The translations under genes and the position numbers were made by a program. From Candidatus Saccharimonadota bacterium (GTDB taxonomy: Bacteria; Patescibacteriota; Saccharimonadia; CAILAD01; BJGX01): a DNA stretch of 59,019 bases. The first letter of the stretch is position 1. Each line of letters starts with the position of its first letter. Of this stretch, positions 1-59,019 are shown piece after piece. The stretch is from contig BJGX01000006.1 of assembly GCA_014191035.1 (NCBI GenBank), forward strand, positions 1 through 59,019, written 5' to 3'. A model generated the notes under the pieces. It was not told the origin of the DNA. It saw nothing but the letters and a program-made list of their open reading frames with translations, and searched no databases.

Positions 1-1
1 C

Positions 2-1273
2 AAAGAAGCTGGTAATGACCCAAAGCAAGTAAAGCTTTACAAATTAATTTGGTCTCGGGCTATGGCCTCACAGATGTCCGAAGCACAAATTGAAAAGACC
101 GAAATTAGCATAAAAACAAAAGATGCCAGTGAAGATTTTGTTGCAAAAGGAGAAGTAATAGTTTTTGAAGGGTTTTTAAAAGCTTATCAATCTGCAAAGC
201 AAGCAGACCCAAATATCCTGCCCGAACTAACAAAAGGGGACAAATTAACCTCTGAATTAATAACTGCAACCGAAACTTACTCCAGGCCTCCGGCCCGATA
301 TTCTGAAGCTTCACTAGTTAAAAAACTAGAGGCAGAGGGTATTGGCAGACCGAGTACTTATGCACCAACCATATCTGTTATTCAGGCCCGAGGTTACGTT
401 GAAAAGTCTGATGGAGAGGGTAAAGTTCGAAATATTAACATCTTAGAGCTGAAAAAGGGCAAAATTACTCAGACCGAACAAGAAGAAAACTACGATACTG
501 ACCGTAGCAGACTAATACCAACCGATACCGGAACCGTAGTAACTGATTTCTTGGTTAAGTATTTTAATGAAATTTTAGACTATCAATTTACCGCTAAAGT
601 AGAAAAACAATTTGATGAAATTGCAGAAGGCAAAGAAAAATGGGAAGAAATGATTGCTGATTTTTACAAGCCATTCCATAAATTAGTCGATAAATCAGAA
701 GACATATCAAGAGAAGAAGCTAACCAGAGCCGAAAGCTTGGCATTGATCCAAAAAGTAAAAAACCTGTTATAGCCAGATTAGGTCGCTATGGTGCAATGA
801 TTCAAATTGGCGAGGCTGAAGACGAAGAAAAGCCACAATTCGCTCCAATGCCCGAAGGAAGAAAAATATCCACAGTATCATTAGAGGAAGCACTTAAGAT
901 GTTTGAACTACCGAGAGTTGTAGGCAAATCACCAAAGGGTATTGAAATAATTGCCCAGATAGGCAGATTTGGTCCATATCTGAAGGTAGGCAGTATAAAT
1001 GTGTCTTTGAAAGGCGAGGATCCTTTTACAATTAGTGAAAATAAAGCGAACGAACTTCTTAAAGAGCACCAAAAAATGCTTGATAGTAGGGTAATTGCCA
1101 ACTATGAAGCCGAAGGAATTCAGGTCCTGAATGGCCGTTTTGGGCCCTATGTGACAGATGGGCAGGTGAATGCAAAGGTTCCTAAAGGAGTAGAGCCCAA
1201 AAAGTTAACTCTAAAGGACTGCCAAAAGATTCTAACTGACAAAAACTCAAAAGGATCAAAGTCTAAAAAATAA
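2..1273 (+). CDS. topA: DNA topoisomerase I, C-terminal part (5' truncated by window edge)
   Basis: Frame is open from base 2 (KEAGNDPKQVKLYKLIWSRAMASQM); contains EGIGRPSTYAPTI and C-terminal topoisomerase repeats (RFGPYV-type). Confidence 0.93.
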   Translation, partial: KEAGNDPKQVKLYKLIWSRAMASQMSEAQIEKTEISIKTKDASEDFVAKGEVIVFEGFLKAYQSAKQADPNILPELTKGDKLTSELITATETYSRPPARYSEASLVKKLEAEGIGRPSTYAPTISVIQARGYVEKSDGEGKVRNINILELKKGKITQTEQEENYDTDRSRLIPTDTGTVVTDFLVKYFNEILDYQFTAKVEKQFDEIAEGKEKWEEMIADFYKPFHKLVDKSEDISREEANQSRKLGIDPKSKKPVIARLGRYGAMIQIGEAEDEEKPQFAPMPEGRKISTVSLEEALKMFELPRVVGKSPKGIEIIAQIGRFGPYLKVGSINVSLKGEDPFTISENKANELLKEHQKMLDSRVIANYEAEGIQVLNGRFGPYVTDGQVNAKVPKGVEPKKLTLKDCQKILTDKNSKGSKSKK

Positions 1274-1274
1274 G

Positions 1275-1303
1275 TTGACCGTAAGAGGCTTCGATGTTAT
1301 AAT
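1275..1303 (+). promoter_or_regulatory. Sigma70-type promoter for the downstream sigma/HARE gene (-35 TTGACC 1275-1280, -10 TATAAT 1298-1303, 17-nt spacer)
   Basis: Direct motif match and spacing. Confidence 0.65.
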
Positions 1304-1355
1304 ATTTAAGATTTAAGTGGCCTTAAAAGGCCATTTATACATTATTTAAAAAATT

Positions 1356-2366
1356 ATGGCTCAATTTACTACTCAACAGCTTAATAATCTTGTTGATTCA
1401 GCGCTTTCAACTTTAAAAAAGGACCGCGACAAAGAGGTCTTAAGAAGAAGGGGCGGCATCAACACTGACTCTCAAACCCTAGAACAAATCGGTAGGGATT
1501 TGAATATCACCAGAGAAAGAGTTCGTCAGATTGAAAAGGCGGCACTAAGTAAGCTGCAAGAAAACTTTCAATCAGATCACGATTTTGCAGTTATTGTAAG
1601 TGAAGTAGTTACAAAAAATGGTGGTCTAGTGGGACTATCAACACTTTCGTCTGAAATTGACCTAGATGATAATTTGACTCCTCACGCTATCTTTTTGGTC
1701 AAAATAAGCCCAGATGTTGAATTTATTGATAAAAATGATAACTTCTCGAGCCTAATTGTAGATTCTGGCACATTTAGCCAAGATAAAGTTAAAAAACTGC
1801 ACGATCAACTTGTTAGTACAATTGAAGAAATTAATAAACCAACTAAATTTGAGGGTATTTATAAGCTTATTGATGGTCCGCATAGTCTAGAAACTATCCA
1901 AGAGCTTGCTAAATCGTCTAACCATATAAGCGAGCTCGATGGAGCATGGGGGCTTACTGTATGGCCCGAAGTGAATCCAAAAAGTATTCGCGATAAAATT
2001 TACTTGGTTCTTAAAAAGGCCGGCAGGCCAATGCACTTTTCAGACATAGCTTCAAAGATATCGTCTTTGGCGGCCAACCCTAAAAAGGTCACCACCCAGG
2101 CTGTACACAACGAACTTATTAAAGACAAGCGTTTTGTCTTGATAGGCCGAGGTATATATGCTTTAGCGGAATGGGGTTACCGTTCGGGTACCGTAGCTGA
2201 TATAATAGAAGAAGTCTTGAAAGAAGAGGGCGGCCCGCTTAGCAAGGACGAAATTGTTAAAAGAGTGCTTGCAAGAAGGCAGGTTAAAACAACTACTATA
2301 GTTTTAAATCTTCAAGAAAAGCCCCAATTCAAGCGAGTTGAAAAGGGTGTTTATACGCTCTCATAA
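1356..2366 (+). CDS. Sigma-70 region 4-like / HARE-HTH domain transcription factor
   Basis: RDLNITRERVRQIEKAALSKL (sigma region 4 HTH) plus GRPMHFSDIASKI...LIGRGIYALAEWG (HARE-HTH/RpoE-delta-like). Confidence 0.75.
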   Translation: MAQFTTQQLNNLVDSALSTLKKDRDKEVLRRRGGINTDSQTLEQIGRDLNITRERVRQIEKAALSKLQENFQSDHDFAVIVSEVVTKNGGLVGLSTLSSEIDLDDNLTPHAIFLVKISPDVEFIDKNDNFSSLIVDSGTFSQDKVKKLHDQLVSTIEEINKPTKFEGIYKLIDGPHSLETIQELAKSSNHISELDGAWGLTVWPEVNPKSIRDKIYLVLKKAGRPMHFSDIASKISSLAANPKKVTTQAVHNELIKDKRFVLIGRGIYALAEWGYRSGTVADIIEEVLKEEGGPLSKDEIVKRVLARRQVKTTTIVLNLQEKPQFKRVEKGVYTLS

Positions 2367-2396
2367 ATTAAAAAGGCTAATTATAGCCGATAAAAA

Positions 2397-5039
2397 ATGG
2401 AAATACTGGCAACTATATTTACGACTATCATTGGAGTCATCAGCACGGTCTTATTCAAATTCTGGGGCTGGGTTTTTATCGCTGGCTGGCTATTTTATTT
2501 AATCAGGAAGAACAATCAAAAGGTGGCTTATATCGAAAGATCAGAACATACAATGTTACAAATAATTGTTCCTAAGGACAACGAGAAAAAGGAGTTGTCT
2601 GCAGAGCAGATGTTTGCTAGTTTACACGGAATCCTAAGACCCTCAGAAGATAACAGTGGAATTCAGGAACACATTAGCTTTGAAGTAGTTTCGCATGATC
2701 ACTTAATTTATTTTTATGTATGGTGCCCTAAGCATTTAAAAGATTATGTTGAAAGCCAAATATATGCTCAATATCCTTCAGTTCAGATAACTGAAATGGA
2801 CAGTGATTACAGCCACAAGAATCTTAATGGCCGAAACGCCTACACAACCCAAATAACGCTAGACAAAGACGAAATTTTTCCAATTAAAACTTTTGCTACC
2901 TTCGAAGTCGATCCGCTGGCCGGCCTTACCACGGTATTGGCTAGCCTGAATGATAGTGAAGAAATATGGATTCAAATACTTGCCGAGCCTGTTAGTGATA
3001 GTTGGCACGCCAAGTCTTTGCAATACGTAGACGAAGTTAGAAACGGTAAAAAGAAGGGAATCTTTGATGACTGGACAAAAAAACCAGCTGGTCTAGCTAA
3101 AGATATATTCACTGCAACCGTAACCCCAAAAATATACTACGAACAATCGGCTAAGGCTGCTTCTGGCCCTGGCAAAAAGGAACTATCACCGGGACAAACA
3201 ACCTTACTCTCAGCAGTAGAGGCTAAAGCAGAAAAACTAGGTTATGCAGTAAAAATAAGAATCTGTTATATTGGACAAAATGAACAAGCTGCCAAACAAC
3301 GACTGCAGGCCTTAGTGGGTGGCTTCAAACAATTTAATACTGTAAATCTAAATGGTTTTGTCGGCACACCAATGATCGAGGGCGAAGAAGGCCTTAAGGC
3401 GTATCAAAACCGAACATTTAATGATCAAGGATATATTCTCAATATTGAAGAGCTTGCGAGCGTTTTTCATTTACCTCACACGAGCGTAGAAACACCAAAT
3501 ATAGCCTATACATCCACAAAAGTAGGGGAGCCTCCAGCCTTACTGCCAACGCTTGCCAATACCAAGCCAGAAGACTTAAGTCTGTTTGGGTCAACAACCT
3601 TTAGGCAAGGTGATATTAAATTTGGAATAAAAAGAAAAGATCGTGAAAGGCACCTGTACATTATTGGTAAAAGTGGTGTCGGTAAGTCTTTTATGCTGAA
3701 TTTATTAACTCTATCAGATATCTACCAAAATGAAGGCTTTGCGGTAGTCGACCCGCACGGTGACTACGCCCAAGACATTATGAAATTCATTCCAGCAAAT
3801 AGAATTAAAGATGTAATTTATATTAATCCAGATGACGCCGAATTCCCGGTTGCATTTAACCCGATGGAATATACAGATATAAATAGGCGCAACAATATTG
3901 CTTCTGAGATTGTTGGTGTTTTAAAGAAAATGTTTGGTGATAGTTGGGGCCCAAGACTAGAGCATATACTTAGATTTACACTATTGGCACTTCTAGAAAC
4001 ACCAGGTTCAACTATGCTTGGTATAACTAGAATGCTTACTGATAAAGCTTATCGAAAATCTATAGTAGACAATGTTAGCGATCCAGTTGTGAAAGCCTTC
4101 TGGGTAACAGAGTTTGCTTCTTGGAATGACAAATTTGCATCTGAGGCTGTACAGCCTGTACTAAACAAAGTTGGAGCCTTTACGGCAGTGCCACTAATTA
4201 GAAATATAATTGGTCAACCTAAGAGTTCGTTCAATATTAGAAAGGCAATGGATGAAGGCAAGATCATAATTGTAAACCTAAGCCGAGGTAAGATAGGAGA
4301 AGATAACGCTGCAATACTTGGTTCACTAATAATTACTAAAATTCAGTTAGACGCAATGAGTAGAGCAGACGTGGCCGACATTGAAGAGCGCCGTCCTTTT
4401 TATCTGTACGTTGATGAGTTCCAGAACTTTGCTACTGAGTCTTTTGCCGTGATTTTATCTGAAGCTCGTAAGTATGGGCTGCGCCTAACTGTTGCAAACC
4501 AGTACATTTCACAGATGCCAGAGGAAGTTCGTGATGCAGTCTTTGGTAATGTTGGCTCCATGATTACCTTTAGGGTAGGGGCGGATGATGCTGATTATCT
4601 AGCGAAGTACTTTGCCCCGGTATTTGAACCTATTGATTTAGTAAATCTTGATAAGCAAAACATATATGTAAGTATGAGCATTGACGGCCAAACATCTAAC
4701 CCGTTTAGTGCTAAAAGCCTTATGATGCCCTCTCCTGCCCATGACTATACTGGCGAAATTATAGAACATTCACGCAGTGAATATGCTATGAAGCGATCAG
4801 ATGTAGAAAACGTAATAGCCGACTGGGCCGGCCCTTCGGACAATCAAGCTTCTAAGACCACCCAAGGCCAAGAAAACTCTAGGCACACAAATACACATCA
4901 TGACAACCAAAAGCCTGCTAAACAGGCTCAGAAACGTCCTGAAATTGCTGGAGTTGAGCCTAAGCGCTACAGCGACTTAATTAAGAATAAAAAGAACAAT
5001 TCAAGACCTAACAACAATAGACAGAGACGACGTAAGTAG
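2397..5039 (+). CDS. VirB4/TraG-type membrane-associated ATPase (type IV secretion/conjugation-like)
   Basis: N-terminal TM segment; Walker A GKSGVGKSFML; Walker B FYLYVDEFQNF; C-terminal TraG/TraD-like region. Confidence 0.75.
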   Translation: MEILATIFTTIIGVISTVLFKFWGWVFIAGWLFYLIRKNNQKVAYIERSEHTMLQIIVPKDNEKKELSAEQMFASLHGILRPSEDNSGIQEHISFEVVSHDHLIYFYVWCPKHLKDYVESQIYAQYPSVQITEMDSDYSHKNLNGRNAYTTQITLDKDEIFPIKTFATFEVDPLAGLTTVLASLNDSEEIWIQILAEPVSDSWHAKSLQYVDEVRNGKKKGIFDDWTKKPAGLAKDIFTATVTPKIYYEQSAKAASGPGKKELSPGQTTLLSAVEAKAEKLGYAVKIRICYIGQNEQAAKQRLQALVGGFKQFNTVNLNGFVGTPMIEGEEGLKAYQNRTFNDQGYILNIEELASVFHLPHTSVETPNIAYTSTKVGEPPALLPTLANTKPEDLSLFGSTTFRQGDIKFGIKRKDRERHLYIIGKSGVGKSFMLNLLTLSDIYQNEGFAVVDPHGDYAQDIMKFIPANRIKDVIYINPDDAEFPVAFNPMEYTDINRRNNIASEIVGVLKKMFGDSWGPRLEHILRFTLLALLETPGSTMLGITRMLTDKAYRKSIVDNVSDPVVKAFWVTEFASWNDKFASEAVQPVLNKVGAFTAVPLIRNIIGQPKSSFNIRKAMDEGKIIIVNLSRGKIGEDNAAILGSLIITKIQLDAMSRADVADIEERRPFYLYVDEFQNFATESFAVILSEARKYGLRLTVANQYISQMPEEVRDAVFGNVGSMITFRVGADDADYLAKYFAPVFEPIDLVNLDKQNIYVSMSIDGQTSNPFSAKSLMMPSPAHDYTGEIIEHSRSEYAMKRSDVENVIADWAGPSDNQASKTTQGQENSRHTNTHHDNQKPAKQAQKRPEIAGVEPKRYSDLIKNKKNNSRPNNNRQRRRK

Positions 5040-5354
5040 TAAGCTTTTAGAAGACCTATAAACACAATAGCATAATTTACTTTATATAAAGCACAATATA
5101 GATGTACTAACTACCAACTTAGACTAAAATATGTCGTGTCGCACAATATATCTTTTGCGACATAAAGCATGTGTTAACTATATACCTAAAATAAACAGTT
5201 AAAATCAGAAAAATTCAGTTCTCCCCGATTTTAACTTTTTATTAGATTATGACTGTGAAAATCTGGTGCTTCTTAGTCTCTGTACTTAGTTCTTAATTTA
5301 TTACTATTTAAACAAAAACCGAACATAGGGGGAGTCAGTTTAATTTTTGAGTTT

Positions 5355-6182
5355 TTATTTGTAGAATGCCTTGCCGGTTACTCTCAAGTCGATATATTCT
5401 GAAGGCTTTTTGTTCTGTGATTTTATAAGCGCCAGCGTTGCAGCCAAAGACTTTATTTGTGAATCTGCTTTATCTGATGTATTGAACTTTATAATATAGC
5501 CATCTTTTAATTTAACATTGAGTTCGCTTGTAGTTTCGCTAACAAATATCTGTTCGACCTCTATTTTATTATCTTTAAAATAGTCATTGAGCTTTAAAAC
5601 AAAGTCCACAAAATCTCTACTAACTACCCTATCGCCGACTTTAACCGGTATGCTGCTGCCGTCTATAACTACAGGTAGGCCATTGGTGTTTTGATCCTTT
5701 GTTTCACTTAGCGAACGTCCATTGATCGACACGACGTAGCGTTGATTGCCGGTCTTCCAAATAATTGCAGACTTTTGTTCGTCGGTCTTAACTTCTATTC
5801 GATTAGGAAATGTTTTATTAACAGTGATTGATTCTTGGCCTGTGAAAGTCTTTTGAAGCTGGCTTTTTAACGAGCCTGCATCAATAAACAACCAATTACT
5901 ACCTGTAAACAAAGCCTTAATATATTTATTCGATTCACTTTCCAGATCTTGTGAAAGTTCGCTGTTCGGTCCCTGTACGTCTACCCTGCTTACCCTAAAT
6001 ATGCCAGAGAAAAATACAACATACATAGCTACAACTATAAGTAAGATATAAAAAGCATATTTTCTTAAGAGCTCAAACCAGTTTATTTTGGCAGGCTTCT
6101 TGACTATTCCAGAAGATTCCCTTGTAGACTTGCTTGAGGGTAGCGAAAACCTGTATGAACGCTTAACATTTCTTCTTTTCAA
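5355..6182 (-). CDS. ftsQ: Cell division protein FtsQ/DivIB-like
   Basis: Single TM then POTRA-like FRVSRVDVQGPN; position at the end of the dcw cluster. Confidence 0.75.
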   Translation of the reverse strand: MKRRNVKRSYRFSLPSSKSTRESSGIVKKPAKINWFELLRKYAFYILLIVVAMYVVFFSGIFRVSRVDVQGPNSELSQDLESESNKYIKALFTGSNWLFIDAGSLKSQLQKTFTGQESITVNKTFPNRIEVKTDEQKSAIIWKTGNQRYVVSINGRSLSETKDQNTNGLPVVIDGSSIPVKVGDRVVSRDFVDFVLKLNDYFKDNKIEVEQIFVSETTSELNVKLKDGYIIKFNTSDKADSQIKSLAATLALIKSQNKKPSEYIDLRVTGKAFYK

Positions 6183-7334
6183 CTATGCCTCTTTCATGTT
6201 TCTATTGATTCCGAGGCTAAGTATTAATTCCGCAATTGCAGTGCTTGAATTTGGCTTAAAAAATTTATGAATGCTCGTAGACAGATAGCTCATAGCTTCG
6301 TGGTCACTCGCCAACTTAGAAATTTCATTTACTAACCTTTTGCCCTCTAGCTCTGACTGTAAAAGCACCCTCACCGCCCCTTGTTTTGCTAAATAATTCG
6401 CATTTTTAAATTGATGATTATTGGTTGAGCCTGCAAGAGGAATAATAATTGAAGGCTTTGAAAGCGCAGCAAGCTCGGAAAGAGAATTCATGCCTGCCCT
6501 TGACACAACAATGTCTGCCCACTTGTATGCCGCAACCATTTCATCAGATAAAAAACCGTAAGGTTCATAAGATTTTTTGAGCTCCTTGGGAAGCCTATGC
6601 TTAACGAACCTCGCCCTCTCCACCCCTGCTTGGCCGGCAATATGCAATACGTCGAAATTTTTTAAAATTAATTCGATATTTTCAAACAAAACATTATTAA
6701 TTGATTCAGCCCCCTGAGAGCCTGCAAAAATCATAATGTTCGGTTTTTGTTCTTTTTTAGGTTTTGGCTTTAGTTCGGCATTTATATAAAATTCAGGCCT
6801 GACCGGGTTGCCAGTAAAATACATTTTTGGATTATTGACGTCTTTATAGGCCTCCACAGGAAAACTTACTGCGATAGCCGAGGCCTTTTTAGAAAGAAGC
6901 TTATTGGCCTTACCCATTACTATGTCAGACTCGTGAATAACATAAGGAACTTTCATTCTGCTTGCAGCAAGCCCCACAGGCAAACTAACATGCCCACCTT
7001 TTAAGAAGATAACGTCTGGCTTAAATTGCTTTATTATTTTACGACTATAATTGTATCCGCCGACCGTTCTGCCCAGGTCCTTGATGTTTTGGATTTGGGT
7101 CTTAACATCAATTAGTTCAGCAAACTTTCCCCTACCATATCTTCTAAACTTCCCGGTTGGGATAATTTTATAGCTAATATTATTATTTTTAAGCAAGTCT
7201 ATTTCAAAATCTTTACCAGAACATACGAAAAGTATTTCAGCTTCCTTATTGAGCTTGCGAATCGACGCGATGACGGCGAGCACTGGCGATATGTGACCTG
7301 CCGTGCCTCCTCCTGCTACCAGAATCTTCATCAT
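6183..7334 (-). CDS. murG: UDP-GlcNAc:lipid-pyrophosphoryl-MurNAc-pentapeptide GlcNAc transferase
   Basis: MKILVAGGGTAGHISPVLA; SRAGMNSLSELAALSKPSIIIPLA. Confidence 0.95.
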   Translation of the reverse strand: MMKILVAGGGTAGHISPVLAVIASIRKLNKEAEILFVCSGKDFEIDLLKNNNISYKIIPTGKFRRYGRGKFAELIDVKTQIQNIKDLGRTVGGYNYSRKIIKQFKPDVIFLKGGHVSLPVGLAASRMKVPYVIHESDIVMGKANKLLSKKASAIAVSFPVEAYKDVNNPKMYFTGNPVRPEFYINAELKPKPKKEQKPNIMIFAGSQGAESINNVLFENIELILKNFDVLHIAGQAGVERARFVKHRLPKELKKSYEPYGFLSDEMVAAYKWADIVVSRAGMNSLSELAALSKPSIIIPLAGSTNNHQFKNANYLAKQGAVRVLLQSELEGKRLVNEISKLASDHEAMSYLSTSIHKFFKPNSSTAIAELILSLGINRNMKEA

Positions 7335-8478
7335 AGACCTCCTTATAGGTGTATTTAGAAATATTTTGCAATATACCTACCGTAATCAACAGAGCTACCA
7401 AACTTGTTCCTCCGTAGCTTACAAAAGGTAATGGTATACCCGTTAAAGGAATAAGCCCTAGCATTGCCGAAATATTTATCATTGCTTGAAAGCCAATCCA
7501 GAAAGCAATACCAAAGGCTAAAAACTTACCAAAATTATCGGGTGCCGAACGGGCAATCTTAACTGCCCTCCAGAATAATAATGCAAATATTGTAATAATA
7601 AAGCCCGAACCCCAAAGTCCGGCCTCCTCTCCTATGATAGCAAATATTGAGTCATTTGTAGCCTCTGGAAGATACCCATAAGCCTGGAGGCTTTTACCAA
7701 GTCCTCTACCCATAATTCCACCACTTCCTATAGCAATTAATGCCTGGTTGATATGATAAGCAGCTGCGCTACTGTCATCGCTCTTGCCTAAAAATGTTAA
7801 AACTCTAGCCATCCTGTATGGTGTTAATATAGCCAAAAGCACAACCCCACCAAGCATCGAAGAAAGGCCAATTAATAAATTTTGCCAGCCTGCGCCGGCT
7901 ACAAAATACATGGCAAAAACAGACAATACCATTACCATAGCACTACCCATATCTTTTTGTATGACAACCGTTAGCAGAACGACTATTCCGATAATTACAA
8001 AGAGAGGCAAAAGGCCCTCTTTGAAGCTAGATAGTTTTTCTTTACTCTTAGATAGCCAATAGGCAGTATAGATAATTGTTCCAAGCTTAAAAAACTCTAC
8101 TGGCTGAAAGTTGAATCCGGCTATATTAACCCACCTTGTGGCACCATTTACGTTTACCGCTATTCCAGGTATTAAAACCAAAAGCATGATACCTATTGTA
8201 ACTAGGAAAATATTGCGAGCCTGCGATTCGTATCTATGATAGTCAATTTTGCTGCAAAGAATCCAAAAGCCAACCCCCAGAGTAAAACTAATTATTTGCT
8301 GTGTTAAAAAAACATTGTCTTCACTTGCGCCAGCCGACTTTTTAAGAATTGAGATCCAGCCTGTAGATAAAATTAAAATAAGTCCAATACCCACTAGTAT
8401 AACTACCAACAGTGTTATCAAGTAATCTGGTCGGTGCTTATAAAAGATTGGTTTTTTTTGTTTTTGTCTGCGCTCCAT
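7246..8478 (-). CDS. ftsW: Peptidoglycan polymerase FtsW (SEDS family)
   Basis: Polytopic; GIPLPFVSYGGTSLVALLITVGILQNIS. Confidence 0.93.
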   Translation of the reverse strand: MERRQKQKKPIFYKHRPDYLITLLVVILVGIGLILILSTGWISILKKSAGASEDNVFLTQQIISFTLGVGFWILCSKIDYHRYESQARNIFLVTIGIMLLVLIPGIAVNVNGATRWVNIAGFNFQPVEFFKLGTIIYTAYWLSKSKEKLSSFKEGLLPLFVIIGIVVLLTVVIQKDMGSAMVMVLSVFAMYFVAGAGWQNLLIGLSSMLGGVVLLAILTPYRMARVLTFLGKSDDSSAAAYHINQALIAIGSGGIMGRGLGKSLQAYGYLPEATNDSIFAIIGEEAGLWGSGFIITIFALLFWRAVKIARSAPDNFGKFLAFGIAFWIGFQAMINISAMLGLIPLTGIPLPFVSYGGTSLVALLITVGILQNISKYTYKEVYDEDSGSRRRHGRSHIASARRHRVDSQAQ

Positions 8479-8480
8479 TT

Positions 8481-9506
8481 TTAGCCCTTACCAACCAGTC
8501 CAATCATCGCCCCCAGGGCTGCTGTTATGGCTCCGATAATCCAAAGCCTCATCGTTATTTTTGTTTCCGGCCAGCCTTTTGCCTCCAAGTGATGATGCAA
8601 TGGGGCCGAAATAAATATCTTGCGTTTGAATATTTTTTTAGAAAGAATTTGGATTAAACTTGAACCTGCCTCAAGAACAAACACCAAACCAATGATAGGA
8701 AGTACAAAAACTGAATTTGTTAGCATTGCTACAACCCCTAGAGCGGTACCCAGTGCGAAAGACCCAATGTCCCCCATGAAAAACCGCGCCGGAAAAATAT
8801 TAAACCATGTATAGGCCAATACGGCACCCACCACTGCCATACAAAATCCAGCAATGCCGATATTTCCCTGTGCCAACGCGATTATAGCAAAGGCGCCAAA
8901 AGCAGATGCCAATAACCCACCCGATAGCCCATCTAGACCGTCTGTAATATTTACTGCATTCGAAGTAGAAACTATCACCAGTATAAATAGTGGTATGTAA
9001 AGTAGCCCAATGTCAAAGTCCCCTACCGCAGGCACATGCAAAATACTATAGCCGAGCCTAAAGAAGAAATATAATGCCCCTGCGGTTGCTATTAGCAGTA
9101 TTAGAGAGAATTTAATTATTGAACGAAGACCTGCCACTCCCTTGCCACTTCCGCGTATGTTTATAAAATCATCTAAAAGGCCAATGGCGCCAGCTGCGAC
9201 TAAGCCAAATAGTGGCAAGTAGGTCTGAGACCTGGAAAGGTTTAAAAGTAGCGTAACAATTGAAATTGCAATCACCATAATTATTCCCGCCATCGTTGGT
9301 ATATTTCGTTTGTGCTTTGCTGCATGTAAGGCTGTAAATACCTTTGCCTTTTCACCCGTTGTGGTTGTAGTTCTTATCTGTTTCCAAAGCTTAAATTTGA
9401 ATGCAAAATAGGTATATACGGGCGTTAATGCGATTGCAATACCGAAGCTAAGAGAAGCTTGTATGAGCACGAAGGTAAAGTTTTGTATTAGCTGTTGTTC
9501 ATTCAT
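8481..9506 (-). CDS. mraY: Phospho-N-acetylmuramoyl-pentapeptide-transferase
   Basis: NITDGLDGLSGG, FMGDIGSFALG, APLHHHLEAKGWPETKI. Confidence 0.95.
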   Translation of the reverse strand: MNEQQLIQNFTFVLIQASLSFGIAIALTPVYTYFAFKFKLWKQIRTTTTTGEKAKVFTALHAAKHKRNIPTMAGIIMVIAISIVTLLLNLSRSQTYLPLFGLVAAGAIGLLDDFINIRGSGKGVAGLRSIIKFSLILLIATAGALYFFFRLGYSILHVPAVGDFDIGLLYIPLFILVIVSTSNAVNITDGLDGLSGGLLASAFGAFAIIALAQGNIGIAGFCMAVVGAVLAYTWFNIFPARFFMGDIGSFALGTALGVVAMLTNSVFVLPIIGLVFVLEAGSSLIQILSKKIFKRKIFISAPLHHHLEAKGWPETKITMRLWIIGAITAALGAMIGLVGKG

Positions 9507-9537
9507 TGTATCTTGTCCATTTTAGCAAATTTATTCT

Positions 9538-11301
9538 TTAATTCCCATTAGGGGGTATTTGATAATATATAAATAATTGCTTGGCGATTTCGGCAAAGGT
9601 CGGTACGGCAGTTTTTTCGGCAAATCCGTCCACCTTAGGATAATCAACCCTTACTAGCATTACGAATTTTGGATCTTCAATTGGTGCAAAGCCAACGAAG
9701 CTTCCAATATTTTTCTTTTCTTCATAGCCGGTGCCGTCTTTTTTAGGCACCTGAGCAGTCCCGGTTTTTCCTGCAATGTTGTAACCGGGCATTCTAGTAG
9801 GCCAGCCTGAACCTTTTTGAACAACCTGCTTCATCATCTCTGATAACTGGGCGGCGGACTGCGTACTAATGATATTGTCTCGAATTACACTAGGCTTATT
9901 ATTTATTACCTCGCCATTTGGCAAAATTTCTTTTTGAATTAAATATGGCTTATATAGTGTGCCTCCATTTGCGATTGCTGAGACAGAGTTAACCAACTGG
10001 AGGCTTGTAGAAGATATACCCTGACCGAAAGTCATGTTGGCATAGTCTACGCTGTAAGATTTATTATCTTTGACAAAGCCTTTTGATTCACCAGCCAGCT
10101 CTATTCCTGTGCGTTCACCAAAGCCGAATTTATTTATGTAATCGTATAAAACATCTTTTGACTTTTGGGTTATTCGATTAGGGTCAGTCCCGAGTTGCTT
10201 TAATATAAAGACCATACCTGTATTTAGTGATTTTTGAATTACGTCGGTCATTGTGGAGACACCAAATTTTTTATTGTCTGCGTTCCTGATAGTACGATCT
10301 TCCACTTGGGCCTCACCGGTATCATTATAACTAGTATCGGATTTTAATTTACCTTCGTTGAGAGCGGCCGCCATAGTAATCACCTTAAAGCCCGACCCAG
10401 GTTCGAATAGATTTGTAATAGAAGAGTTTATAAATTTTTCATACTCTCCTGAAGGCACAGCTTGGTAATTATTTGGGTCATAGGAAGGATAATTGGCCAT
10501 TGCCTGTATAGCTCCAGTTTTGGGATCCATGATTATAACGCTTCCAGATTCTGCTTTATTAACTTTTACCGCATTTTCAATAGCGCTAGCTGCCATTGCC
10601 TGGACATTACGGTCAATTGTTAGAACCAAAGTACTGCCATCTTTTGGCTTCACTAGAGTATTTTCATTAGAAGTAATAGGAACCCCAAGCGAGTCTGTGA
10701 CCGCTCTACTGACTCCATCAGTTCCGGACAGAGTTTGGTTTTTAAACTGTTCTATACCATATTGCCCCGCTTCATCAGAGTTAACATATCCAGTTATATG
10801 AGAAAACAACTCGCCTTCTGGATAATTTCTGCCATCTTTTGGGGACAATATTATGCCTGGGATTTTCATATCCTTTATTTCTTTTGCTGTCGAATCAGTA
10901 ATTTTTTTGTTCAGAACCACATAGCGAGTATTTTTGTTTTCCAATTTTCTTTCTAATTCATCTTTATCTACATTCCCAAGATACTTGGATAGCTTTTCAA
11001 TAGCCTCATCTGCATTTTCAATATACTTTGGATCGGCTGCCATCAAATATAATTGCTGATTTAATGCAATTGGATACAGTTCTCCATTTCCGTCTTGGAC
11101 ATAAATCTCACCCCTGCGAGCTGGTATAACGAATTTGCGAGATTGCTGAGCGTTCGCTTTTTCGACATACGATTGGTGCTGAAAAACCTGAATGTAAAAA
11201 AGTTTTCCAATCATCAATACGCCAAATAAACACATAAATCCAACAAGGATTGATATGCGCTTATTTGACGATATCTCTTTTATGCCCCTATCCTCTGGCA
11301 T
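9538..11301 (-). CDS. ftsI: Penicillin-binding protein 2/FtsI transpeptidase
   Basis: FEPGSGFKVIT (SxxK), AGKTGTAQVP (KTG). Confidence 0.92.
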   Translation of the reverse strand: MPEDRGIKEISSNKRISILVGFMCLFGVLMIGKLFYIQVFQHQSYVEKANAQQSRKFVIPARRGEIYVQDGNGELYPIALNQQLYLMAADPKYIENADEAIEKLSKYLGNVDKDELERKLENKNTRYVVLNKKITDSTAKEIKDMKIPGIILSPKDGRNYPEGELFSHITGYVNSDEAGQYGIEQFKNQTLSGTDGVSRAVTDSLGVPITSNENTLVKPKDGSTLVLTIDRNVQAMAASAIENAVKVNKAESGSVIIMDPKTGAIQAMANYPSYDPNNYQAVPSGEYEKFINSSITNLFEPGSGFKVITMAAALNEGKLKSDTSYNDTGEAQVEDRTIRNADNKKFGVSTMTDVIQKSLNTGMVFILKQLGTDPNRITQKSKDVLYDYINKFGFGERTGIELAGESKGFVKDNKSYSVDYANMTFGQGISSTSLQLVNSVSAIANGGTLYKPYLIQKEILPNGEVINNKPSVIRDNIISTQSAAQLSEMMKQVVQKGSGWPTRMPGYNIAGKTGTAQVPKKDGTGYEEKKNIGSFVGFAPIEDPKFVMLVRVDYPKVDGFAEKTAVPTFAEIAKQLFIYYQIPPNGN

Positions 11302-11305
11302 AATT

Positions 11306-11632
11306 TTAGCGAGCGGTTGTGTATGAAACCGTCTTTACTGGAGCAAGCTGTGCAGTTTCTGCAGCTTTTTTAGCTTCCGCAATAGATTGAAGTCTGGCAG
11401 CGTCAATAGACAAGTTGTCTTTAGTTGACTGAAGCTGAGTTTGCTTTTGCTCCAAATTAGATATTTTATAATTAAAAGTTGATGTTTTGGTCACCTGACT
11501 AAGATACATCAATCCTAGCAGTATTACCAAGCAAACCAGCATTAAAGCTGTGCTTACAGGACCAGACTGAAGTTTGATCTTGTTTTTTACGATATTCTGA
11601 TTTTTTCGCAGTGACATTGCGGCAGATGACAT
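11306..11632 (-). CDS. ftsL: FtsL-like cell division protein
   Basis: 108 aa, single TM, coiled-coil; position between rsmH and ftsI. Confidence 0.6.
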   Translation of the reverse strand: MSSAAMSLRKNQNIVKNKIKLQSGPVSTALMLVCLVILLGLMYLSQVTKTSTFNYKISNLEQKQTQLQSTKDNLSIDAARLQSIAEAKKAAETAQLAPVKTVSYTTAR

Positions 11633-11710
11633 TTCGGCTCCTTTTTGTTTTATAGATTTTTGTTTTTGTTTTTGCTACATAAATTACTCAATAAACTTTA
11701 ACTAGACTCC

Positions 11711-11776
11711 TTACTTAACTACGCGTACTTTGAGTCGCTTTGCGCGTGGAGATTGATCTTTGATTTTGATGCTCAT
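11711..11776 (-). CDS. 21-aa basic micro-ORF MSIKIKDQSPRAKRLKVRVVK
   Basis: ATG-to-TAA frame read by hand; strong SD (AAAGGAGT) 6-7 nt upstream; below the ORF-track size cutoff. Confidence 0.5.
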   Translation of the reverse strand: MSIKIKDQSPRAKRLKVRVVK

Positions 11777-11800
11777 TTTTGAACTCCTTTTTATTTTTGT

Positions 11801-12709
11801 TTAATTTATCTTTTCTACGACCCTTAGCTTAGCACTACGAGCACGTGGATTGTTGTCGTTTTGTAATCCCTTTAATGGCTTTTTATTAATTAGCCTAAAG
11901 TTTGGTGATTCTACTTCCATTCCAGTTACCGGATCCTTGTCCACTTCAATTAGGGATTTAAAGAACTGCTTTACAATTCTATCTTCTAGGCTGTGGAAGC
12001 TTATAATTGCCAGCCTACCATCTTTATTTAGATGCTCTGTAGCCTCTGGCAATGTTGCTTCTAAGCTTTCAAGCTCAGCATTAGTGGCGATTCGTATTGC
12101 TTGGAATGTCCGGGTGGCTGGATGGATCCTGTATGACTTTGGCAAACAATTTTCTACGATATCGGCTAATTGCTTAGTGGTTTTGATTGGTTTGACTTCC
12201 CTATTATCTACAATAGCCTTGGCAATTCTTCGCGATTTTTTCTCTTCCCCGTAACGATATATTATATTGGCCAATTCCTCTTCTGAATACTCGTTTACAA
12301 TCTCTTTGGCGGTCAAACTTTGGCTTCTGTCCATTCTCATGTCTAGCTCGGCATCTTTGTTAAAACTAAATCCCCGTTCTGATTCATCTAGCTGAGGAGA
12401 TGATACTCCCAAGTCCATTAAAATCTTATCTACGCTACCAATGCTCTTCCAGTCGATTTCAGAGTAGTTGCTGTGTATGTAATCTATGTTCTTGCAATTC
12501 TTAAACTTCTTTTTCAATTCTTTTATCGCGTTTTCATCTCTATCGACTAGGATCAGTCGCCCACTCTCGCCGATTATTTTTAATATCTCGGCCGAGTGCC
12601 CGCCATAACCTGCTGTCATATCGATAACAATCTCTCCACTCTTCAAATCGAGTAAATCAATTGTTTGCTCTAGTAATACTGGTTGGTGTAATTTCATTTT
12701 CAAGGTCAC
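11801..12709 (-). CDS. rsmH: 16S rRNA m4C1402 methyltransferase
   Basis: HQPVLLEQTIDLL, DMTAGYGGHS, ISFHSLEDRIVKQFF, NNPRARSAKLRVVEK. Confidence 0.95.
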   Translation of the reverse strand: MTLKMKLHQPVLLEQTIDLLDLKSGEIVIDMTAGYGGHSAEILKIIGESGRLILVDRDENAIKELKKKFKNCKNIDYIHSNYSEIDWKSIGSVDKILMDLGVSSPQLDESERGFSFNKDAELDMRMDRSQSLTAKEIVNEYSEEELANIIYRYGEEKKSRRIAKAIVDNREVKPIKTTKQLADIVENCLPKSYRIHPATRTFQAIRIATNAELESLEATLPEATEHLNKDGRLAIISFHSLEDRIVKQFFKSLIEVDKDPVTGMEVESPNFRLINKKPLKGLQNDNNPRARSAKLRVVEKIN

Positions 12710-12766
12710 CTATTCAGCAGCCAGCTGTCTATTTTTGTTTTTGTTTTTTAAGTTAAATTGCTCATC

Positions 12767-12914
12767 GCAGTCAGCGTCTGAGCTTAATGTGGTAAGGACT
12801 TTTGTGAGTATAAGTCCTTGTGTGTGAGATAGTTTGTGAGGTGGAGTTTTATATAACATAAGTTGCTAGGATACTTTTATTAAGCGTCACCCTCCAGAAA
12901 CGCTCACTGACTGC
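12767..12914 (-). ncRNA. Candidate structured leader RNA between mraZ and rsmH
   Basis: Long-range inverted repeat 12767-12777 with 12900-12914 (GCAGTC+AGCGT / ACGCT+GACTGC with a 4-nt bulge) enclosing hairpin AAGGACTT 12794-12801 / AAGTCCTT 12812-12819. Confidence 0.35.
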
Positions 12915-12989
12915 CAAATAGTTGACTTTGTATTTTTGATTTTTATTTTTGTTTTTAAGGATCCGGATTTTTGTTTAAAATTCCATCAG

Positions 12990-13346
12990 TTAACTTTGTT
13001 TGGGTGTGATTCGCCAGTATTTACCAGCGCGCACAAGCATTACTGCTCGGCTATTTCCCAATAAAGCCATCTGATGAGCTTCTAAGGTTACTCTCCCCTG
13101 TTTAGAGTCGAGCTTTGAGGTTGATTTACCGACACGGAATTTAACGTTCAAATCGGCGATACTTTCATCTAGTATATCGCCTGATAACGCAGTTTCCATT
13201 TCGTTATCCCATACCTCTTTGGAATAAAGGTGCAGGTACTGGCCGAAGCCTGGGGTGATTATTACTTCGTTACCTAACTCGTTTTGCAATTCGCGAGGAA
13301 TTGTTAGTCTGTTCTTGTCGTCTAGTTTTCTTTCGAAGTAATCCAT
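12990..13346 (-). CDS. mraZ: Transcriptional regulator MraZ
   Basis: DYFERKLDDKNRLTIPRELQNELG; second AbrB-like repeat KLDSKQGRVTLEAHQ. Confidence 0.93.
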   Translation of the reverse strand: MDYFERKLDDKNRLTIPRELQNELGNEVIITPGFGQYLHLYSKEVWDNEMETALSGDILDESIADLNVKFRVGKSTSKLDSKQGRVTLEAHQMALLGNSRAVMLVRAGKYWRITPKQS

Positions 13347-13355
13347 TGTTTTTTG

Positions 13356-13405
13356 TTACCCACTTTTACCCACTACAACTATTGTACTACCCCACATTAC
13401 CCACT
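13356..13405 (-). promoter_or_regulatory. MraZ-box array (GTGGG repeats) upstream of mraZ
   Basis: TTACCCACT at 13356-13364, 13366-13374 and 13397-13405, plus a CCCAC variant at 13391-13395. Confidence 0.7.
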
Positions 13406-13514
13406 GCAATAGTTTTACAGGAGTTTTTTATACTTTTTTGATACAATTTTTTGTATCTTATAATACGAACAAAAAGCGAATTACCCACTATTATAGTTTG
13501 CTATAATGTATTTA

Positions 13515-14012
13515 ATGAGACACTTAAAGCGCATTGCCCCAGATTACATCCATAGTATCTTCTTTGGCATTGAAGACAGTTTGGTCTCCACCACAGGTGC
13601 ACTAGCCGGTATTGCGATTAGTTCTGGAAGCAAAGAACTCATCCTGGCAACTGCCCTAGTAATAATTGCGGTTGAATCTACCTCAATGGGAGCGAGCGAG
13701 TTTTTAAGTGAAGAAACCGAGGAAGATATTGAAAAAGAAAAGATGCCAGCCAACCCTAAAGTTAGCGGTCTAATATTGTTTTTGTCATATGGCATATCAG
13801 GCTTAATTCCTTTAATCCCTTATCTTATACTTACCGGCTGGGCTGCAATTATTACCAGCATTACGGCCGCGCTTTTCGGAATGATAATTCTTGGAATAGT
13901 CAAAGGCAAGGTGAGTAAAAAGAGTCCGTTTAGATCAGCCCTGGAAGTACTTATTATTGGTGGAATTGCTGCCGGAATCGGTATTGCTGTTGGTTTGATA
14001 TTTAAGGTCTAA
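13515..14012 (+). CDS. VIT1/CCC1-family membrane transporter-like protein
   Basis: IHSIFFGIEDSLVSTTGALAGIAI...MGASEFLSEETEEDIEKEK; start moved to ATG 13515 because ATG 13506 overlaps the -10 TATAAT 13502-13507. Confidence 0.75.
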   Translation: MRHLKRIAPDYIHSIFFGIEDSLVSTTGALAGIAISSGSKELILATALVIIAVESTSMGASEFLSEETEEDIEKEKMPANPKVSGLILFLSYGISGLIPLIPYLILTGWAAIITSITAALFGMIILGIVKGKVSKKSPFRSALEVLIIGGIAAGIGIAVGLIFKV

Positions 14013-15373
14013 GGCTTTAGCTTTTCGTCTAAATAAGCTTTGAGTTCTTCGATCTTGATGCGTTCTTGCTTCATAGTGTCGCGCTCACGCACAGTAACTG
14101 CTTTGTCCTCTAAGCTATCAAAATCTACGGTTATACAAAAAGGGGTGCCGATTTCGTCTTGGCGTCGGTAGCGCTTACCAATACTCTGAGTTTCATCGTA
14201 TTCAACATTGTAATCCCCTGCTATTTCCGCAAATACGTCTTTAGCTAATCCAGAAAGTTCAGGCTTCTTACTGAGTGGCAACACTGCAGCTTTAACAGGT
14301 GCAATTTCGTTCTTAAAGCGCATTACCACGCGCTTTTCACCACCCACTTCTTCTTCGTCGTAAGCATCAAGCATTACAGCCATTAAAAGTCGTTCTACAC
14401 CCACTGAAGGCTCGATAACGTAAGGAATAAATCTCTCGCCTGTTGCTTCATCAAAATAAGTTAAGTCTTTGCCACTCTCTTTGGCATGAGCACTTAAATC
14501 GTAATCAGTACGGTTTGCAATACCATATAGCTCCTTAAATCCAAAAGGATAATTGTACTGGATATCTACACTAGCTTCGGCATAATGAGCACGCTCATCG
14601 TCGGCATGATCATGATACTGCAAGTTTTCTTTACTTAGACCTATACTCTGCACCCAGTCCATACACTTTTGCTTCCACTCTGCATATTGATCTTTAGCTT
14701 GCTTAGGATGCACAAATACTTCTAATTCCATCTGGGTTAGTTCGCGCAATCGGAATATAAAATCACCAGGTGTAATTTCGTTACGAAATGCCTTACCAAT
14801 CTGGGCAATTCCGAAAGGAAGTTTCTTACGGGTAGTTTCGCGAACATTCTCGTACTGCGCAAAGATACCTCCAGCTGTTTCTGGGCGTAGGTAAGCTACA
14901 TTGGCATCATCTTCGATTGGACCAACATAAGTCTTAAACATCATCTGAAACGTTCTGGCAGGTGTAAATGAGTGCTTAGCTCCGCAATTCGGGCAAGCTG
15001 TTTCCTTAAGCTTCTCGTCGAGCTTTTTAAGATCATTGGTATCGATCCCGGCAACATGGTCGGCTCTAAAGCGGTGCTTACATTCTTTGCAATCCACCAT
15101 AGGATCAACAAAAGTATCAATATGCCCACTGGCCTTCCAAAGCTTGGGATTCTGAATAATGGTCGTATTAACCCCAACTACATTAGCGTTTTTATATACA
15201 AAAAACTTCCACCAGCTCGATTTAATGTTGTCAGCGAGTTCTGCTCCGTAAGGACCTAGGTCCCAGAATCCACCAATTCCACCATAAAGTTCCGAGGCCT
15301 GAAACACAAAGCCACGACGCTTGGCGTAACTGGTTAATTCTTCCATAGATAATTTATTTTTAGATTCGTTCAT
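14009..15373 (-). CDS. glyS: Glycyl-tRNA synthetase (class II, homodimeric type)
   Basis: YAKRRGFVFQASELYGGIGGFWDLGPYGAELADNIK; RLRELTQMELEVFVHP; YVIEPSVGVERLLMA. Confidence 0.95.
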   Translation of the reverse strand: MNESKNKLSMEELTSYAKRRGFVFQASELYGGIGGFWDLGPYGAELADNIKSSWWKFFVYKNANVVGVNTTIIQNPKLWKASGHIDTFVDPMVDCKECKHRFRADHVAGIDTNDLKKLDEKLKETACPNCGAKHSFTPARTFQMMFKTYVGPIEDDANVAYLRPETAGGIFAQYENVRETTRKKLPFGIAQIGKAFRNEITPGDFIFRLRELTQMELEVFVHPKQAKDQYAEWKQKCMDWVQSIGLSKENLQYHDHADDERAHYAEASVDIQYNYPFGFKELYGIANRTDYDLSAHAKESGKDLTYFDEATGERFIPYVIEPSVGVERLLMAVMLDAYDEEEVGGEKRVVMRFKNEIAPVKAAVLPLSKKPELSGLAKDVFAEIAGDYNVEYDETQSIGKRYRRQDEIGTPFCITVDFDSLEDKAVTVRERDTMKQERIKIEELKAYLDEKLKP

Positions 15374-15395
15374 GAGCTATATTATACCTTATAGC

Positions 15396-16121
15396 TTAGT
15401 TTGCTTGCAAAAGGTTTGTGCTTTCCGATAACACCTTAGAGCTTTTTATTTTTCTTTCGGTCTGCTGCTGTATATAACTAATCAATAGATTCAGTGAATC
15501 AGCAAGCGTTAGTGAATCTACCACAAGCTTTTCAATTAACTGACTGTTTTTTTCTAGACATGCGTGCCATAACTTTACGACGTTAATATCAACAAGAACC
15601 GAGTTATTACCCGCCCGATCTAGCGCTGTTCCATCCGCATAATCTAGCCAGTATTTTTTCAGGCCCGGCTTAATATGTGGTTCTACTCCGTACGATTTTA
15701 GTAAATTCAACAAATAGTAATTGAGCACCAATGAGGTCTTAATGTTTTGTGCTAATTTTTGGAGGGCTGCTTGATAGTTAGAATAAGCGCTCTCGTTGGG
15801 CAAATTTTCAGCCGAGAAAAAATCTACCACCTCGGTCAATAAAAGTGCCGACAAATTAGACTCTATAGTGGTTGCAAAGAACATATTTTTATCGAGCGCC
15901 TTGGCTCCAACAATAGTAGGTAGCTTACCTTTACCTAATGCTCTAAATTTTGTTTCTACCAATGGCTCTATGGCTGATTGTAATTTTGCCTTAGGCTTTC
16001 TTACTCCTTTGGCAATTAAAGAATATCTACCCTGCTCTAACGTGAAAAGAGTTAATATTTTATCGGCATCGTTAATATTTTTACGCGATATAACAAAGCC
16101 TGTTAGCTCAATCTGATTCAT
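15396..16121 (-). CDS. recO: DNA repair protein RecO
   Basis: TGFVISRKNINDADKILTLFTLEQGRYSLIAKGVRKPKAKLQ. Confidence 0.9.
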   Translation of the reverse strand: MNQIELTGFVISRKNINDADKILTLFTLEQGRYSLIAKGVRKPKAKLQSAIEPLVETKFRALGKGKLPTIVGAKALDKNMFFATTIESNLSALLLTEVVDFFSAENLPNESAYSNYQAALQKLAQNIKTSLVLNYYLLNLLKSYGVEPHIKPGLKKYWLDYADGTALDRAGNNSVLVDINVVKLWHACLEKNSQLIEKLVVDSLTLADSLNLLISYIQQQTERKIKSSKVLSESTNLLQAN

Positions 16122-16497
16122 TTTTTTCCATATAGTATTTTACTACCCCTACCAGTTGGCTTATTGAAAACTGTGATTTAGTGTATATACCGATAATATT
16201 TAACCCTACCAAAAGCTCCTTATTCAACTTAAGATCGTCAGTATTCATTCCTGTAACAATAGCAATCTTCACTTTATTACCACCCTGTTGCCTTCGCAGT
16301 GCTTTTAAAAGTTCGAAGCCATTCTTGCCGTTTAGCATTATATCGAGAATTATTAATCCATATTTTGATGGCGTGAATTTTTCCAATGTCTCTTTATAAT
16401 CCTTGGCAGTGTCTACTTTATAACCCTCTGCCTGAATTGATTTTTGATAAACCTCTAAAAGTAAGCTGTCATCTTCAACTATAAGTATTTTTTTCAT
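16108..16497 (-). CDS. Response regulator receiver-domain protein
   Basis: KKILIVEDDSLLLEVY, LIILDIMLNGKNGFELL, IVTG..., K in YTKSQF. Confidence 0.88.
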   Translation of the reverse strand: MKKILIVEDDSLLLEVYQKSIQAEGYKVDTAKDYKETLEKFTPSKYGLIILDIMLNGKNGFELLKALRRQQGGNKVKIAIVTGMNTDDLKLNKELLVGLNIIGIYTKSQFSISQLVGVVKYYMEKNESD

Positions 16498-16498
16498 C

Positions 16499-17113
16499 TT
16501 ACTTATTGTACTGAAGTGGCATCTGGTTAGACAAATGCATTCTTAAAAATACTAATCTTTTTTCGTTTTGCTTAGAAATCCTTAATTTGGCTCCAAATGA
16601 GTTAAAAAGTATAGATGCTAAGTTTGCAGAATCTTTTAAGAATAAGTCATGATTAATAACTTTACCACCATCAATTTTTAGAGTTGCATAGTCCCCCCTC
16701 CTTCTGATTGATATATTTATTTTTTTAAGATTTGAGTCTTCTAGAATAACTAAAGCTAAAATAATTTTAATCAGTGAACTAACTATTTTCTTATCTCCTA
16801 TTACATCTATTAAAGGCTTGGCTCTATTTATAAGTATCTTAACATTGCTTTCGCTATAGGTAGATTCAGATATTTTGATTGCTTCTATAATATTAGTAGT
16901 ACCCATAGAGCTATCCTGAAAATTTCTGCCAATATATATGAATTCGCTCAACAGCAAAATATTTATTCTGTTTCTTCGTATAATCTTTTTTAGATCAGGA
17001 CTAGCACTAACTTCGTTACTATCTATTTTGCTTTCTATAATTATCTGGTCTGAAGCAATTCTTGTGCTAACTTCAGAGAGCACCAAATTATAAAAGTCAT
17101 AATCGAAGTTCAT
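16499..17113 (-). CDS. Protein of unknown function; possible degenerate histidine-kinase-like partner of the adjacent response regulator
   Basis: Adjacent to the RR gene; IGDKKIVSSLIKIILALVILED resembles a degraded N-box; no phospho-acceptor H-box seen. Confidence 0.35.
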   Translation of the reverse strand: MNFDYDFYNLVLSEVSTRIASDQIIIESKIDSNEVSASPDLKKIIRRNRINILLLSEFIYIGRNFQDSSMGTTNIIEAIKISESTYSESNVKILINRAKPLIDVIGDKKIVSSLIKIILALVILEDSNLKKINISIRRRGDYATLKIDGGKVINHDLFLKDSANLASILFNSFGAKLRISKQNEKRLVFLRMHLSNQMPLQYNK

Positions 17114-17159
17114 AACCTTAGCTTAAGGGTAGCTTTAATTGTAGGCAAGCTGGAGCACT

Positions 17160-17867
17160 TTAAGGGTTTAGCTTAACTCCTGCAAGTATGTTGTTAAATG
17201 CTTTACTGTAATTATCTGGGTCGTCCGTTCTGAATATTAAAGTTTTCTCTCTTAGAGGCACTACGACTGTTTCAACCTTTTGGTTAGTTTTGCTATCTAC
17301 GGTTCCGGTATAACGCCTTCCTTTTATGCCAGATACTGTTACATCTGAGCCCTTGTACTTGCCACTTTTGACATCTTCTTCGTAATCTTTGATTGTTTCT
17401 AGATAGTTGCCACGAACTAGTTCCATATTAAATTTATGAAAATCACTCAATAAATCGATATAGTCTGGATCAGATGTACCCTTAAATGTGCCGTCTTTTG
17501 GTTTTGCCTCAACAGCCCAACTCCACGACTTTGGAATCGGAACTTGAAAATTACCCAATTCAGAAGGCGCTTTATAGACTCTCACATCTTTACTTTGGGC
17601 ATCAATGTTAGCTTGAGACTCTTCTTTCTTGCCCGCTTCAAAGCCGGTATCATATTGTTTTTTTAAATCAGTTTGCTTAACTTTCGAATTATTAATAGAA
17701 ACTGCTGCTAGGACGACAATTATTATAATAATAAAAACAATTGCCCCGATTATTCCAAAAATGAGTCCCCTGCTCTTTTTGGGCTTGTTTAGATTCATAC
17801 TTGATGGATCAGGCAAACCTCCCCCTGGCGCCGACGATGTGTTATTTAGTGGGTTGTCTGCTTCCAT
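17160..17867 (-). CDS. Single-TM anchored extracytoplasmic protein
   Basis: GLIFGIIGAIVFIIIIIVVLAAVSI TM; soluble C-terminal domain of unknown function. Confidence 0.55.
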   Translation of the reverse strand: MEADNPLNNTSSAPGGGLPDPSSMNLNKPKKSRGLIFGIIGAIVFIIIIIVVLAAVSINNSKVKQTDLKKQYDTGFEAGKKEESQANIDAQSKDVRVYKAPSELGNFQVPIPKSWSWAVEAKPKDGTFKGTSDPDYIDLLSDFHKFNMELVRGNYLETIKDYEEDVKSGKYKGSDVTVSGIKGRRYTGTVDSKTNQKVETVVVPLREKTLIFRTDDPDNYSKAFNNILAGVKLNP

Positions 17868-17874
17868 TCTTGTA

Positions 17875-18405
17875 TTACTCTGGCTTTAAGTTAGCTTCGC
17901 CTGGTTCCCAGTCAACTGGGCACAAACCGCCCGTTTGCAATGCTTTTACAACACGCATAGTTTCCTCAACACTTCTGCCGACATTTCCGTCTGATATAAC
18001 AACATATCTAAGGTTTCCATCAGGGTCGATTATAAATGTTCCTCGCTCGGCAGTTCCATCGCTTTCATTCAGCACTCCATAATCCCTAGAAAGTGTATGA
18101 TTTGTGTCTGCTAAAATTGGGAATTCTACATCTTTTAGATCTCGTTCAAACCAAGCTTTGTGTGAGAAAACACTATCTGTGCTTGCAGCCACAACAACCG
18201 TATTAAGTTTTTCGAAGTCTTTATTCATCTTTGCAAATCCTTCAATCTCGGTTGGGCAAACAAAGGTAAAGTCCCTTGGATAAAAGAATAAAATAACCCA
18301 CTTTCCTTTATAGTCTTCTAGGCTGATTTCGGTAAAATCGTCTTTAATACCTTTTTGGTAGGCTGGCTGTTTAAATGCTGGTGCTGGTTGATTAAGTTTT
18401 AACAT
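17875..18405 (-). CDS. 2-Cys peroxiredoxin (AhpC/Prx family)
   Basis: FYPRDFTFVCPTEI peroxidatic Cys; QTGGLCPVDWEPG resolving Cys. Confidence 0.93.
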   Translation of the reverse strand: MLKLNQPAPAFKQPAYQKGIKDDFTEISLEDYKGKWVILFFYPRDFTFVCPTEIEGFAKMNKDFEKLNTVVVAASTDSVFSHKAWFERDLKDVEFPILADTNHTLSRDYGVLNESDGTAERGTFIIDPDGNLRYVVISDGNVGRSVEETMRVVKALQTGGLCPVDWEPGEANLKPE

Positions 18406-18416
18406 GTTTATCTCCT

Positions 18417-19001
18417 TTAATTACTGATATTTTCAATTCTATTATTTACGACGCTCCAGTCAATGACTTTTATGAATGCCGATACATAATCCTTGCGGGT
18501 GGTAGCATAATCTATAAAATACGCATGTTCATAAACATCCATAATGAGAAGAGGAATTGAGTTCCAAACCCCGCCCTGATTATGAACGTCGCAAAGATAA
18601 GTGTCGATTTCTTTTGTGTCTCTGTCGTAAGCCAATATGACCCAGCCTCTGGAGCATAGGCCAGTGGCTGCAAATTGCTCAGCCCAGGCATCGACACTAC
18701 CCCATTTAGCTTCTATCATTTCTTTTATTTTACCATTGCATTCTGTGGCTTCTGGGGTCATGTTATCAAAATACATTTCATGAAGCTTTGCACCATTAAA
18801 GGCAAAGCTTTTTTCGAGCTGCAGCTCTCTTAAATCAGAATAAGTTACATTTCCGCCTTCATTAGACGTAGATTTAAGTTTTTCAGTTATTTCATTATAT
18901 TTTTTCACATAGCCAGCATACAAAACATCATGGTGTTCATTTAGTTGTTTTTCTGATATGCCTGGCAGTTCTTTATACTTGAGTGGTTTTGCTTCTAACA
19001 T
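18417..19001 (-). CDS. Superoxide dismutase (Fe/Mn family)
   Basis: LNEHHDVLYAGYVKKYNEI, GAKLHEMYFDNM, LLIMDVYEHAYFIDY metal ligands. Confidence 0.88.
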   Translation of the reverse strand: MLEAKPLKYKELPGISEKQLNEHHDVLYAGYVKKYNEITEKLKSTSNEGGNVTYSDLRELQLEKSFAFNGAKLHEMYFDNMTPEATECNGKIKEMIEAKWGSVDAWAEQFAATGLCSRGWVILAYDRDTKEIDTYLCDVHNQGGVWNSIPLLIMDVYEHAYFIDYATTRKDYVSAFIKVIDWSVVNNRIENISN

Positions 19002-19032
19002 GCTTATATTGTACTACAAAGCTTATAAGCCT

Positions 19033-19599
19033 TCAAAACTTATAAATGTTTATGGGTTCAATTTTTTTATAAATTTTTATTCCTTCAAAACTAAATGCAT
19101 ACGAAGCAACCAATGCACCGCTCTTAAGCTGGTATTTGAACTTATCATAAAGCTTTTGCATGAATGGTGCTGCAGAAAATACAAAAACCAAATCGGCCTT
19201 CGACAAATCTGCGGACCAATAATTCCCCCAAACGACCTTAGATTTGGGGTATTTCCGAAGTCTAATCTTAGATATAAGATACAAAAAGGGGTTTAGTTCA
19301 TAACCTATCGGCTTCAATCCTGCTTTGGCTGCAGCTAGTAAAACTTTTCCGTCGCCACTACCCAAATCCACAAAAACAGAGCCCTTTTTAAGATTTAGAA
19401 CTGAAAAAAGCTGTGAGGCATCATTTTTTTTACTGGGCACATATGGAGCACCAACAAAAACTATCGCCCCAAAAGAAACAAAAAGCAGGATAAGTATTAT
19501 CCAGATAATTATCATAAAAACCTTACTTGTTTTCTTCGAGCCATTTTTTGGCTTCTGGTACGGTCTTAAGTGGTTGAATCTTTGGCCAAACAGCGGCAA
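19033..19599 (-). CDS. Class I SAM-dependent methyltransferase-like membrane protein
   Basis: VFVDLGSGDGKVLLAAAKAG motif I; N-terminal TM. Confidence 0.75.
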   Translation of the reverse strand: MPLFGQRFNHLRPYQKPKNGSKKTSKVFMIIIWIILILLFVSFGAIVFVGAPYVPSKKNDASQLFSVLNLKKGSVFVDLGSGDGKVLLAAAKAGLKPIGYELNPFLYLISKIRLRKYPKSKVVWGNYWSADLSKADLVFVFSAAPFMQKLYDKFKYQLKSGALVASYAFSFEGIKIYKKIEPINIYKF

Positions 19600-19990
19600 T
19601 TTTTAGATCTGGACCAATAATTACGGCCGACCGTTGGGTGCCAAAAAACTTTCGCCCATACATACTGCGCTCTTGCCAAGCACCATAAGCCTCTATCATT
19701 TCGTGTTCTGTATCTGCCAAAATATCAAAAGGCAATTCGTGCTTTATTTTGAATTTTGTATGGCTAGCGGCATCGTCTTTGCTAACGCCAATAACATCCA
19801 TACCCATTTCTTGAAGCTCTTCGAAATTATCCCGTATATCACAGGCTTGCTTGGTGCAACCTGGAGTTTCGTCTTTAGGGTAAAAATAAATTAAAGTGGT
19901 TTTGCCTTTTAGTTCAGATAGTTCGTGTGTTTTACCATCTTGGTCTTGAAGTTTAAATTTTGGGGCGTTATCGCCTACCTGTAGTGACAT
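19523..19990 (-). CDS. bcp: Thioredoxin-dependent thiol peroxidase (Bcp/PrxQ)
   Basis: VGDNAPKFKLQDQDGK, YFYPKDETPGCTKQACDIRDN. Confidence 0.93.
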   Translation of the reverse strand: MSLQVGDNAPKFKLQDQDGKTHELSELKGKTTLIYFYPKDETPGCTKQACDIRDNFEELQEMGMDVIGVSKDDAASHTKFKIKHELPFDILADTEHEMIEAYGAWQERSMYGRKFFGTQRSAVIIGPDLKIAAVWPKIQPLKTVPEAKKWLEENK

Positions 19991-20006
19991 ATATATCTCC
20001 TTTTAA

Positions 20007-20729
20007 TTAAACTCTTTGTCGCAAATACTGATCCCAATATTGGAAAAGCTTACCAGTAGCAAACAAATCTTCGGCGTTGTATTTGGCAATATCTAGGTAC
20101 TTGCCTTTTTCGTAAGCTGGACCAACATCACTTCCATCCATTCCAGACTCTTTTGGGCTTTGAATTCCAAAAGCTCTACACCAACGGTGCAGACTACCCT
20201 TATACATTGCTCCACCATAGAAAGTTAATAGATCAAATAGATCGTGATGGGTCGCTCCACGAAGCCCTGTGGAATTATAACGATTGCTAATTAGGTCTTT
20301 GCTTGGTCTAATACCATGCACAGCCGAGCGAATCATCATATATGGAACATCGGCTCGACGACCAAAGAAGCTAATGAATTCATCAGTAATTTCAGCAAGC
20401 CCCCAAAACTTTGTAAGCATCTCCGCTTCGTTCATGGCGACGTATTTAATGCCGTCTACTTCGACATCATCAGCCTTCTCGCCACTGGTGTCATAATACA
20501 CGGCTCCCTTTTCTTCATCGATGTCATAAACACCAATAGCTACGATCTTGCCAGTGAGTGGGCTGAAGACAAGATTGTTCTTCATATCACTCATGGCCTT
20601 TTCGTAGCCTGCTGGATCCTTTTTAGGATCTGGAAATTTTTTAGTTAAGTCTTTTTTGGTGGCTTCATCGAACTTATCGAAATCCTCGCCAACCATTTCT
20701 ATATCAAATACTAATCGTTTTTTATTCAT
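20007..20729 (-). CDS. Predicted RNase H-like 3'-5' exonuclease (PolB-like exonuclease family)
   Basis: RLVFDIEMVG (DxE), ISFFGRRADVP, HHDLFDLLTFYG, YNAEDLFATGKLF. Confidence 0.75.
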   Translation of the reverse strand: MNKKRLVFDIEMVGEDFDKFDEATKKDLTKKFPDPKKDPAGYEKAMSDMKNNLVFSPLTGKIVAIGVYDIDEEKGAVYYDTSGEKADDVEVDGIKYVAMNEAEMLTKFWGLAEITDEFISFFGRRADVPYMMIRSAVHGIRPSKDLISNRYNSTGLRGATHHDLFDLLTFYGGAMYKGSLHRWCRAFGIQSPKESGMDGSDVGPAYEKGKYLDIAKYNAEDLFATGKLFQYWDQYLRQRV

Positions 20730-20761
20730 GCAGATATTATACCATATCTGTTAGATAGCTT

Positions 20762-21967
20762 TTACCCAGCTATGAATGTAAGGGCTTTACCGGTCTTTCC
20801 GGCACGGCCAGTTCGACCGATACGGTGTACGTAATCTTCGTAGTTATTAGGCTGATCGAAGTTAATTACATGAGATACATTTGGAATATCCAAACCACGT
20901 GCAGCAACATCGGTTGCTACCAAAATGCCTACTTTTCCATCACGGAAGTTACGAAGTGCTCTTTGGCGCTGAGGCTGTGACTTATTACCATGAATAGCTT
21001 CAGCTGGAAGTCCGGCCTTAGTTAAACTATCAGCCAGCTTCTGCACACCAAATTTGGTTTCACCAAACACTAATACCTTTTCGAACTCTTCATCATTCAA
21101 TAATTCATTTAGAATACGAACTTTTTCGTCTTTTGAACGTGCCTTAACAACATCCTGCTCAATATGTTCGCTAGTTTCGCGGGTACGTACTGATATAGTT
21201 ACAGGATCTTTAAGCATGTTGTCGAGTAAGCCCTGAATTTGTGGAGTTATTGTAGCACTAAAGCATAATGACTGACGTTCTTCTGGAAGTTCGGCAATAA
21301 TATCTTTAATATCTGGCAAAAATCCCATATCTAGCATTCTGTCAGCCTCGTCTAGCACTAGAGTGGTTACGAATTCTAACTTCAACACTCTTTGGCGCAT
21401 TAAATCCTTTAGGCGTCCAGGAGTTCCGATAATTACCTGAGGACGTCTGCGCAAATCACGAATTTGCTTTTGCATATTTACTCCACCTACGCATAACGCA
21501 GAATATAGCTTCATATTGTTAGCAAACAACCTAAATTGCTCATCGATTTGCACGGCAAGCTCACGAGTTGGGGCCATAATTAGTACGGCCTTCTGACCTT
21601 GAACTGTCTTAAGTCTTTGGATAATTGGAAGTACAAAAGCAGCTGTCTTACCGGTACCAGTATTAGCAAGGCCAATAACGTCTCGGCCTTCCATAATTGG
21701 CTTAATAGCGCCATCTTGGATAGCGGTTGGATGCTCTAGGCCTTTATTAGTGATGTTGGTTTGTATCTCAGCTACAAAGCCAAAGTCACTAAATTTATGC
21801 ACAGGCACAAACTCTACTCTGTCTACTTGAGCCACAGCTTTGTTTATAAATTTGCTCGGATCGATATAGGCTCCGCGACCGCGATTGCCTCGATTATTAC
21901 TTCTATATTTTTTGAATTGGTTTCCACTTCTTCGAGAACGAGAAGCAGAAAAAGATCTATATGTCAT
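20762..21967 (-). CDS. DEAD-box RNA helicase
   Basis: GLANTGTGKTAAFVLP, LVLDEADRMLDMGF, CFSATIT, HRIGRTGRAGKTG; start placed at MTYRSF because an SD and leader hairpin lie between M1 (21985) and this Met. Confidence 0.93.
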   Translation of the reverse strand: MTYRSFSASRSRRSGNQFKKYRSNNRGNRGRGAYIDPSKFINKAVAQVDRVEFVPVHKFSDFGFVAEIQTNITNKGLEHPTAIQDGAIKPIMEGRDVIGLANTGTGKTAAFVLPIIQRLKTVQGQKAVLIMAPTRELAVQIDEQFRLFANNMKLYSALCVGGVNMQKQIRDLRRRPQVIIGTPGRLKDLMRQRVLKLEFVTTLVLDEADRMLDMGFLPDIKDIIAELPEERQSLCFSATITPQIQGLLDNMLKDPVTISVRTRETSEHIEQDVVKARSKDEKVRILNELLNDEEFEKVLVFGETKFGVQKLADSLTKAGLPAEAIHGNKSQPQRQRALRNFRDGKVGILVATDVAARGLDIPNVSHVINFDQPNNYEDYVHRIGRTGRAGKTGKALTFIAG

Positions 21968-22049
21968 AAATACCTTTCTGTTCAATAGATGAACAGCGAA
22001 CTAAGGCTTAAATAAATCGGTATTCATCACATAATTAATTTGTATCACA

Positions 22050-22078
22050 ATAATAACATAAGTTATTTATACTGTCAA
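22050..22078 (-). promoter_or_regulatory. Sigma70 promoter of the DEAD-box gene (TTGACA-N17-TATTAT)
   Basis: Revcomp of 22073-22078 = TTGACA, 22050-22055 = TATTAT, 17-nt spacer. Confidence 0.65.
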
Positions 22079-22279
22079 TCTAATAATCTGTAGCGGATTG
22101 AAATTTATCTTAATTTAAGCTATCATTATCAGGTTGAAATTGCACCTGCCCTCATAAAACAACAAAAGAATCCGAAGGAGCTTTAGCGACTGTTTCTTTT
22201 GTTGAGAGGAATAAATAAGCGAAAATAATTAAATAAATCTAAGAAGATTTATTTATAAGTTGCAGCTTAATTATGACGA

Positions 22280-22354
22280 TGGGATGTCGCCAAGTGGTAA
22301 GGCACCGGTTTTTGGTACCGGTATGCGCAGGTTCGAATCCTGCCATCCCAGCCA
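22280..22354 (+). tRNA. tRNA-Gln (anticodon TTG), CCA encoded
   Basis: TGGGATG/CATCCCA acceptor, GTTCGAATC T-arm, anticodon loop TTTTGGT. Confidence 0.93.
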
Positions 22355-22393
22355 TTCAAAGAATCGGCACATTTATGCCGATTTTTTGAATGG
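22352..22393 (+). terminator. Rho-independent terminator after tRNA-Gln
   Basis: CCATTCAAA..TCGGCA-CATTTA-TGCCGA..TTTGAATGG. Confidence 0.7.
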
Positions 22394-22504
22394 TTACCCT
22401 TTTACCAATTTTGACTTTTTATGAGCAGCTTCATTAGTCAATTATACACTTGATTAAAATGATTAATTTTGCTACTATATTTGTCCACTTATTAGGAGGT
22501 AAAA

Positions 22505-22807
22505 GTGGAGACTGCCGAAGTCACGTACGTACCAAATGAATTACGAAAGCTAGATGTAGCCATACTTGTTGTTGATTCGTTCACCTGCTACTGCAGTGCT
22601 TGTGGCCAAGAGGCCATGCCTAACGAAACTAACCACAAAATTGTGGCAATTTCTGGACTTGTTGTGGCCAATGCATACCCTGAAGAAGTTGGTTGTGGCG
22701 CGAAATTTATCGCAACCACATCACCTTACGAGGGAATTCACGCGCGTCAAGGCGCTAAGCGGCTGCGGCCCGATCTCCCATTTATCGACGCTCATATCGA
22801 GCGCTGA
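22505..22807 (+). CDS. Hypothetical protein with Cys-rich/zinc-ribbon-like segment
   Basis: GTG start with AGGAGG SD; CYCSACGQ...GCGAKF. Confidence 0.55.
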   Translation: METAEVTYVPNELRKLDVAILVVDSFTCYCSACGQEAMPNETNHKIVAISGLVVANAYPEEVGCGAKFIATTSPYEGIHARQGAKRLRPDLPFIDAHIER

Positions 22808-22872
22808 TTTTCAACCCCGTGTGAGCTTTATTGCTCTGCTCGGGGTATTTTATTTGATGCTATAATTTAGAA

Positions 22873-23217
22873 ATGAATAAATACTTAAAAATACTAATTT
22901 TCTTTATATTTTTCTTTTTCGCTTTTTTGATTTCTCCCGAATTCAATTACACAAGAATTTGTGCCGACCAAAATAACCCTTTTAGCTGCGAAAACAAATG
23001 GAAAATTGAATATCAAAAAGTTAGATTTACTGGAGGTGTCGATATCATCAAGTTCTCTGCCACTGGCAAGCCAATAAATGAAGATTATGTTCCAGTCACT
23101 CCAATAACATTAATTTTCTCTACTACGGTAGCCCTTGCGCTTACTTTTGCAACGGTGAAGTTAGTTAACAAAAAGACTAAAAAACATAAATCAAAAGATT
23201 CAAAAGAGAAAGAATGA
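22873..23217 (+). CDS. Small membrane protein of unknown function
   Basis: Two predicted TM segments; TATAAT 7 nt upstream of the start. Confidence 0.55.
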   Translation: MNKYLKILIFFIFFFFAFLISPEFNYTRICADQNNPFSCENKWKIEYQKVRFTGGVDIIKFSATGKPINEDYVPVTPITLIFSTTVALALTFATVKLVNKKTKKHKSKDSKEKE

Positions 23218-23990
23218 TAATACTGCTACATTCTTCAAAGACAATGAAGCCCTCGAGTTTCAAGGGCCTTAAAATGTCTAAGCCCGAGCTTTTAGAAGAC
23301 TCAAAACAGCTAACTGAATATCTGAAAACTCTTGATATCAAGCAACTTAAAGACACCATGAAGGTATCGGATAAGCTTGCTGTGGAAGTAAAGAACATAA
23401 TAAATTATTGGGGAGAAGATAATACTGGTATGGCAATGTTTACATTTAGGGGTGATATTTATAGCGGCCTTCAAGTAGATAGCTTTGATAAAAAAGATAT
23501 TGAGTTCGCACAAAAGCACCTCCTAATTATCTCGGGGCTCTACGGAATACTTAAACCGCTTGATGAAGTTTCGCCCTATAGGCTTGAAATGGGCTATAAG
23601 CTGCCAAATAAAAAATATAGTAGTCTATATAAATACTGGGGCGATAAATTATCAGCATTAATCAATAAAAAAGATTTGGTGATTAATTTGACATCAGTAG
23701 AATACGGAAAAGTAATTATTCCAAAATTAGATAAAAATAAAATAATAACGCCTGTCTTTTATACTTACAACCCCAGTACACACAAAAATACTACTGTAGC
23801 CGTGCACTCTAAAATTGCCAGAGGAGCTTTCGCCCACTGGCTGATAAAAAATCGTGCCAATAATGACAAAGATATTACAAAATTTAACGAAATTGGCTAT
23901 AGATACGAGCCTAGACTTAGCCTACCTAACTCCCCTACATTTGTTTGCCATGAATTTGGAGGTAAGGGGTTAAGTGTTAGACTTAAATAA
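23214..23990 (+). CDS. yaaA: Peroxide stress protein YaaA family
   Basis: MIILLHSSKTM...; LYGILKPLDEVSPYRLEMG; family-typical length and motifs. Confidence 0.88.
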   Translation: MIILLHSSKTMKPSSFKGLKMSKPELLEDSKQLTEYLKTLDIKQLKDTMKVSDKLAVEVKNIINYWGEDNTGMAMFTFRGDIYSGLQVDSFDKKDIEFAQKHLLIISGLYGILKPLDEVSPYRLEMGYKLPNKKYSSLYKYWGDKLSALINKKDLVINLTSVEYGKVIIPKLDKNKIITPVFYTYNPSTHKNTTVAVHSKIARGAFAHWLIKNRANNDKDITKFNEIGYRYEPRLSLPNSPTFVCHEFGGKGLSVRLK

Positions 23991-24418
23991 TGATTAATTT
24001 TATATTAAATGCCTCAATAGTCTTGCTTATAGTTTTTTTAGTAACGTATTTTGCCTACTGCTTTGGTCTATTTTTTGTTTTCAAAAAAATTAATGCTAGG
24101 CCGTGGTTTGCATTTGTGCCAATACTAAATTTCCATGAGCTTGTTATGGCGACAGGGCTTCCTAATCGCTGGTTTTTGTATTGTCTTTTACCCTATGCTG
24201 GCGGCATTTATTCAATTGCTGTGGCAGACAGGCTTGGAAGAATGTTTGGTAAAAGATTTGCCTTCTCTGCATTTTGGCTTACTATTGGCTCCCCTATTGG
24301 TATGAATATACTTGGTTTTAACAAACGTACACCAGACTTTTCTATTAAAAAAGAGCCGAAGCCCGACTTAAATGAACTGAAATATAGGCTTAATAGACTA
24401 AAAAGCAAAAAAGCATAA
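23990..24418 (+). CDS. Membrane protein, DUF5684-like
   Basis: RPWFAFVPILNFHELVMATG motif; several TM segments. Confidence 0.5.
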   Translation: MINFILNASIVLLIVFLVTYFAYCFGLFFVFKKINARPWFAFVPILNFHELVMATGLPNRWFLYCLLPYAGGIYSIAVADRLGRMFGKRFAFSAFWLTIGSPIGMNILGFNKRTPDFSIKKEPKPDLNELKYRLNRLKSKKA

Positions 24419-24563
24419 TTGCTAAAAAGGCTAAAAAGACGTATAATATAGCTGTTCTTAGAAACTATGCTGCTACGGCTCTAAAGGATCAGGTTATTAA
24501 ATAAGTTCTGGGTTGCAGCTCAACAGCCAACAAGCTGGGATTCACCAGAGAGAAGAAGGAACT

Positions 24564-24821
24564 ATGGCAAAGAATCTATTTGTTGGTTCACTCCCATGGA
24601 GTGTTAACGACGAGCAGCTTGCTCAGATTTTTGCCGAGGCCGGCTCAGTTGATTCAGCTCGTGTTATTACCGAGCGAGACACTGGTCGATCTAAAGGTTT
24701 CGGATTTGTGGAAATGGCTACTGAAGAAGAAGCTAAAAAAGCAGTCGAAACTTTGAACGGCAAAGAAATCGAAGGCCGAGCTATCACCGTAAATGAAGCT
24801 CGTCCAAGAGAAGAAAGATAA
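24564..24821 (+). CDS. RRM-domain RNA-binding protein
   Basis: KNLFVGSLPWSVNDEQLAQIFAEAG (RNP2), KGFGFVEM (RNP1); internal ATG follows AGAAGGA. Confidence 0.92.
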   Translation: MAKNLFVGSLPWSVNDEQLAQIFAEAGSVDSARVITERDTGRSKGFGFVEMATEEEAKKAVETLNGKEIEGRAITVNEARPREER

Positions 24822-24832
24822 TATATCTTACT

Positions 24833-24869
24833 CAAGCAAAAACCCCGCTTAATGCGGGGTTTTTGCTTG
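24833..24869 (+). terminator. Intrinsic terminator after the RRM gene
   Basis: CAAGCAAAAACCCCGC-TTAAT-GCGGGGTTTTTGCTTG perfect 16-bp inverted repeat. Confidence 0.85.
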
Positions 24870-24948
24870 CGCTTGATAAAAAGATCTTTCACTTATATAA
24901 TATCGAGCAATTCGTACCAACGGATAGAACCAACAGCTCGGAGACATG

Positions 24949-25095
24949 ATGGCTGAATGCAAAGAATGTGGCGGTAACGGCAAATGCAATCATTGTGGCG
25001 GACGGGGTTACTTTAGTACTCCTATTGCTGTCAATTGTCGCCAATGTGGCGGGTCCGGTAAGTGTATTAAGTGTGATGGCTCTGGCCGAGCATAA
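24949..25095 (+). CDS. 48-aa DnaJ-type CxxCxGxG zinc-finger microprotein
   Basis: Hand-translated MAECKECGGNGKCNHCGGRGYFSTPIAVNCRQCGGSGKCIKCDGSGRA; own -10 TATAAT 24896-24901; missing from ORF track because it is short. Confidence 0.7.
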   Translation: MAECKECGGNGKCNHCGGRGYFSTPIAVNCRQCGGSGKCIKCDGSGRA

Positions 25096-25157
25096 TTTTT
25101 TATAAATACTTCCATATAGTCCTTAGTGAGTAATACTTACTAAGGACTGTTTATTAT

Positions 25158-26531
25158 TTAGGCTCTACTAACTAATGTTCCTACAATTGTGTCGGCAACG
25201 ATTAATTTGTGTTCATCTAATATTTTTTTGCGGAGAGAGTCAGATTTTTCGAAATTTTTATCTTTTCTTGCTTGAGTATAGTCATCAATTTCCGTCAAAA
25301 TAATATCACTCAAAGGCGTATCGTTAACCAAGCGTAGTCCAAATACACTATCAAATAATCTCATCGCTTCACGTGCATCCTCGGTGAATATCCTGCCTTC
25401 AATGCCTGCCAATGCTGCCAGTGCCTTAGGTGTGTTCAAATCATCTTCCATTGCCTCTTTAAATTCCTTATTGAACTTCTCGACAGCTCCACTTTCATCT
25501 TTTGGTGGCAGCTGACCAACTCTAGCCAGCATTAATTGGTCTATATAGGTCCTTAGCTTAGCAATTTTTTCATGAGCATTATCAAGATCGATTTCGCTAA
25601 ATTCCATTTGACTTCTATAATGCGCCGACATAATTAAAAACCTAAAAGCCATCGGGTCTTTAACAGCATCAATATTTTTTATGTTCCCTAGAGACTTTGC
25701 CATCTTTTCACTTGCAATGGTTATGTGTTCGTTGTGCAAATAATAATTTGCCTGAGCCCCGCCACATTGAGCAATTTCATTTTCATGATGAGGAAATTTT
25801 AAATCCACTCCACCAGTATGTATGTCGAATGGCTTACCTAAAAAATCCGTACTCATTGCCGAACATTCAATATGCCAGCCGGGCCGTCCAGGATAATTTT
25901 CGCCACTTATTTCAAAATCCCAATATGGCTCATTGGACTTTTTAGTTTTCCAAAGAACGAAATCTGCAGAACCAGTTTTACTATCCTGATCATCTGCAAG
26001 TCTGCTTTTTGATTCGTAATCCAAATTTATTAGCTTTCCATATTTATTACCGCTATTTTTGTATTTATCGACACTAAAATAAATGCTGCCATTTTCGCTG
26101 TAAGCAATACCTTCATCCAGAAGATTTATGATGATTTCTTTCATTTGGGACACAAAGTCTGTTGCCCTTGGCAAATGAGAAATATCATCTCTTAATATGC
26201 CCACCTTCTCAAGATCTTTTAAAAACAGCTCTTCATACTTATCTGCCAGCGCTTCTAGTGCTGCAACCGGATTTAAATCCTTGTATTGTTCTTTGGATTT
26301 ATTAATCATTTTGTCGTCGATATCAGTAATATTCATTACCCATTCGACATCTTTGTGCTCTAAAAATCTCAAAACTCTCTGAACTAAATCGGGCAACAAG
26401 AATGCTCTGAGATTTCCGATATGGACTCTGTCATAAACGGTCGGACCGCAAGAATACATACCCACCCTGCCAGGATGAATTGATTTAAATTCTTCTTTTT
26501 TATTGGTAAGAGAATTGTAAAGTTTAAGCAT
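25158..26531 (-). CDS. cysS: Cysteinyl-tRNA synthetase
   Basis: YSCGPTVYDRVHIGNLRAF, GRPGWHIECSAMS, KMAKSLGN. Confidence 0.96.
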   Translation of the reverse strand: MLKLYNSLTNKKEEFKSIHPGRVGMYSCGPTVYDRVHIGNLRAFLLPDLVQRVLRFLEHKDVEWVMNITDIDDKMINKSKEQYKDLNPVAALEALADKYEELFLKDLEKVGILRDDISHLPRATDFVSQMKEIIINLLDEGIAYSENGSIYFSVDKYKNSGNKYGKLINLDYESKSRLADDQDSKTGSADFVLWKTKKSNEPYWDFEISGENYPGRPGWHIECSAMSTDFLGKPFDIHTGGVDLKFPHHENEIAQCGGAQANYYLHNEHITIASEKMAKSLGNIKNIDAVKDPMAFRFLIMSAHYRSQMEFSEIDLDNAHEKIAKLRTYIDQLMLARVGQLPPKDESGAVEKFNKEFKEAMEDDLNTPKALAALAGIEGRIFTEDAREAMRLFDSVFGLRLVNDTPLSDIILTEIDDYTQARKDKNFEKSDSLRKKILDEHKLIVADTIVGTLVSRA

Positions 26532-26533
26532 TA

Positions 26534-27070
26534 TTAACCATTATATACTTTTCGCAAAACTTCTGCAGTATGTCTGCAATCTTCTAGCGCATCGTGCACC
26601 TTTCTGGCGGGTAATCCAAAATGCTGAAATGTAGGTTCACTTCTTAAGATATCACCCCTGCCCTGCTTTACTAAATGGATGTAGGCAACACTCCAAATAT
26701 CTATATAGTGATAGTCATGTTCGTAAATATCCTTACCGATTGATTTAAGCATTTTTACAAGCATTGAATGATCTAACATCTCATTCCAGCTAGCAAGATA
26801 CACTTCAGTGCCGAATTTATCCAAGAAATCCGTAATAACATCTTGCTGGCCAGGGGCTTTGTTTAAATCCTTTTGAGTAATTCCATGTATCTTATAAGAT
26901 TCTTCGCTCATGCCGGACAAGTCTTGATTGATTAAGCTCAAAAAACTATCTTTTTCATCAAGACTGTTTTTATCTAATAAAACTGCGCCCAACTGGATAG
27001 GTAGATCATCGTCCAGGCTCAGCCCAGTTGTCTCAAAATCAATTAGCAAAATGTCCTTGGAAAATCCCAC
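26534..27070 (-). CDS. DnaQ-like 3'-5' exonuclease
   Basis: ILLIDFETTGLSLDDDLPIQLGAVLL; VHDALEDCRHTAEVL. Confidence 0.82.
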   Translation of the reverse strand: MGFSKDILLIDFETTGLSLDDDLPIQLGAVLLDKNSLDEKDSFLSLINQDLSGMSEESYKIHGITQKDLNKAPGQQDVITDFLDKFGTEVYLASWNEMLDHSMLVKMLKSIGKDIYEHDYHYIDIWSVAYIHLVKQGRGDILRSEPTFQHFGLPARKVHDALEDCRHTAEVLRKVYNG

Positions 27071-27071
27071 C

Positions 27072-27671
27072 CTAAAAAGCCTGCCTGTTATCTAGCGCCC
27101 TGCTTAGAGTGAGTTGATCAGCGTATTCAAGATCACCGCCTATAGGTAAGCCGTGGGCGAGCTTAGTAATTTTGCCCTTATAGCCTACGTCTAATAATTG
27201 CTTGGAAATATAAATCGATGTTGTCTCGCCCTCTATATTTGGGTTAGTTGCTAAAATTATTTCCTCTGGTTCTATAACAATAACCCTGTCTAGCAAGCTT
27301 TGAATTTCTAAGTCTTCTGGCCCCACTCCATCAATAGGGCTAATAACCCCATGCAATATATGGTATGTGCCACGAAACAATCCAGTGCGCTCAATAGCAA
27401 CAATGTCCATTGGGTTTGAGACAACTGCAATAAGCTCAGTACTTCTGGAGTTACTTGAACAAATTGGACAAAGTTCATCTGTAGCATAGTTTTTGCAAGT
27501 CGAGCATTTAACTAAATCTTTTTTAAGATCAGACATTACTCTGCCAAACTGCTCTACATCCCCATTTGCCAACAAATAAAATACTAACCTCTCGGCCGAT
27601 TTGGGGCCGATTGAAGGGAGCTTAGAAAATTCTTCTATGAGGTTAGTGATATTGTCTGGCAATATTTGCAT
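27072..27671 (-). CDS. recR: Recombination protein RecR
   Basis: FSKLPSIGPKSAERLVFYLL, CSTCKNYATDELCPIC, toprim ILATNPNIEGETTSIYI. Confidence 0.95.
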   Translation of the reverse strand: MQILPDNITNLIEEFSKLPSIGPKSAERLVFYLLANGDVEQFGRVMSDLKKDLVKCSTCKNYATDELCPICSSNSRSTELIAVVSNPMDIVAIERTGLFRGTYHILHGVISPIDGVGPEDLEIQSLLDRVIVIEPEEIILATNPNIEGETTSIYISKQLLDVGYKGKITKLAHGLPIGGDLEYADQLTLSRALDNRQAF

Positions 27672-27672
27672 A

Positions 27673-27981
27673 CTACATACCGGGCAAATTCATACTTCCT
27701 GCAATTTCTTGCATCTTAGAAGTGGCTTCAGTCATAAGCTCTTTATTAGCCTGATTTACTGCAGCTGATATTAAGTCCGACAATCTATCAAGATCCTCTG
27801 CAGCCTCTGGCTTGATATCAATCTTTTTAATTTCTACATTCATACTTGTCTGGCTTATGACTAAGCCTGCTGTAACAACTACGTCGCCATCGCCAGCCTC
27901 AGCTTCAATTTGCATGCGCTTTAATTCTTTTTGTAATTTTAATGCCTTTTGAGCCAGTCTGGCCTTGTCCATCATTGACAT
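27673..27981 (-). CDS. Nucleoid-associated protein YbaB/EbfC
   Basis: Position upstream of recR; KALKLQKELKRMQIEAEAGDGDVVVTA. Confidence 0.88.
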   Translation of the reverse strand: MSMMDKARLAQKALKLQKELKRMQIEAEAGDGDVVVTAGLVISQTSMNVEIKKIDIKPEAAEDLDRLSDLISAAVNQANKELMTEATSKMQEIAGSMNLPGM

Positions 27982-28013
27982 AATTTTTCTCCTATTTACT
28001 AAAACTATGCCTT

Positions 28014-29498
28014 CTATTGTATCTGATAAAGCCTTGCTTCGCTATAACCCGCGCTCGTGGTCTCAATTAGCTTCCAGTTTGATGGCAAATTTTTATAGTA
28101 AGATTGATCGCCTGTTTTGCCTAAAATCCAAACTCTTCCACCGGGAATGTTGCGCAAATTATCCAGATATACATTTTTATCATAAATCAATCCAGATTCA
28201 CCATATCCATTTGGTCGTCCATTGCCGGTGTATAGTAAAAAATTACTGCCAGTTTTGTTGTAATAACTACCATCAAAATAAACATAAAGCTCTCCAGAAA
28301 TAATCTTATCTCCTGTCTGATAATTCTGATTAATAAATTCCATCACCCTACTCATTTGATGATTAGACTGAGCATATACATTTCTGATACCTACAAGCTG
28401 AATCAATACTATAATCAAAGCAATGGAAATCGCGAAATACTTATTATTTAAAAATATATAATAAATAGCTAAAGCCATCATCAAGCAAAGTCCTATCGCT
28501 GAGAACACAAAATAGCGCTCATGAAAAACTGGTCTTATAAAAGAAATCAATATAGCCATAATCAGTGGTAAAAATGTAAACAGAGCCAAAAGTCTGGAAA
28601 ATTTTTCTTTGCTTCTATCTTTAATACAAACATAAGCCACCAAACCTAAGATTAATATTGGAACTAGCCAATAAATAAGTATTAATATCTGTCTCGCATC
28701 TGTAAAAGTTATAAACTGCCACACAGTATCATTAAGGGTTCTGATTGAAGTTTTTGAAAGCCAACCTAGGCCCTGTGCTCTTGTAAATTGAGCTATCATG
28801 CTAGGTACCCATGGAAGAAAAATTAACAACGCTAGTATATTAGCTAACCACCAACGCCAATTAGTTATTAACATAATTTTATTCTTTATAAAATAAATGC
28901 TTACAATATAAATCCAAAAGGCAATTACCACCATAGCTGTAAAATAATGAGTATAGAGTCCAGCCGACACACCAATGACATACAAAACATAGCCAAACCA
29001 ATCTTTGCTGTCTTTAGAAACTTTTATTAATCCAATTATCGCAATTAATAAAAATACGCCAAGAATACCATACATTCTGACCTCTTGACTGTAGCGAATT
29101 AAAAATGGGTTTAAACTTAGCAGTAGGCCGGCAAGCAAGGCGACATTTCTTTTTTTAGAAATCATAAATGCAATTTGGTAACCCAGCCAGACTACTACAA
29201 TTCCAGCAACGAGACTTAAAGACCGCACTGATAACACTGAATTTCCAAAAATCTCTGTCCAAAAATGTAGAATTTCATAATATAGTGGTGGATGAACATC
29301 TCTAGCAGAACCCAGCCAAATATCTAAGGGCGATCTAGATGCCAGCATTAAACTAAATCCTTCGTCGTGCCAGATACTTGATTTTAGAAGACTAATACTC
29401 CTAACAAGTAGAGAGGAAATTAAAAGCAGAATCAAAGCAACTGCCCAGTTCTTATCTAGAAAACTTAGAAGTTTACTTTTTTGCTTTGTACTTGCCAC
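28014..29498 (-). CDS. GT39-like polytopic glycosyltransferase
   Basis: KSSIWHDEGFSLMLA, RDVHPPLYYEILHFW, multiple TMs. Confidence 0.8.
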   Translation of the reverse strand: MASTKQKSKLLSFLDKNWAVALILLLISSLLVRSISLLKSSIWHDEGFSLMLASRSPLDIWLGSARDVHPPLYYEILHFWTEIFGNSVLSVRSLSLVAGIVVVWLGYQIAFMISKKRNVALLAGLLLSLNPFLIRYSQEVRMYGILGVFLLIAIIGLIKVSKDSKDWFGYVLYVIGVSAGLYTHYFTAMVVIAFWIYIVSIYFIKNKIMLITNWRWWLANILALLIFLPWVPSMIAQFTRAQGLGWLSKTSIRTLNDTVWQFITFTDARQILILIYWLVPILILGLVAYVCIKDRSKEKFSRLLALFTFLPLIMAILISFIRPVFHERYFVFSAIGLCLMMALAIYYIFLNNKYFAISIALIIVLIQLVGIRNVYAQSNHQMSRVMEFINQNYQTGDKIISGELYVYFDGSYYNKTGSNFLLYTGNGRPNGYGESGLIYDKNVYLDNLRNIPGGRVWILGKTGDQSYYKNLPSNWKLIETTSAGYSEARLYQIQ

Positions 29499-30219
29499 TA
29501 ATTGATCGCCATTTAATTTTTAATAAGTCGCTAAAAGTCTGGATAGAGGCTTTGATTGGAGATGAGCCTGTTATTTTACTTCCCTCCTTAACATCACTCC
29601 AGTCGGGCACTTCAACAAGACCTATTGAATAGCCATTCTTACGAGCAATTGCCAAAATTTCCATATCAAAACCCCAGCCATCGATCGTCTGAAGTGGGAA
29701 AACTGCCTTAACAGCCTCATTGGTGAAAGCCTTAAATCCACACTGGGTATCACTAATACCTGGCAATAAAAGGCCTTGAACTAAAAAATTTCCTGTGGAC
29801 GAAATTAGCTTTCTAAGACCCTTGTGACTTTTTTGAAGGTTTCTAATACAAATAGACACCTGACTTCCTGACTGTAGCTGCGACAAAGCTGACTTAATAT
29901 ATTTTAATGGTGTTGCTAAATCCGCATCCATGAATAAAACATATTTTCCTTCGGCCTGTAACATGCCCTTCTTAACCTGTTTGCCCTTAATAAACTTGCC
30001 CTTGGGCTTGGGACCCGCGTTAATTATTTTAAGATCTTTGAACTTAGAAGAATATTTTTTTACTTCATCCGCAGTACCGTCCGGACTGCCTGCATCTATA
30101 ATCAAAACTTCTGCATCTAATTTTTCGTTTTTTATGTAATCCGATAATTCATTTAGGGTCTTTCCAATCCTCTTTTTTTCATTGTAGGTAGGTATAACAA
30201 TACTTATTTCACGGCTCAT
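29473..30219 (-). CDS. GT2 dolichyl-phosphate-sugar synthase-like glycosyltransferase
   Basis: ISIVIPTYNEKKRIGKTL, YVLFMDADLATPLKYI, SDTQCGFKAF. Confidence 0.88.
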   Translation of the reverse strand: MSREISIVIPTYNEKKRIGKTLNELSDYIKNEKLDAEVLIIDAGSPDGTADEVKKYSSKFKDLKIINAGPKPKGKFIKGKQVKKGMLQAEGKYVLFMDADLATPLKYIKSALSQLQSGSQVSICIRNLQKSHKGLRKLISSTGNFLVQGLLLPGISDTQCGFKAFTNEAVKAVFPLQTIDGWGFDMEILAIARKNGYSIGLVEVPDWSDVKEGSKITGSSPIKASIQTFSDLLKIKWRSISGKYKAKK

Positions 30220-31790
30220 TGCTGAACCTCAAACACCACAAAGAGTGGGCTGCCATTAAAGTCCGAGCTAATAGTTGTTATCTTGCCTTTGGGGAATTTA
30301 GCCTTAAGTATTTCTATCTGGGAATTTTGGTTTATTCCACTTGGAACTATAATAATTTCATTAAGTTTGCCTTCGATTGGCAGATCCTTAAGTTGCTGTT
30401 CATTTATTAACTCGTATTTAGATTTCTTGTCGGTAAGATATTTAATAGGATTTGCTTCATAGCCACCCATTAGAACAAAATTGTTTTTTCCATCTTTTGA
30501 ATTAGCGTTAAGGTATTTGGCTATTGCAACTGCTCCTTCATTGTAAGCTTCATACGTTCTTGAATCTTGGGCCCAGGCAACAAAGTACTGTCTATAAGCC
30601 TGCACTAGAGATAATCCCATTAAAAGACATATAAGTGTTAGGCCTGTAGCTCTAGCTAGATTATTGATCGGAAACGTCTTATACCAAATATAAAGTAAGT
30701 AGTTTACGCCCATCCCCGCCAGAATAAAGACCGGCACGGCGGTGCCAATTGAACGCAGGGCATGCGGTAAGCCCTCTGCCGTGAGTAAAGACGGTAGTAG
30801 CATGGCACCAAATAATATTAATATCATTGCATAGCGGGGTTTGCCAAAATTGAAAAAACACATAACAAGTCCAAGTACGAACATTAGGCCCACAAATACA
30901 TTAAGCAAAGGTTCACCATTATAATTATGACGATTATTATTATCACCATAAAAATTATATTGGAGTAATGTTTTTGCAGTACTTAATGCAAGTGTTTGCA
31001 CGGGGTTTCCATTATTCAAATCTTTATTCAGGAAGCTAGTACCCCCTGCCCTTGCCGTAGAGCCCCCCGGATCTTTAATAGTTGTATACAATAATGGTGT
31101 CATTACAATACCAAAAACGGCAAAGCTTAGAAGTAACTTTTTCCAATTTATTATTAGCCAAGATCTTCTTTTTATAAGCATGTATATAAATCCAAGACCA
31201 AGCGCAACAATGATCATTGAAAAAGCTGTATAGGTGTAAAATCCTAGGCCAAGGGCTACAGCTGATAAGACATAAAATATCGACTTGTTTGTTTTATAAG
31301 CTTTTGCTGCAAAGTACAAAAGAAGTGCCAAGAAAAATGGCACCATGCTGGCTCTAAAACCATCCCTTTGAATAGTCACTACCCATGGACTAATTGCAAA
31401 AAAGAAGGAAGCTATCAAGGCTGTGCGGCGGTTAAACCACTCTTTAGTTGCAAAATATACTGCTATAACGCTTAATACGCCAAATAAAGCTGGGGCTATT
31501 CGAAGTGCTAGAATTGTGTTGCCCATAAAGTATACAAATATTGCCTGCAAGTAAAAAAACAGTGCTTCGCGTGGTCCATTTGTGTTATAAATCACTCTAA
31601 AGTCGTTGTTTTGAAGAATCCTAAAAATATCCAGACCGTTTGCTGCTTCGTCCGGGTGTAAGCCTGGTGGCAGGCTGTTTAGCTGATAAAACCTAAAGAA
31701 TATTGCAATTAAAATTATTCCTACCAGAAGCAGGCCAGGAAAATACTTTTTTATGAAATTTTTATTATTTTTTTTCATCATTAAAAACAA
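30216..31790 (-). CDS. GT39/PMT-like polytopic glycosyltransferase
   Basis: LPPGLHPDEAANGLDIFR, multiple TMs. Confidence 0.8.
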   Translation of the reverse strand: MFLMMKKNNKNFIKKYFPGLLLVGIILIAIFFRFYQLNSLPPGLHPDEAANGLDIFRILQNNDFRVIYNTNGPREALFFYLQAIFVYFMGNTILALRIAPALFGVLSVIAVYFATKEWFNRRTALIASFFFAISPWVVTIQRDGFRASMVPFFLALLLYFAAKAYKTNKSIFYVLSAVALGLGFYTYTAFSMIIVALGLGFIYMLIKRRSWLIINWKKLLLSFAVFGIVMTPLLYTTIKDPGGSTARAGGTSFLNKDLNNGNPVQTLALSTAKTLLQYNFYGDNNNRHNYNGEPLLNVFVGLMFVLGLVMCFFNFGKPRYAMILILFGAMLLPSLLTAEGLPHALRSIGTAVPVFILAGMGVNYLLYIWYKTFPINNLARATGLTLICLLMGLSLVQAYRQYFVAWAQDSRTYEAYNEGAVAIAKYLNANSKDGKNNFVLMGGYEANPIKYLTDKKSKYELINEQQLKDLPIEGKLNEIIIVPSGINQNSQIEILKAKFPKGKITTISSDFNGSPLFVVFEVQQ

Positions 31791-32286
31791 AGAATTTATA
31801 AGATAGGTAATTATAGAATAGCACCACTATGATTGCTATTAAAAGAGCGAGGTTTCTGCTGACAAATTCCTGACCGAGTTGCAATTGATTACTGCCAAAC
31901 CAGTAGAATGGCAATCTTATCCATTGAGTAATGTCATATGCGACCTGTGATGGCCACAGCCAAACGCTTGTAAAGAAATAAATAATTAATGGTCTTATTA
32001 CATAGAGACCAAATGCTGTTATAACAAAGAATAAAATCAATTTAAAGACCGAAAGTTTTTTAGCCCTAAAAGTAAAATTCTTGTTGAAAATAAAGCTATT
32101 TATCATAGCAGCAGTTCCAGATATTATCCCGGCCCAGACTGCAGATACACCTGGTGCAAATCTTAGCAATGAATTGTAAATAACAAAGTCAACCAAAAAA
32201 TTTGAGACGCCAACAATGGCAAATCTAATTATCTGCCCTATTTCTCTCTTACCTTCTTTTTTATTATTTTTATTACTCTCACCCAT
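31765..32286 (-). CDS. GtrA-family membrane protein
   Basis: IRFAIVGVSNFLVDFVIYNSLLRF...FNKNFTFR...NYLSYKFFVF. Confidence 0.88.
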   Translation of the reverse strand: MGESNKNNKKEGKREIGQIIRFAIVGVSNFLVDFVIYNSLLRFAPGVSAVWAGIISGTAAMINSFIFNKNFTFRAKKLSVFKLILFFVITAFGLYVIRPLIIYFFTSVWLWPSQVAYDITQWIRLPFYWFGSNQLQLGQEFVSRNLALLIAIIVVLFYNYLSYKFFVFNDEKK

Positions 32287-32331
32287 AATACTAATGTTTA
32301 TTATATATGAAATACTTATATTTCTAAAGCC

Positions 32332-33690
32332 TTATTGATGAACCCTATCAATGTTCTTAAATAGAGTCTGATCGGGTTGGAAGTATAATTCAACATCACC
32401 TGTAGGGCCATTTCTGTGCTTTTTGATTAATATGTCAGCAATGTTTTTCTTTTCAGTTTCTTTTTCATAATAATCTTCGCGGTAAATAAACATAACAACA
32501 TCTGCGTCCTGTTCGATTGACCCAGATTCACGAAGATCTGATAATTGAGGAATTTTTGGGCTGCGCTGCTCGACCGATCTGCTTAGCTGAGACAAAGCAA
32601 TTACGGGCACATTGAGCTCACGGGCTAGGCCCTTTAGGCCTCGAGAGATTTCAGATATTTCTTGAACCCTGTTATCTGAGTTATTTGATCCACCACTCAT
32701 AAGCTGTAAATAATCAATGACTATTAAGCCTAGGTCATGCTCTGATTGTAGACGCCTGGCTTTTGTTCGCATCTCCATTACATTAGTCATTGCTGAGTCG
32801 TCAATATAAATTGGGGCCTCTGCAAGCACACCCATAGCTTTATTGAGCTTTTCAAAATCTTTATCTTCTAAACTTCCAGTTCTTAATTTCCAGCTATCAA
32901 TACCCGCCTCTGAAGCCAACATCCTGTCTATGAGCTGTTCCTTGCTCATTTCCAGACTAAACACTCCAACAGGAACACCCTGTTTGGTGGCCACATTTTG
33001 GGCAATGTTTAGTGCAAAGCTTGTCTTGCCCATACTTGGTCGTGCCGCAAGAATAATTAAGTCTGATTTTTGAAGTCCAGCCAATATATTGTCGAGGCCT
33101 GTAAAGCCGGTCGGCACTCCCCTAAGACTTTCATTGTCCTTATGAAGACTGTCAAGTCTGTCAAAACTATCTGCTAGAACATCTTTAATTGATATGAAAT
33201 TCTGCCTAAGATGTTTCTGACTGACATCAAACAGAGTCTTTTCGGCCTTGTCTAAAAGATTATCAAGCTGTTCGTCTTCGTCGTAGGCTATATTATTTAT
33301 TAAATTAGCAGCCTCTATCAATCGCCTAAGTGTTGCTTTTTGAGTGACAATTTTAGCGTAATTCACAACATGAGCTGCAGTTGGCACACCATTAACAAGA
33401 TCAGTCAAATAACTCGCCCCACCTATTTCTTTTAGCACCCCTTGGCTTTCGAGAGTTTCGGACAGAGTAACCACGTCTAGGGGCTCTCTTTTTTCAAAAA
33501 GCTTTAAAATTGCTTCATAGATAAGTCCGTTCTTTTCAATATAAAAGTCATCTATATGAACAATATCTGCAACCTTAATAATTGCATCCTTATCCAGTAG
33601 TAATGATCCAATCAAGCTCTCCTCGGCCTGCGGATTCTGAGGAGGCACCTTTACTTTTAATAGATCTTTGGCGCTTTTGCTCTTAGGCAT
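32332..33690 (-). CDS. dnaB: Replicative DNA helicase DnaB
   Basis: PPQNPQAEESLIGSLLLD, ILAARPSMGKTSFALNIA, ALSQLSRSVEQR. Confidence 0.96.
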   Translation of the reverse strand: MPKSKSAKDLLKVKVPPQNPQAEESLIGSLLLDKDAIIKVADIVHIDDFYIEKNGLIYEAILKLFEKREPLDVVTLSETLESQGVLKEIGGASYLTDLVNGVPTAAHVVNYAKIVTQKATLRRLIEAANLINNIAYDEDEQLDNLLDKAEKTLFDVSQKHLRQNFISIKDVLADSFDRLDSLHKDNESLRGVPTGFTGLDNILAGLQKSDLIILAARPSMGKTSFALNIAQNVATKQGVPVGVFSLEMSKEQLIDRMLASEAGIDSWKLRTGSLEDKDFEKLNKAMGVLAEAPIYIDDSAMTNVMEMRTKARRLQSEHDLGLIVIDYLQLMSGGSNNSDNRVQEISEISRGLKGLARELNVPVIALSQLSRSVEQRSPKIPQLSDLRESGSIEQDADVVMFIYREDYYEKETEKKNIADILIKKHRNGPTGDVELYFQPDQTLFKNIDRVHQ

Positions 33691-35101
33691 CCGTCACCTC
33701 CGCACCAAAAATAGCAGCAGCTGATTTAACCACTTCTTCTGCTGGATCGATTTTCTCAGGTTTGTTGTTGTCCACTCCCACAGATAAATGCATACCTTTA
33801 CCATACACCTTACTAAATGCTTTTTCTATTAGGTTGGTATTTCTTTGTTCCATAATTCTGTCCTTATGAAAGCTAAATCTACAGTTAATTCTTATTTCTT
33901 CATTAACTATATCTATTTCAGACCCCTTAAGAACAGCAAACAGCGAGTTGTTGTAATGCTTGATAACACTTAACGATTTAATAAGTAAATCTTCGTTACT
34001 TTTTGTGCTTTTAGGCTGCACTTCCGAGTTGCCTTTATTATTTTGCGGAATTCGTGTGGCTTGGCTGCTTTTAGTTTCGGTTTGTGGAGTATTTTCAATT
34101 TCTTCCTCGGGACTGTGCGTTGGTGACTTTTTACGAACCAATGCTACTTGCAGCACTAACTCTGGCGAACCAGAATATCTCATATTGGTTTGTGCCCAGT
34201 GCAAGTTCTCTGCTGTTTCAATCAAAAATTCACTGTCTTGTGGGCTATTCAAGAGCCCTTGCTGTATATAATCTAGCATCTGCTGAGTCAGCTGGCCCGC
34301 ATCAGCTCCGGCCGAAAATAGCTCACCTAAAGATTTTAATGCATCTTTTGTCTTATTATTTTTTACAAATTCAAATATCTCTTCTATGGATTTTATATCT
34401 TGAATTCCTGTAAAATCCCCGACCGTTTCAATAGTTATTTCGGAACCTACTGAAGCCAATTGATCAAGCAAGCTTATGGCATCTCTAAAGCCACCCTTGC
34501 TTAGTTGGGCTACTAAATCAAGAGCGTCATCGGTTATCTTAATTGATTCCGAATCAGCAATAAAACGCAGGTGTAAAACCATATCGCTTTTACCGATTGG
34601 TTTAAAATCAAACCGCTGAGTCCTAGAAATAATCGTATCTGGAAGCTTATGAACTTCGGTCGTGGCAAAAATAAAAACGACATGGGCTGGTGGCTCTTCA
34701 AGAGTTTTTAATAGTGCGTTAAATGCCTCCTTGGTAAGCATATGAACTTCATCGATAATATAAACTTTATAGCTTAACTTGGCAGGTGCAACCTGGACCT
34801 TTTCGCGAAGACTTCTGATCTCATCTATTCCTCGGTTACTAGCTCCGTCGATTTCGATAATATCTAAATAGCTATCAAGAGAATCGTCTTTCTTTAAGCC
34901 ATTGAGTTGCTTGGCAATGATTCTAGCTATTGTAGTTTTGCCAACACCTCTTGGACCAGTCAGTAAATAGGCATGGCTATGTTTGCCATTTTTGATGGCA
35001 TTTGTAAGAGTCTTTACGACATGCTGTTGACCAACTACCTCATCGAAGTCGGCCGAGCGATATTTACGATACAAAGCTAAATTACTCAAAGCTCCCTCCA
35101 C
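33683..35101 (-). CDS. dnaX: DNA polymerase III subunit gamma/tau
   Basis: LALYRKYRSADFDEVVGQQHVVKTL, LTGPRGVGKTTIARI, IDEVHMLTKEAFNALLKTLEEPP. Confidence 0.95.
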   Translation of the reverse strand: MEGALSNLALYRKYRSADFDEVVGQQHVVKTLTNAIKNGKHSHAYLLTGPRGVGKTTIARIIAKQLNGLKKDDSLDSYLDIIEIDGASNRGIDEIRSLREKVQVAPAKLSYKVYIIDEVHMLTKEAFNALLKTLEEPPAHVVFIFATTEVHKLPDTIISRTQRFDFKPIGKSDMVLHLRFIADSESIKITDDALDLVAQLSKGGFRDAISLLDQLASVGSEITIETVGDFTGIQDIKSIEEIFEFVKNNKTKDALKSLGELFSAGADAGQLTQQMLDYIQQGLLNSPQDSEFLIETAENLHWAQTNMRYSGSPELVLQVALVRKKSPTHSPEEEIENTPQTETKSSQATRIPQNNKGNSEVQPKSTKSNEDLLIKSLSVIKHYNNSLFAVLKGSEIDIVNEEIRINCRFSFHKDRIMEQRNTNLIEKAFSKVYGKGMHLSVGVDNNKPEKIDPAEEVVKSAAAIFGAEVTDA

Positions 35102-35145
35102 TTTTAATCCATTATATCTTATTGAGAACGTATTTTACAGGTTTA

Positions 35146-35685
35146 TTAGGCTGAAATTACTGCTTCTATAGCTGCCCACTGGGCTTCGCCGACTTCTGGT
35201 ACCACTACAGTTACTTCATCTCCAGGCTGCGCCTTAAAATAAGTTACACTCGCATAAAGCACACGATAATTTCTATCTCCAACTACAGCCACATATTGGC
35301 CATTTTCTAGCGCCATTTTAGCGATAATTTTTTTACGGGCAATTGGACCGATTTGCTTATAAATAAAGCTTCCATCCTGTGCAATTGTTAGCTTTAAGGT
35401 ATCACCCTCTACAAGCTTAGATTTAGATGCATAGTTGGCTGGCACCGGGTACACTTTGCCGTCTGGACCAATCATATTCTGGCCATCAAACTGGCCTTCA
35501 ATTATTTTGCCAATAGATTCTGTAGAGCCAGGCTGTACCATGTCTTGTTTTTTAGGTTCTGGGAGCTCTGACTTATCTACGCCGAGCTTTTTGAGCTCTT
35601 CTTCGACTTGCTTAATTGTATCTTGAGCTAGCTGCATTTGAGTAGCTAGATTTTGCAAAGTTTGTTGTTTATCTTTATCACTCAT
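35146..35685 (-). CDS. Conserved hypothetical protein (coiled-coil N-terminus, beta-rich C-terminus)
   Basis: ORF with SD AAAGGT; LVEGDTLKLTIAQDGSFIYKQIGP. Confidence 0.6.
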   Translation of the reverse strand: MSDKDKQQTLQNLATQMQLAQDTIKQVEEELKKLGVDKSELPEPKKQDMVQPGSTESIGKIIEGQFDGQNMIGPDGKVYPVPANYASKSKLVEGDTLKLTIAQDGSFIYKQIGPIARKKIIAKMALENGQYVAVVGDRNYRVLYASVTYFKAQPGDEVTVVVPEVGEAQWAAIEAVISA

Positions 35686-35752
35686 TTTTATTTACCTTTA
35701 CATAAATTACTTAATTTGCTATCAGTGTAGCAAACAATTAAACAAAAGCCAA

Positions 35753-35776
35753 ACAAAAAAGACCCCGGAGGGTCTG
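35753..35776 (-). terminator. Intrinsic terminator downstream of rplL
   Basis: Minus strand AGACCC-TCCG-GGGTCTTTTTTG. Confidence 0.75.
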
Positions 35777-35795
35777 ATTTGTGAATTTCAATAAA

Positions 35796-36251
35796 TTACT
35801 GAAGTTCGATAGTTGCGCCAGCTTCTTCAAGCTTTTTCTTAGCTTCTTCAGCTTCTTCGGCAGGAACACCTTCTTTAATCATAGCAGGTGCACCATCAAC
35901 TACGCCCTTGCTTTCAGCAAGACCTAGGCCAGATACTTCACGTACAGCCTTGATTACATCAATCTTCTTATCGCCTGCGGCTGATAGGAAAATGTTGTAA
36001 GAGCTTTTAGCTTCTGCAGCAGCTTCTTCGCCCGCAGCAGCGCCACCGGCAGCAGCAACAGCTACTGGTGCAGCAGCACTAACGCCAAAGTGATCTTCAA
36101 GAACTTTTACAAGTTCAGATAGATCCAATACGCTTAGTTCAGAAATTTGGTCAACCAAAGCCTTGAACTTAGCTGGAACTTCTTTTGTTTCTTCTGCAGG
36201 TGTTGCAGTTTCTACTTTTACTTCTTCTTGTTTTGCAGTTTCTTCTGCCAT
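35796..36251 (-). CDS. rplL: Ribosomal protein bL12 (L7/L12) with acidic N-terminal extension
   Basis: [51 protein letters not shown]. Confidence 0.95.
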
Positions 36252-36252
36252 T

Positions 36253-36789
36253 TTATGCTTCTCCTTTTTTATCCTGTATGGCGTTTAGGGCATACAGAAG
36301 TTGAGTTATATTACCATTAAGTACACGTACAAATCCGCTAAGCGGTGCGGCGATGGTTCCAACCACCTGGGCGGTAAGAACTTCACGACTTGGAAGCTTG
36401 GCTAGCGCCATAACATCCTCTCGACTTAGAGTTTTGCCTGATTCATCGATTGCTCCGATGATTTCCAAGTTTTCGTTGGCTTTAGCAAAGTCTGCAATAA
36501 TTTTGCAAGTCTGTGCTTCGTCCTGGCCAAAAGCGATTGCCATTGGGCCGGTGAAAATTGAAGTATCGGCATCTTTGAGCTCAGTGTCCTTGATGGCAAC
36601 TTTTACTAAGGTGTTTTTAGCCACCTTGTAGCTTACCTCTGCATCTCTTAGCTGATTGCGCAAATCGTTGATTGCAGGAACATTCAGCCCCCTATAATCG
36701 GTCATTACGGCAATTTTGCTTGAAGAGAAAGCTTCAGATAAAGCAGCTACGTCAGCTTGTTTTTGCTCACGTGTTTTTGCCATGGGCAT
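36253..36789 (-). CDS. rplJ: Ribosomal protein uL10
   Basis: [18 protein letters not shown]...[35 protein letters not shown]. Confidence 0.95.
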
Positions 36790-36815
36790 CCTCCGATGCT
36801 TTTAGTTAATGTGCT

Positions 36816-36933
36816 GATTACCAAACAAAAAATCTTTGGGTTTATCCAAAGATACAAAGTTTGAAAATCTATTAAAGATTTATAACCTCGTGTAGCGGAT
36901 TAAGTTTTTACACAGCTACAGTCTTTGGTAATC
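36816..36933 (-). promoter_or_regulatory. Candidate rplJ (L10) leader with attenuator hairpin
   Basis: 10-bp closing repeat GATTACCAAA 36816-36825 / TTTGGTAATC 36924-36933; inner minus-strand hairpin ATCTTTGG-ATAAAC-CCAAAGAT followed by TTTTTT (36826-36853). Confidence 0.5.
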
Positions 36934-36981
36934 GAGATTATTTTAACAGATATATTGTGTTTTTTCAATACTTATTTGATG

Positions 36982-38235
36982 TTAAATTTCTTCATACCAC
37001 CAGGCCAACTCGGAGGCCAGATTTCTACTAAATTCGCGTAGTTTAGCGTCTCCTCCGCCATTAATGACTCGACCAATTAAAGATCCAAGAGTGTTGGCAT
37101 TTTCAACACTCAGTCCCCTGCTGGTCAACGCTGCTGTACCTAGTCTTAATCCACTTGGTTCCCATGCCGACTTTTCTTCATTTGGAACTGAATTTCTATT
37201 TGTGATTATCCCAAGTCCTTCAAGTTCTTTTTGCAAATCCAAGCTATTTATTTTTTCAGGCAACTTAATAAGTACAATGTGATTTTGGGTATTACTTACT
37301 ATTTCAATACCCTCATCGATTAGGCCATCCTCTAATGATTTAGCATTGTTTAAAACCGCATCAATGTATTTGTTAAATGGCAGCTTATCTGGATAGACAT
37401 CTTCCCCCGAAACCTCAATAAGAGCCTGGCCGACTGCAGCTATTTGATTTAAATGTGGTCCACCGCTAGTGCCTGGAAAAACAGTTTTATTTATTGAATC
37501 AATATATTCTTTTTTGGCAAAAAGTAGTGCCGAGCGCGGACCACGCAAAGTTTTGTGAGTTGTGGTGACCACAAAATCTGCACCCTCTACATCTGCTTTA
37601 AAAGGACTATCATGATTGCCACTCGCTACGAGTCCTGAAATATGGGAAATGTCTGCAAGCACCAATGAGCCATTTTCGTGGGCAATTTTGCAAAATTGAC
37701 CGAACTCGAATTTTCTAGTGTAGGACGAAAATCCGATTATTACTAAGCGCGGATTATGGCTTTTTACTTTAGCTCGAAAATCATCGATGTCTAATTCATA
37801 ACCACTACGCCCCTGCTTAACATTATATGTTTCACCCTTAAAAAACTTTCTAAAAACACTGGTAGAGTGCAGATGGCTTAGGTGTCCGCCACTACTTAAA
37901 TCCAAACTTAAAACCGTATCCCCGGGCTCAAGAACAGAAAAATACACCATTGCGTTTGCAGGGCTTCCAGAAAGCACCTGGACATTTACTTCGTATTCTT
38001 TTGTCGCATTAAAAACCTCTAAGGCTTTATTTTGCACAAAGCTTTCAAGATCGTCGGCTACCACGTTTCCGGCATAATAACGCTTTGTTGGGTAGCCTTC
38101 TGCATATTTATCATTCCATATAGACCCAAGCAGTTCTAAAGTTTTGGGGCTTGGGTAATTTTCCGAAGCGATTAAGTTCAAGCTATTTCTTTGCCTGACA
38201 TATTCTTTCTGAGTTAGCTGAAATAAATCATTCAT
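36982..38235 (-). CDS. glyA: Serine hydroxymethyltransferase
   Basis: NSLNLIASENYPSP, GYPTKRYYAGN, VTTTHKTLRGPRSALLF. Confidence 0.95.
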   Translation of the reverse strand: MNDLFQLTQKEYVRQRNSLNLIASENYPSPKTLELLGSIWNDKYAEGYPTKRYYAGNVVADDLESFVQNKALEVFNATKEYEVNVQVLSGSPANAMVYFSVLEPGDTVLSLDLSSGGHLSHLHSTSVFRKFFKGETYNVKQGRSGYELDIDDFRAKVKSHNPRLVIIGFSSYTRKFEFGQFCKIAHENGSLVLADISHISGLVASGNHDSPFKADVEGADFVVTTTHKTLRGPRSALLFAKKEYIDSINKTVFPGTSGGPHLNQIAAVGQALIEVSGEDVYPDKLPFNKYIDAVLNNAKSLEDGLIDEGIEIVSNTQNHIVLIKLPEKINSLDLQKELEGLGIITNRNSVPNEEKSAWEPSGLRLGTAALTSRGLSVENANTLGSLIGRVINGGGDAKLREFSRNLASELAWWYEEI

Positions 38236-38315
38236 GAACTAATTATAGCACTGTGACAGATAAGGTTAAAAATGCTATAATTTGCCTGGCAACACCTCAT
38301 ACGAGGAGGTAAGGT

Positions 38316-39215
38316 GTGAGATATCTGCCATACGAGATGAGGAAGCCCGATGATCAATATCGGAATCTTCTTTATAGCATTTTGACAAAAGGTGAATCCG
38401 TTCCTTCAAGGCAAGGGCCATCTGCAATAACTCTTTTTGGTGCTCCTCAGATGAGGTACAGCCTTAAAAATGGTTTTCCTTGCATTACCACCCGCGATAT
38501 TGGGGGGTTTTGGAGGGGTGCTATTGGAGAGCTTTGTGCTTTCATCAACGGAGCAACGACCCTTGATGAGTTCGAAAAATTTGGTTGCAATTGGTGGGGC
38601 CCCTGGGCTTCTGAAGAAAAGTGCTCAAAGCGCAATCTTGCAACCGGCGATTTGGGTCCCGGCAGTTACGGTGGAGCATTCCACAGCTGGCCTGATTTCA
38701 ACGGAAGCACTTACGACCAATTTGAGCATCTTGTTTATCAGATTAAGGAATTCCCTGGTGATCGCACCCATGTGATCAGCCCTTGGAATAGTGCTTACTT
38801 GGCGCGCGATTCAGGTCGCATTAACAAAGCCACTATTGCACCATGCCACGGGTGGCTTCAGGTTCGTGTAATGAATAACAAAATTCATCTGCACCATATG
38901 CAGCGCTCAGGTGATGTGCCTATCGGCGTACCGTCGAATATGGTTCAATATGCTGCGCTACTTTTGATGCTTGAACAGATCACCGGCTACGAGGCTGGCG
39001 AATACATTCATTACGTTGTGGATGCCCACATCTATTCTGATCAAGTTCGTTCTGCCTGGGAAATGGTGAATCGCACTGAACTTCGCTTGCCAACTGTACA
39101 AATTACATCAGAAGGCAAAAAGATTAGTGACATTCATAATTTTCGTGCTCAGCACTTTGAGATTAGTGATTACTACCCTCACCCCGCAATGAAAGGTATA
39201 CCGGTGGCAGTATGA
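38316..39215 (+). CDS. thyA: Thymidylate synthase (ThyA family)
   Basis: GFPCITTRDIGGFWRGAIGEL, ATIAPCHGWLQVRV, MQRSGDVPIGVPSNMVQYAALLLMLEQ, HYVVDAHIYSDQV. Confidence 0.92.
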   Translation: MRYLPYEMRKPDDQYRNLLYSILTKGESVPSRQGPSAITLFGAPQMRYSLKNGFPCITTRDIGGFWRGAIGELCAFINGATTLDEFEKFGCNWWGPWASEEKCSKRNLATGDLGPGSYGGAFHSWPDFNGSTYDQFEHLVYQIKEFPGDRTHVISPWNSAYLARDSGRINKATIAPCHGWLQVRVMNNKIHLHHMQRSGDVPIGVPSNMVQYAALLLMLEQITGYEAGEYIHYVVDAHIYSDQVRSAWEMVNRTELRLPTVQITSEGKKISDIHNFRAQHFEISDYYPHPAMKGIPVAV

Positions 39216-40219
39216 TTAGCATAATCGTCGCAAGAGACAAACAGAGAGTTATTGGTAAGTCCGGCGATCTTCCCTGGAATATCCCGGCGGATATGAAGCA
39301 TTTTCGCGAAGTTACCAATGGCAATGTAGTGGTTATGGGACGAGGAACTTACGAATCAATCGGAAAACCTCTACCAAACCGCAAAAACATTGTAATTACT
39401 GGCAAGGAAAACCTTGAGGACGAAGCAGATCTTTTCTTTCGAAACAATTATGAAGAAGCGATTATTTTGGCAAGCCAGCTGGCGAGCGAAAATGATTGCA
39501 AGATTTATGTAATTGGTGGAGCTTCTGTCTATGCTGAAGCGATCATGGACCCAAAGGTTGATGAACTTCTAGTTACTTTGATCAATCATGAGTTCGATGG
39601 GGACAGATTTTTTCCCTACACTTCTCCCGAAGATTGGGAACTTGCAGAGGTTAATTGGCACAGGCCAAGTAATGATGATGAAAATGACAACTTCGAGCTT
39701 GCATTCATGCGCTTCTTGCGCCGAAAGCCAGACACAAATCCTGAAAGCATTTTCTACTACCCTAGCTCTCGTTCTGCTGAACAAACAAAAAAGATGCAGG
39801 ACATTGAGAGTGCTGGCATCTGTCCGTTCTGTCCTGAGTGGCTCGAATGGTTTCATGATTCACCGATTGATAATAAATTCAATTTTAATCATTGGGTTGT
39901 GACTCCAAACGACAACCCTTATGAAGGCACAGTTTGTGACCTGCTAATTATCAGCAAGCACCACACTGTAAAGTTTTCTGATCTGCCTGAATCAGCCCAG
40001 TCTGAATTTGGTTTGGTTATAGCAAAAATTGCAGAAACCTATACGCTTTTCAACTATGCAGTTGGTATGAGAGTTGGGCCCGCCAGTATGGTTGGTGGCT
40101 CTGTAAACCATCTGCACGCCCATATCAAGGTTGGAGATGTTTATAGTGATAGTCACAAGTCGATCAAATTTAAAATGAGCAACAAGCCTCAAGAAAACAA
40201 GCCCCCGGAGACCTACTAA
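39212..40219 (+). CDS. Dihydrofolate reductase fused to C-terminal HIT-like domain
   Basis: DHFR: IIVARDKQRVIGKSGDLPWNIPADMKHFREVT, VVVMGRGTYESIGKPLPNR, IYVIGGASVYAEAI; HIT: ICPFCPEW..., GGSVNHLHAHIKVGD. Confidence 0.88.
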   Translation: MISIIVARDKQRVIGKSGDLPWNIPADMKHFREVTNGNVVVMGRGTYESIGKPLPNRKNIVITGKENLEDEADLFFRNNYEEAIILASQLASENDCKIYVIGGASVYAEAIMDPKVDELLVTLINHEFDGDRFFPYTSPEDWELAEVNWHRPSNDDENDNFELAFMRFLRRKPDTNPESIFYYPSSRSAEQTKKMQDIESAGICPFCPEWLEWFHDSPIDNKFNFNHWVVTPNDNPYEGTVCDLLIISKHHTVKFSDLPESAQSEFGLVIAKIAETYTLFNYAVGMRVGPASMVGGSVNHLHAHIKVGDVYSDSHKSIKFKMSNKPQENKPPETY

Positions 40220-40248
40220 TTACGTAGGTCCCTGGGGGCTCTTATTTT
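40201..40248 (+). terminator. Intrinsic terminator overlapping the 3' end of the DHFR-HIT CDS
   Basis: GCCCCCGGAGACCTAC-TAATTAC-GTAGGTCCCTGGGGGC then TCTTATTTT; stop codon lies in the loop. Confidence 0.75.
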
Positions 40249-41078
40249 ATGACCCTGACAATTTCAACGCCATTGGCTTCCAGAATTGTTTGAGCATCGA
40301 GAACAGCATAGCCTTCCTCAAAATAAACCCTCTCAATTCCGGAATAGGCAATCGCTTTGGCGCACCAAGGGCACGGAAACGTAGTTACATAAAGATGCGT
40401 ACCAGATAGGCTTAGGCCAACTTCAGCAGCCATAGCAATAAGGTTGAGTTCAACATGCAAAGCCGTTCCAAGTTCTACGTTTTTGCCAGCCCTAAAGCTA
40501 GAACGCGGATCTCCGTCGTAATAAGCTTGATCGGGCCTTGGAACATGAATGTTATGAACTGCAGGAAGCATCAAGGTGCCGTTTTTGACAATACAGCCAC
40601 CTACTTGACGCCACCAATCCCCACTTCTACTAGCCTCTTTTTTACAAGCTAATATCATCTTACGATCAAATTCCAAACTAGTAATAGCAAAGTTTTCGAC
40701 TGCTTCAGTCTCTTTTAATGATTTCTTCTTATCCCAGCGCAAAAAAACACTTACAAATTCAACTGACTTCTTGTTGTCCAAAAATCTCTTAAAGAATTCA
40801 TGTGAGATTTCTTCGTCTGGCATGACAAAGTCATTATAGCCATCAAGAATTGATAAATCAGTAAGCTCGTAAACATCGCATTCGATTAGGCTGGATCCAC
40901 TAAGAAGCGAGACCATTTGATCTGATTTCAAAGCTCGAACATCTTTACGCAAAGATGGCTCTAGCTCAATAGCTGTACTCGACTCTATTACAAAAACGCT
41001 ATCTACGTTGCCAATTTCTGCTATGAAATTCAAGTAACCATTGTGGATTACCGGAAAATAGAGAATTGCAGCTCTCAT
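40242..41078 (-). CDS. dCMP/cytidine deaminase-family protein with extra N-terminal domain
   Basis: C-terminal HVELNLIAMAAEVG...TTFPCPWCAKAIAYSGIERVYFEEGY (HxE, PCxxC); about 130-aa unassigned N-terminus. Confidence 0.82.
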   Translation of the reverse strand: MRAAILYFPVIHNGYLNFIAEIGNVDSVFVIESSTAIELEPSLRKDVRALKSDQMVSLLSGSSLIECDVYELTDLSILDGYNDFVMPDEEISHEFFKRFLDNKKSVEFVSVFLRWDKKKSLKETEAVENFAITSLEFDRKMILACKKEASRSGDWWRQVGGCIVKNGTLMLPAVHNIHVPRPDQAYYDGDPRSSFRAGKNVELGTALHVELNLIAMAAEVGLSLSGTHLYVTTFPCPWCAKAIAYSGIERVYFEEGYAVLDAQTILEANGVEIVRVIK

Positions 41079-41635
41079 TTCATATCCTTTCCTTGGCTCT
41101 GCTTTGAAAGTTTCTCGGCGTCCTCAAGATTAATTTTTCTCACCTTTGCGCTGGTTGATGTCTCAGCCTGCCTTGGCAAAACAATTACTTTTTTACAAAA
41201 AAAGCTTTCAAGCTCAAAAATTTCTTCTTGAGTATAATTGTCTTCTGTGGCGATGAGAACATCAGGCCTAACACATTTGATGAGCTCCCACTTTGCACTG
41301 TTGTGGTACTTAAGAGTAATAATATCAACAGATCTCAAATGTGAGAGAATCTTGACCCTTTCACCCTGAGGATTTACTGGCCTACCCTTGCCTTTGCGTT
41401 GACGAATCTTTTTATCATTATCAACACCAACGATTAGGATGTCTCCGCACTTCTTGGCACTCTCCAGGTATAGAGCATGGCCAATATGGAAAAGGTCAAA
41501 AGAACCAGATGTAAGTACAATCTTGGCACCAAGGCCCTTCAAGTACTCAACTTGCTTTTGCAACTTTTCGTAGTCTGGATAGAAACGAGACTTGAAGTTT
41601 GTCTCATGAGAAAAGTAGCCAAAATCAATCGGCAT
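41075..41635 (-). CDS. Cytidylyltransferase-like nucleotidyltransferase (HIGH family)
   Basis: LTSGSFDLFHIGHALYLESAKKCGDILIVGVDND; TSTSAKVR. Confidence 0.85.
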   Translation of the reverse strand: MPIDFGYFSHETNFKSRFYPDYEKLQKQVEYLKGLGAKIVLTSGSFDLFHIGHALYLESAKKCGDILIVGVDNDKKIRQRKGKGRPVNPQGERVKILSHLRSVDIITLKYHNSAKWELIKCVRPDVLIATEDNYTQEEIFELESFFCKKVIVLPRQAETSTSAKVRKINLEDAEKLSKQSQGKDMK

Positions 41636-41699
41636 TTATCCTCCACTTGTCTAGGAACTGTCTCAATCATACCAGACAATAACCGATAATAAAGCATAA

Positions 41700-41730
41700 T
41701 AAAAAAGCCCGACGTCATCGAGCTTTTTTA
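41700..41730 (-). terminator. Intrinsic terminator after rplA (nearly symmetrical)
   Basis: AAAAAAGCCCGA-CGTCA-TCGAGCTTTTTT. Confidence 0.65.
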
Positions 41731-41749
41731 TAAAAATTGTTTGTTTGAG

Positions 41750-42676
41750 TTATTTTGACTCTTTAAGAGCTTCTGATGTATCAATTTTAATACTCGGACT
41801 CATACTTGAATTTACGAATGCGTTTCGAATAAACACACCCTTTACACCACTTGGCTTGGAGCCTGATAGAGATTTTACAACTGCCTTAATATTTGAGTAT
41901 AAGTCTTCTGTTTTGAAACTTACTTTACCAAATGCAACATGAACTACGCCATTGGCATCGTTTTTAATTTCAACTTTACCTTTTTTAAACTCTTCGGTTG
42001 CTTTAGCCGGATCCGCAGTAACTGTTCCATTCTTTGGTGAAGGCATTAAACCTTTTGGTCCAAGAACCTTAGCTAGCTTTCCAAGTTCCGCCATTTTATC
42101 TGGGGCGGCTATAAGAACATCAAAGCTAATTTTTTCTTTTGCAATGTCTTTTATTAACATATCTGCATCAACCATGTCAGCGCCTACTTTTTTAGCTGCT
42201 TCTGATTCTTTATCTCCAGCAATTACTGCAACCTTCACTGCCTTACCGGTTCCGGCTGGAAGTGAAGTAGAAGTTCTAACTATTTGATCGGCCTGCCTTG
42301 GGTCGATATTAAGAGTTACGTGAATTTCAGCTGTTGCATCAAATTTGGTTTTGGAAATTTTTGGAAGCAGTTCTACTGCTTCACTTAGGCTGTAAAGTCT
42401 AGCAGGATCAATTAGTTCACGGGCAGCTTTTTGGTTCTTTGAGTATTTTTTAACTCTTGGGGCTTGCTTTATTTTCTTTGCAAGCTCTTTATCAGCACTA
42501 TCTTTCTTAGCCTTTTTGACTTCCTTTTCTGCTTCTTCGGCCTGAGCCTTAGCGCTTCTTTTACCAGCTTTGGCTGTTTTTGCTTCAACTTCAGGCTTTG
42601 AGTCTTCAGCAACTTCTTCCTTTAATTCTTCTTTAGATTTCTTTTCTTCTGCCATATCTTCTCCTTTCGTGGTCAA
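41750..42676 (-). CDS. rplA: Ribosomal protein uL1 with long Lys/Glu-rich N-terminal extension
   Basis: PRVKKYSKNQKAARELIDPARLYSLSEAVELLPK, VLGPKGLMPSPKNGTV. Confidence 0.94.
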   Translation of the reverse strand: MTTKGEDMAEEKKSKEELKEEVAEDSKPEVEAKTAKAGKRSAKAQAEEAEKEVKKAKKDSADKELAKKIKQAPRVKKYSKNQKAARELIDPARLYSLSEAVELLPKISKTKFDATAEIHVTLNIDPRQADQIVRTSTSLPAGTGKAVKVAVIAGDKESEAAKKVGADMVDADMLIKDIAKEKISFDVLIAAPDKMAELGKLAKVLGPKGLMPSPKNGTVTADPAKATEEFKKGKVEIKNDANGVVHVAFGKVSFKTEDLYSNIKAVVKSLSGSKPSGVKGVFIRNAFVNSSMSPSIKIDTSEALKESK

Positions 42677-42714
42677 GCTCCAAAATTATTGGATCCCACA
42701 TCTAGGTTAATAAT

Positions 42715-43143
42715 TTATTCTACTTCAACGCCCATTGATCGAGCGGTGCCTGCAATGATCTTTTTAGCTGCTTCGATATCATTAGCATTCAGATCAGGCA
42801 TTTTCTTTTCTGCAATTTCTGTAAGTTGAACCTGGGTAAGCTTACCAACTTTTTCCTTATTTGGAACACCTGAAGCTTTTTTCAGCTTAAGAGCTTCTTT
42901 TATCAATACTTTTGCAGGTGTACCTTTGATTACAAACTCCATTGATTTGTCTTCAAAAATAGTCACAACCACTGGGGTTGGCTGACCTTTTCGGTCTTGG
43001 GTCTGCTCGTTAAAAGGATTGATAAAGTCCATCATATTAACTCCATGCTGACCAAGAGATGAGCCAACAGGTGGAGCTGGAGTTGCTTGCCCACCCATAA
43101 TTACCATTTTAACTTTAGCTTGTACTTTTTTTGCTTCTGCCAT
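42715..43143 (-). CDS. rplK: Ribosomal protein uL11
   Basis: VKMVIMGGQATPAPPVGSSLGQHGVNMMDFINPFNEQT. Confidence 0.96.
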   Translation of the reverse strand: MAEAKKVQAKVKMVIMGGQATPAPPVGSSLGQHGVNMMDFINPFNEQTQDRKGQPTPVVVTIFEDKSMEFVIKGTPAKVLIKEALKLKKASGVPNKEKVGKLTQVQLTEIAEKKMPDLNANDIEAAKKIIAGTARSMGVEVE

Positions 43144-43155
43144 AATAAATCCTTT

Positions 43156-43689
43156 CTAGATCTTCTTAACCTGAAGTGAATCAAGTTCTACGGGGGTTTC
43201 ACGACCAAACATACTTACAAGAACTTTAATCTTGCCTTTCTGTTCATCAATTTCATTTACTTGTCCGTCAAAACCTTTAAACGGTCCGTCGGTGATGTTT
43301 ACTGTTTCGCCGATTTTAAAATCAATACTATAAAGTGGTTCATCTATACCCATGCGTCTCTGAATTGACTTAACTTCTTCTTCGCTTAGTGGCGAAGGTG
43401 TTGTGCTGGTACCTACGAACCCCGTTACATTTGGGGTATTTCGAACTACAAACCAAGAGTCTTCGGTTACTAGCATTTGAACCATTATGTAGCCTGGGAA
43501 AATTTTACGCTCAACGGTACGTCGGCGACCATTTTTTATTTCTATCTGCTTCTCTTTAGGTACGATAACATCAAAAATCTTGTCTTTCATATCAAGTGAA
43601 TCTATTCGCTGTTTAAGCGCTTCGGCTACTTGATCTTCATAACCCGAATATGTATGAATAACGTACCAATATTTTTGTACTTCTGTCAT
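43156..43689 (-). CDS. nusG: Transcription termination/antitermination factor NusG
   Basis: KYWYVIHTYSGYEDQVAEALKQRI, FPGYIMVQM, GPFKGFDGQVNEID. Confidence 0.96.
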   Translation of the reverse strand: MTEVQKYWYVIHTYSGYEDQVAEALKQRIDSLDMKDKIFDVIVPKEKQIEIKNGRRRTVERKIFPGYIMVQMLVTEDSWFVVRNTPNVTGFVGTSTTPSPLSEEEVKSIQRRMGIDEPLYSIDFKIGETVNITDGPFKGFDGQVNEIDEQKGKIKVLVSMFGRETPVELDSLQVKKI

Positions 43690-43881
43690 TTAAGGAATCC
43701 TTAAAATTAATGTTTTGAGCGCAGTCCTCCATCCGGCATCAAGGGCTGTTAGTGCTAATCCTAGCACCAACGACACCACTATAATCAATAGTGTTAACTG
43801 TAAAGCCTGTTTTCTTGTTGGCCAAACAACCTTCTGCAATTCTGCTATTGAATTTTTGATGTAGTTTGTAAATCCGCGCAT
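43690..43881 (-). CDS. secE: Preprotein translocase SecE
   Basis: FTNYIKNSIAELQKVVWPTRKQALQLTLLI. Confidence 0.93.
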   Translation of the reverse strand: MRGFTNYIKNSIAELQKVVWPTRKQALQLTLLIIVVSLVLGLALTALDAGWRTALKTLILRIP

Positions 43882-43952
43882 TGTTTTAATCTAAAAAAGC
43901 CTTTCGGCCTTTGGTTACTATTTTAACCAATAATTGGCCTTTTTGTCAATAA

Positions 43953-45134
43953 TTAGTTGGGTTTAGGTATATTTATTTTAACTGTATCTGGCAATGAATT
44001 CCATATATTCACAAGAAATTCTGATATTTCGGATGAGAAAAGAAAGCCAATTGCAAAATAAGAAATTAAAGCAATAAGGATAATTATAATTAATATCCAA
44101 AAAGCAAAATAGTCACTATCGTGATCTGCATAAAAACTTAATCTAGTCATATGCTTTTCATAATTTTCTAAAGAAGACCAATAACCAACGCTAAAAGCGG
44201 CCCAGCAAGACCACAAAATATAAATTAACGCCGAATATATAGATAAATAGCCAATATTTGTGGCAACGGACTCTGAGTTAATTAATAAATTAATCAATAA
44301 GTACGCCAGATAGGAGCAAAGTAAAGTTATTATTACAAATATTAAAATCCACAAAAAAGATTGTAAAAATGATCTTACTGGATGCTTAAAAGCCTGGCCA
44401 AGAGAAATAGTAAACTTCTTTTTTTGAATGTCCAGACCGATAGCAGATGAGGCTTGTAGAGTAAATCTAAATTTTACATATAGTGTATAGATAATCACTA
44501 TAAAAATACTGCTTAAAATATACAAAGTTATTTGGTTCGTTAAAGAACCGTAGCCCAAAATAAAACTGCAATAAATTAACAAACAAAACATCATAAAGAA
44601 GAATATAAAAACTAATTTTCTTTGTATTTTTGCAAGAACCAATGTCCCTGTGTTTTTTAAAGCTTCATTTATATTTCTAAGTGCAGTCGATTTTCTATGG
44701 TCGATTTTTTGAAAGTTATATCTCATTAAAGCAGAAACAACAAAAGTATCAAATAGCCAGCTGAGGATAAGAAGAACAATAATTGCAAGTCCATAGGCAA
44801 CGAACTGAAAAGTATTTTGTGGTGTTAATATAGACTTAATGCTTGATAAAATTTGATCTGGCTTTAAGACCAATAGATATCTTAATTCGAAATAAACTAA
44901 AGGTATAAAAATAAAAAATAACGGCTTAAAAGAAAAAAGACTTCTTAAAAAAGAAAACATAAAAATCGAGCTATCAAAAATAGTTTTTATCCCATTGAAT
45001 AAGCCAAAACCTAAGCCTATGGTCAATTTCTTGGTTCTTGTGTTTTTTCTATCTTGCCTTGGAACCCGATAAATTTGCTTAGTTTTTTTAGGCTTATTGT
45101 TTTTTGAAATTTTAACAATATCAATATTTCTCAT
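43953..45134 (-). CDS. Polytopic membrane protein of unknown function downstream of crtB
   Basis: Basic N-terminus followed by several hydrophobic segments. Confidence 0.55.
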   Translation of the reverse strand: MRNIDIVKISKNNKPKKTKQIYRVPRQDRKNTRTKKLTIGLGFGLFNGIKTIFDSSIFMFSFLRSLFSFKPLFFIFIPLVYFELRYLLVLKPDQILSSIKSILTPQNTFQFVAYGLAIIVLLILSWLFDTFVVSALMRYNFQKIDHRKSTALRNINEALKNTGTLVLAKIQRKLVFIFFFMMFCLLIYCSFILGYGSLTNQITLYILSSIFIVIIYTLYVKFRFTLQASSAIGLDIQKKKFTISLGQAFKHPVRSFLQSFLWILIFVIITLLCSYLAYLLINLLINSESVATNIGYLSIYSALIYILWSCWAAFSVGYWSSLENYEKHMTRLSFYADHDSDYFAFWILIIIILIALISYFAIGFLFSSEISEFLVNIWNSLPDTVKINIPKPN

Positions 45135-45169
45135 AAAGCTTGTGTTTATTATAGGTTAAAAGAAAGAAA

Positions 45170-46009
45170 CTAACTAGCCAATGACTTCTTAATTTTAACT
45201 GAAGTAAAGATTCTTATTTTTTGAGATTTGCTCAAACTAATTCTGCCATTTACTAAATCTTGAACTGGCGTTTTAGACATTTGATTGTTTAGGGCTGAAA
45301 AATATTTAAAAGCTAACTCTACACCAAATCGACTTGAGACTGGTAATTTTCTTAGAGCAGGCTTTGCTATTGATAAGTCCTTCTTGATGTCTGTAATTAT
45401 TTCTTTTTTGTCGAGCTCACTAAAGTGGCGAATATTTTTGCCTGGAAAGTATAGGCGTCCAAGCCCTGAAGAATCGGCGTTTAAATCTCTTAAAAAATTT
45501 ATCTTTTGAAAGGCCGCCCCTAAAGCTTTTGCGGCAGGTAAAAGAGAATTGTAGTTTTTCTTATTGCCATTAACAAAAACCATTAAACACATAAGTCCTA
45601 CTACTTCCGCAGAGCCATAAATATAAGTTTTATACTCTTCCAAAGAGTAAGATTTCTTCTTGATATCCATCTTCATACTTCTTAAAAAAGCCTCTACAAG
45701 ATCTAAAGGAATATCGTACTTACGAACAACCGATGCAAAGCTGTGCACTATAGGATTTACACTAAATCCACTCTTAATCGCTCTTTTATAGTCATTGGAC
45801 AGCTCATTGATGTACATTTCCATTCCTCTTGGCCGCCAGCTATCTACTATCTCATCTGCAATTCTAACAAAGCCATAAATTGCATATATCGAATCTGCCA
45901 CTTCAGGACTTAAAAGACTAGTGGCCGAAGAAAAAGAACTCGAATATGTCTCAGTAATATCTTTGCTGACTTTCAAACTTATTTTTTCATAGAGCTGAAT
46001 ATTTAACAT
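45170..46009 (-). CDS. crtB: Phytoene synthase
   Basis: YSSSFSSATSLLSPEVADSIYAIYGFVRIADEIVD; NFLRDLNADSSGLGRLYFP. Confidence 0.92.
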   Translation of the reverse strand: MLNIQLYEKISLKVSKDITETYSSSFSSATSLLSPEVADSIYAIYGFVRIADEIVDSWRPRGMEMYINELSNDYKRAIKSGFSVNPIVHSFASVVRKYDIPLDLVEAFLRSMKMDIKKKSYSLEEYKTYIYGSAEVVGLMCLMVFVNGNKKNYNSLLPAAKALGAAFQKINFLRDLNADSSGLGRLYFPGKNIRHFSELDKKEIITDIKKDLSIAKPALRKLPVSSRFGVELAFKYFSALNNQMSKTPVQDLVNGRISLSKSQKIRIFTSVKIKKSLAS

Positions 46010-46010
46010 T

Positions 46011-47108
46011 TTATTTCTTCCTTACAACGCAGTAATGAGAAAACGCAATTAAGATTGATTTTGTATCTTTATCTATTTGCATCTCATCAATAATCCCGAG
46101 GGCCTTTTGCAGATGATCTTCCGCAGCCACCACTGCTTTAGCTTGAGCCCCACATTCTTTAAGTATTGAGCGCACTAACTTAACGTCATCTGCGGAAATG
46201 TGTTCTTTACCCAACCTAGTGCTTATAGCCTTCCATTCCAGCGGAGAGGCCAGCTTCTTAGCATAGTACATTAATAAAGTCTGTTTTCCTTCACGAATAT
46301 CTGATCCAACTGGCTTGCCGGTTTGTCTTGAAGAGCCAAACATACCTAATAGGTCGTCGGCTATCTGAAAAGCCTTACCTAATTCGGCCCCAAAATCAGC
46401 GAAGGTGTTCATTAGTTTTTTGTCCCCTTCGGCAGCGATTACGCCAAGCTGCAAGGGTGAGGTTACAGTGTATTGTGCAGTTTTATAATAATTAACTTTT
46501 TCTATTTTGTTTAAATTTAAATCTCCTCTTATGCTAGACATTACATCGAGCTGCTGGCCAGCACCTGTTTCAAATAGAACTTTTTGGAAATGCGCCATCA
46601 TTTCAAAAATAACCTCTTTTTCGAAATCAAGCTTTGTTAGTACCTCAAAAGTAAAAAATTCATTTAGCTCCCCCGCCAATATAGCTATTGCTTCGGCGGT
46701 GTGCCTGGCATTATTTTCAGGTAATTGCTTTTTGAATCTTTTGAAATAAACGCCTGTCATATTAGCGCCACCATAGCGAGTCATGTCTCCATCCATAACA
46801 TCATCGTGTATTAAGACAAAGTTATGAAAAATCTCTAAAGACAGGGAGGCGTCTAGGGCCGCCTCAAAATCTGTTCCTCCTGCCGCCTTATATCCCAAGA
46901 GCATTAATGTTGGCCTTAGTCTTTTGCCACCTCTTTGAATAAACTTTTTCATATCCAATAAAAGTTTTTCGTAGATGGGGTCAATTTTTTTAGCCTCAGC
47001 AATCTTAAGGTTAAAAAACTTCTCTAGCCTTTTATCTATCTCTTTGGATACGTAGTTGTTGAGCTCTGTTAGCTCACGTAAATTTTTAATTTCGTTATTA
47101 TTTTGCAT
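46011..47108 (-). CDS. crtE: Polyprenyl diphosphate synthase, probable GGPP synthase
   Basis: FARM LIHDDVMDGD, SARM FQIADDLLGMFG, RGGKRLRPTLMLL. Confidence 0.9.
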   Translation of the reverse strand: MQNNNEIKNLRELTELNNYVSKEIDKRLEKFFNLKIAEAKKIDPIYEKLLLDMKKFIQRGGKRLRPTLMLLGYKAAGGTDFEAALDASLSLEIFHNFVLIHDDVMDGDMTRYGGANMTGVYFKRFKKQLPENNARHTAEAIAILAGELNEFFTFEVLTKLDFEKEVIFEMMAHFQKVLFETGAGQQLDVMSSIRGDLNLNKIEKVNYYKTAQYTVTSPLQLGVIAAEGDKKLMNTFADFGAELGKAFQIADDLLGMFGSSRQTGKPVGSDIREGKQTLLMYYAKKLASPLEWKAISTRLGKEHISADDVKLVRSILKECGAQAKAVVAAEDHLQKALGIIDEMQIDKDTKSILIAFSHYCVVRKK

Positions 47109-48594
47109 CGCTTAATATTCTCTCGGTAACTAACTTGGCACTCAAAGTTACCATAGGTATTCCTCCACCTGGGTAAGTGCTTGCGCCTACAAAGTAAAGA
47201 TTCTTTATATCCTTGCTTTTGTTATGGGGCCTAAAATATCCGGACTGAAAAAAGTGATGACTGAGCCCAAAAGCGGAACCTACGTGTAGGTTATATTTCT
47301 TTTTAAAATCTTCAGGTGTAAATACTGATTCGACCTTAATTTTCTTCTCTATATCTAAATCAAACTCTGTCTTAAGTCTTGAAATAACCTGCTTTTTAAG
47401 TCTTTTAATGCCTTTTTCCCAATTAACTTTTGAGTCAAGATTTGGAACAGGCACTAGGACATAAAATACGCTCTTTCCTTTTGGAGCCAATGTTGGATCA
47501 GTCTTTGTGGGAATATAAGTGTAAAAAGAAGGGTCTTTGGGTAGTTTTTTCTTATGAAATATTTCTTCTAAATTACCCTTAAAATCTTTACATAAATACA
47601 CATTATGATGCAGCATCTGTTCGCATGGGTCATCGACACCCCAATAAAATAGTAGAGCAGAACTTGCTTGCTTGTAATTTTCTAATTTCTGGTTAGGTGA
47701 TGAGGGTCGATGTTTTTCGGCGATTAGTTCTTTTTGTGCATAGACCAAGTCTGCGTTAGCAACTATGGTATTTGCGCTAACTACTCTACCCTTTTTTAAT
47801 CTTACGCCAACTGCTTTTTTGTCTTTAATAATTATTTCCTCTACAGATGAAGAGGTTAAAATTTCACCACCCAAATCCTTTACGAGCTTTTCCATGGCCA
47901 TCGAAAGAGAGTACATGCCTCCTTTTGGATACCAAATACCCAGCCCCGTCTCCATATAGCTAACCATACTGTAGACCGCGGGGGCTTCATGTGGACTAAC
48001 TCCCAAATACATACTCTGGAAGCTAAATAGCTGCCTTAATCTTTCATCTTTAAAATAATAAGCCACAAAATCATACAACTTACTCAAACCCCTTCTCTTA
48101 AGAAGTTGAGCACCGCTTACAGGATTAATAAAGTCTGTTATACGTCTAAAGTTTCTATCTATAAAACTTTTTCTTGAAATCCTATACATTGCCGAAACAT
48201 CAGAGAAAAACTTAAAAAACTGCTCTGGTCCCTTTGGATCAAACTTTTCTAGTTCTGAGCTAAACTTTGGAAGATTACTGCTTACTGTAATTTTAGTTTT
48301 GTCTGCAAAGGCGACTCTGTAGTTTGGTTCCAATTGAAGAAGGGTGATGTAATCATCGAAATTTTTGCCACAATATTTGAATGTGTCATATAGAACATCT
48401 GTCATCATCAGTAGAGTTGGGCCCATATCGAAAGTGTAGCCTTTCTTTTCAATGCGGTTGGCTCTACCGCCCACTTTGTCTTCTTTTTCTATAACGGTAA
48501 CTTTGTACCCATTCTTAAGAAGTCTCGCAGCAGTACAAAGACCACCAATGCCACCTCCGACAATTATTGCAGATTTTTGTGAATTATTTTCCAT
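47098..48594 (-). CDS. crtI: Phytoene desaturase
   Basis: SAIIVGGGIGGLCTAARLLKNGYKVTVIEKEDKVGGRA; YFVGASTYPGGGIPMVTLSAKLVTERIL; start placed at MENNSQ (48594); alternative 48612. Confidence 0.93.
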   Translation of the reverse strand: MENNSQKSAIIVGGGIGGLCTAARLLKNGYKVTVIEKEDKVGGRANRIEKKGYTFDMGPTLLMMTDVLYDTFKYCGKNFDDYITLLQLEPNYRVAFADKTKITVSSNLPKFSSELEKFDPKGPEQFFKFFSDVSAMYRISRKSFIDRNFRRITDFINPVSGAQLLKRRGLSKLYDFVAYYFKDERLRQLFSFQSMYLGVSPHEAPAVYSMVSYMETGLGIWYPKGGMYSLSMAMEKLVKDLGGEILTSSSVEEIIIKDKKAVGVRLKKGRVVSANTIVANADLVYAQKELIAEKHRPSSPNQKLENYKQASSALLFYWGVDDPCEQMLHHNVYLCKDFKGNLEEIFHKKKLPKDPSFYTYIPTKTDPTLAPKGKSVFYVLVPVPNLDSKVNWEKGIKRLKKQVISRLKTEFDLDIEKKIKVESVFTPEDFKKKYNLHVGSAFGLSHHFFQSGYFRPHNKSKDIKNLYFVGASTYPGGGIPMVTLSAKLVTERILSDAK

Positions 48595-48607
48595 AGATTT
48601 ATAAACT

Positions 48608-48617
48608 ATCATATAAT
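48608..48617. promoter_or_regulatory. Overlapping divergent -10 elements (crtI TATGAT 48608-48613 on minus; cyclase TATAAT 48612-48617 on plus)
   Basis: Direct motif reading in the 29-bp crtI/cyclase intergenic region. Confidence 0.5.
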
Positions 48618-48623
48618 AATACT

Positions 48624-48938
48624 GTGAAATACACCTATTTGACCATACTTATTTTTAGCATAGTCGGCATGACGCTTTTAGATTATAAATATAAGCTGTC
48701 ATTTTTCAAGTACCCAAGGGCTGCTTTCAAGAGTACCCTAATAGTAATGTCCTTGCTTTTATTTGCCGATATTGTAGGTATAAATTGGAAAATATTTTCT
48801 ACTAATACTCGATACGTGTCAGGACTATTTATTGGTAGCGAAAATCTCCCTATTGAAGAATTCTTCTTTCTATTTATGTTGTGCTATTTTACTCTGAACA
48901 TTTATCAGATTTTAAAAAGAAAGTATCTAGATGTTTAA
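48624..48938 (+). CDS. Heterodimeric lycopene cyclase subunit (CrtYc/CrtYe/CrtYg-like)
   Basis: 104 aa, three TMs, GSENLPIEEFFFLFM. Confidence 0.82.
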   Translation: MKYTYLTILIFSIVGMTLLDYKYKLSFFKYPRAAFKSTLIVMSLLLFADIVGINWKIFSTNTRYVSGLFIGSENLPIEEFFFLFMLCYFTLNIYQILKRKYLDV

Positions 48939-49254
48939 GTATAGTTTTTTAATAATCATGCTTTTATTCATTGCTTTTTTTGTGGGCTATATTTATAAAC
49001 TAAAATTAAACCTTAATAAAGCCTGGCGCTACACCGCGCTCATAAGTTTTGTTGCTATGATTATTTTTAATACCTACCTTACTGCCCTTCCGATAGTGGT
49101 GTATAATGTTAACTCAATTCTGGGAATTAAAATATTAACATTTCCTATTGAAGATATAGGATATTTAATAATGGTATTGCTACTGCTCCCGCCATTGTTC
49201 GAAAAGTTATCAGATGAAAAAAGAGACCACCCACAAAAACCGACCAAACATTAA
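48931..49254 (+). CDS. Heterodimeric lycopene cyclase subunit (CrtYd/CrtYf/CrtYh-like)
   Basis: 107 aa, three TMs, ILTFPIEDIGYLIMVLLLL; adjacent to partner subunit. Confidence 0.82.
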   Translation: MFKYSFLIIMLLFIAFFVGYIYKLKLNLNKAWRYTALISFVAMIIFNTYLTALPIVVYNVNSILGIKILTFPIEDIGYLIMVLLLLPPLFEKLSDEKRDHPQKPTKH

Positions 49255-51229
49255 AGAGGTGCTTGCCACTTCAAGGCCATTTAGCTGGCTAAATACGGCT
49301 GTCCCCTTCTTTGTTGGTTTTGTAATCTCATTTGGAGGTATTAATCTAGCGTGCATTCTGGCAACAGCCTACTTTACATTCTTCTATAATTATTTGATGT
49401 ATGGTGTAAATGATATATTTGACTACGAATCAGATATAAAAAACCCTCGCAAAAACTCAATTGAGGGGGGGCTGGTCGACAAGAGCAAACACAAGTTCAT
49501 GTTCTATTTAATTGTGTTCTCAAATTTACCTTTTGTGTTATACCTTTTGTGGAGTGGTAATCTTCAAAGCAATATAACACTTATAGCAATTATATTTTTT
49601 GCTTTCAGCTATTCTGCCAAGCCATTTCGTTTTAAGGAAGTGCCAATCCTTGATTCCATAAACTCCAGCCTTCACTTCGTCTTGCCATTGGTCTTTGGTG
49701 TTTTCTATGCCGGAAGTACAGCCTTACCGTGGCCTGCAGTGGTAGCATTTTTCTTCTGGGGCGCCGCATCCCAAGCCTTAGGAGCTATTCCAGATATAAA
49801 ACCTGATAGAGCCGCAAATATAAACTCTATAGCAACAAAATTAGGAGCGAAGTTTACCAATAGTTATTCTTTATTGCTCTATACTTTATGCTGCATTATA
49901 GTGGCTGTTTTTTATTACCCATGGGGACTTTTAGCCGCTGTGATTCTTGCGGTATACCCATTAAATGTCTTGTTTTTTAGAAAATATAAGTCTGATGCCA
50001 AAAGCCCAGAGTATCAGAGAGCCTGGAAAAATTTTATTTGGCTGAATTTGATAGTTGGCTTTTGGCTAAGCCAGCTTTTGCTTTTTATATATGACCCTTT
50101 TGGATTAGGGCTAAAGCGAGTTGGTTTTTTTGCAGGATTTTTAGTAACTTTTGGCTTAGCACAATTGATGCTTATAGTTTATAATTACCAAAAATTTTCT
50201 AGACCCAAGTCAAAGAGATTGGGCGACTTGCCGCATATAGACATAATAATGCATTCAATAGGAAATAAAGATAATATAGCCTCAACCTTCTTGGCATTGA
50301 TTGGTCAAAACTATCCAAATTTTGACATATATTATGCAAATCTAGACCGCAACCCTTCTGCTCAAAAAATAGCTGAAAGCTATCAAGATCCAAGGCTACA
50401 CATTATTGACATTCCAAAGCCCGAAAAAGGATGGAGCCTACAAGCTTGGGCGAGCCAGAGACTATTGAAAAAAACTAAATCCAACCTAGTTGTTTTAATT
50501 GGTGCTGATACGTTACTTTTACCAAACACGTTATCTGTTATAGCCAGTATGTTTGATTCAAAAAAACTAGAATTTGCATCCCTTCTGCCAGCCGATCAAA
50601 ACAAATCCTTCTGGCAACAATTAATTATGAGCCAAGAACATTATTTTCTTTTTGGTCTATACCCATCGGCCTATATAACTAACAAAAAGCCACTTCTGGC
50701 CACAGCATTCAGTAGTCTTATTGCCTTTAGAAAGAGTTCAATTAAAAAAATTGGCGACTTTGAAATTGTCAAAAAAAGTCCACTTGAAGATTTGGATATA
50801 GCAAACAAAGCCAAGCAAAATGGCTTGGTATCTGAGTTTTATTCAGCTAGTGATTTAGCTGTTAGCCAAAACCGCTCTGAGCTTGGCCAATTAAGAGAAT
50901 ATAATGAACAAAGACTCTATCCTAGTCTACATTTTAATATGCCCGCCAGTATAACGATTGTTTCTTTGGGAATATTTATAACAATTTTTCCGGTTGTTTT
51001 GCTTTGTTCTTTACTGCTTTTAGGAATTTATGAAGGAACCCTGCTACTTGCTATTGGTTGTGGCATACTCTTATTAAACAGGTTCATAATTATGTCAAAA
51101 TCCAAGCAAAGTATTACTAGCACGCTGCTATACCCGATTGGTAGCCTTATATTAATTCTTGAAATATTTTCTTCGATGCTAAATTACGAAATGAAGAAGC
51201 CTCGCTGGGAAAAGCGCAGGGAGATATAA
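49214..51229 (+). CDS. UbiA-family prenyltransferase (lycopene elongase-like) fused to GT2 glycosyltransferase
   Basis: UbiA: GVNDIFDYESDIKNPRKNSIEGG and IPDIKPDRAANINSIATKLGA; GT2 from about 50230: HIDIIMHSIGNKDN, VVLIGADTLLLPNT, SPLEDLDIANKAKQNG; C-terminal TMs. Confidence 0.82.
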   Translation: MKKETTHKNRPNIKEVLATSRPFSWLNTAVPFFVGFVISFGGINLACILATAYFTFFYNYLMYGVNDIFDYESDIKNPRKNSIEGGLVDKSKHKFMFYLIVFSNLPFVLYLLWSGNLQSNITLIAIIFFAFSYSAKPFRFKEVPILDSINSSLHFVLPLVFGVFYAGSTALPWPAVVAFFFWGAASQALGAIPDIKPDRAANINSIATKLGAKFTNSYSLLLYTLCCIIVAVFYYPWGLLAAVILAVYPLNVLFFRKYKSDAKSPEYQRAWKNFIWLNLIVGFWLSQLLLFIYDPFGLGLKRVGFFAGFLVTFGLAQLMLIVYNYQKFSRPKSKRLGDLPHIDIIMHSIGNKDNIASTFLALIGQNYPNFDIYYANLDRNPSAQKIAESYQDPRLHIIDIPKPEKGWSLQAWASQRLLKKTKSNLVVLIGADTLLLPNTLSVIASMFDSKKLEFASLLPADQNKSFWQQLIMSQEHYFLFGLYPSAYITNKKPLLATAFSSLIAFRKSSIKKIGDFEIVKKSPLEDLDIANKAKQNGLVSEFYSASDLAVSQNRSELGQLREYNEQRLYPSLHFNMPASITIVSLGIFITIFPVVLLCSLLLLGIYEGTLLLAIGCGILLLNRFIIMSKSKQSITSTLLYPIGSLILILEIFSSMLNYEMKKPRWEKRREI

Positions 51230-52093
51230 TCACTTTTTATTCTTTTTCTTGAGATGCTTATCTCTACCCCTAAAAACTGCCTTGCTTATAAAAACGCCGG
51301 CCAAGCTAGCAGCTGAAATGATTGCAAAAATAGTAAATGTATCCCTAGCGATGGTAAGCAAAAGCTTTGTTAGGAGTTGAAAATTATCTATGCCGCTGGA
51401 AGATGCTATATCCAAGCCGATACTGGTAGATGCAAAACTTGATCCTAGTGCAATTATAATCCCAAAAACAGATCCAATAAGAATTGGCACTAAGATACGG
51501 TTGATTTTTTTACTACCCGAGCGAAGGTTTAACAAAAACAATAAAGCTATTGTTGATCCAAGTACCAGCCAGAGATAAGGAATAAGTTGTTCTAGTGATC
51601 TATACAATTCCTTTACTCTTAAAAGCTGAGGGAGAATATTACTTTCATCTTTCGAATCATCAAGCAGAATAAAACTATCTGGTAACAGTCTAGTGATTTC
51701 AAATCTTACTTGATTGTCGGTGGTCTTTAGGCTCACCTTATTTTTTATGGGAAGTAAATCTAAATCAACATTCAAGCTGTCTTGTTTATTATTAAGCCAC
51801 TCCAAGAGTACAATTTGAGCTGGCTGAATAACCGATTTAGCCACGTCGGAATTGACCGTAGTTGAAATACTATTCTTGATGGCTTCATTAAGTAGCGAAT
51901 TCGAAGAGCTTACCTGTTTGTTTAACTCTTCAGCCATTAACTTAGAGGAGGCTTCATAAAAACCTGATTCATCCAATACTTTAGTTAGTTTCTGGTTTGA
52001 AGAAAATACTCCTACTATACTTATAGAGTAGACCAGGCATAAAAAGACTATCAACAGAATGGCCTGTAATATTTTATTAATAAACTTCATCAC
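51230..52093 (-). CDS. Membrane protein with N- and C-terminal TMs and an extracytoplasmic domain
   Basis: Hydrophobicity pattern. Confidence 0.55.
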   Translation of the reverse strand: MMKFINKILQAILLIVFLCLVYSISIVGVFSSNQKLTKVLDESGFYEASSKLMAEELNKQVSSSNSLLNEAIKNSISTTVNSDVAKSVIQPAQIVLLEWLNNKQDSLNVDLDLLPIKNKVSLKTTDNQVRFEITRLLPDSFILLDDSKDESNILPQLLRVKELYRSLEQLIPYLWLVLGSTIALLFLLNLRSGSKKINRILVPILIGSVFGIIIALGSSFASTSIGLDIASSSGIDNFQLLTKLLLTIARDTFTIFAIISAASLAGVFISKAVFRGRDKHLKKKNKK

Positions 52094-52128
52094 TTATATG
52101 TTACCAAAAAATAAGTATAATTACTCAA

Positions 52129-52671
52129 TCAGCTTATGGCTTTCATTATTTCATCTATCTGCGAGTAAAAATCTTTGTAAGATCCGTTATTTTGTACTTT
52201 GTAGCTAGCGCTGTTTTCGACTTCATTGATATCAAAACCTACTCCCGAATTCTCTCTTTTCTCGAGCTTTTCGAATTTTGTTTTATCAATGTTATCACCT
52301 TCCCGATTTCTTTCTAAATTTCGTAAATAGCGGCTATCAAAATCCGCATAAACATCAATAATTATTCCATGATTTTGAATAACTAACTGAGATTCGTCCG
52401 GATGTCTAAGCGCTGATAAAACAACTTTCTGATCTTTATAATTCTCGAGTGCCATCTGTACTAATACATCATTACCCTTTTTAGCTCTTAATTCTTCAAC
52501 TACTTTAGACATATTCTCGCGTGTTAAATTACCCAAGCTGTTTGTATTAATATAACTTCTTAATATGTCAGCAGTTGATACGTGTAAATAGCCATATTTT
52601 TTAGATATATAATTCGCTGCAGTATCTTTACCACTTCCAGCCTGGCCAACTATTGCGAGCAATTTATTCAT
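52129..52671 (-). CDS. P-loop NMP/dephospho-CoA kinase-like protein
   Basis: LLAIVGQAGSGKDTAANYISKKYGYLHVSTADILR. Confidence 0.75.
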   Translation of the reverse strand: MNKLLAIVGQAGSGKDTAANYISKKYGYLHVSTADILRSYINTNSLGNLTRENMSKVVEELRAKKGNDVLVQMALENYKDQKVVLSALRHPDESQLVIQNHGIIIDVYADFDSRYLRNLERNREGDNIDKTKFEKLEKRENSGVGFDINEVENSASYKVQNNGSYKDFYSQIDEIMKAIS

Positions 52672-52706
52672 AATACTAATTGTAGTATGAATTTAATGAA
52701 ATTTAT

Positions 52707-53423
52707 CTATTTTAATGAGCTTATTAGCTTATTTTTTGCTGTTTCTAGCGACAACTTAAACTCGGCCATAGCTGAATCTATAACCTGCTTTCTTTTTATC
52801 AATAGTTGATCGATCTCAGTTTTGTTATTTTCTAAGCTACTCTTATTAACTTTAAATTCTCCTTTTAAGCTTGTCATACTTTGCTTGAATGTCTGCGCAA
52901 TAATTTTTGGATCTTTACCTTCCGCACAAGAATCGGCAGCTAATTGGCTAGCTGCTTGAACTGCCGAAATGAGTTTTGTTTCCTCTGAATTGATAATCTC
53001 ATAATGACTGTTAATTACGGAGTTTGCCTTTTCAATAAAGTCTTGCCTCGCTACGTCTGTTTTTTCTCTTCTAACTCTTAGAGCATATTCAATGGTGGAT
53101 TTGTAATCATCTATTGCCTGTTTTTGCACTTCACTAGGATATTTTTCATAAAGCTTCTTATATGTTTCACTTCGTTTCAGATCGGCCTGGCTTCGGATTG
53201 AAGAAATTTTATCCTCTTTAATTTTCCTAGGTTCAATCCTTGAGTGCTTTTTGTTTTGCATTCGGCCCAACATTTGCTGAGAGCCTGGGCCCAATTTAGC
53301 ACAAAAGTTATTTTTCTCTTCAGCCCTAGCAGGGGCCGCCAATAAAAAAGATCCCGCGATTAGGCTGAATAAGAGTATGGCTGCTTTTTTATTATATGTT
53401 TTCATCGATTGCCTCATTAACAT
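52707..53423 (-). CDS. Secreted coiled-coil protein of unknown function in the ECF sigma operon
   Basis: Signal peptide-like ILLFSLIAGSFLLAAPARA; charged helical remainder. Confidence 0.6.
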   Translation of the reverse strand: MLMRQSMKTYNKKAAILLFSLIAGSFLLAAPARAEEKNNFCAKLGPGSQQMLGRMQNKKHSRIEPRKIKEDKISSIRSQADLKRSETYKKLYEKYPSEVQKQAIDDYKSTIEYALRVRREKTDVARQDFIEKANSVINSHYEIINSEETKLISAVQAASQLAADSCAEGKDPKIIAQTFKQSMTSLKGEFKVNKSSLENNKTEIDQLLIKRKQVIDSAMAEFKLSLETAKNKLISSLK

Positions 53424-53910
53424 TTGAATCCGTAATCATTTCGGACTTTACCGATGATAGATTTGCGGCCTCGGTATCCAATTGCGAATTTTCTGTTTCT
53501 ACATCAGCTAAACTTATGTTATTTATACTCGTAACACTGCCGTCGGAAGTAATCGTGGAGAGTTTGTTATCGTCTCTGTCCATACCGGAGTTATTGAAAA
53601 AGCCAAAGCCGCCTACCATCAGCGCAATAAGTAGCGCAGAAGAAGCGATTGCACCAAAGCCAAATCTTGAAAATATAAATGATTTTTGAGTTTCTTTATC
53701 TTCTGCAACATCAAGCTCTTTAATAATATTTTTGAAAGAATTTTTACCAAACGATTCTGAAACTTTAATAGAATCTATTTTCTTATTTAGTTTAGCAACT
53801 TTATGTAATTTAGAAATATCAGCACTACTAAGCTGTTTTGTGTCACTCTTTGAAACAAACTTAATATTGTTTTGTATATAGTATTCAATTAATTGATCGA
53901 TTTTATTCAT
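53392..53910 (-). CDS. Probable single-TM anti-sigma factor
   Basis: Start at MNKIDQ overlaps the sigma gene end by 8 nt; one central TM. Confidence 0.6.
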   Translation of the reverse strand: MNKIDQLIEYYIQNNIKFVSKSDTKQLSSADISKLHKVAKLNKKIDSIKVSESFGKNSFKNIIKELDVAEDKETQKSFIFSRFGFGAIASSALLIALMVGGFGFFNNSGMDRDDNKLSTITSDGSVTSINNISLADVETENSQLDTEAANLSSVKSEMITDSNVNEAIDENI

Positions 53911-54472
53911 AAATTTTCTCATTAAGTTCTTTTTGCAATTTTTGTATGCCTCTTGAATATAATTTTCTTGTTGCAACTTCTGATTTATTAATTATTTTTG
54001 CAATCTCCGGATTTGTTAAGCCCTGAATCAACCTTAGAGCTATTACCTCTTGATAATTGTCTGGTAGGCGCTGGATGGCCATTACAATTTCCTTAGTTGA
54101 CTCATTGCTTTGAGCAATCTCATCTGGCCTTCTATTAGAATCTACTAGTAGCGGTAAGATATCTTCGGAGTTTTCTACTTTCCTATTTTTATTTGCCCTC
54201 CAGTAATCTGCGACTACACTTCGCGCTACAGTAAATACGTATGCCATCGGAGAATATCCCTGATCTTTCCAGTTCTGAAGGTTGTTATAAAATCTAATAA
54301 ACACCTGCTGAGATAAGTCCTCGGCATCATCCTGGGAAGGCACCCTGAAAGATATAAACCTCAATATTGGTTCATAGCATTCATTATAGAGTTTCTCAAA
54401 AGCTGCTTCATCTCCAGCTTGGGCTTTTAGAACTAAATCTAATAACTCTTTTTGCTGACTATGTTCGCTCAT
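53903..54472 (-). CDS. ECF-type RNA polymerase sigma factor
   Basis: DEAAFEKLYNECYEPILRFISFRV...DAEDLSQQVFIRFYNN; LPDNYQEVIALRLIQGLTNPEIAKI. Confidence 0.92.
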   Translation of the reverse strand: MSEHSQQKELLDLVLKAQAGDEAAFEKLYNECYEPILRFISFRVPSQDDAEDLSQQVFIRFYNNLQNWKDQGYSPMAYVFTVARSVVADYWRANKNRKVENSEDILPLLVDSNRRPDEIAQSNESTKEIVMAIQRLPDNYQEVIALRLIQGLTNPEIAKIINKSEVATRKLYSRGIQKLQKELNEKIYE

Positions 54473-54518
54473 AAAAACGTTTTTTTAATGATATCTGTGA
54501 CACGGGCAAAATTATACA

Positions 54519-55721
54519 CTAATTACCCCAAATTGCATCTATTATAGATATTCTTATGGTTCTCCAAGCCGGTATAAGTGCTGCTACAATAGCAACGGCA
54601 ACCAAAATGACTGCATAGATAATCATGTTGTTATAGTTAAGCTGTAAAAATACTTTACCGTAAGGAATTTTAAATGGGTAGGCCCGCTCAATTGGTACCA
54701 CAGCATAAATAAACACCAATGCTCCAATTGAAGAGCCTATGATTGTGTAAAACAAAGCACGTAGCTCATAAGACAAAATTATTGTTGGCGCATTAATACC
54801 TATAGCTCTTTCTATTCCAATCTGTCTTCTTTTATTAATTAAATCTACGTAAGTTACGATGAATATCGTTATGGCTGCAACCAAAATAGCGGCAAAGCCT
54901 AATATCCTATTAACCACCTTTAATGTGTCGGTGAAGCCCTTAACAAACCCCGCCCTTTCTTCCCAAGTCCTGAATTGCAGATCGCTCCTTAGTTTTTTTA
55001 TTTGATCTATGACATAGCTTTCGGGAACTCCTTTTTCTAGTTTAATATTTATCGATTCAACTTTACCACCCGGCTGTACTAGCCCATATTCATTATCAGT
55101 AATAAAAGTCTTGAGGTCTGATTCAAAAAATTCATTTAGAAAAATTCCCTTAACTGTATATTCTTTTTTAAAACCACCTGGGTAATTTACGGTTACCTTA
55201 TCCCCAGCATGAACATTTTTTAAACTATCTGAATATAGCTCTAACCTGCTGATATCTGCTCCAGCTATTTGTGCGCCTAAAACAATTTTGTCCTTATCAT
55301 CTTTTGTTAAAAATTCACCTTCTATCATATTTTTAGGAGTCACAAAGACATCTCCATATGTACTAGGGTTAATTCCACTTATTTCTGCAAGTGATTTTTC
55401 TTGTCCTTTACTTAACTCCGCCGGAACACTTCTGGTTTCAGTTGCACCAGCAACGCCATTGATTTTTCTTATATCATCAAGCAACACTACAGGACTTTCT
55501 ATTCCGTCAGAATTTTTAGGTAAAACAACCACATTTCCTGTTTGACTTGATATCAATTTTTCATTAACTGTGCTTATGAATCCATTTAGCAAGGAGGAAG
55601 TAAAATTAATATTTACATAGACTATAACTATCATAAATATAGCCATAAAATTCAATCCCCAATTCGACCTGGCAACAAGTTTTCTAGCTAAAAAATTAGC
55701 AACTGAAATGCTTTTGCGCAT
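54519..55721 (-). CDS. MacB/FtsX-type ABC transporter permease
   Basis: Four-TM FtsX topology; INKRRQIGIERAIGI. Confidence 0.9.
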   Translation of the reverse strand: MRKSISVANFLARKLVARSNWGLNFMAIFMIVIVYVNINFTSSLLNGFISTVNEKLISSQTGNVVVLPKNSDGIESPVVLLDDIRKINGVAGATETRSVPAELSKGQEKSLAEISGINPSTYGDVFVTPKNMIEGEFLTKDDKDKIVLGAQIAGADISRLELYSDSLKNVHAGDKVTVNYPGGFKKEYTVKGIFLNEFFESDLKTFITDNEYGLVQPGGKVESINIKLEKGVPESYVIDQIKKLRSDLQFRTWEERAGFVKGFTDTLKVVNRILGFAAILVAAITIFIVTYVDLINKRRQIGIERAIGINAPTIILSYELRALFYTIIGSSIGALVFIYAVVPIERAYPFKIPYGKVFLQLNYNNMIIYAVILVAVAIVAALIPAWRTIRISIIDAIWGN

Positions 55722-56398
55722 TATATAGGCTTCCTTTTAACTATTCTACCGTCGAGTAACCTAACAACTCTACTTGCGTATTTCTTGTCCGACTCATCGT
55801 GGCTGACAAACACAATCGTAGTTTTATAATTCTTATTAAGCCAATACAGTGTTTCCATTACGTTCTTACCGGCTTTAGAATCTAAATTAGCGGTTGGCTC
55901 ATCGGCAAAAATTATTTCAGGCTTATTAACCATCGCTCTAGCAATTGCAACTCTTTGCTGCTGGCCCCCAGAAAGTTGGCGGGGCAAATGCTTCATTCTA
56001 TTTAATAGGCCAACTGCGTCCAAAAGAGTAATTGCCCTGTCTTTATATTCTTTTGGCCAGCGCCCCAACATTTTGGCAGGCAAATATACGTTTTCTAAAG
56101 CAGTCAGTTCCGAAAGTAAGGCATATTCTTGAAAAACATAGCCCATTGTCTCTAATCTAATCCTAGACCTGACCTTCTCCTTAAGCTTTCCGACATCCTT
56201 TCCTGATAAATAAATCTTTCCTTTTGTTGGACTATCAATTAATCCCAATATTCTAAGGAGGGTACTTTTACCCGAACCACTCCGCCCCATAATGCAAAGC
56301 ATTTCGCCCTCTTTGATAGTAAGAGTTACATTATTTAAGGCCGGAACTTCCACATCTCCTAGCTTATAAATTTTAGAGGCATTTTTAATTTTGAGCAT
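55721..56398 (-). CDS. MacB/LolD-type ABC transporter ATPase
   Basis: [50 protein letters not shown]. Confidence 0.95.
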
Positions 56399-56476
56399 AC
56401 TTAATTATTATAGCTTATGCTTATAAAGCCTACTAGGTGATATTTATATCATTTTTTGGTAAAATAGCGTCTACAA

Positions 56477-56553
56477 AGGGGTGTAGCTCAGATGGCTAGA
56501 GCGTCGGTCTCCAAAACCGAAGGCCGCGGGTTCGATTCCTGCCACCCCTGCCA
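56477..56553 (+). tRNA. tRNA-Trp (anticodon CCA), CCA end encoded
   Basis: AGGGGTG/CACCCCT acceptor; anticodon loop CTCCAAA; GGTTCGATTCC. Confidence 0.94.
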
Positions 56554-56619
56554 TAAATTATTTTAAGCTCTTAGATGAGCTTTTTTGTTTTATAAAGCTA
56601 AATAGCTATAATAGTTGTT

Positions 56620-58302
56620 ATGGCAAAAGACAAGCCGATAAAAGAAATCTTGGCTAAAGAAGATGCTATCTTAGAGGCCAAGACAACCACACCTTTAGTG
56701 ATAATTTCATGCTTATTTATACTGGTGAGCTTTTATTTTGGTCTGACTTTTTCAAAAAACATTTATTTAGTTGCTACTACCGTGGGCTTAATTATCATTT
56801 TTGGGATTACAAATTATATACCTAAGCTTAAATTCTCACAAAAGCACATACCTTACCTGATTAGTTATCATTTGGCATTGGCGTTTGTCTTAATTTTTAT
56901 AATGCCGACAATTAGCTATTTCATTGTATTTTGGATATTACTCGCTTACTTATCTGAATACTTCTACCAGACAAAAGGCTTGGCAGCTAGTTTAGTGGCA
57001 CTATTTGCAACCTTAGTGGCAGGACTTTATGTGCAAAATAATTTTAACTTTGAATCGCTCGTTACATATGCTCAATGGTTCATAATAATCGGTGGTGCAT
57101 CATTGGTTTTTAACAGAATAATTCTAGGCACCAAAGAAGTCCGCAAAAACCTAGCTGAAAAAACCACCAGAGCCGAATATGAACATCAACGACTATTGGC
57201 GCTCATAAATAGTATGGCAGAAGCCGTATTGTCTGTAGATGAAGAAGGAATTATTAATATGTACAATTCGGCTGCATTGGATATTCTAAACACTCATTCG
57301 GATCTAAATAATAAAAAAATACAAGGCTTGATTGAACTTTTGGACAATGAAGATAATCCTGTTGATATCATGGAAGTTGTTCGAGAAACGAAATATATTT
57401 CTAAAAAAACCGAATACCATATTAAAAGATCTGACAAAGAAATAATTATGCTAGAAATAAACATTAGCAAGGCAGGCTCAACAACTCCTATTAATCATCA
57501 AGCAGGTTACACAATACTTCTACGAGACATAACAAAGCAAAAATCACTTGAAGAAGAAAGGCAAGACTTTATATCGGTCGTAAGCCATGAGCTAAGAACT
57601 CCTATAACGGTAGCGGAAGCGAATGTCTCAATGGCAGAGCTAATTTATAAACGAGAACATTTTAGCGATCAAAAAACTCTGGACTCACTCCAGAAGGCCC
57701 ATGAAAAGATTTTATTTTTGTCTGATATGGTAAATGACTTGTCGACCCTCTCAAGAGCAGAACGCCAAGACAAAGAAATGGACATAGAGACATTCCATAT
57801 ATCAGAAATCATAAAAGAGGTAATCGATCTTACTGAAGACAAGGCCAAGCAAAAATCAATAAATTTAGAAACTGAAGTTCAATCAAAAATTTCAGATATA
57901 ACAACCTCAAAACTATACTTAAAAGAGATTTTGCAAAACTTTGTAACTAATGCAATTAAATACTCAAGTAAGGGACCAATCTTAATATCGGCAACAAAAA
58001 ATAATAATGGAAAAATAAGATTGGCTGTAAAAGACCATGGTGCAGGTCTTTCAGAGGCAGATAAACAAAAGGTTTTCGATAAATTTTGGCGATCCGAAAA
58101 TCCTCTTACCAGAGAAACCGAAGGAACAGGCTTAGGTCTCTATATTTCCTCGAAGTTGGCAAGGCGTATTAATGCTGAGATTGGTCTTGAAAGTAAATTG
58201 GGCTATGGATCTACTTTTTATTTAGACCTACCTGCCTTGGCCACTCAAAAAGTAGATCAAACAAATGTGGTTAAAAATGAGGCCAGAAATATACTAGGTT
58301 AA
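56620..58302 (+). CDS. Membrane sensor histidine kinase with PAS domain
   Basis: N-terminal TMs; PAS INSMAEAVLSVDEEGIINMYNSAAL; H-box VVSHELRTPI; FVTNAIKYSS; EGTGLGLYIS. Confidence 0.93.
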   Translation: MAKDKPIKEILAKEDAILEAKTTTPLVIISCLFILVSFYFGLTFSKNIYLVATTVGLIIIFGITNYIPKLKFSQKHIPYLISYHLALAFVLIFIMPTISYFIVFWILLAYLSEYFYQTKGLAASLVALFATLVAGLYVQNNFNFESLVTYAQWFIIIGGASLVFNRIILGTKEVRKNLAEKTTRAEYEHQRLLALINSMAEAVLSVDEEGIINMYNSAALDILNTHSDLNNKKIQGLIELLDNEDNPVDIMEVVRETKYISKKTEYHIKRSDKEIIMLEINISKAGSTTPINHQAGYTILLRDITKQKSLEEERQDFISVVSHELRTPITVAEANVSMAELIYKREHFSDQKTLDSLQKAHEKILFLSDMVNDLSTLSRAERQDKEMDIETFHISEIIKEVIDLTEDKAKQKSINLETEVQSKISDITTSKLYLKEILQNFVTNAIKYSSKGPILISATKNNNGKIRLAVKDHGAGLSEADKQKVFDKFWRSENPLTRETEGTGLGLYISSKLARRINAEIGLESKLGYGSTFYLDLPALATQKVDQTNVVKNEARNILG

Positions 58303-58303
58303 G

Positions 58304-59014
58304 TCACTTTTTTTTATTGCTCATAACTAATGTGCCGGCTATAAAAAGCCCGGCTATCACAATGTTTAAGGCAAGTATTAGGGTCGTAGATCTAAAGTCT
58401 AGTGTAGATATAATTGCTGGCTGCAAAACATAAACTGCACCTATAATAAACAGAATTGTTGCAATCGTGTAGACTCGTATTTTTTTATAATAATCATTTG
58501 TAAATTTAGCTTGCGACGCAAAGAAAAATGCCAACAGCAAAAAGCTTGAGTATTGCATAGCCGTAACTACTGCGTAGATGCCACTGAAGTAAAAATTTAG
58601 TACCCATCCACCGTCTACGGACTGCGAGATTGTCACGGGGTTAGACAAATTTGTACTTATAGACAGATATGCACTCAAGCCGAGCAATATAACAATTAGG
58701 GTCAGCATTATGCCTTTTAAGAAAGGTCTTTTTGCTGCATAAGCCCTAATTACTGCCAACCAAACTACAAAAAGTGCAACAAACTGAAGAATATCCCCTA
58801 AAATTGTAGACAGAGTTAAGACGGTACTATTTTCAAAAAACAAGGCTGGAATCCCGTATGTCAAAAAGCAAAGAGTGTAAAAAATTCCAATAAGACCAAG
58901 GTATTGGTTTAGCTTATTTTTATCTTTTTTATACTGTAAAAGGCCTCTGAAACCAATAAATAATGTAAAAGGAATGCCTACATACCAATGAATTGCATTT
59001 AGCGGAATATGCAT
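58304..59014 (-). CDS. Seven-TM-like membrane protein of unknown function
   Basis: Seven hydrophobic segments; no recognisable family motif. Confidence 0.5.
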   Translation of the reverse strand: MHIPLNAIHWYVGIPFTLFIGFRGLLQYKKDKNKLNQYLGLIGIFYTLCFLTYGIPALFFENSTVLTLSTILGDILQFVALFVVWLAVIRAYAAKRPFLKGIMLTLIVILLGLSAYLSISTNLSNPVTISQSVDGGWVLNFYFSGIYAVVTAMQYSSFLLLAFFFASQAKFTNDYYKKIRVYTIATILFIIGAVYVLQPAIISTLDFRSTTLILALNIVIAGLFIAGTLVMSNKKK

Positions 59015-59019
59015 AAGAG

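Follow-up and report, generated by a model that had tools for sequence, protein, structure and literature searches.

A probable resident pathway to a cyclic C50 carotenoid in a Saccharimonadia genome

CPR bacteria are noted for a much reduced lipid metabolism. How, then, does a tiny, host-dependent Saccharibacterium come to hold a complete gene set for a ring-bearing C50 pigment, what would that set produce, and from what? The window (the whole stretch of DNA analysed, 59,019 nucleotides) belongs to a Saccharimonadia genome of 0.68 Mb that is 93.6% complete. In our judgement its carotenoid genes very probably constitute a resident Saccharimonadia pathway to a cyclic C50 carotenoid, made from imported C5 units. 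What the data show directly is which genes are present, to which families they belong, that their catalytic motifs are intact, and that the sequences and their synteny are conserved; the chemical steps, the ring type and the function of the pigment are what we infer.

Gene content and predicted pathway

All six predicted genes are open reading frames, with crtI-crtE-crtB on the minus strand and the cyclase pair and UbiA-GT2 on the plus strand, as originally predicted (Table 1). Each is intact and scored above a curated HMM cut-off in profile searches. Intact reading frames in identical order were found again in related genomes, and the six-gene set is therefore far beyond chance. The PIEE and PIED motifs first noted in the two cyclase subunits are genuine, lying in columns conserved over about 29 sequences per subunit. 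Because the divergent start codons are so close together, the true start of crtI may be the second Met, at 48594. Promoter matches as a class showed no excess over chance (28 found versus 32.5 expected).

Table 1. Features of the carotenoid locus, in window coordinates
Feature	Coordinates	Strand	Evidence
crtB, phytoene synthase, 279 aa	45170..46009	-	PF00494 131.8 bits (cut-off 26); DEIVD and RDLNAD motifs intact
crtE, short-chain prenyl diphosphate synthase, probably GGPP, 365 aa	46011..47108	-	PF00348 170.7 bits (cut-off 27); FARM = HDDVMD
crtI, phytoene desaturase, 504 aa	47098..48612	-	TIGR02734 515.6 bits (cut-off 238.1)
Compact divergent promoter region	48600..48640	.	TATAAT 48612-48617; 11 bp between start codons
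Carotenoid cyclase subunit A, PIEE motif, 104 aa	48624..48938	+	TIGR03462 53.9 bits (cut-off 39.4); PxEE conserved
Carotenoid cyclase subunit B, PIED motif, 107 aa	48931..49254	+	PF18916 44.6 bits (cut-off 27); PxED conserved
UbiA-GT2 fusion ORF, 671 aa	49214..51229	+	Open reading frame
Fusion residues 1-300, UbiA domain, lycopene elongase	49214..50113	+	NF009608 294.1 bits (cut-off 217); NDIFDYESD and PDIKPDR intact; Foldseek
Fusion residues 301-671, GT2 domain and C-terminal membrane helices, degenerate active site	50114..51229	+	PF00535 31.5 bits (cut-off 23.3); GT-A fold in model

By family and motif, a GGPP synthase, a phytoene synthase and a phytoene desaturase are all present at the locus; crtB is the sole SQS_PSY gene in this genome, and CrtI matched the 4dgk phytoene dehydrogenase (phmmer E 1.5e-89). 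The proposed order of reactions is as follows: CrtE would make GGPP (its presumed chain length), CrtB would couple two GGPP into phytoene, and CrtI would desaturate phytoene to lycopene. The UbiA half would then extend lycopene at both ends, each by one C5 unit taken from DMAPP, giving a flavuxanthin-type intermediate, and the two small cyclase subunits would close the end rings of a decaprenoxanthin-, sarcinaxanthin- or C.p.450-type pigment. Such a pigment may serve to stiffen the membrane and protect against oxidation. Knock-outs in C. glutamicum showed that an equivalent gene set leads to decaprenoxanthin via flavuxanthin (PMC3598387).

The original prediction likened the locus to the actinobacterial decaprenoxanthin and sarcinaxanthin clusters (crtE-B-I-Ye/g-Yf/h-Eb/E2). 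That likeness holds for the six functions and the cyclic C50 logic, and extends to the cyclase-cyclase-elongase order, the PxEE and PxED subunits and the NCBIfam model of the elongase. It fails for CrtI, which falls in a clade separate from the CrtI of the actinobacterial C50 clusters (AU p 5e-5), so that the number of desaturation steps is not certain, a point against the cyclic C50 reading. The actinobacterial clusters are co-linear, whereas the window is divergent, fuses its elongase to a GT2 domain, and has neither an idi gene in the cluster nor an IPP route. The crtE-B-I-Ya-Yb-UbiA operons of other Saccharimonadia families share class, pathway and the absence of IPP synthesis with the window, but they are co-linear and have an actinobacterial-like CrtI and a standalone UbiA.

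The earlier view that such a pathway is unexpected in CPR bacteria needs qualifying. Among 295 Saccharimonadia genomes, the elongase was found in 38 and crtI in 39, with both in 34 (Fisher P = 9e-35), and genes for bacterioruberin, also a C50 carotenoid, were reported from Patescibacteria in 2023 (PMC9948471). The cyclic set, the UbiA-GT2 fusion and the orphan fusions described below appear to be unreported in the literature searched.

The UbiA-GT2 fusion

The product had also been predicted to be glycosylated, a claim undercut by the state of the GT2 domain, which is degenerate and has lost several active-site residues. In the window, DDgS is replaced by NLDR, DXD by GAD and the Lys of GWxGK by Gln, a pattern that departs from a nucleotide-sugar site. 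The first Asp of DXD and the Lys of GWxGK are lost in 15 of 15 fusions (the latter replaced by Arg in a Dormiibacterota fusion), and the window's subclade, where GT2 losses are greatest, lacks the N/E motif and the Asp of DDgS as well. HMM scores of the GT2 half fall far under equivalog cut-offs. Compared with GT2 glycosyltransferases of the CrtQ/HpnB/CruG type, the window's GT2 half shares the fold and the C-terminal W..R motif, while the fusions lack several of the catalytic residues. Its structural model (pLDDT 84) has a GT-A fold with C-terminal membrane helices, and its Foldseek matches are GT2 enzymes; a search of the PDB returned no sequence relative of the UbiA-GT2 fusion.

An active GT2 half, with a glycosylated cyclic C50 carotenoid as the product, is unlikely given these losses. 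In its favour, the GT2 half resembles HpnB (70 bits), its Dormiibacterota counterpart resembles the carotenoid glycosyltransferase CruG (42 bits), DXD keeps its final Asp, and the ED and W..R motifs are still in place. Glucosylation is also frequent among actinobacterial C50 carotenoids (PMC3598387). Taken together, glycosylation of the product is weakly supported. We suggest that in the window's lineage the GT2 half is probably no working carotenoid glycosyltransferase and may be kept for another role, for example in lipid binding or as a scaffold in the membrane.

The Dormiibacterota homologue lies in a Candidatus Dormiibacterota MAG (L115), where cycA-cycB-UbiA-GT2 repeats the fusion architecture and cyclase gene order of the window. 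The two fusions (664 aa in the MAG) share 31% identity and differ in their GT2 motif losses, and the small contig of the MAG, unlike the window, shows no crtI, crtE or crtB.

Some relatives retain the fusion and have lost the pathway. Two genomes (G017 and G038) have lost crtB, crtI and the cyclases, and both UbiA Asp motifs are destroyed, yet the fusion persists there at full length and in its syntenic position; its GT2 half evolves slowly and remains constrained (dN/dS 0.11), while the UbiA half evolves faster (0.48). A third (G032) has an intact UbiA in the fusion with neither crtI nor crtB. Retention in these two or three relatives hints at an extra role and is an observation that sits uneasily with a cyclic C50 reading. 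One could go further and propose that the main job of the fusion is not carotenoid synthesis, the protein serving a membrane glycolipid or scaffold function with incidental crt neighbours. We consider this improbable: in 11 of 14 members of the window's order the fusion is accompanied by crt genes and has intact UbiA motifs, and the standalone homologues of other families occur with crtI in 24 of 24 cases.

The elongase and alternative products

The UbiA domain had been taken for a lycopene elongase, and it indeed scores with lycopene elongases rather than with menaquinone or heme prenyltransferases: 294 bits with NF009608, the actinobacterial lycopene-elongase model, versus at most 35 bits with MenA or chlorophyll-synthase models. 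Both Asp-rich motifs (NDIFDYESD and DIKPD) are intact in the window, and Foldseek matched the domain to a UbiA homolog with DMAPP bound (by target, TM 0.65-0.67). The best 80 UbiA relatives in the genome collection all adjoin carotenoid genes. On these three grounds (elongase type, intact motifs and carotenoid neighbours), the reading of the sequence as a cyclic C50 pathway is well supported, and the two cyclase subunits, with PxEE and PxED, fit a two-subunit cyclase of the CarR type, in agreement with this part of the original prediction. The genome has only one UbiA of this type, and few elongase relatives occur in plasmid records.

Heterodimeric cyclases of the CarR type are capable of forming C40 rings. 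Cyclases such as those in the window can act on C40 ends too, a consideration against the cyclic C50 reading. A cyclic C40 product (a carotene), with another job for UbiA, is improbable, since the UbiA has both Asp motifs, belongs to the lycopene-elongase type and adjoins cyclase genes in nearly all genomes. Nor was a rhodopsin needing C40-derived retinal found, although the PF01036 search that gave no match was one in which no control was detected either.

An acyclic pathway of the bacterioruberin type can be set aside with considerable assurance on elongase model and gene content. The required set exists in the same class and, at least partly, in a member of the same family (G010, with LyeJ and CrtID), and Patescibacteria of Lake Baikal are reported to carry lyeJ, crtD and cruF (PMC9948471), C50 carotenoid genes in CPR bacteria as in the window. 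The Baikal set differs from the window in its acyclic product and its elongase set, and cyclase subunits were not reported from it. The window has cyclase subunits, and neither CruF nor CrtD was found at the locus; its UbiA scored 145 bits with NF009516, the model matched by haloarchaeal and bacterioruberin-type elongases, under that model's cut-off of 205 and well below its score with NF009608.

Genome placement and source of C5 units

The inferred CPR placement was confirmed, as the genome groups with named Saccharibacteria. Although such a pathway is typical of Actinobacteria, a contaminating fragment, from an actinobacterial host or elsewhere, binned into a CPR genome is scarcely credible and was rejected on synteny, because the cluster is flanked by nusG, rplK and rplA in an arrangement kept across the order to which this genome belongs, relatives show the identical insertion point, and the 59-kb contig carries Saccharimonadia housekeeping genes of equally low G+C. 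Recent acquisition of the genes from an extant actinobacterial host is not favoured either: the UbiA clade of the window's order falls outside Actinobacteria, and CrtI comes from another clade.

The cluster had been predicted to draw its precursors from elsewhere, and the search for mevalonate and MEP genes bore this out. GHMP kinase was absent from the window's genome (14 of 14 controls detected), and IspH and HMG-CoA reductase were absent from 13 of 13 family genomes, again with controls detected; class-wide, matches over the cut-off numbered 1 of 295 for IspH and 0 of 295 for HMG-CoA reductase. Completeness of 93.6% leaves room for an odd missed gene, which also bears against the cyclic C50 reading, but a chance gap is countered by the family-wide absence of IspH and HMG-CoA reductase. 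Given these absences, C5 units must be imported. With no route to IPP or DMAPP known in this cell, we propose uptake from the host or surroundings, either of C5 units or of prenyl diphosphates or alcohols of short chain length. Similar uptake would already be needed for undecaprenyl phosphate: all 13 of the 13 family genomes have UppS, and neither cdsA nor dxr lies in the uppS-rseP cluster.

Ten C5 units go into each pigment molecule in cells unable to make them, which implies that the host steadily supplies its epibiont with isoprenoid precursors; this flow could be tested with labelled precursors. A C50 pigment would also provide a visible marker for uncultured Saccharibacteria, ready for mass spectrometry. 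The fusion raises a separate question, namely the role of a degenerate glycosyltransferase joined to a prenyltransferase. A possible, still tentative picture is that of an epibiont which, with no isoprenoid precursor pathway of its own, builds a cyclic C50 membrane pigment wholly from host C5 units, and whose elongase is fused to a silenced glycosyltransferase with a second, pathway-independent role, outliving the pathway where that has been lost. Isopentenyl phosphate kinase was present in G068 (L152) and absent from the other individual DNA stretches examined.

Identity of the carotenoid genes

All six ORFs of the original prediction were present at the coordinates given there. Scans with HMMs identified CrtB (PF00494; motifs DEIVD and RDLNAD), CrtE (PF00348; DDVMD), CrtI (TIGR02734, 515.6 bits, cut-off 238.1; GGGIGG) and two lycopene-cyclase-domain subunits (TIGR03462 for one, PF18916 for the other; PIEE in one, PIED in the other). 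In the 671-aa fusion protein, the UbiA half, with NDIFDYESD and PDIKPDR, matched NF009608 (294.1 bits; cut-off 217) and the GT2 half PF00535 (31.5 bits; cut-off 23.3). The start codons of the divergent crtI and cyclase genes were 11 bp apart with TATAAT in between, a spacing that suggests leaderless or overlapping divergent transcripts.

Menaquinone and chlorophyll prenyltransferase models scored ≤35 bits with the window protein, so the elongase reading survives the refutation named beforehand, a grouping of the UbiA half with menaquinone, heme or other prenyltransferases. The elongase of an actinobacterial C50 cluster (Arthrobacter plasmid, L033) also fit NF009608, at 469 bits, whereas NF009516, the model of bacterioruberin-type elongases (LyeJ), was the fit for haloarchaeal prenyltransferases and for a second UbiA carried by G010, a class member. 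The NF009608 cut-off was passed by only one of 14 control genomes, for which we take C. glutamicum, a decaprenoxanthin maker, to be the obvious candidate. Knock-outs of crtEb and crtYeYf in that species showed the lycopene elongase and C50 cyclase roles (PMC3598387).

Bacterioruberin-type sets were found in G068 and in G010, which has its LyeJ-CrtID pair besides the cyclic set. C50 (bacterioruberin) genes were already reported in Patescibacteria (PMC9948471), and Saccharibacteria rhodopsins depend on outside retinal (PMC9296517). In the open-access literature searched we found no description of this cyclic C50 set, of the UbiA-GT2 fusion, or of their co-occurrence with missing IPP synthesis.

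Coordinates of features in the window and in stretches from relatives
Feature	Genome	Position
crt block	window	45170-51229
Divergent starts, TATAAT	window	48594-48624
Two peroxiredoxin-like, one superoxide dismutase-like protein	window	17875-18405, 18417-19001, 19523-19990
Cyclase-cyclase-UbiA-GT2	Candidatus Dormiibacterota MAG	L115:3663-6117
crtI in several pieces with stops	G006:C9	L144:6846-7471
Divergent CrtI-like oxidoreductase	G056	L154:6966-8495
Divergent CrtI-like oxidoreductase	G230	L155:6797-8269
LyeJ-like UbiA, CrtID	G010:C10	L138:4409-6852
LyeJ-like UbiA, CrtID, CruF	G068:C9	L152:4810-7906
NUDIX Idi-like gene	G068	L152:9200-9772
Isopentenyl phosphate kinase	G068	L152:10457-11248

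Distribution and origin

Elongase-type UbiA occurred in 38 of the 295 class genomes, standalone in 24 and fused to GT2 in 14, all 14 within the order of the window. CrtI exceeded its cut-off in 39 genomes and accompanied elongase-type UbiA in 34 (Fisher P = 9e-35, kinship of genomes ignored), including 24/24 with standalone UbiA. Other Saccharimonadia families have a co-linear operon, crtE-crtB-crtI-cycA-cycB-UbiA; the divergent arrangement was seen in the order of the window and in G013 (family f11). When the UbiA domain was scanned over 85,462 genomes and the best 80 relatives retained, nearly all were Actinomycetota or Saccharibacteria, and 80/80 adjoined carotenoid genes, within a crt operon where the contig was long enough. 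Among these 80, the sole fusion outside the class, from Dormiibacterota, lies directly behind the two cyclase genes, with the gene order cyclase-cyclase-UbiA-GT2 as in the window.

The original prediction had matched the gene set to actinobacterial decaprenoxanthin/sarcinaxanthin logic. In the UbiA tree the fusions of families f1 and f3 formed a supported clade (95) outside Actinobacteria; this tree has several long branches and an uncertain deeper order. CrtI of the window's order and of families f11 and f16 formed a clade apart from Actinobacteria and other Saccharimonadia. Forcing both CrtI groups together was rejected (AU p = 4.7e-5; quick tree, group defined after the first tree was seen), so the pathway was probably pieced together from parts of different origin. 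Elsewhere, the fragmented crtI of G006, beside intact crtE, crtB and fusion, reflects either decay or assembly errors, and the CrtI-like oxidoreductases of G056 and G230 had no elongase or cyclases nearby.

Contig C6, which is the window, belongs to a Saccharimonadia genome of 684,728 bp (93.6% complete). Apart from the crt block it carries what an ordinary chromosome does, such as genes for cell division, translation and replication (named from sequence); nusG-, rplK- and rplA-like genes adjoin the crt block, and ORFs of equal size flank it again in relatives. The peroxiredoxin- and superoxide dismutase-like genes, likewise named from sequence, are consistent with an oxygen-exposed life where a carotenoid would be useful.

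The GT2 half of the fusion

The AlphaFold model of the fusion (mean pLDDT 84) comprised a UbiA bundle, which matched a UbiA homolog with bound DMAPP (TM 0.65-0.67 by target), then a GT-A domain, then membrane helices. Aligned with GT2 proteins from other carotenoid clusters, 15/15 fusions had neither the first Asp in DXD nor the Lys in GWxGK. In the fusion of the window and in its four closest relatives, the N/E motif and the Asp of DDgS were missing too. With these active-site residues gone, a working glycosyltransferase in the window is doubtful, and the glycosylated product originally proposed is unlikely.

In two relatives, G017 and G038, crtB, crtI and both cyclase genes are gone and the two UbiA Asp motifs are broken, yet the fusion remains full-length at an unchanged locus. 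Between them dN/dS was 0.48 in the UbiA half and 0.11 in the GT2 half, with 12 versus 4 amino-acid differences (P = 0.019; few changes). Given this slow evolution and retention after pathway loss, the GT2 half seems to have a function needing neither carotenoids nor a live UbiA. In a further genome, G032 (only 87% complete), crtI and crtB are missing while the UbiA motifs are intact.

Source of the C5 units

No GHMP kinase was detected in the window's genome (all 14 controls positive), and IspH and HMG-CoA reductase were absent from 13/13 family genomes (controls positive); class-wide, IspH exceeded its cut-off in one genome only and HMG-CoA reductase in none. The original suggestion that IPP and DMAPP come from elsewhere in the genome or from a host is thus borne out, and from these absences we infer that the carotenoid must be built on imported C5 units. 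According to a freshwater survey, CPR classes except Gracilibacteria seem to lack C5 synthesis and to produce isoprenoids of C10-C20 only (PMC9166423). UppS was present in 13/13 family genomes; in the window's genome uppS lies within tsf-frr-uppS-rseP, with no cdsA or dxr in between. In G068, a class member, a NUDIX Idi-like gene and one for isopentenyl phosphate kinase (137 bits; curated cut-off 120) adjoin the bacterioruberin-type set; the pair suggests one possible C5 salvage route in a class that lacks MEP and mevalonate pathways.
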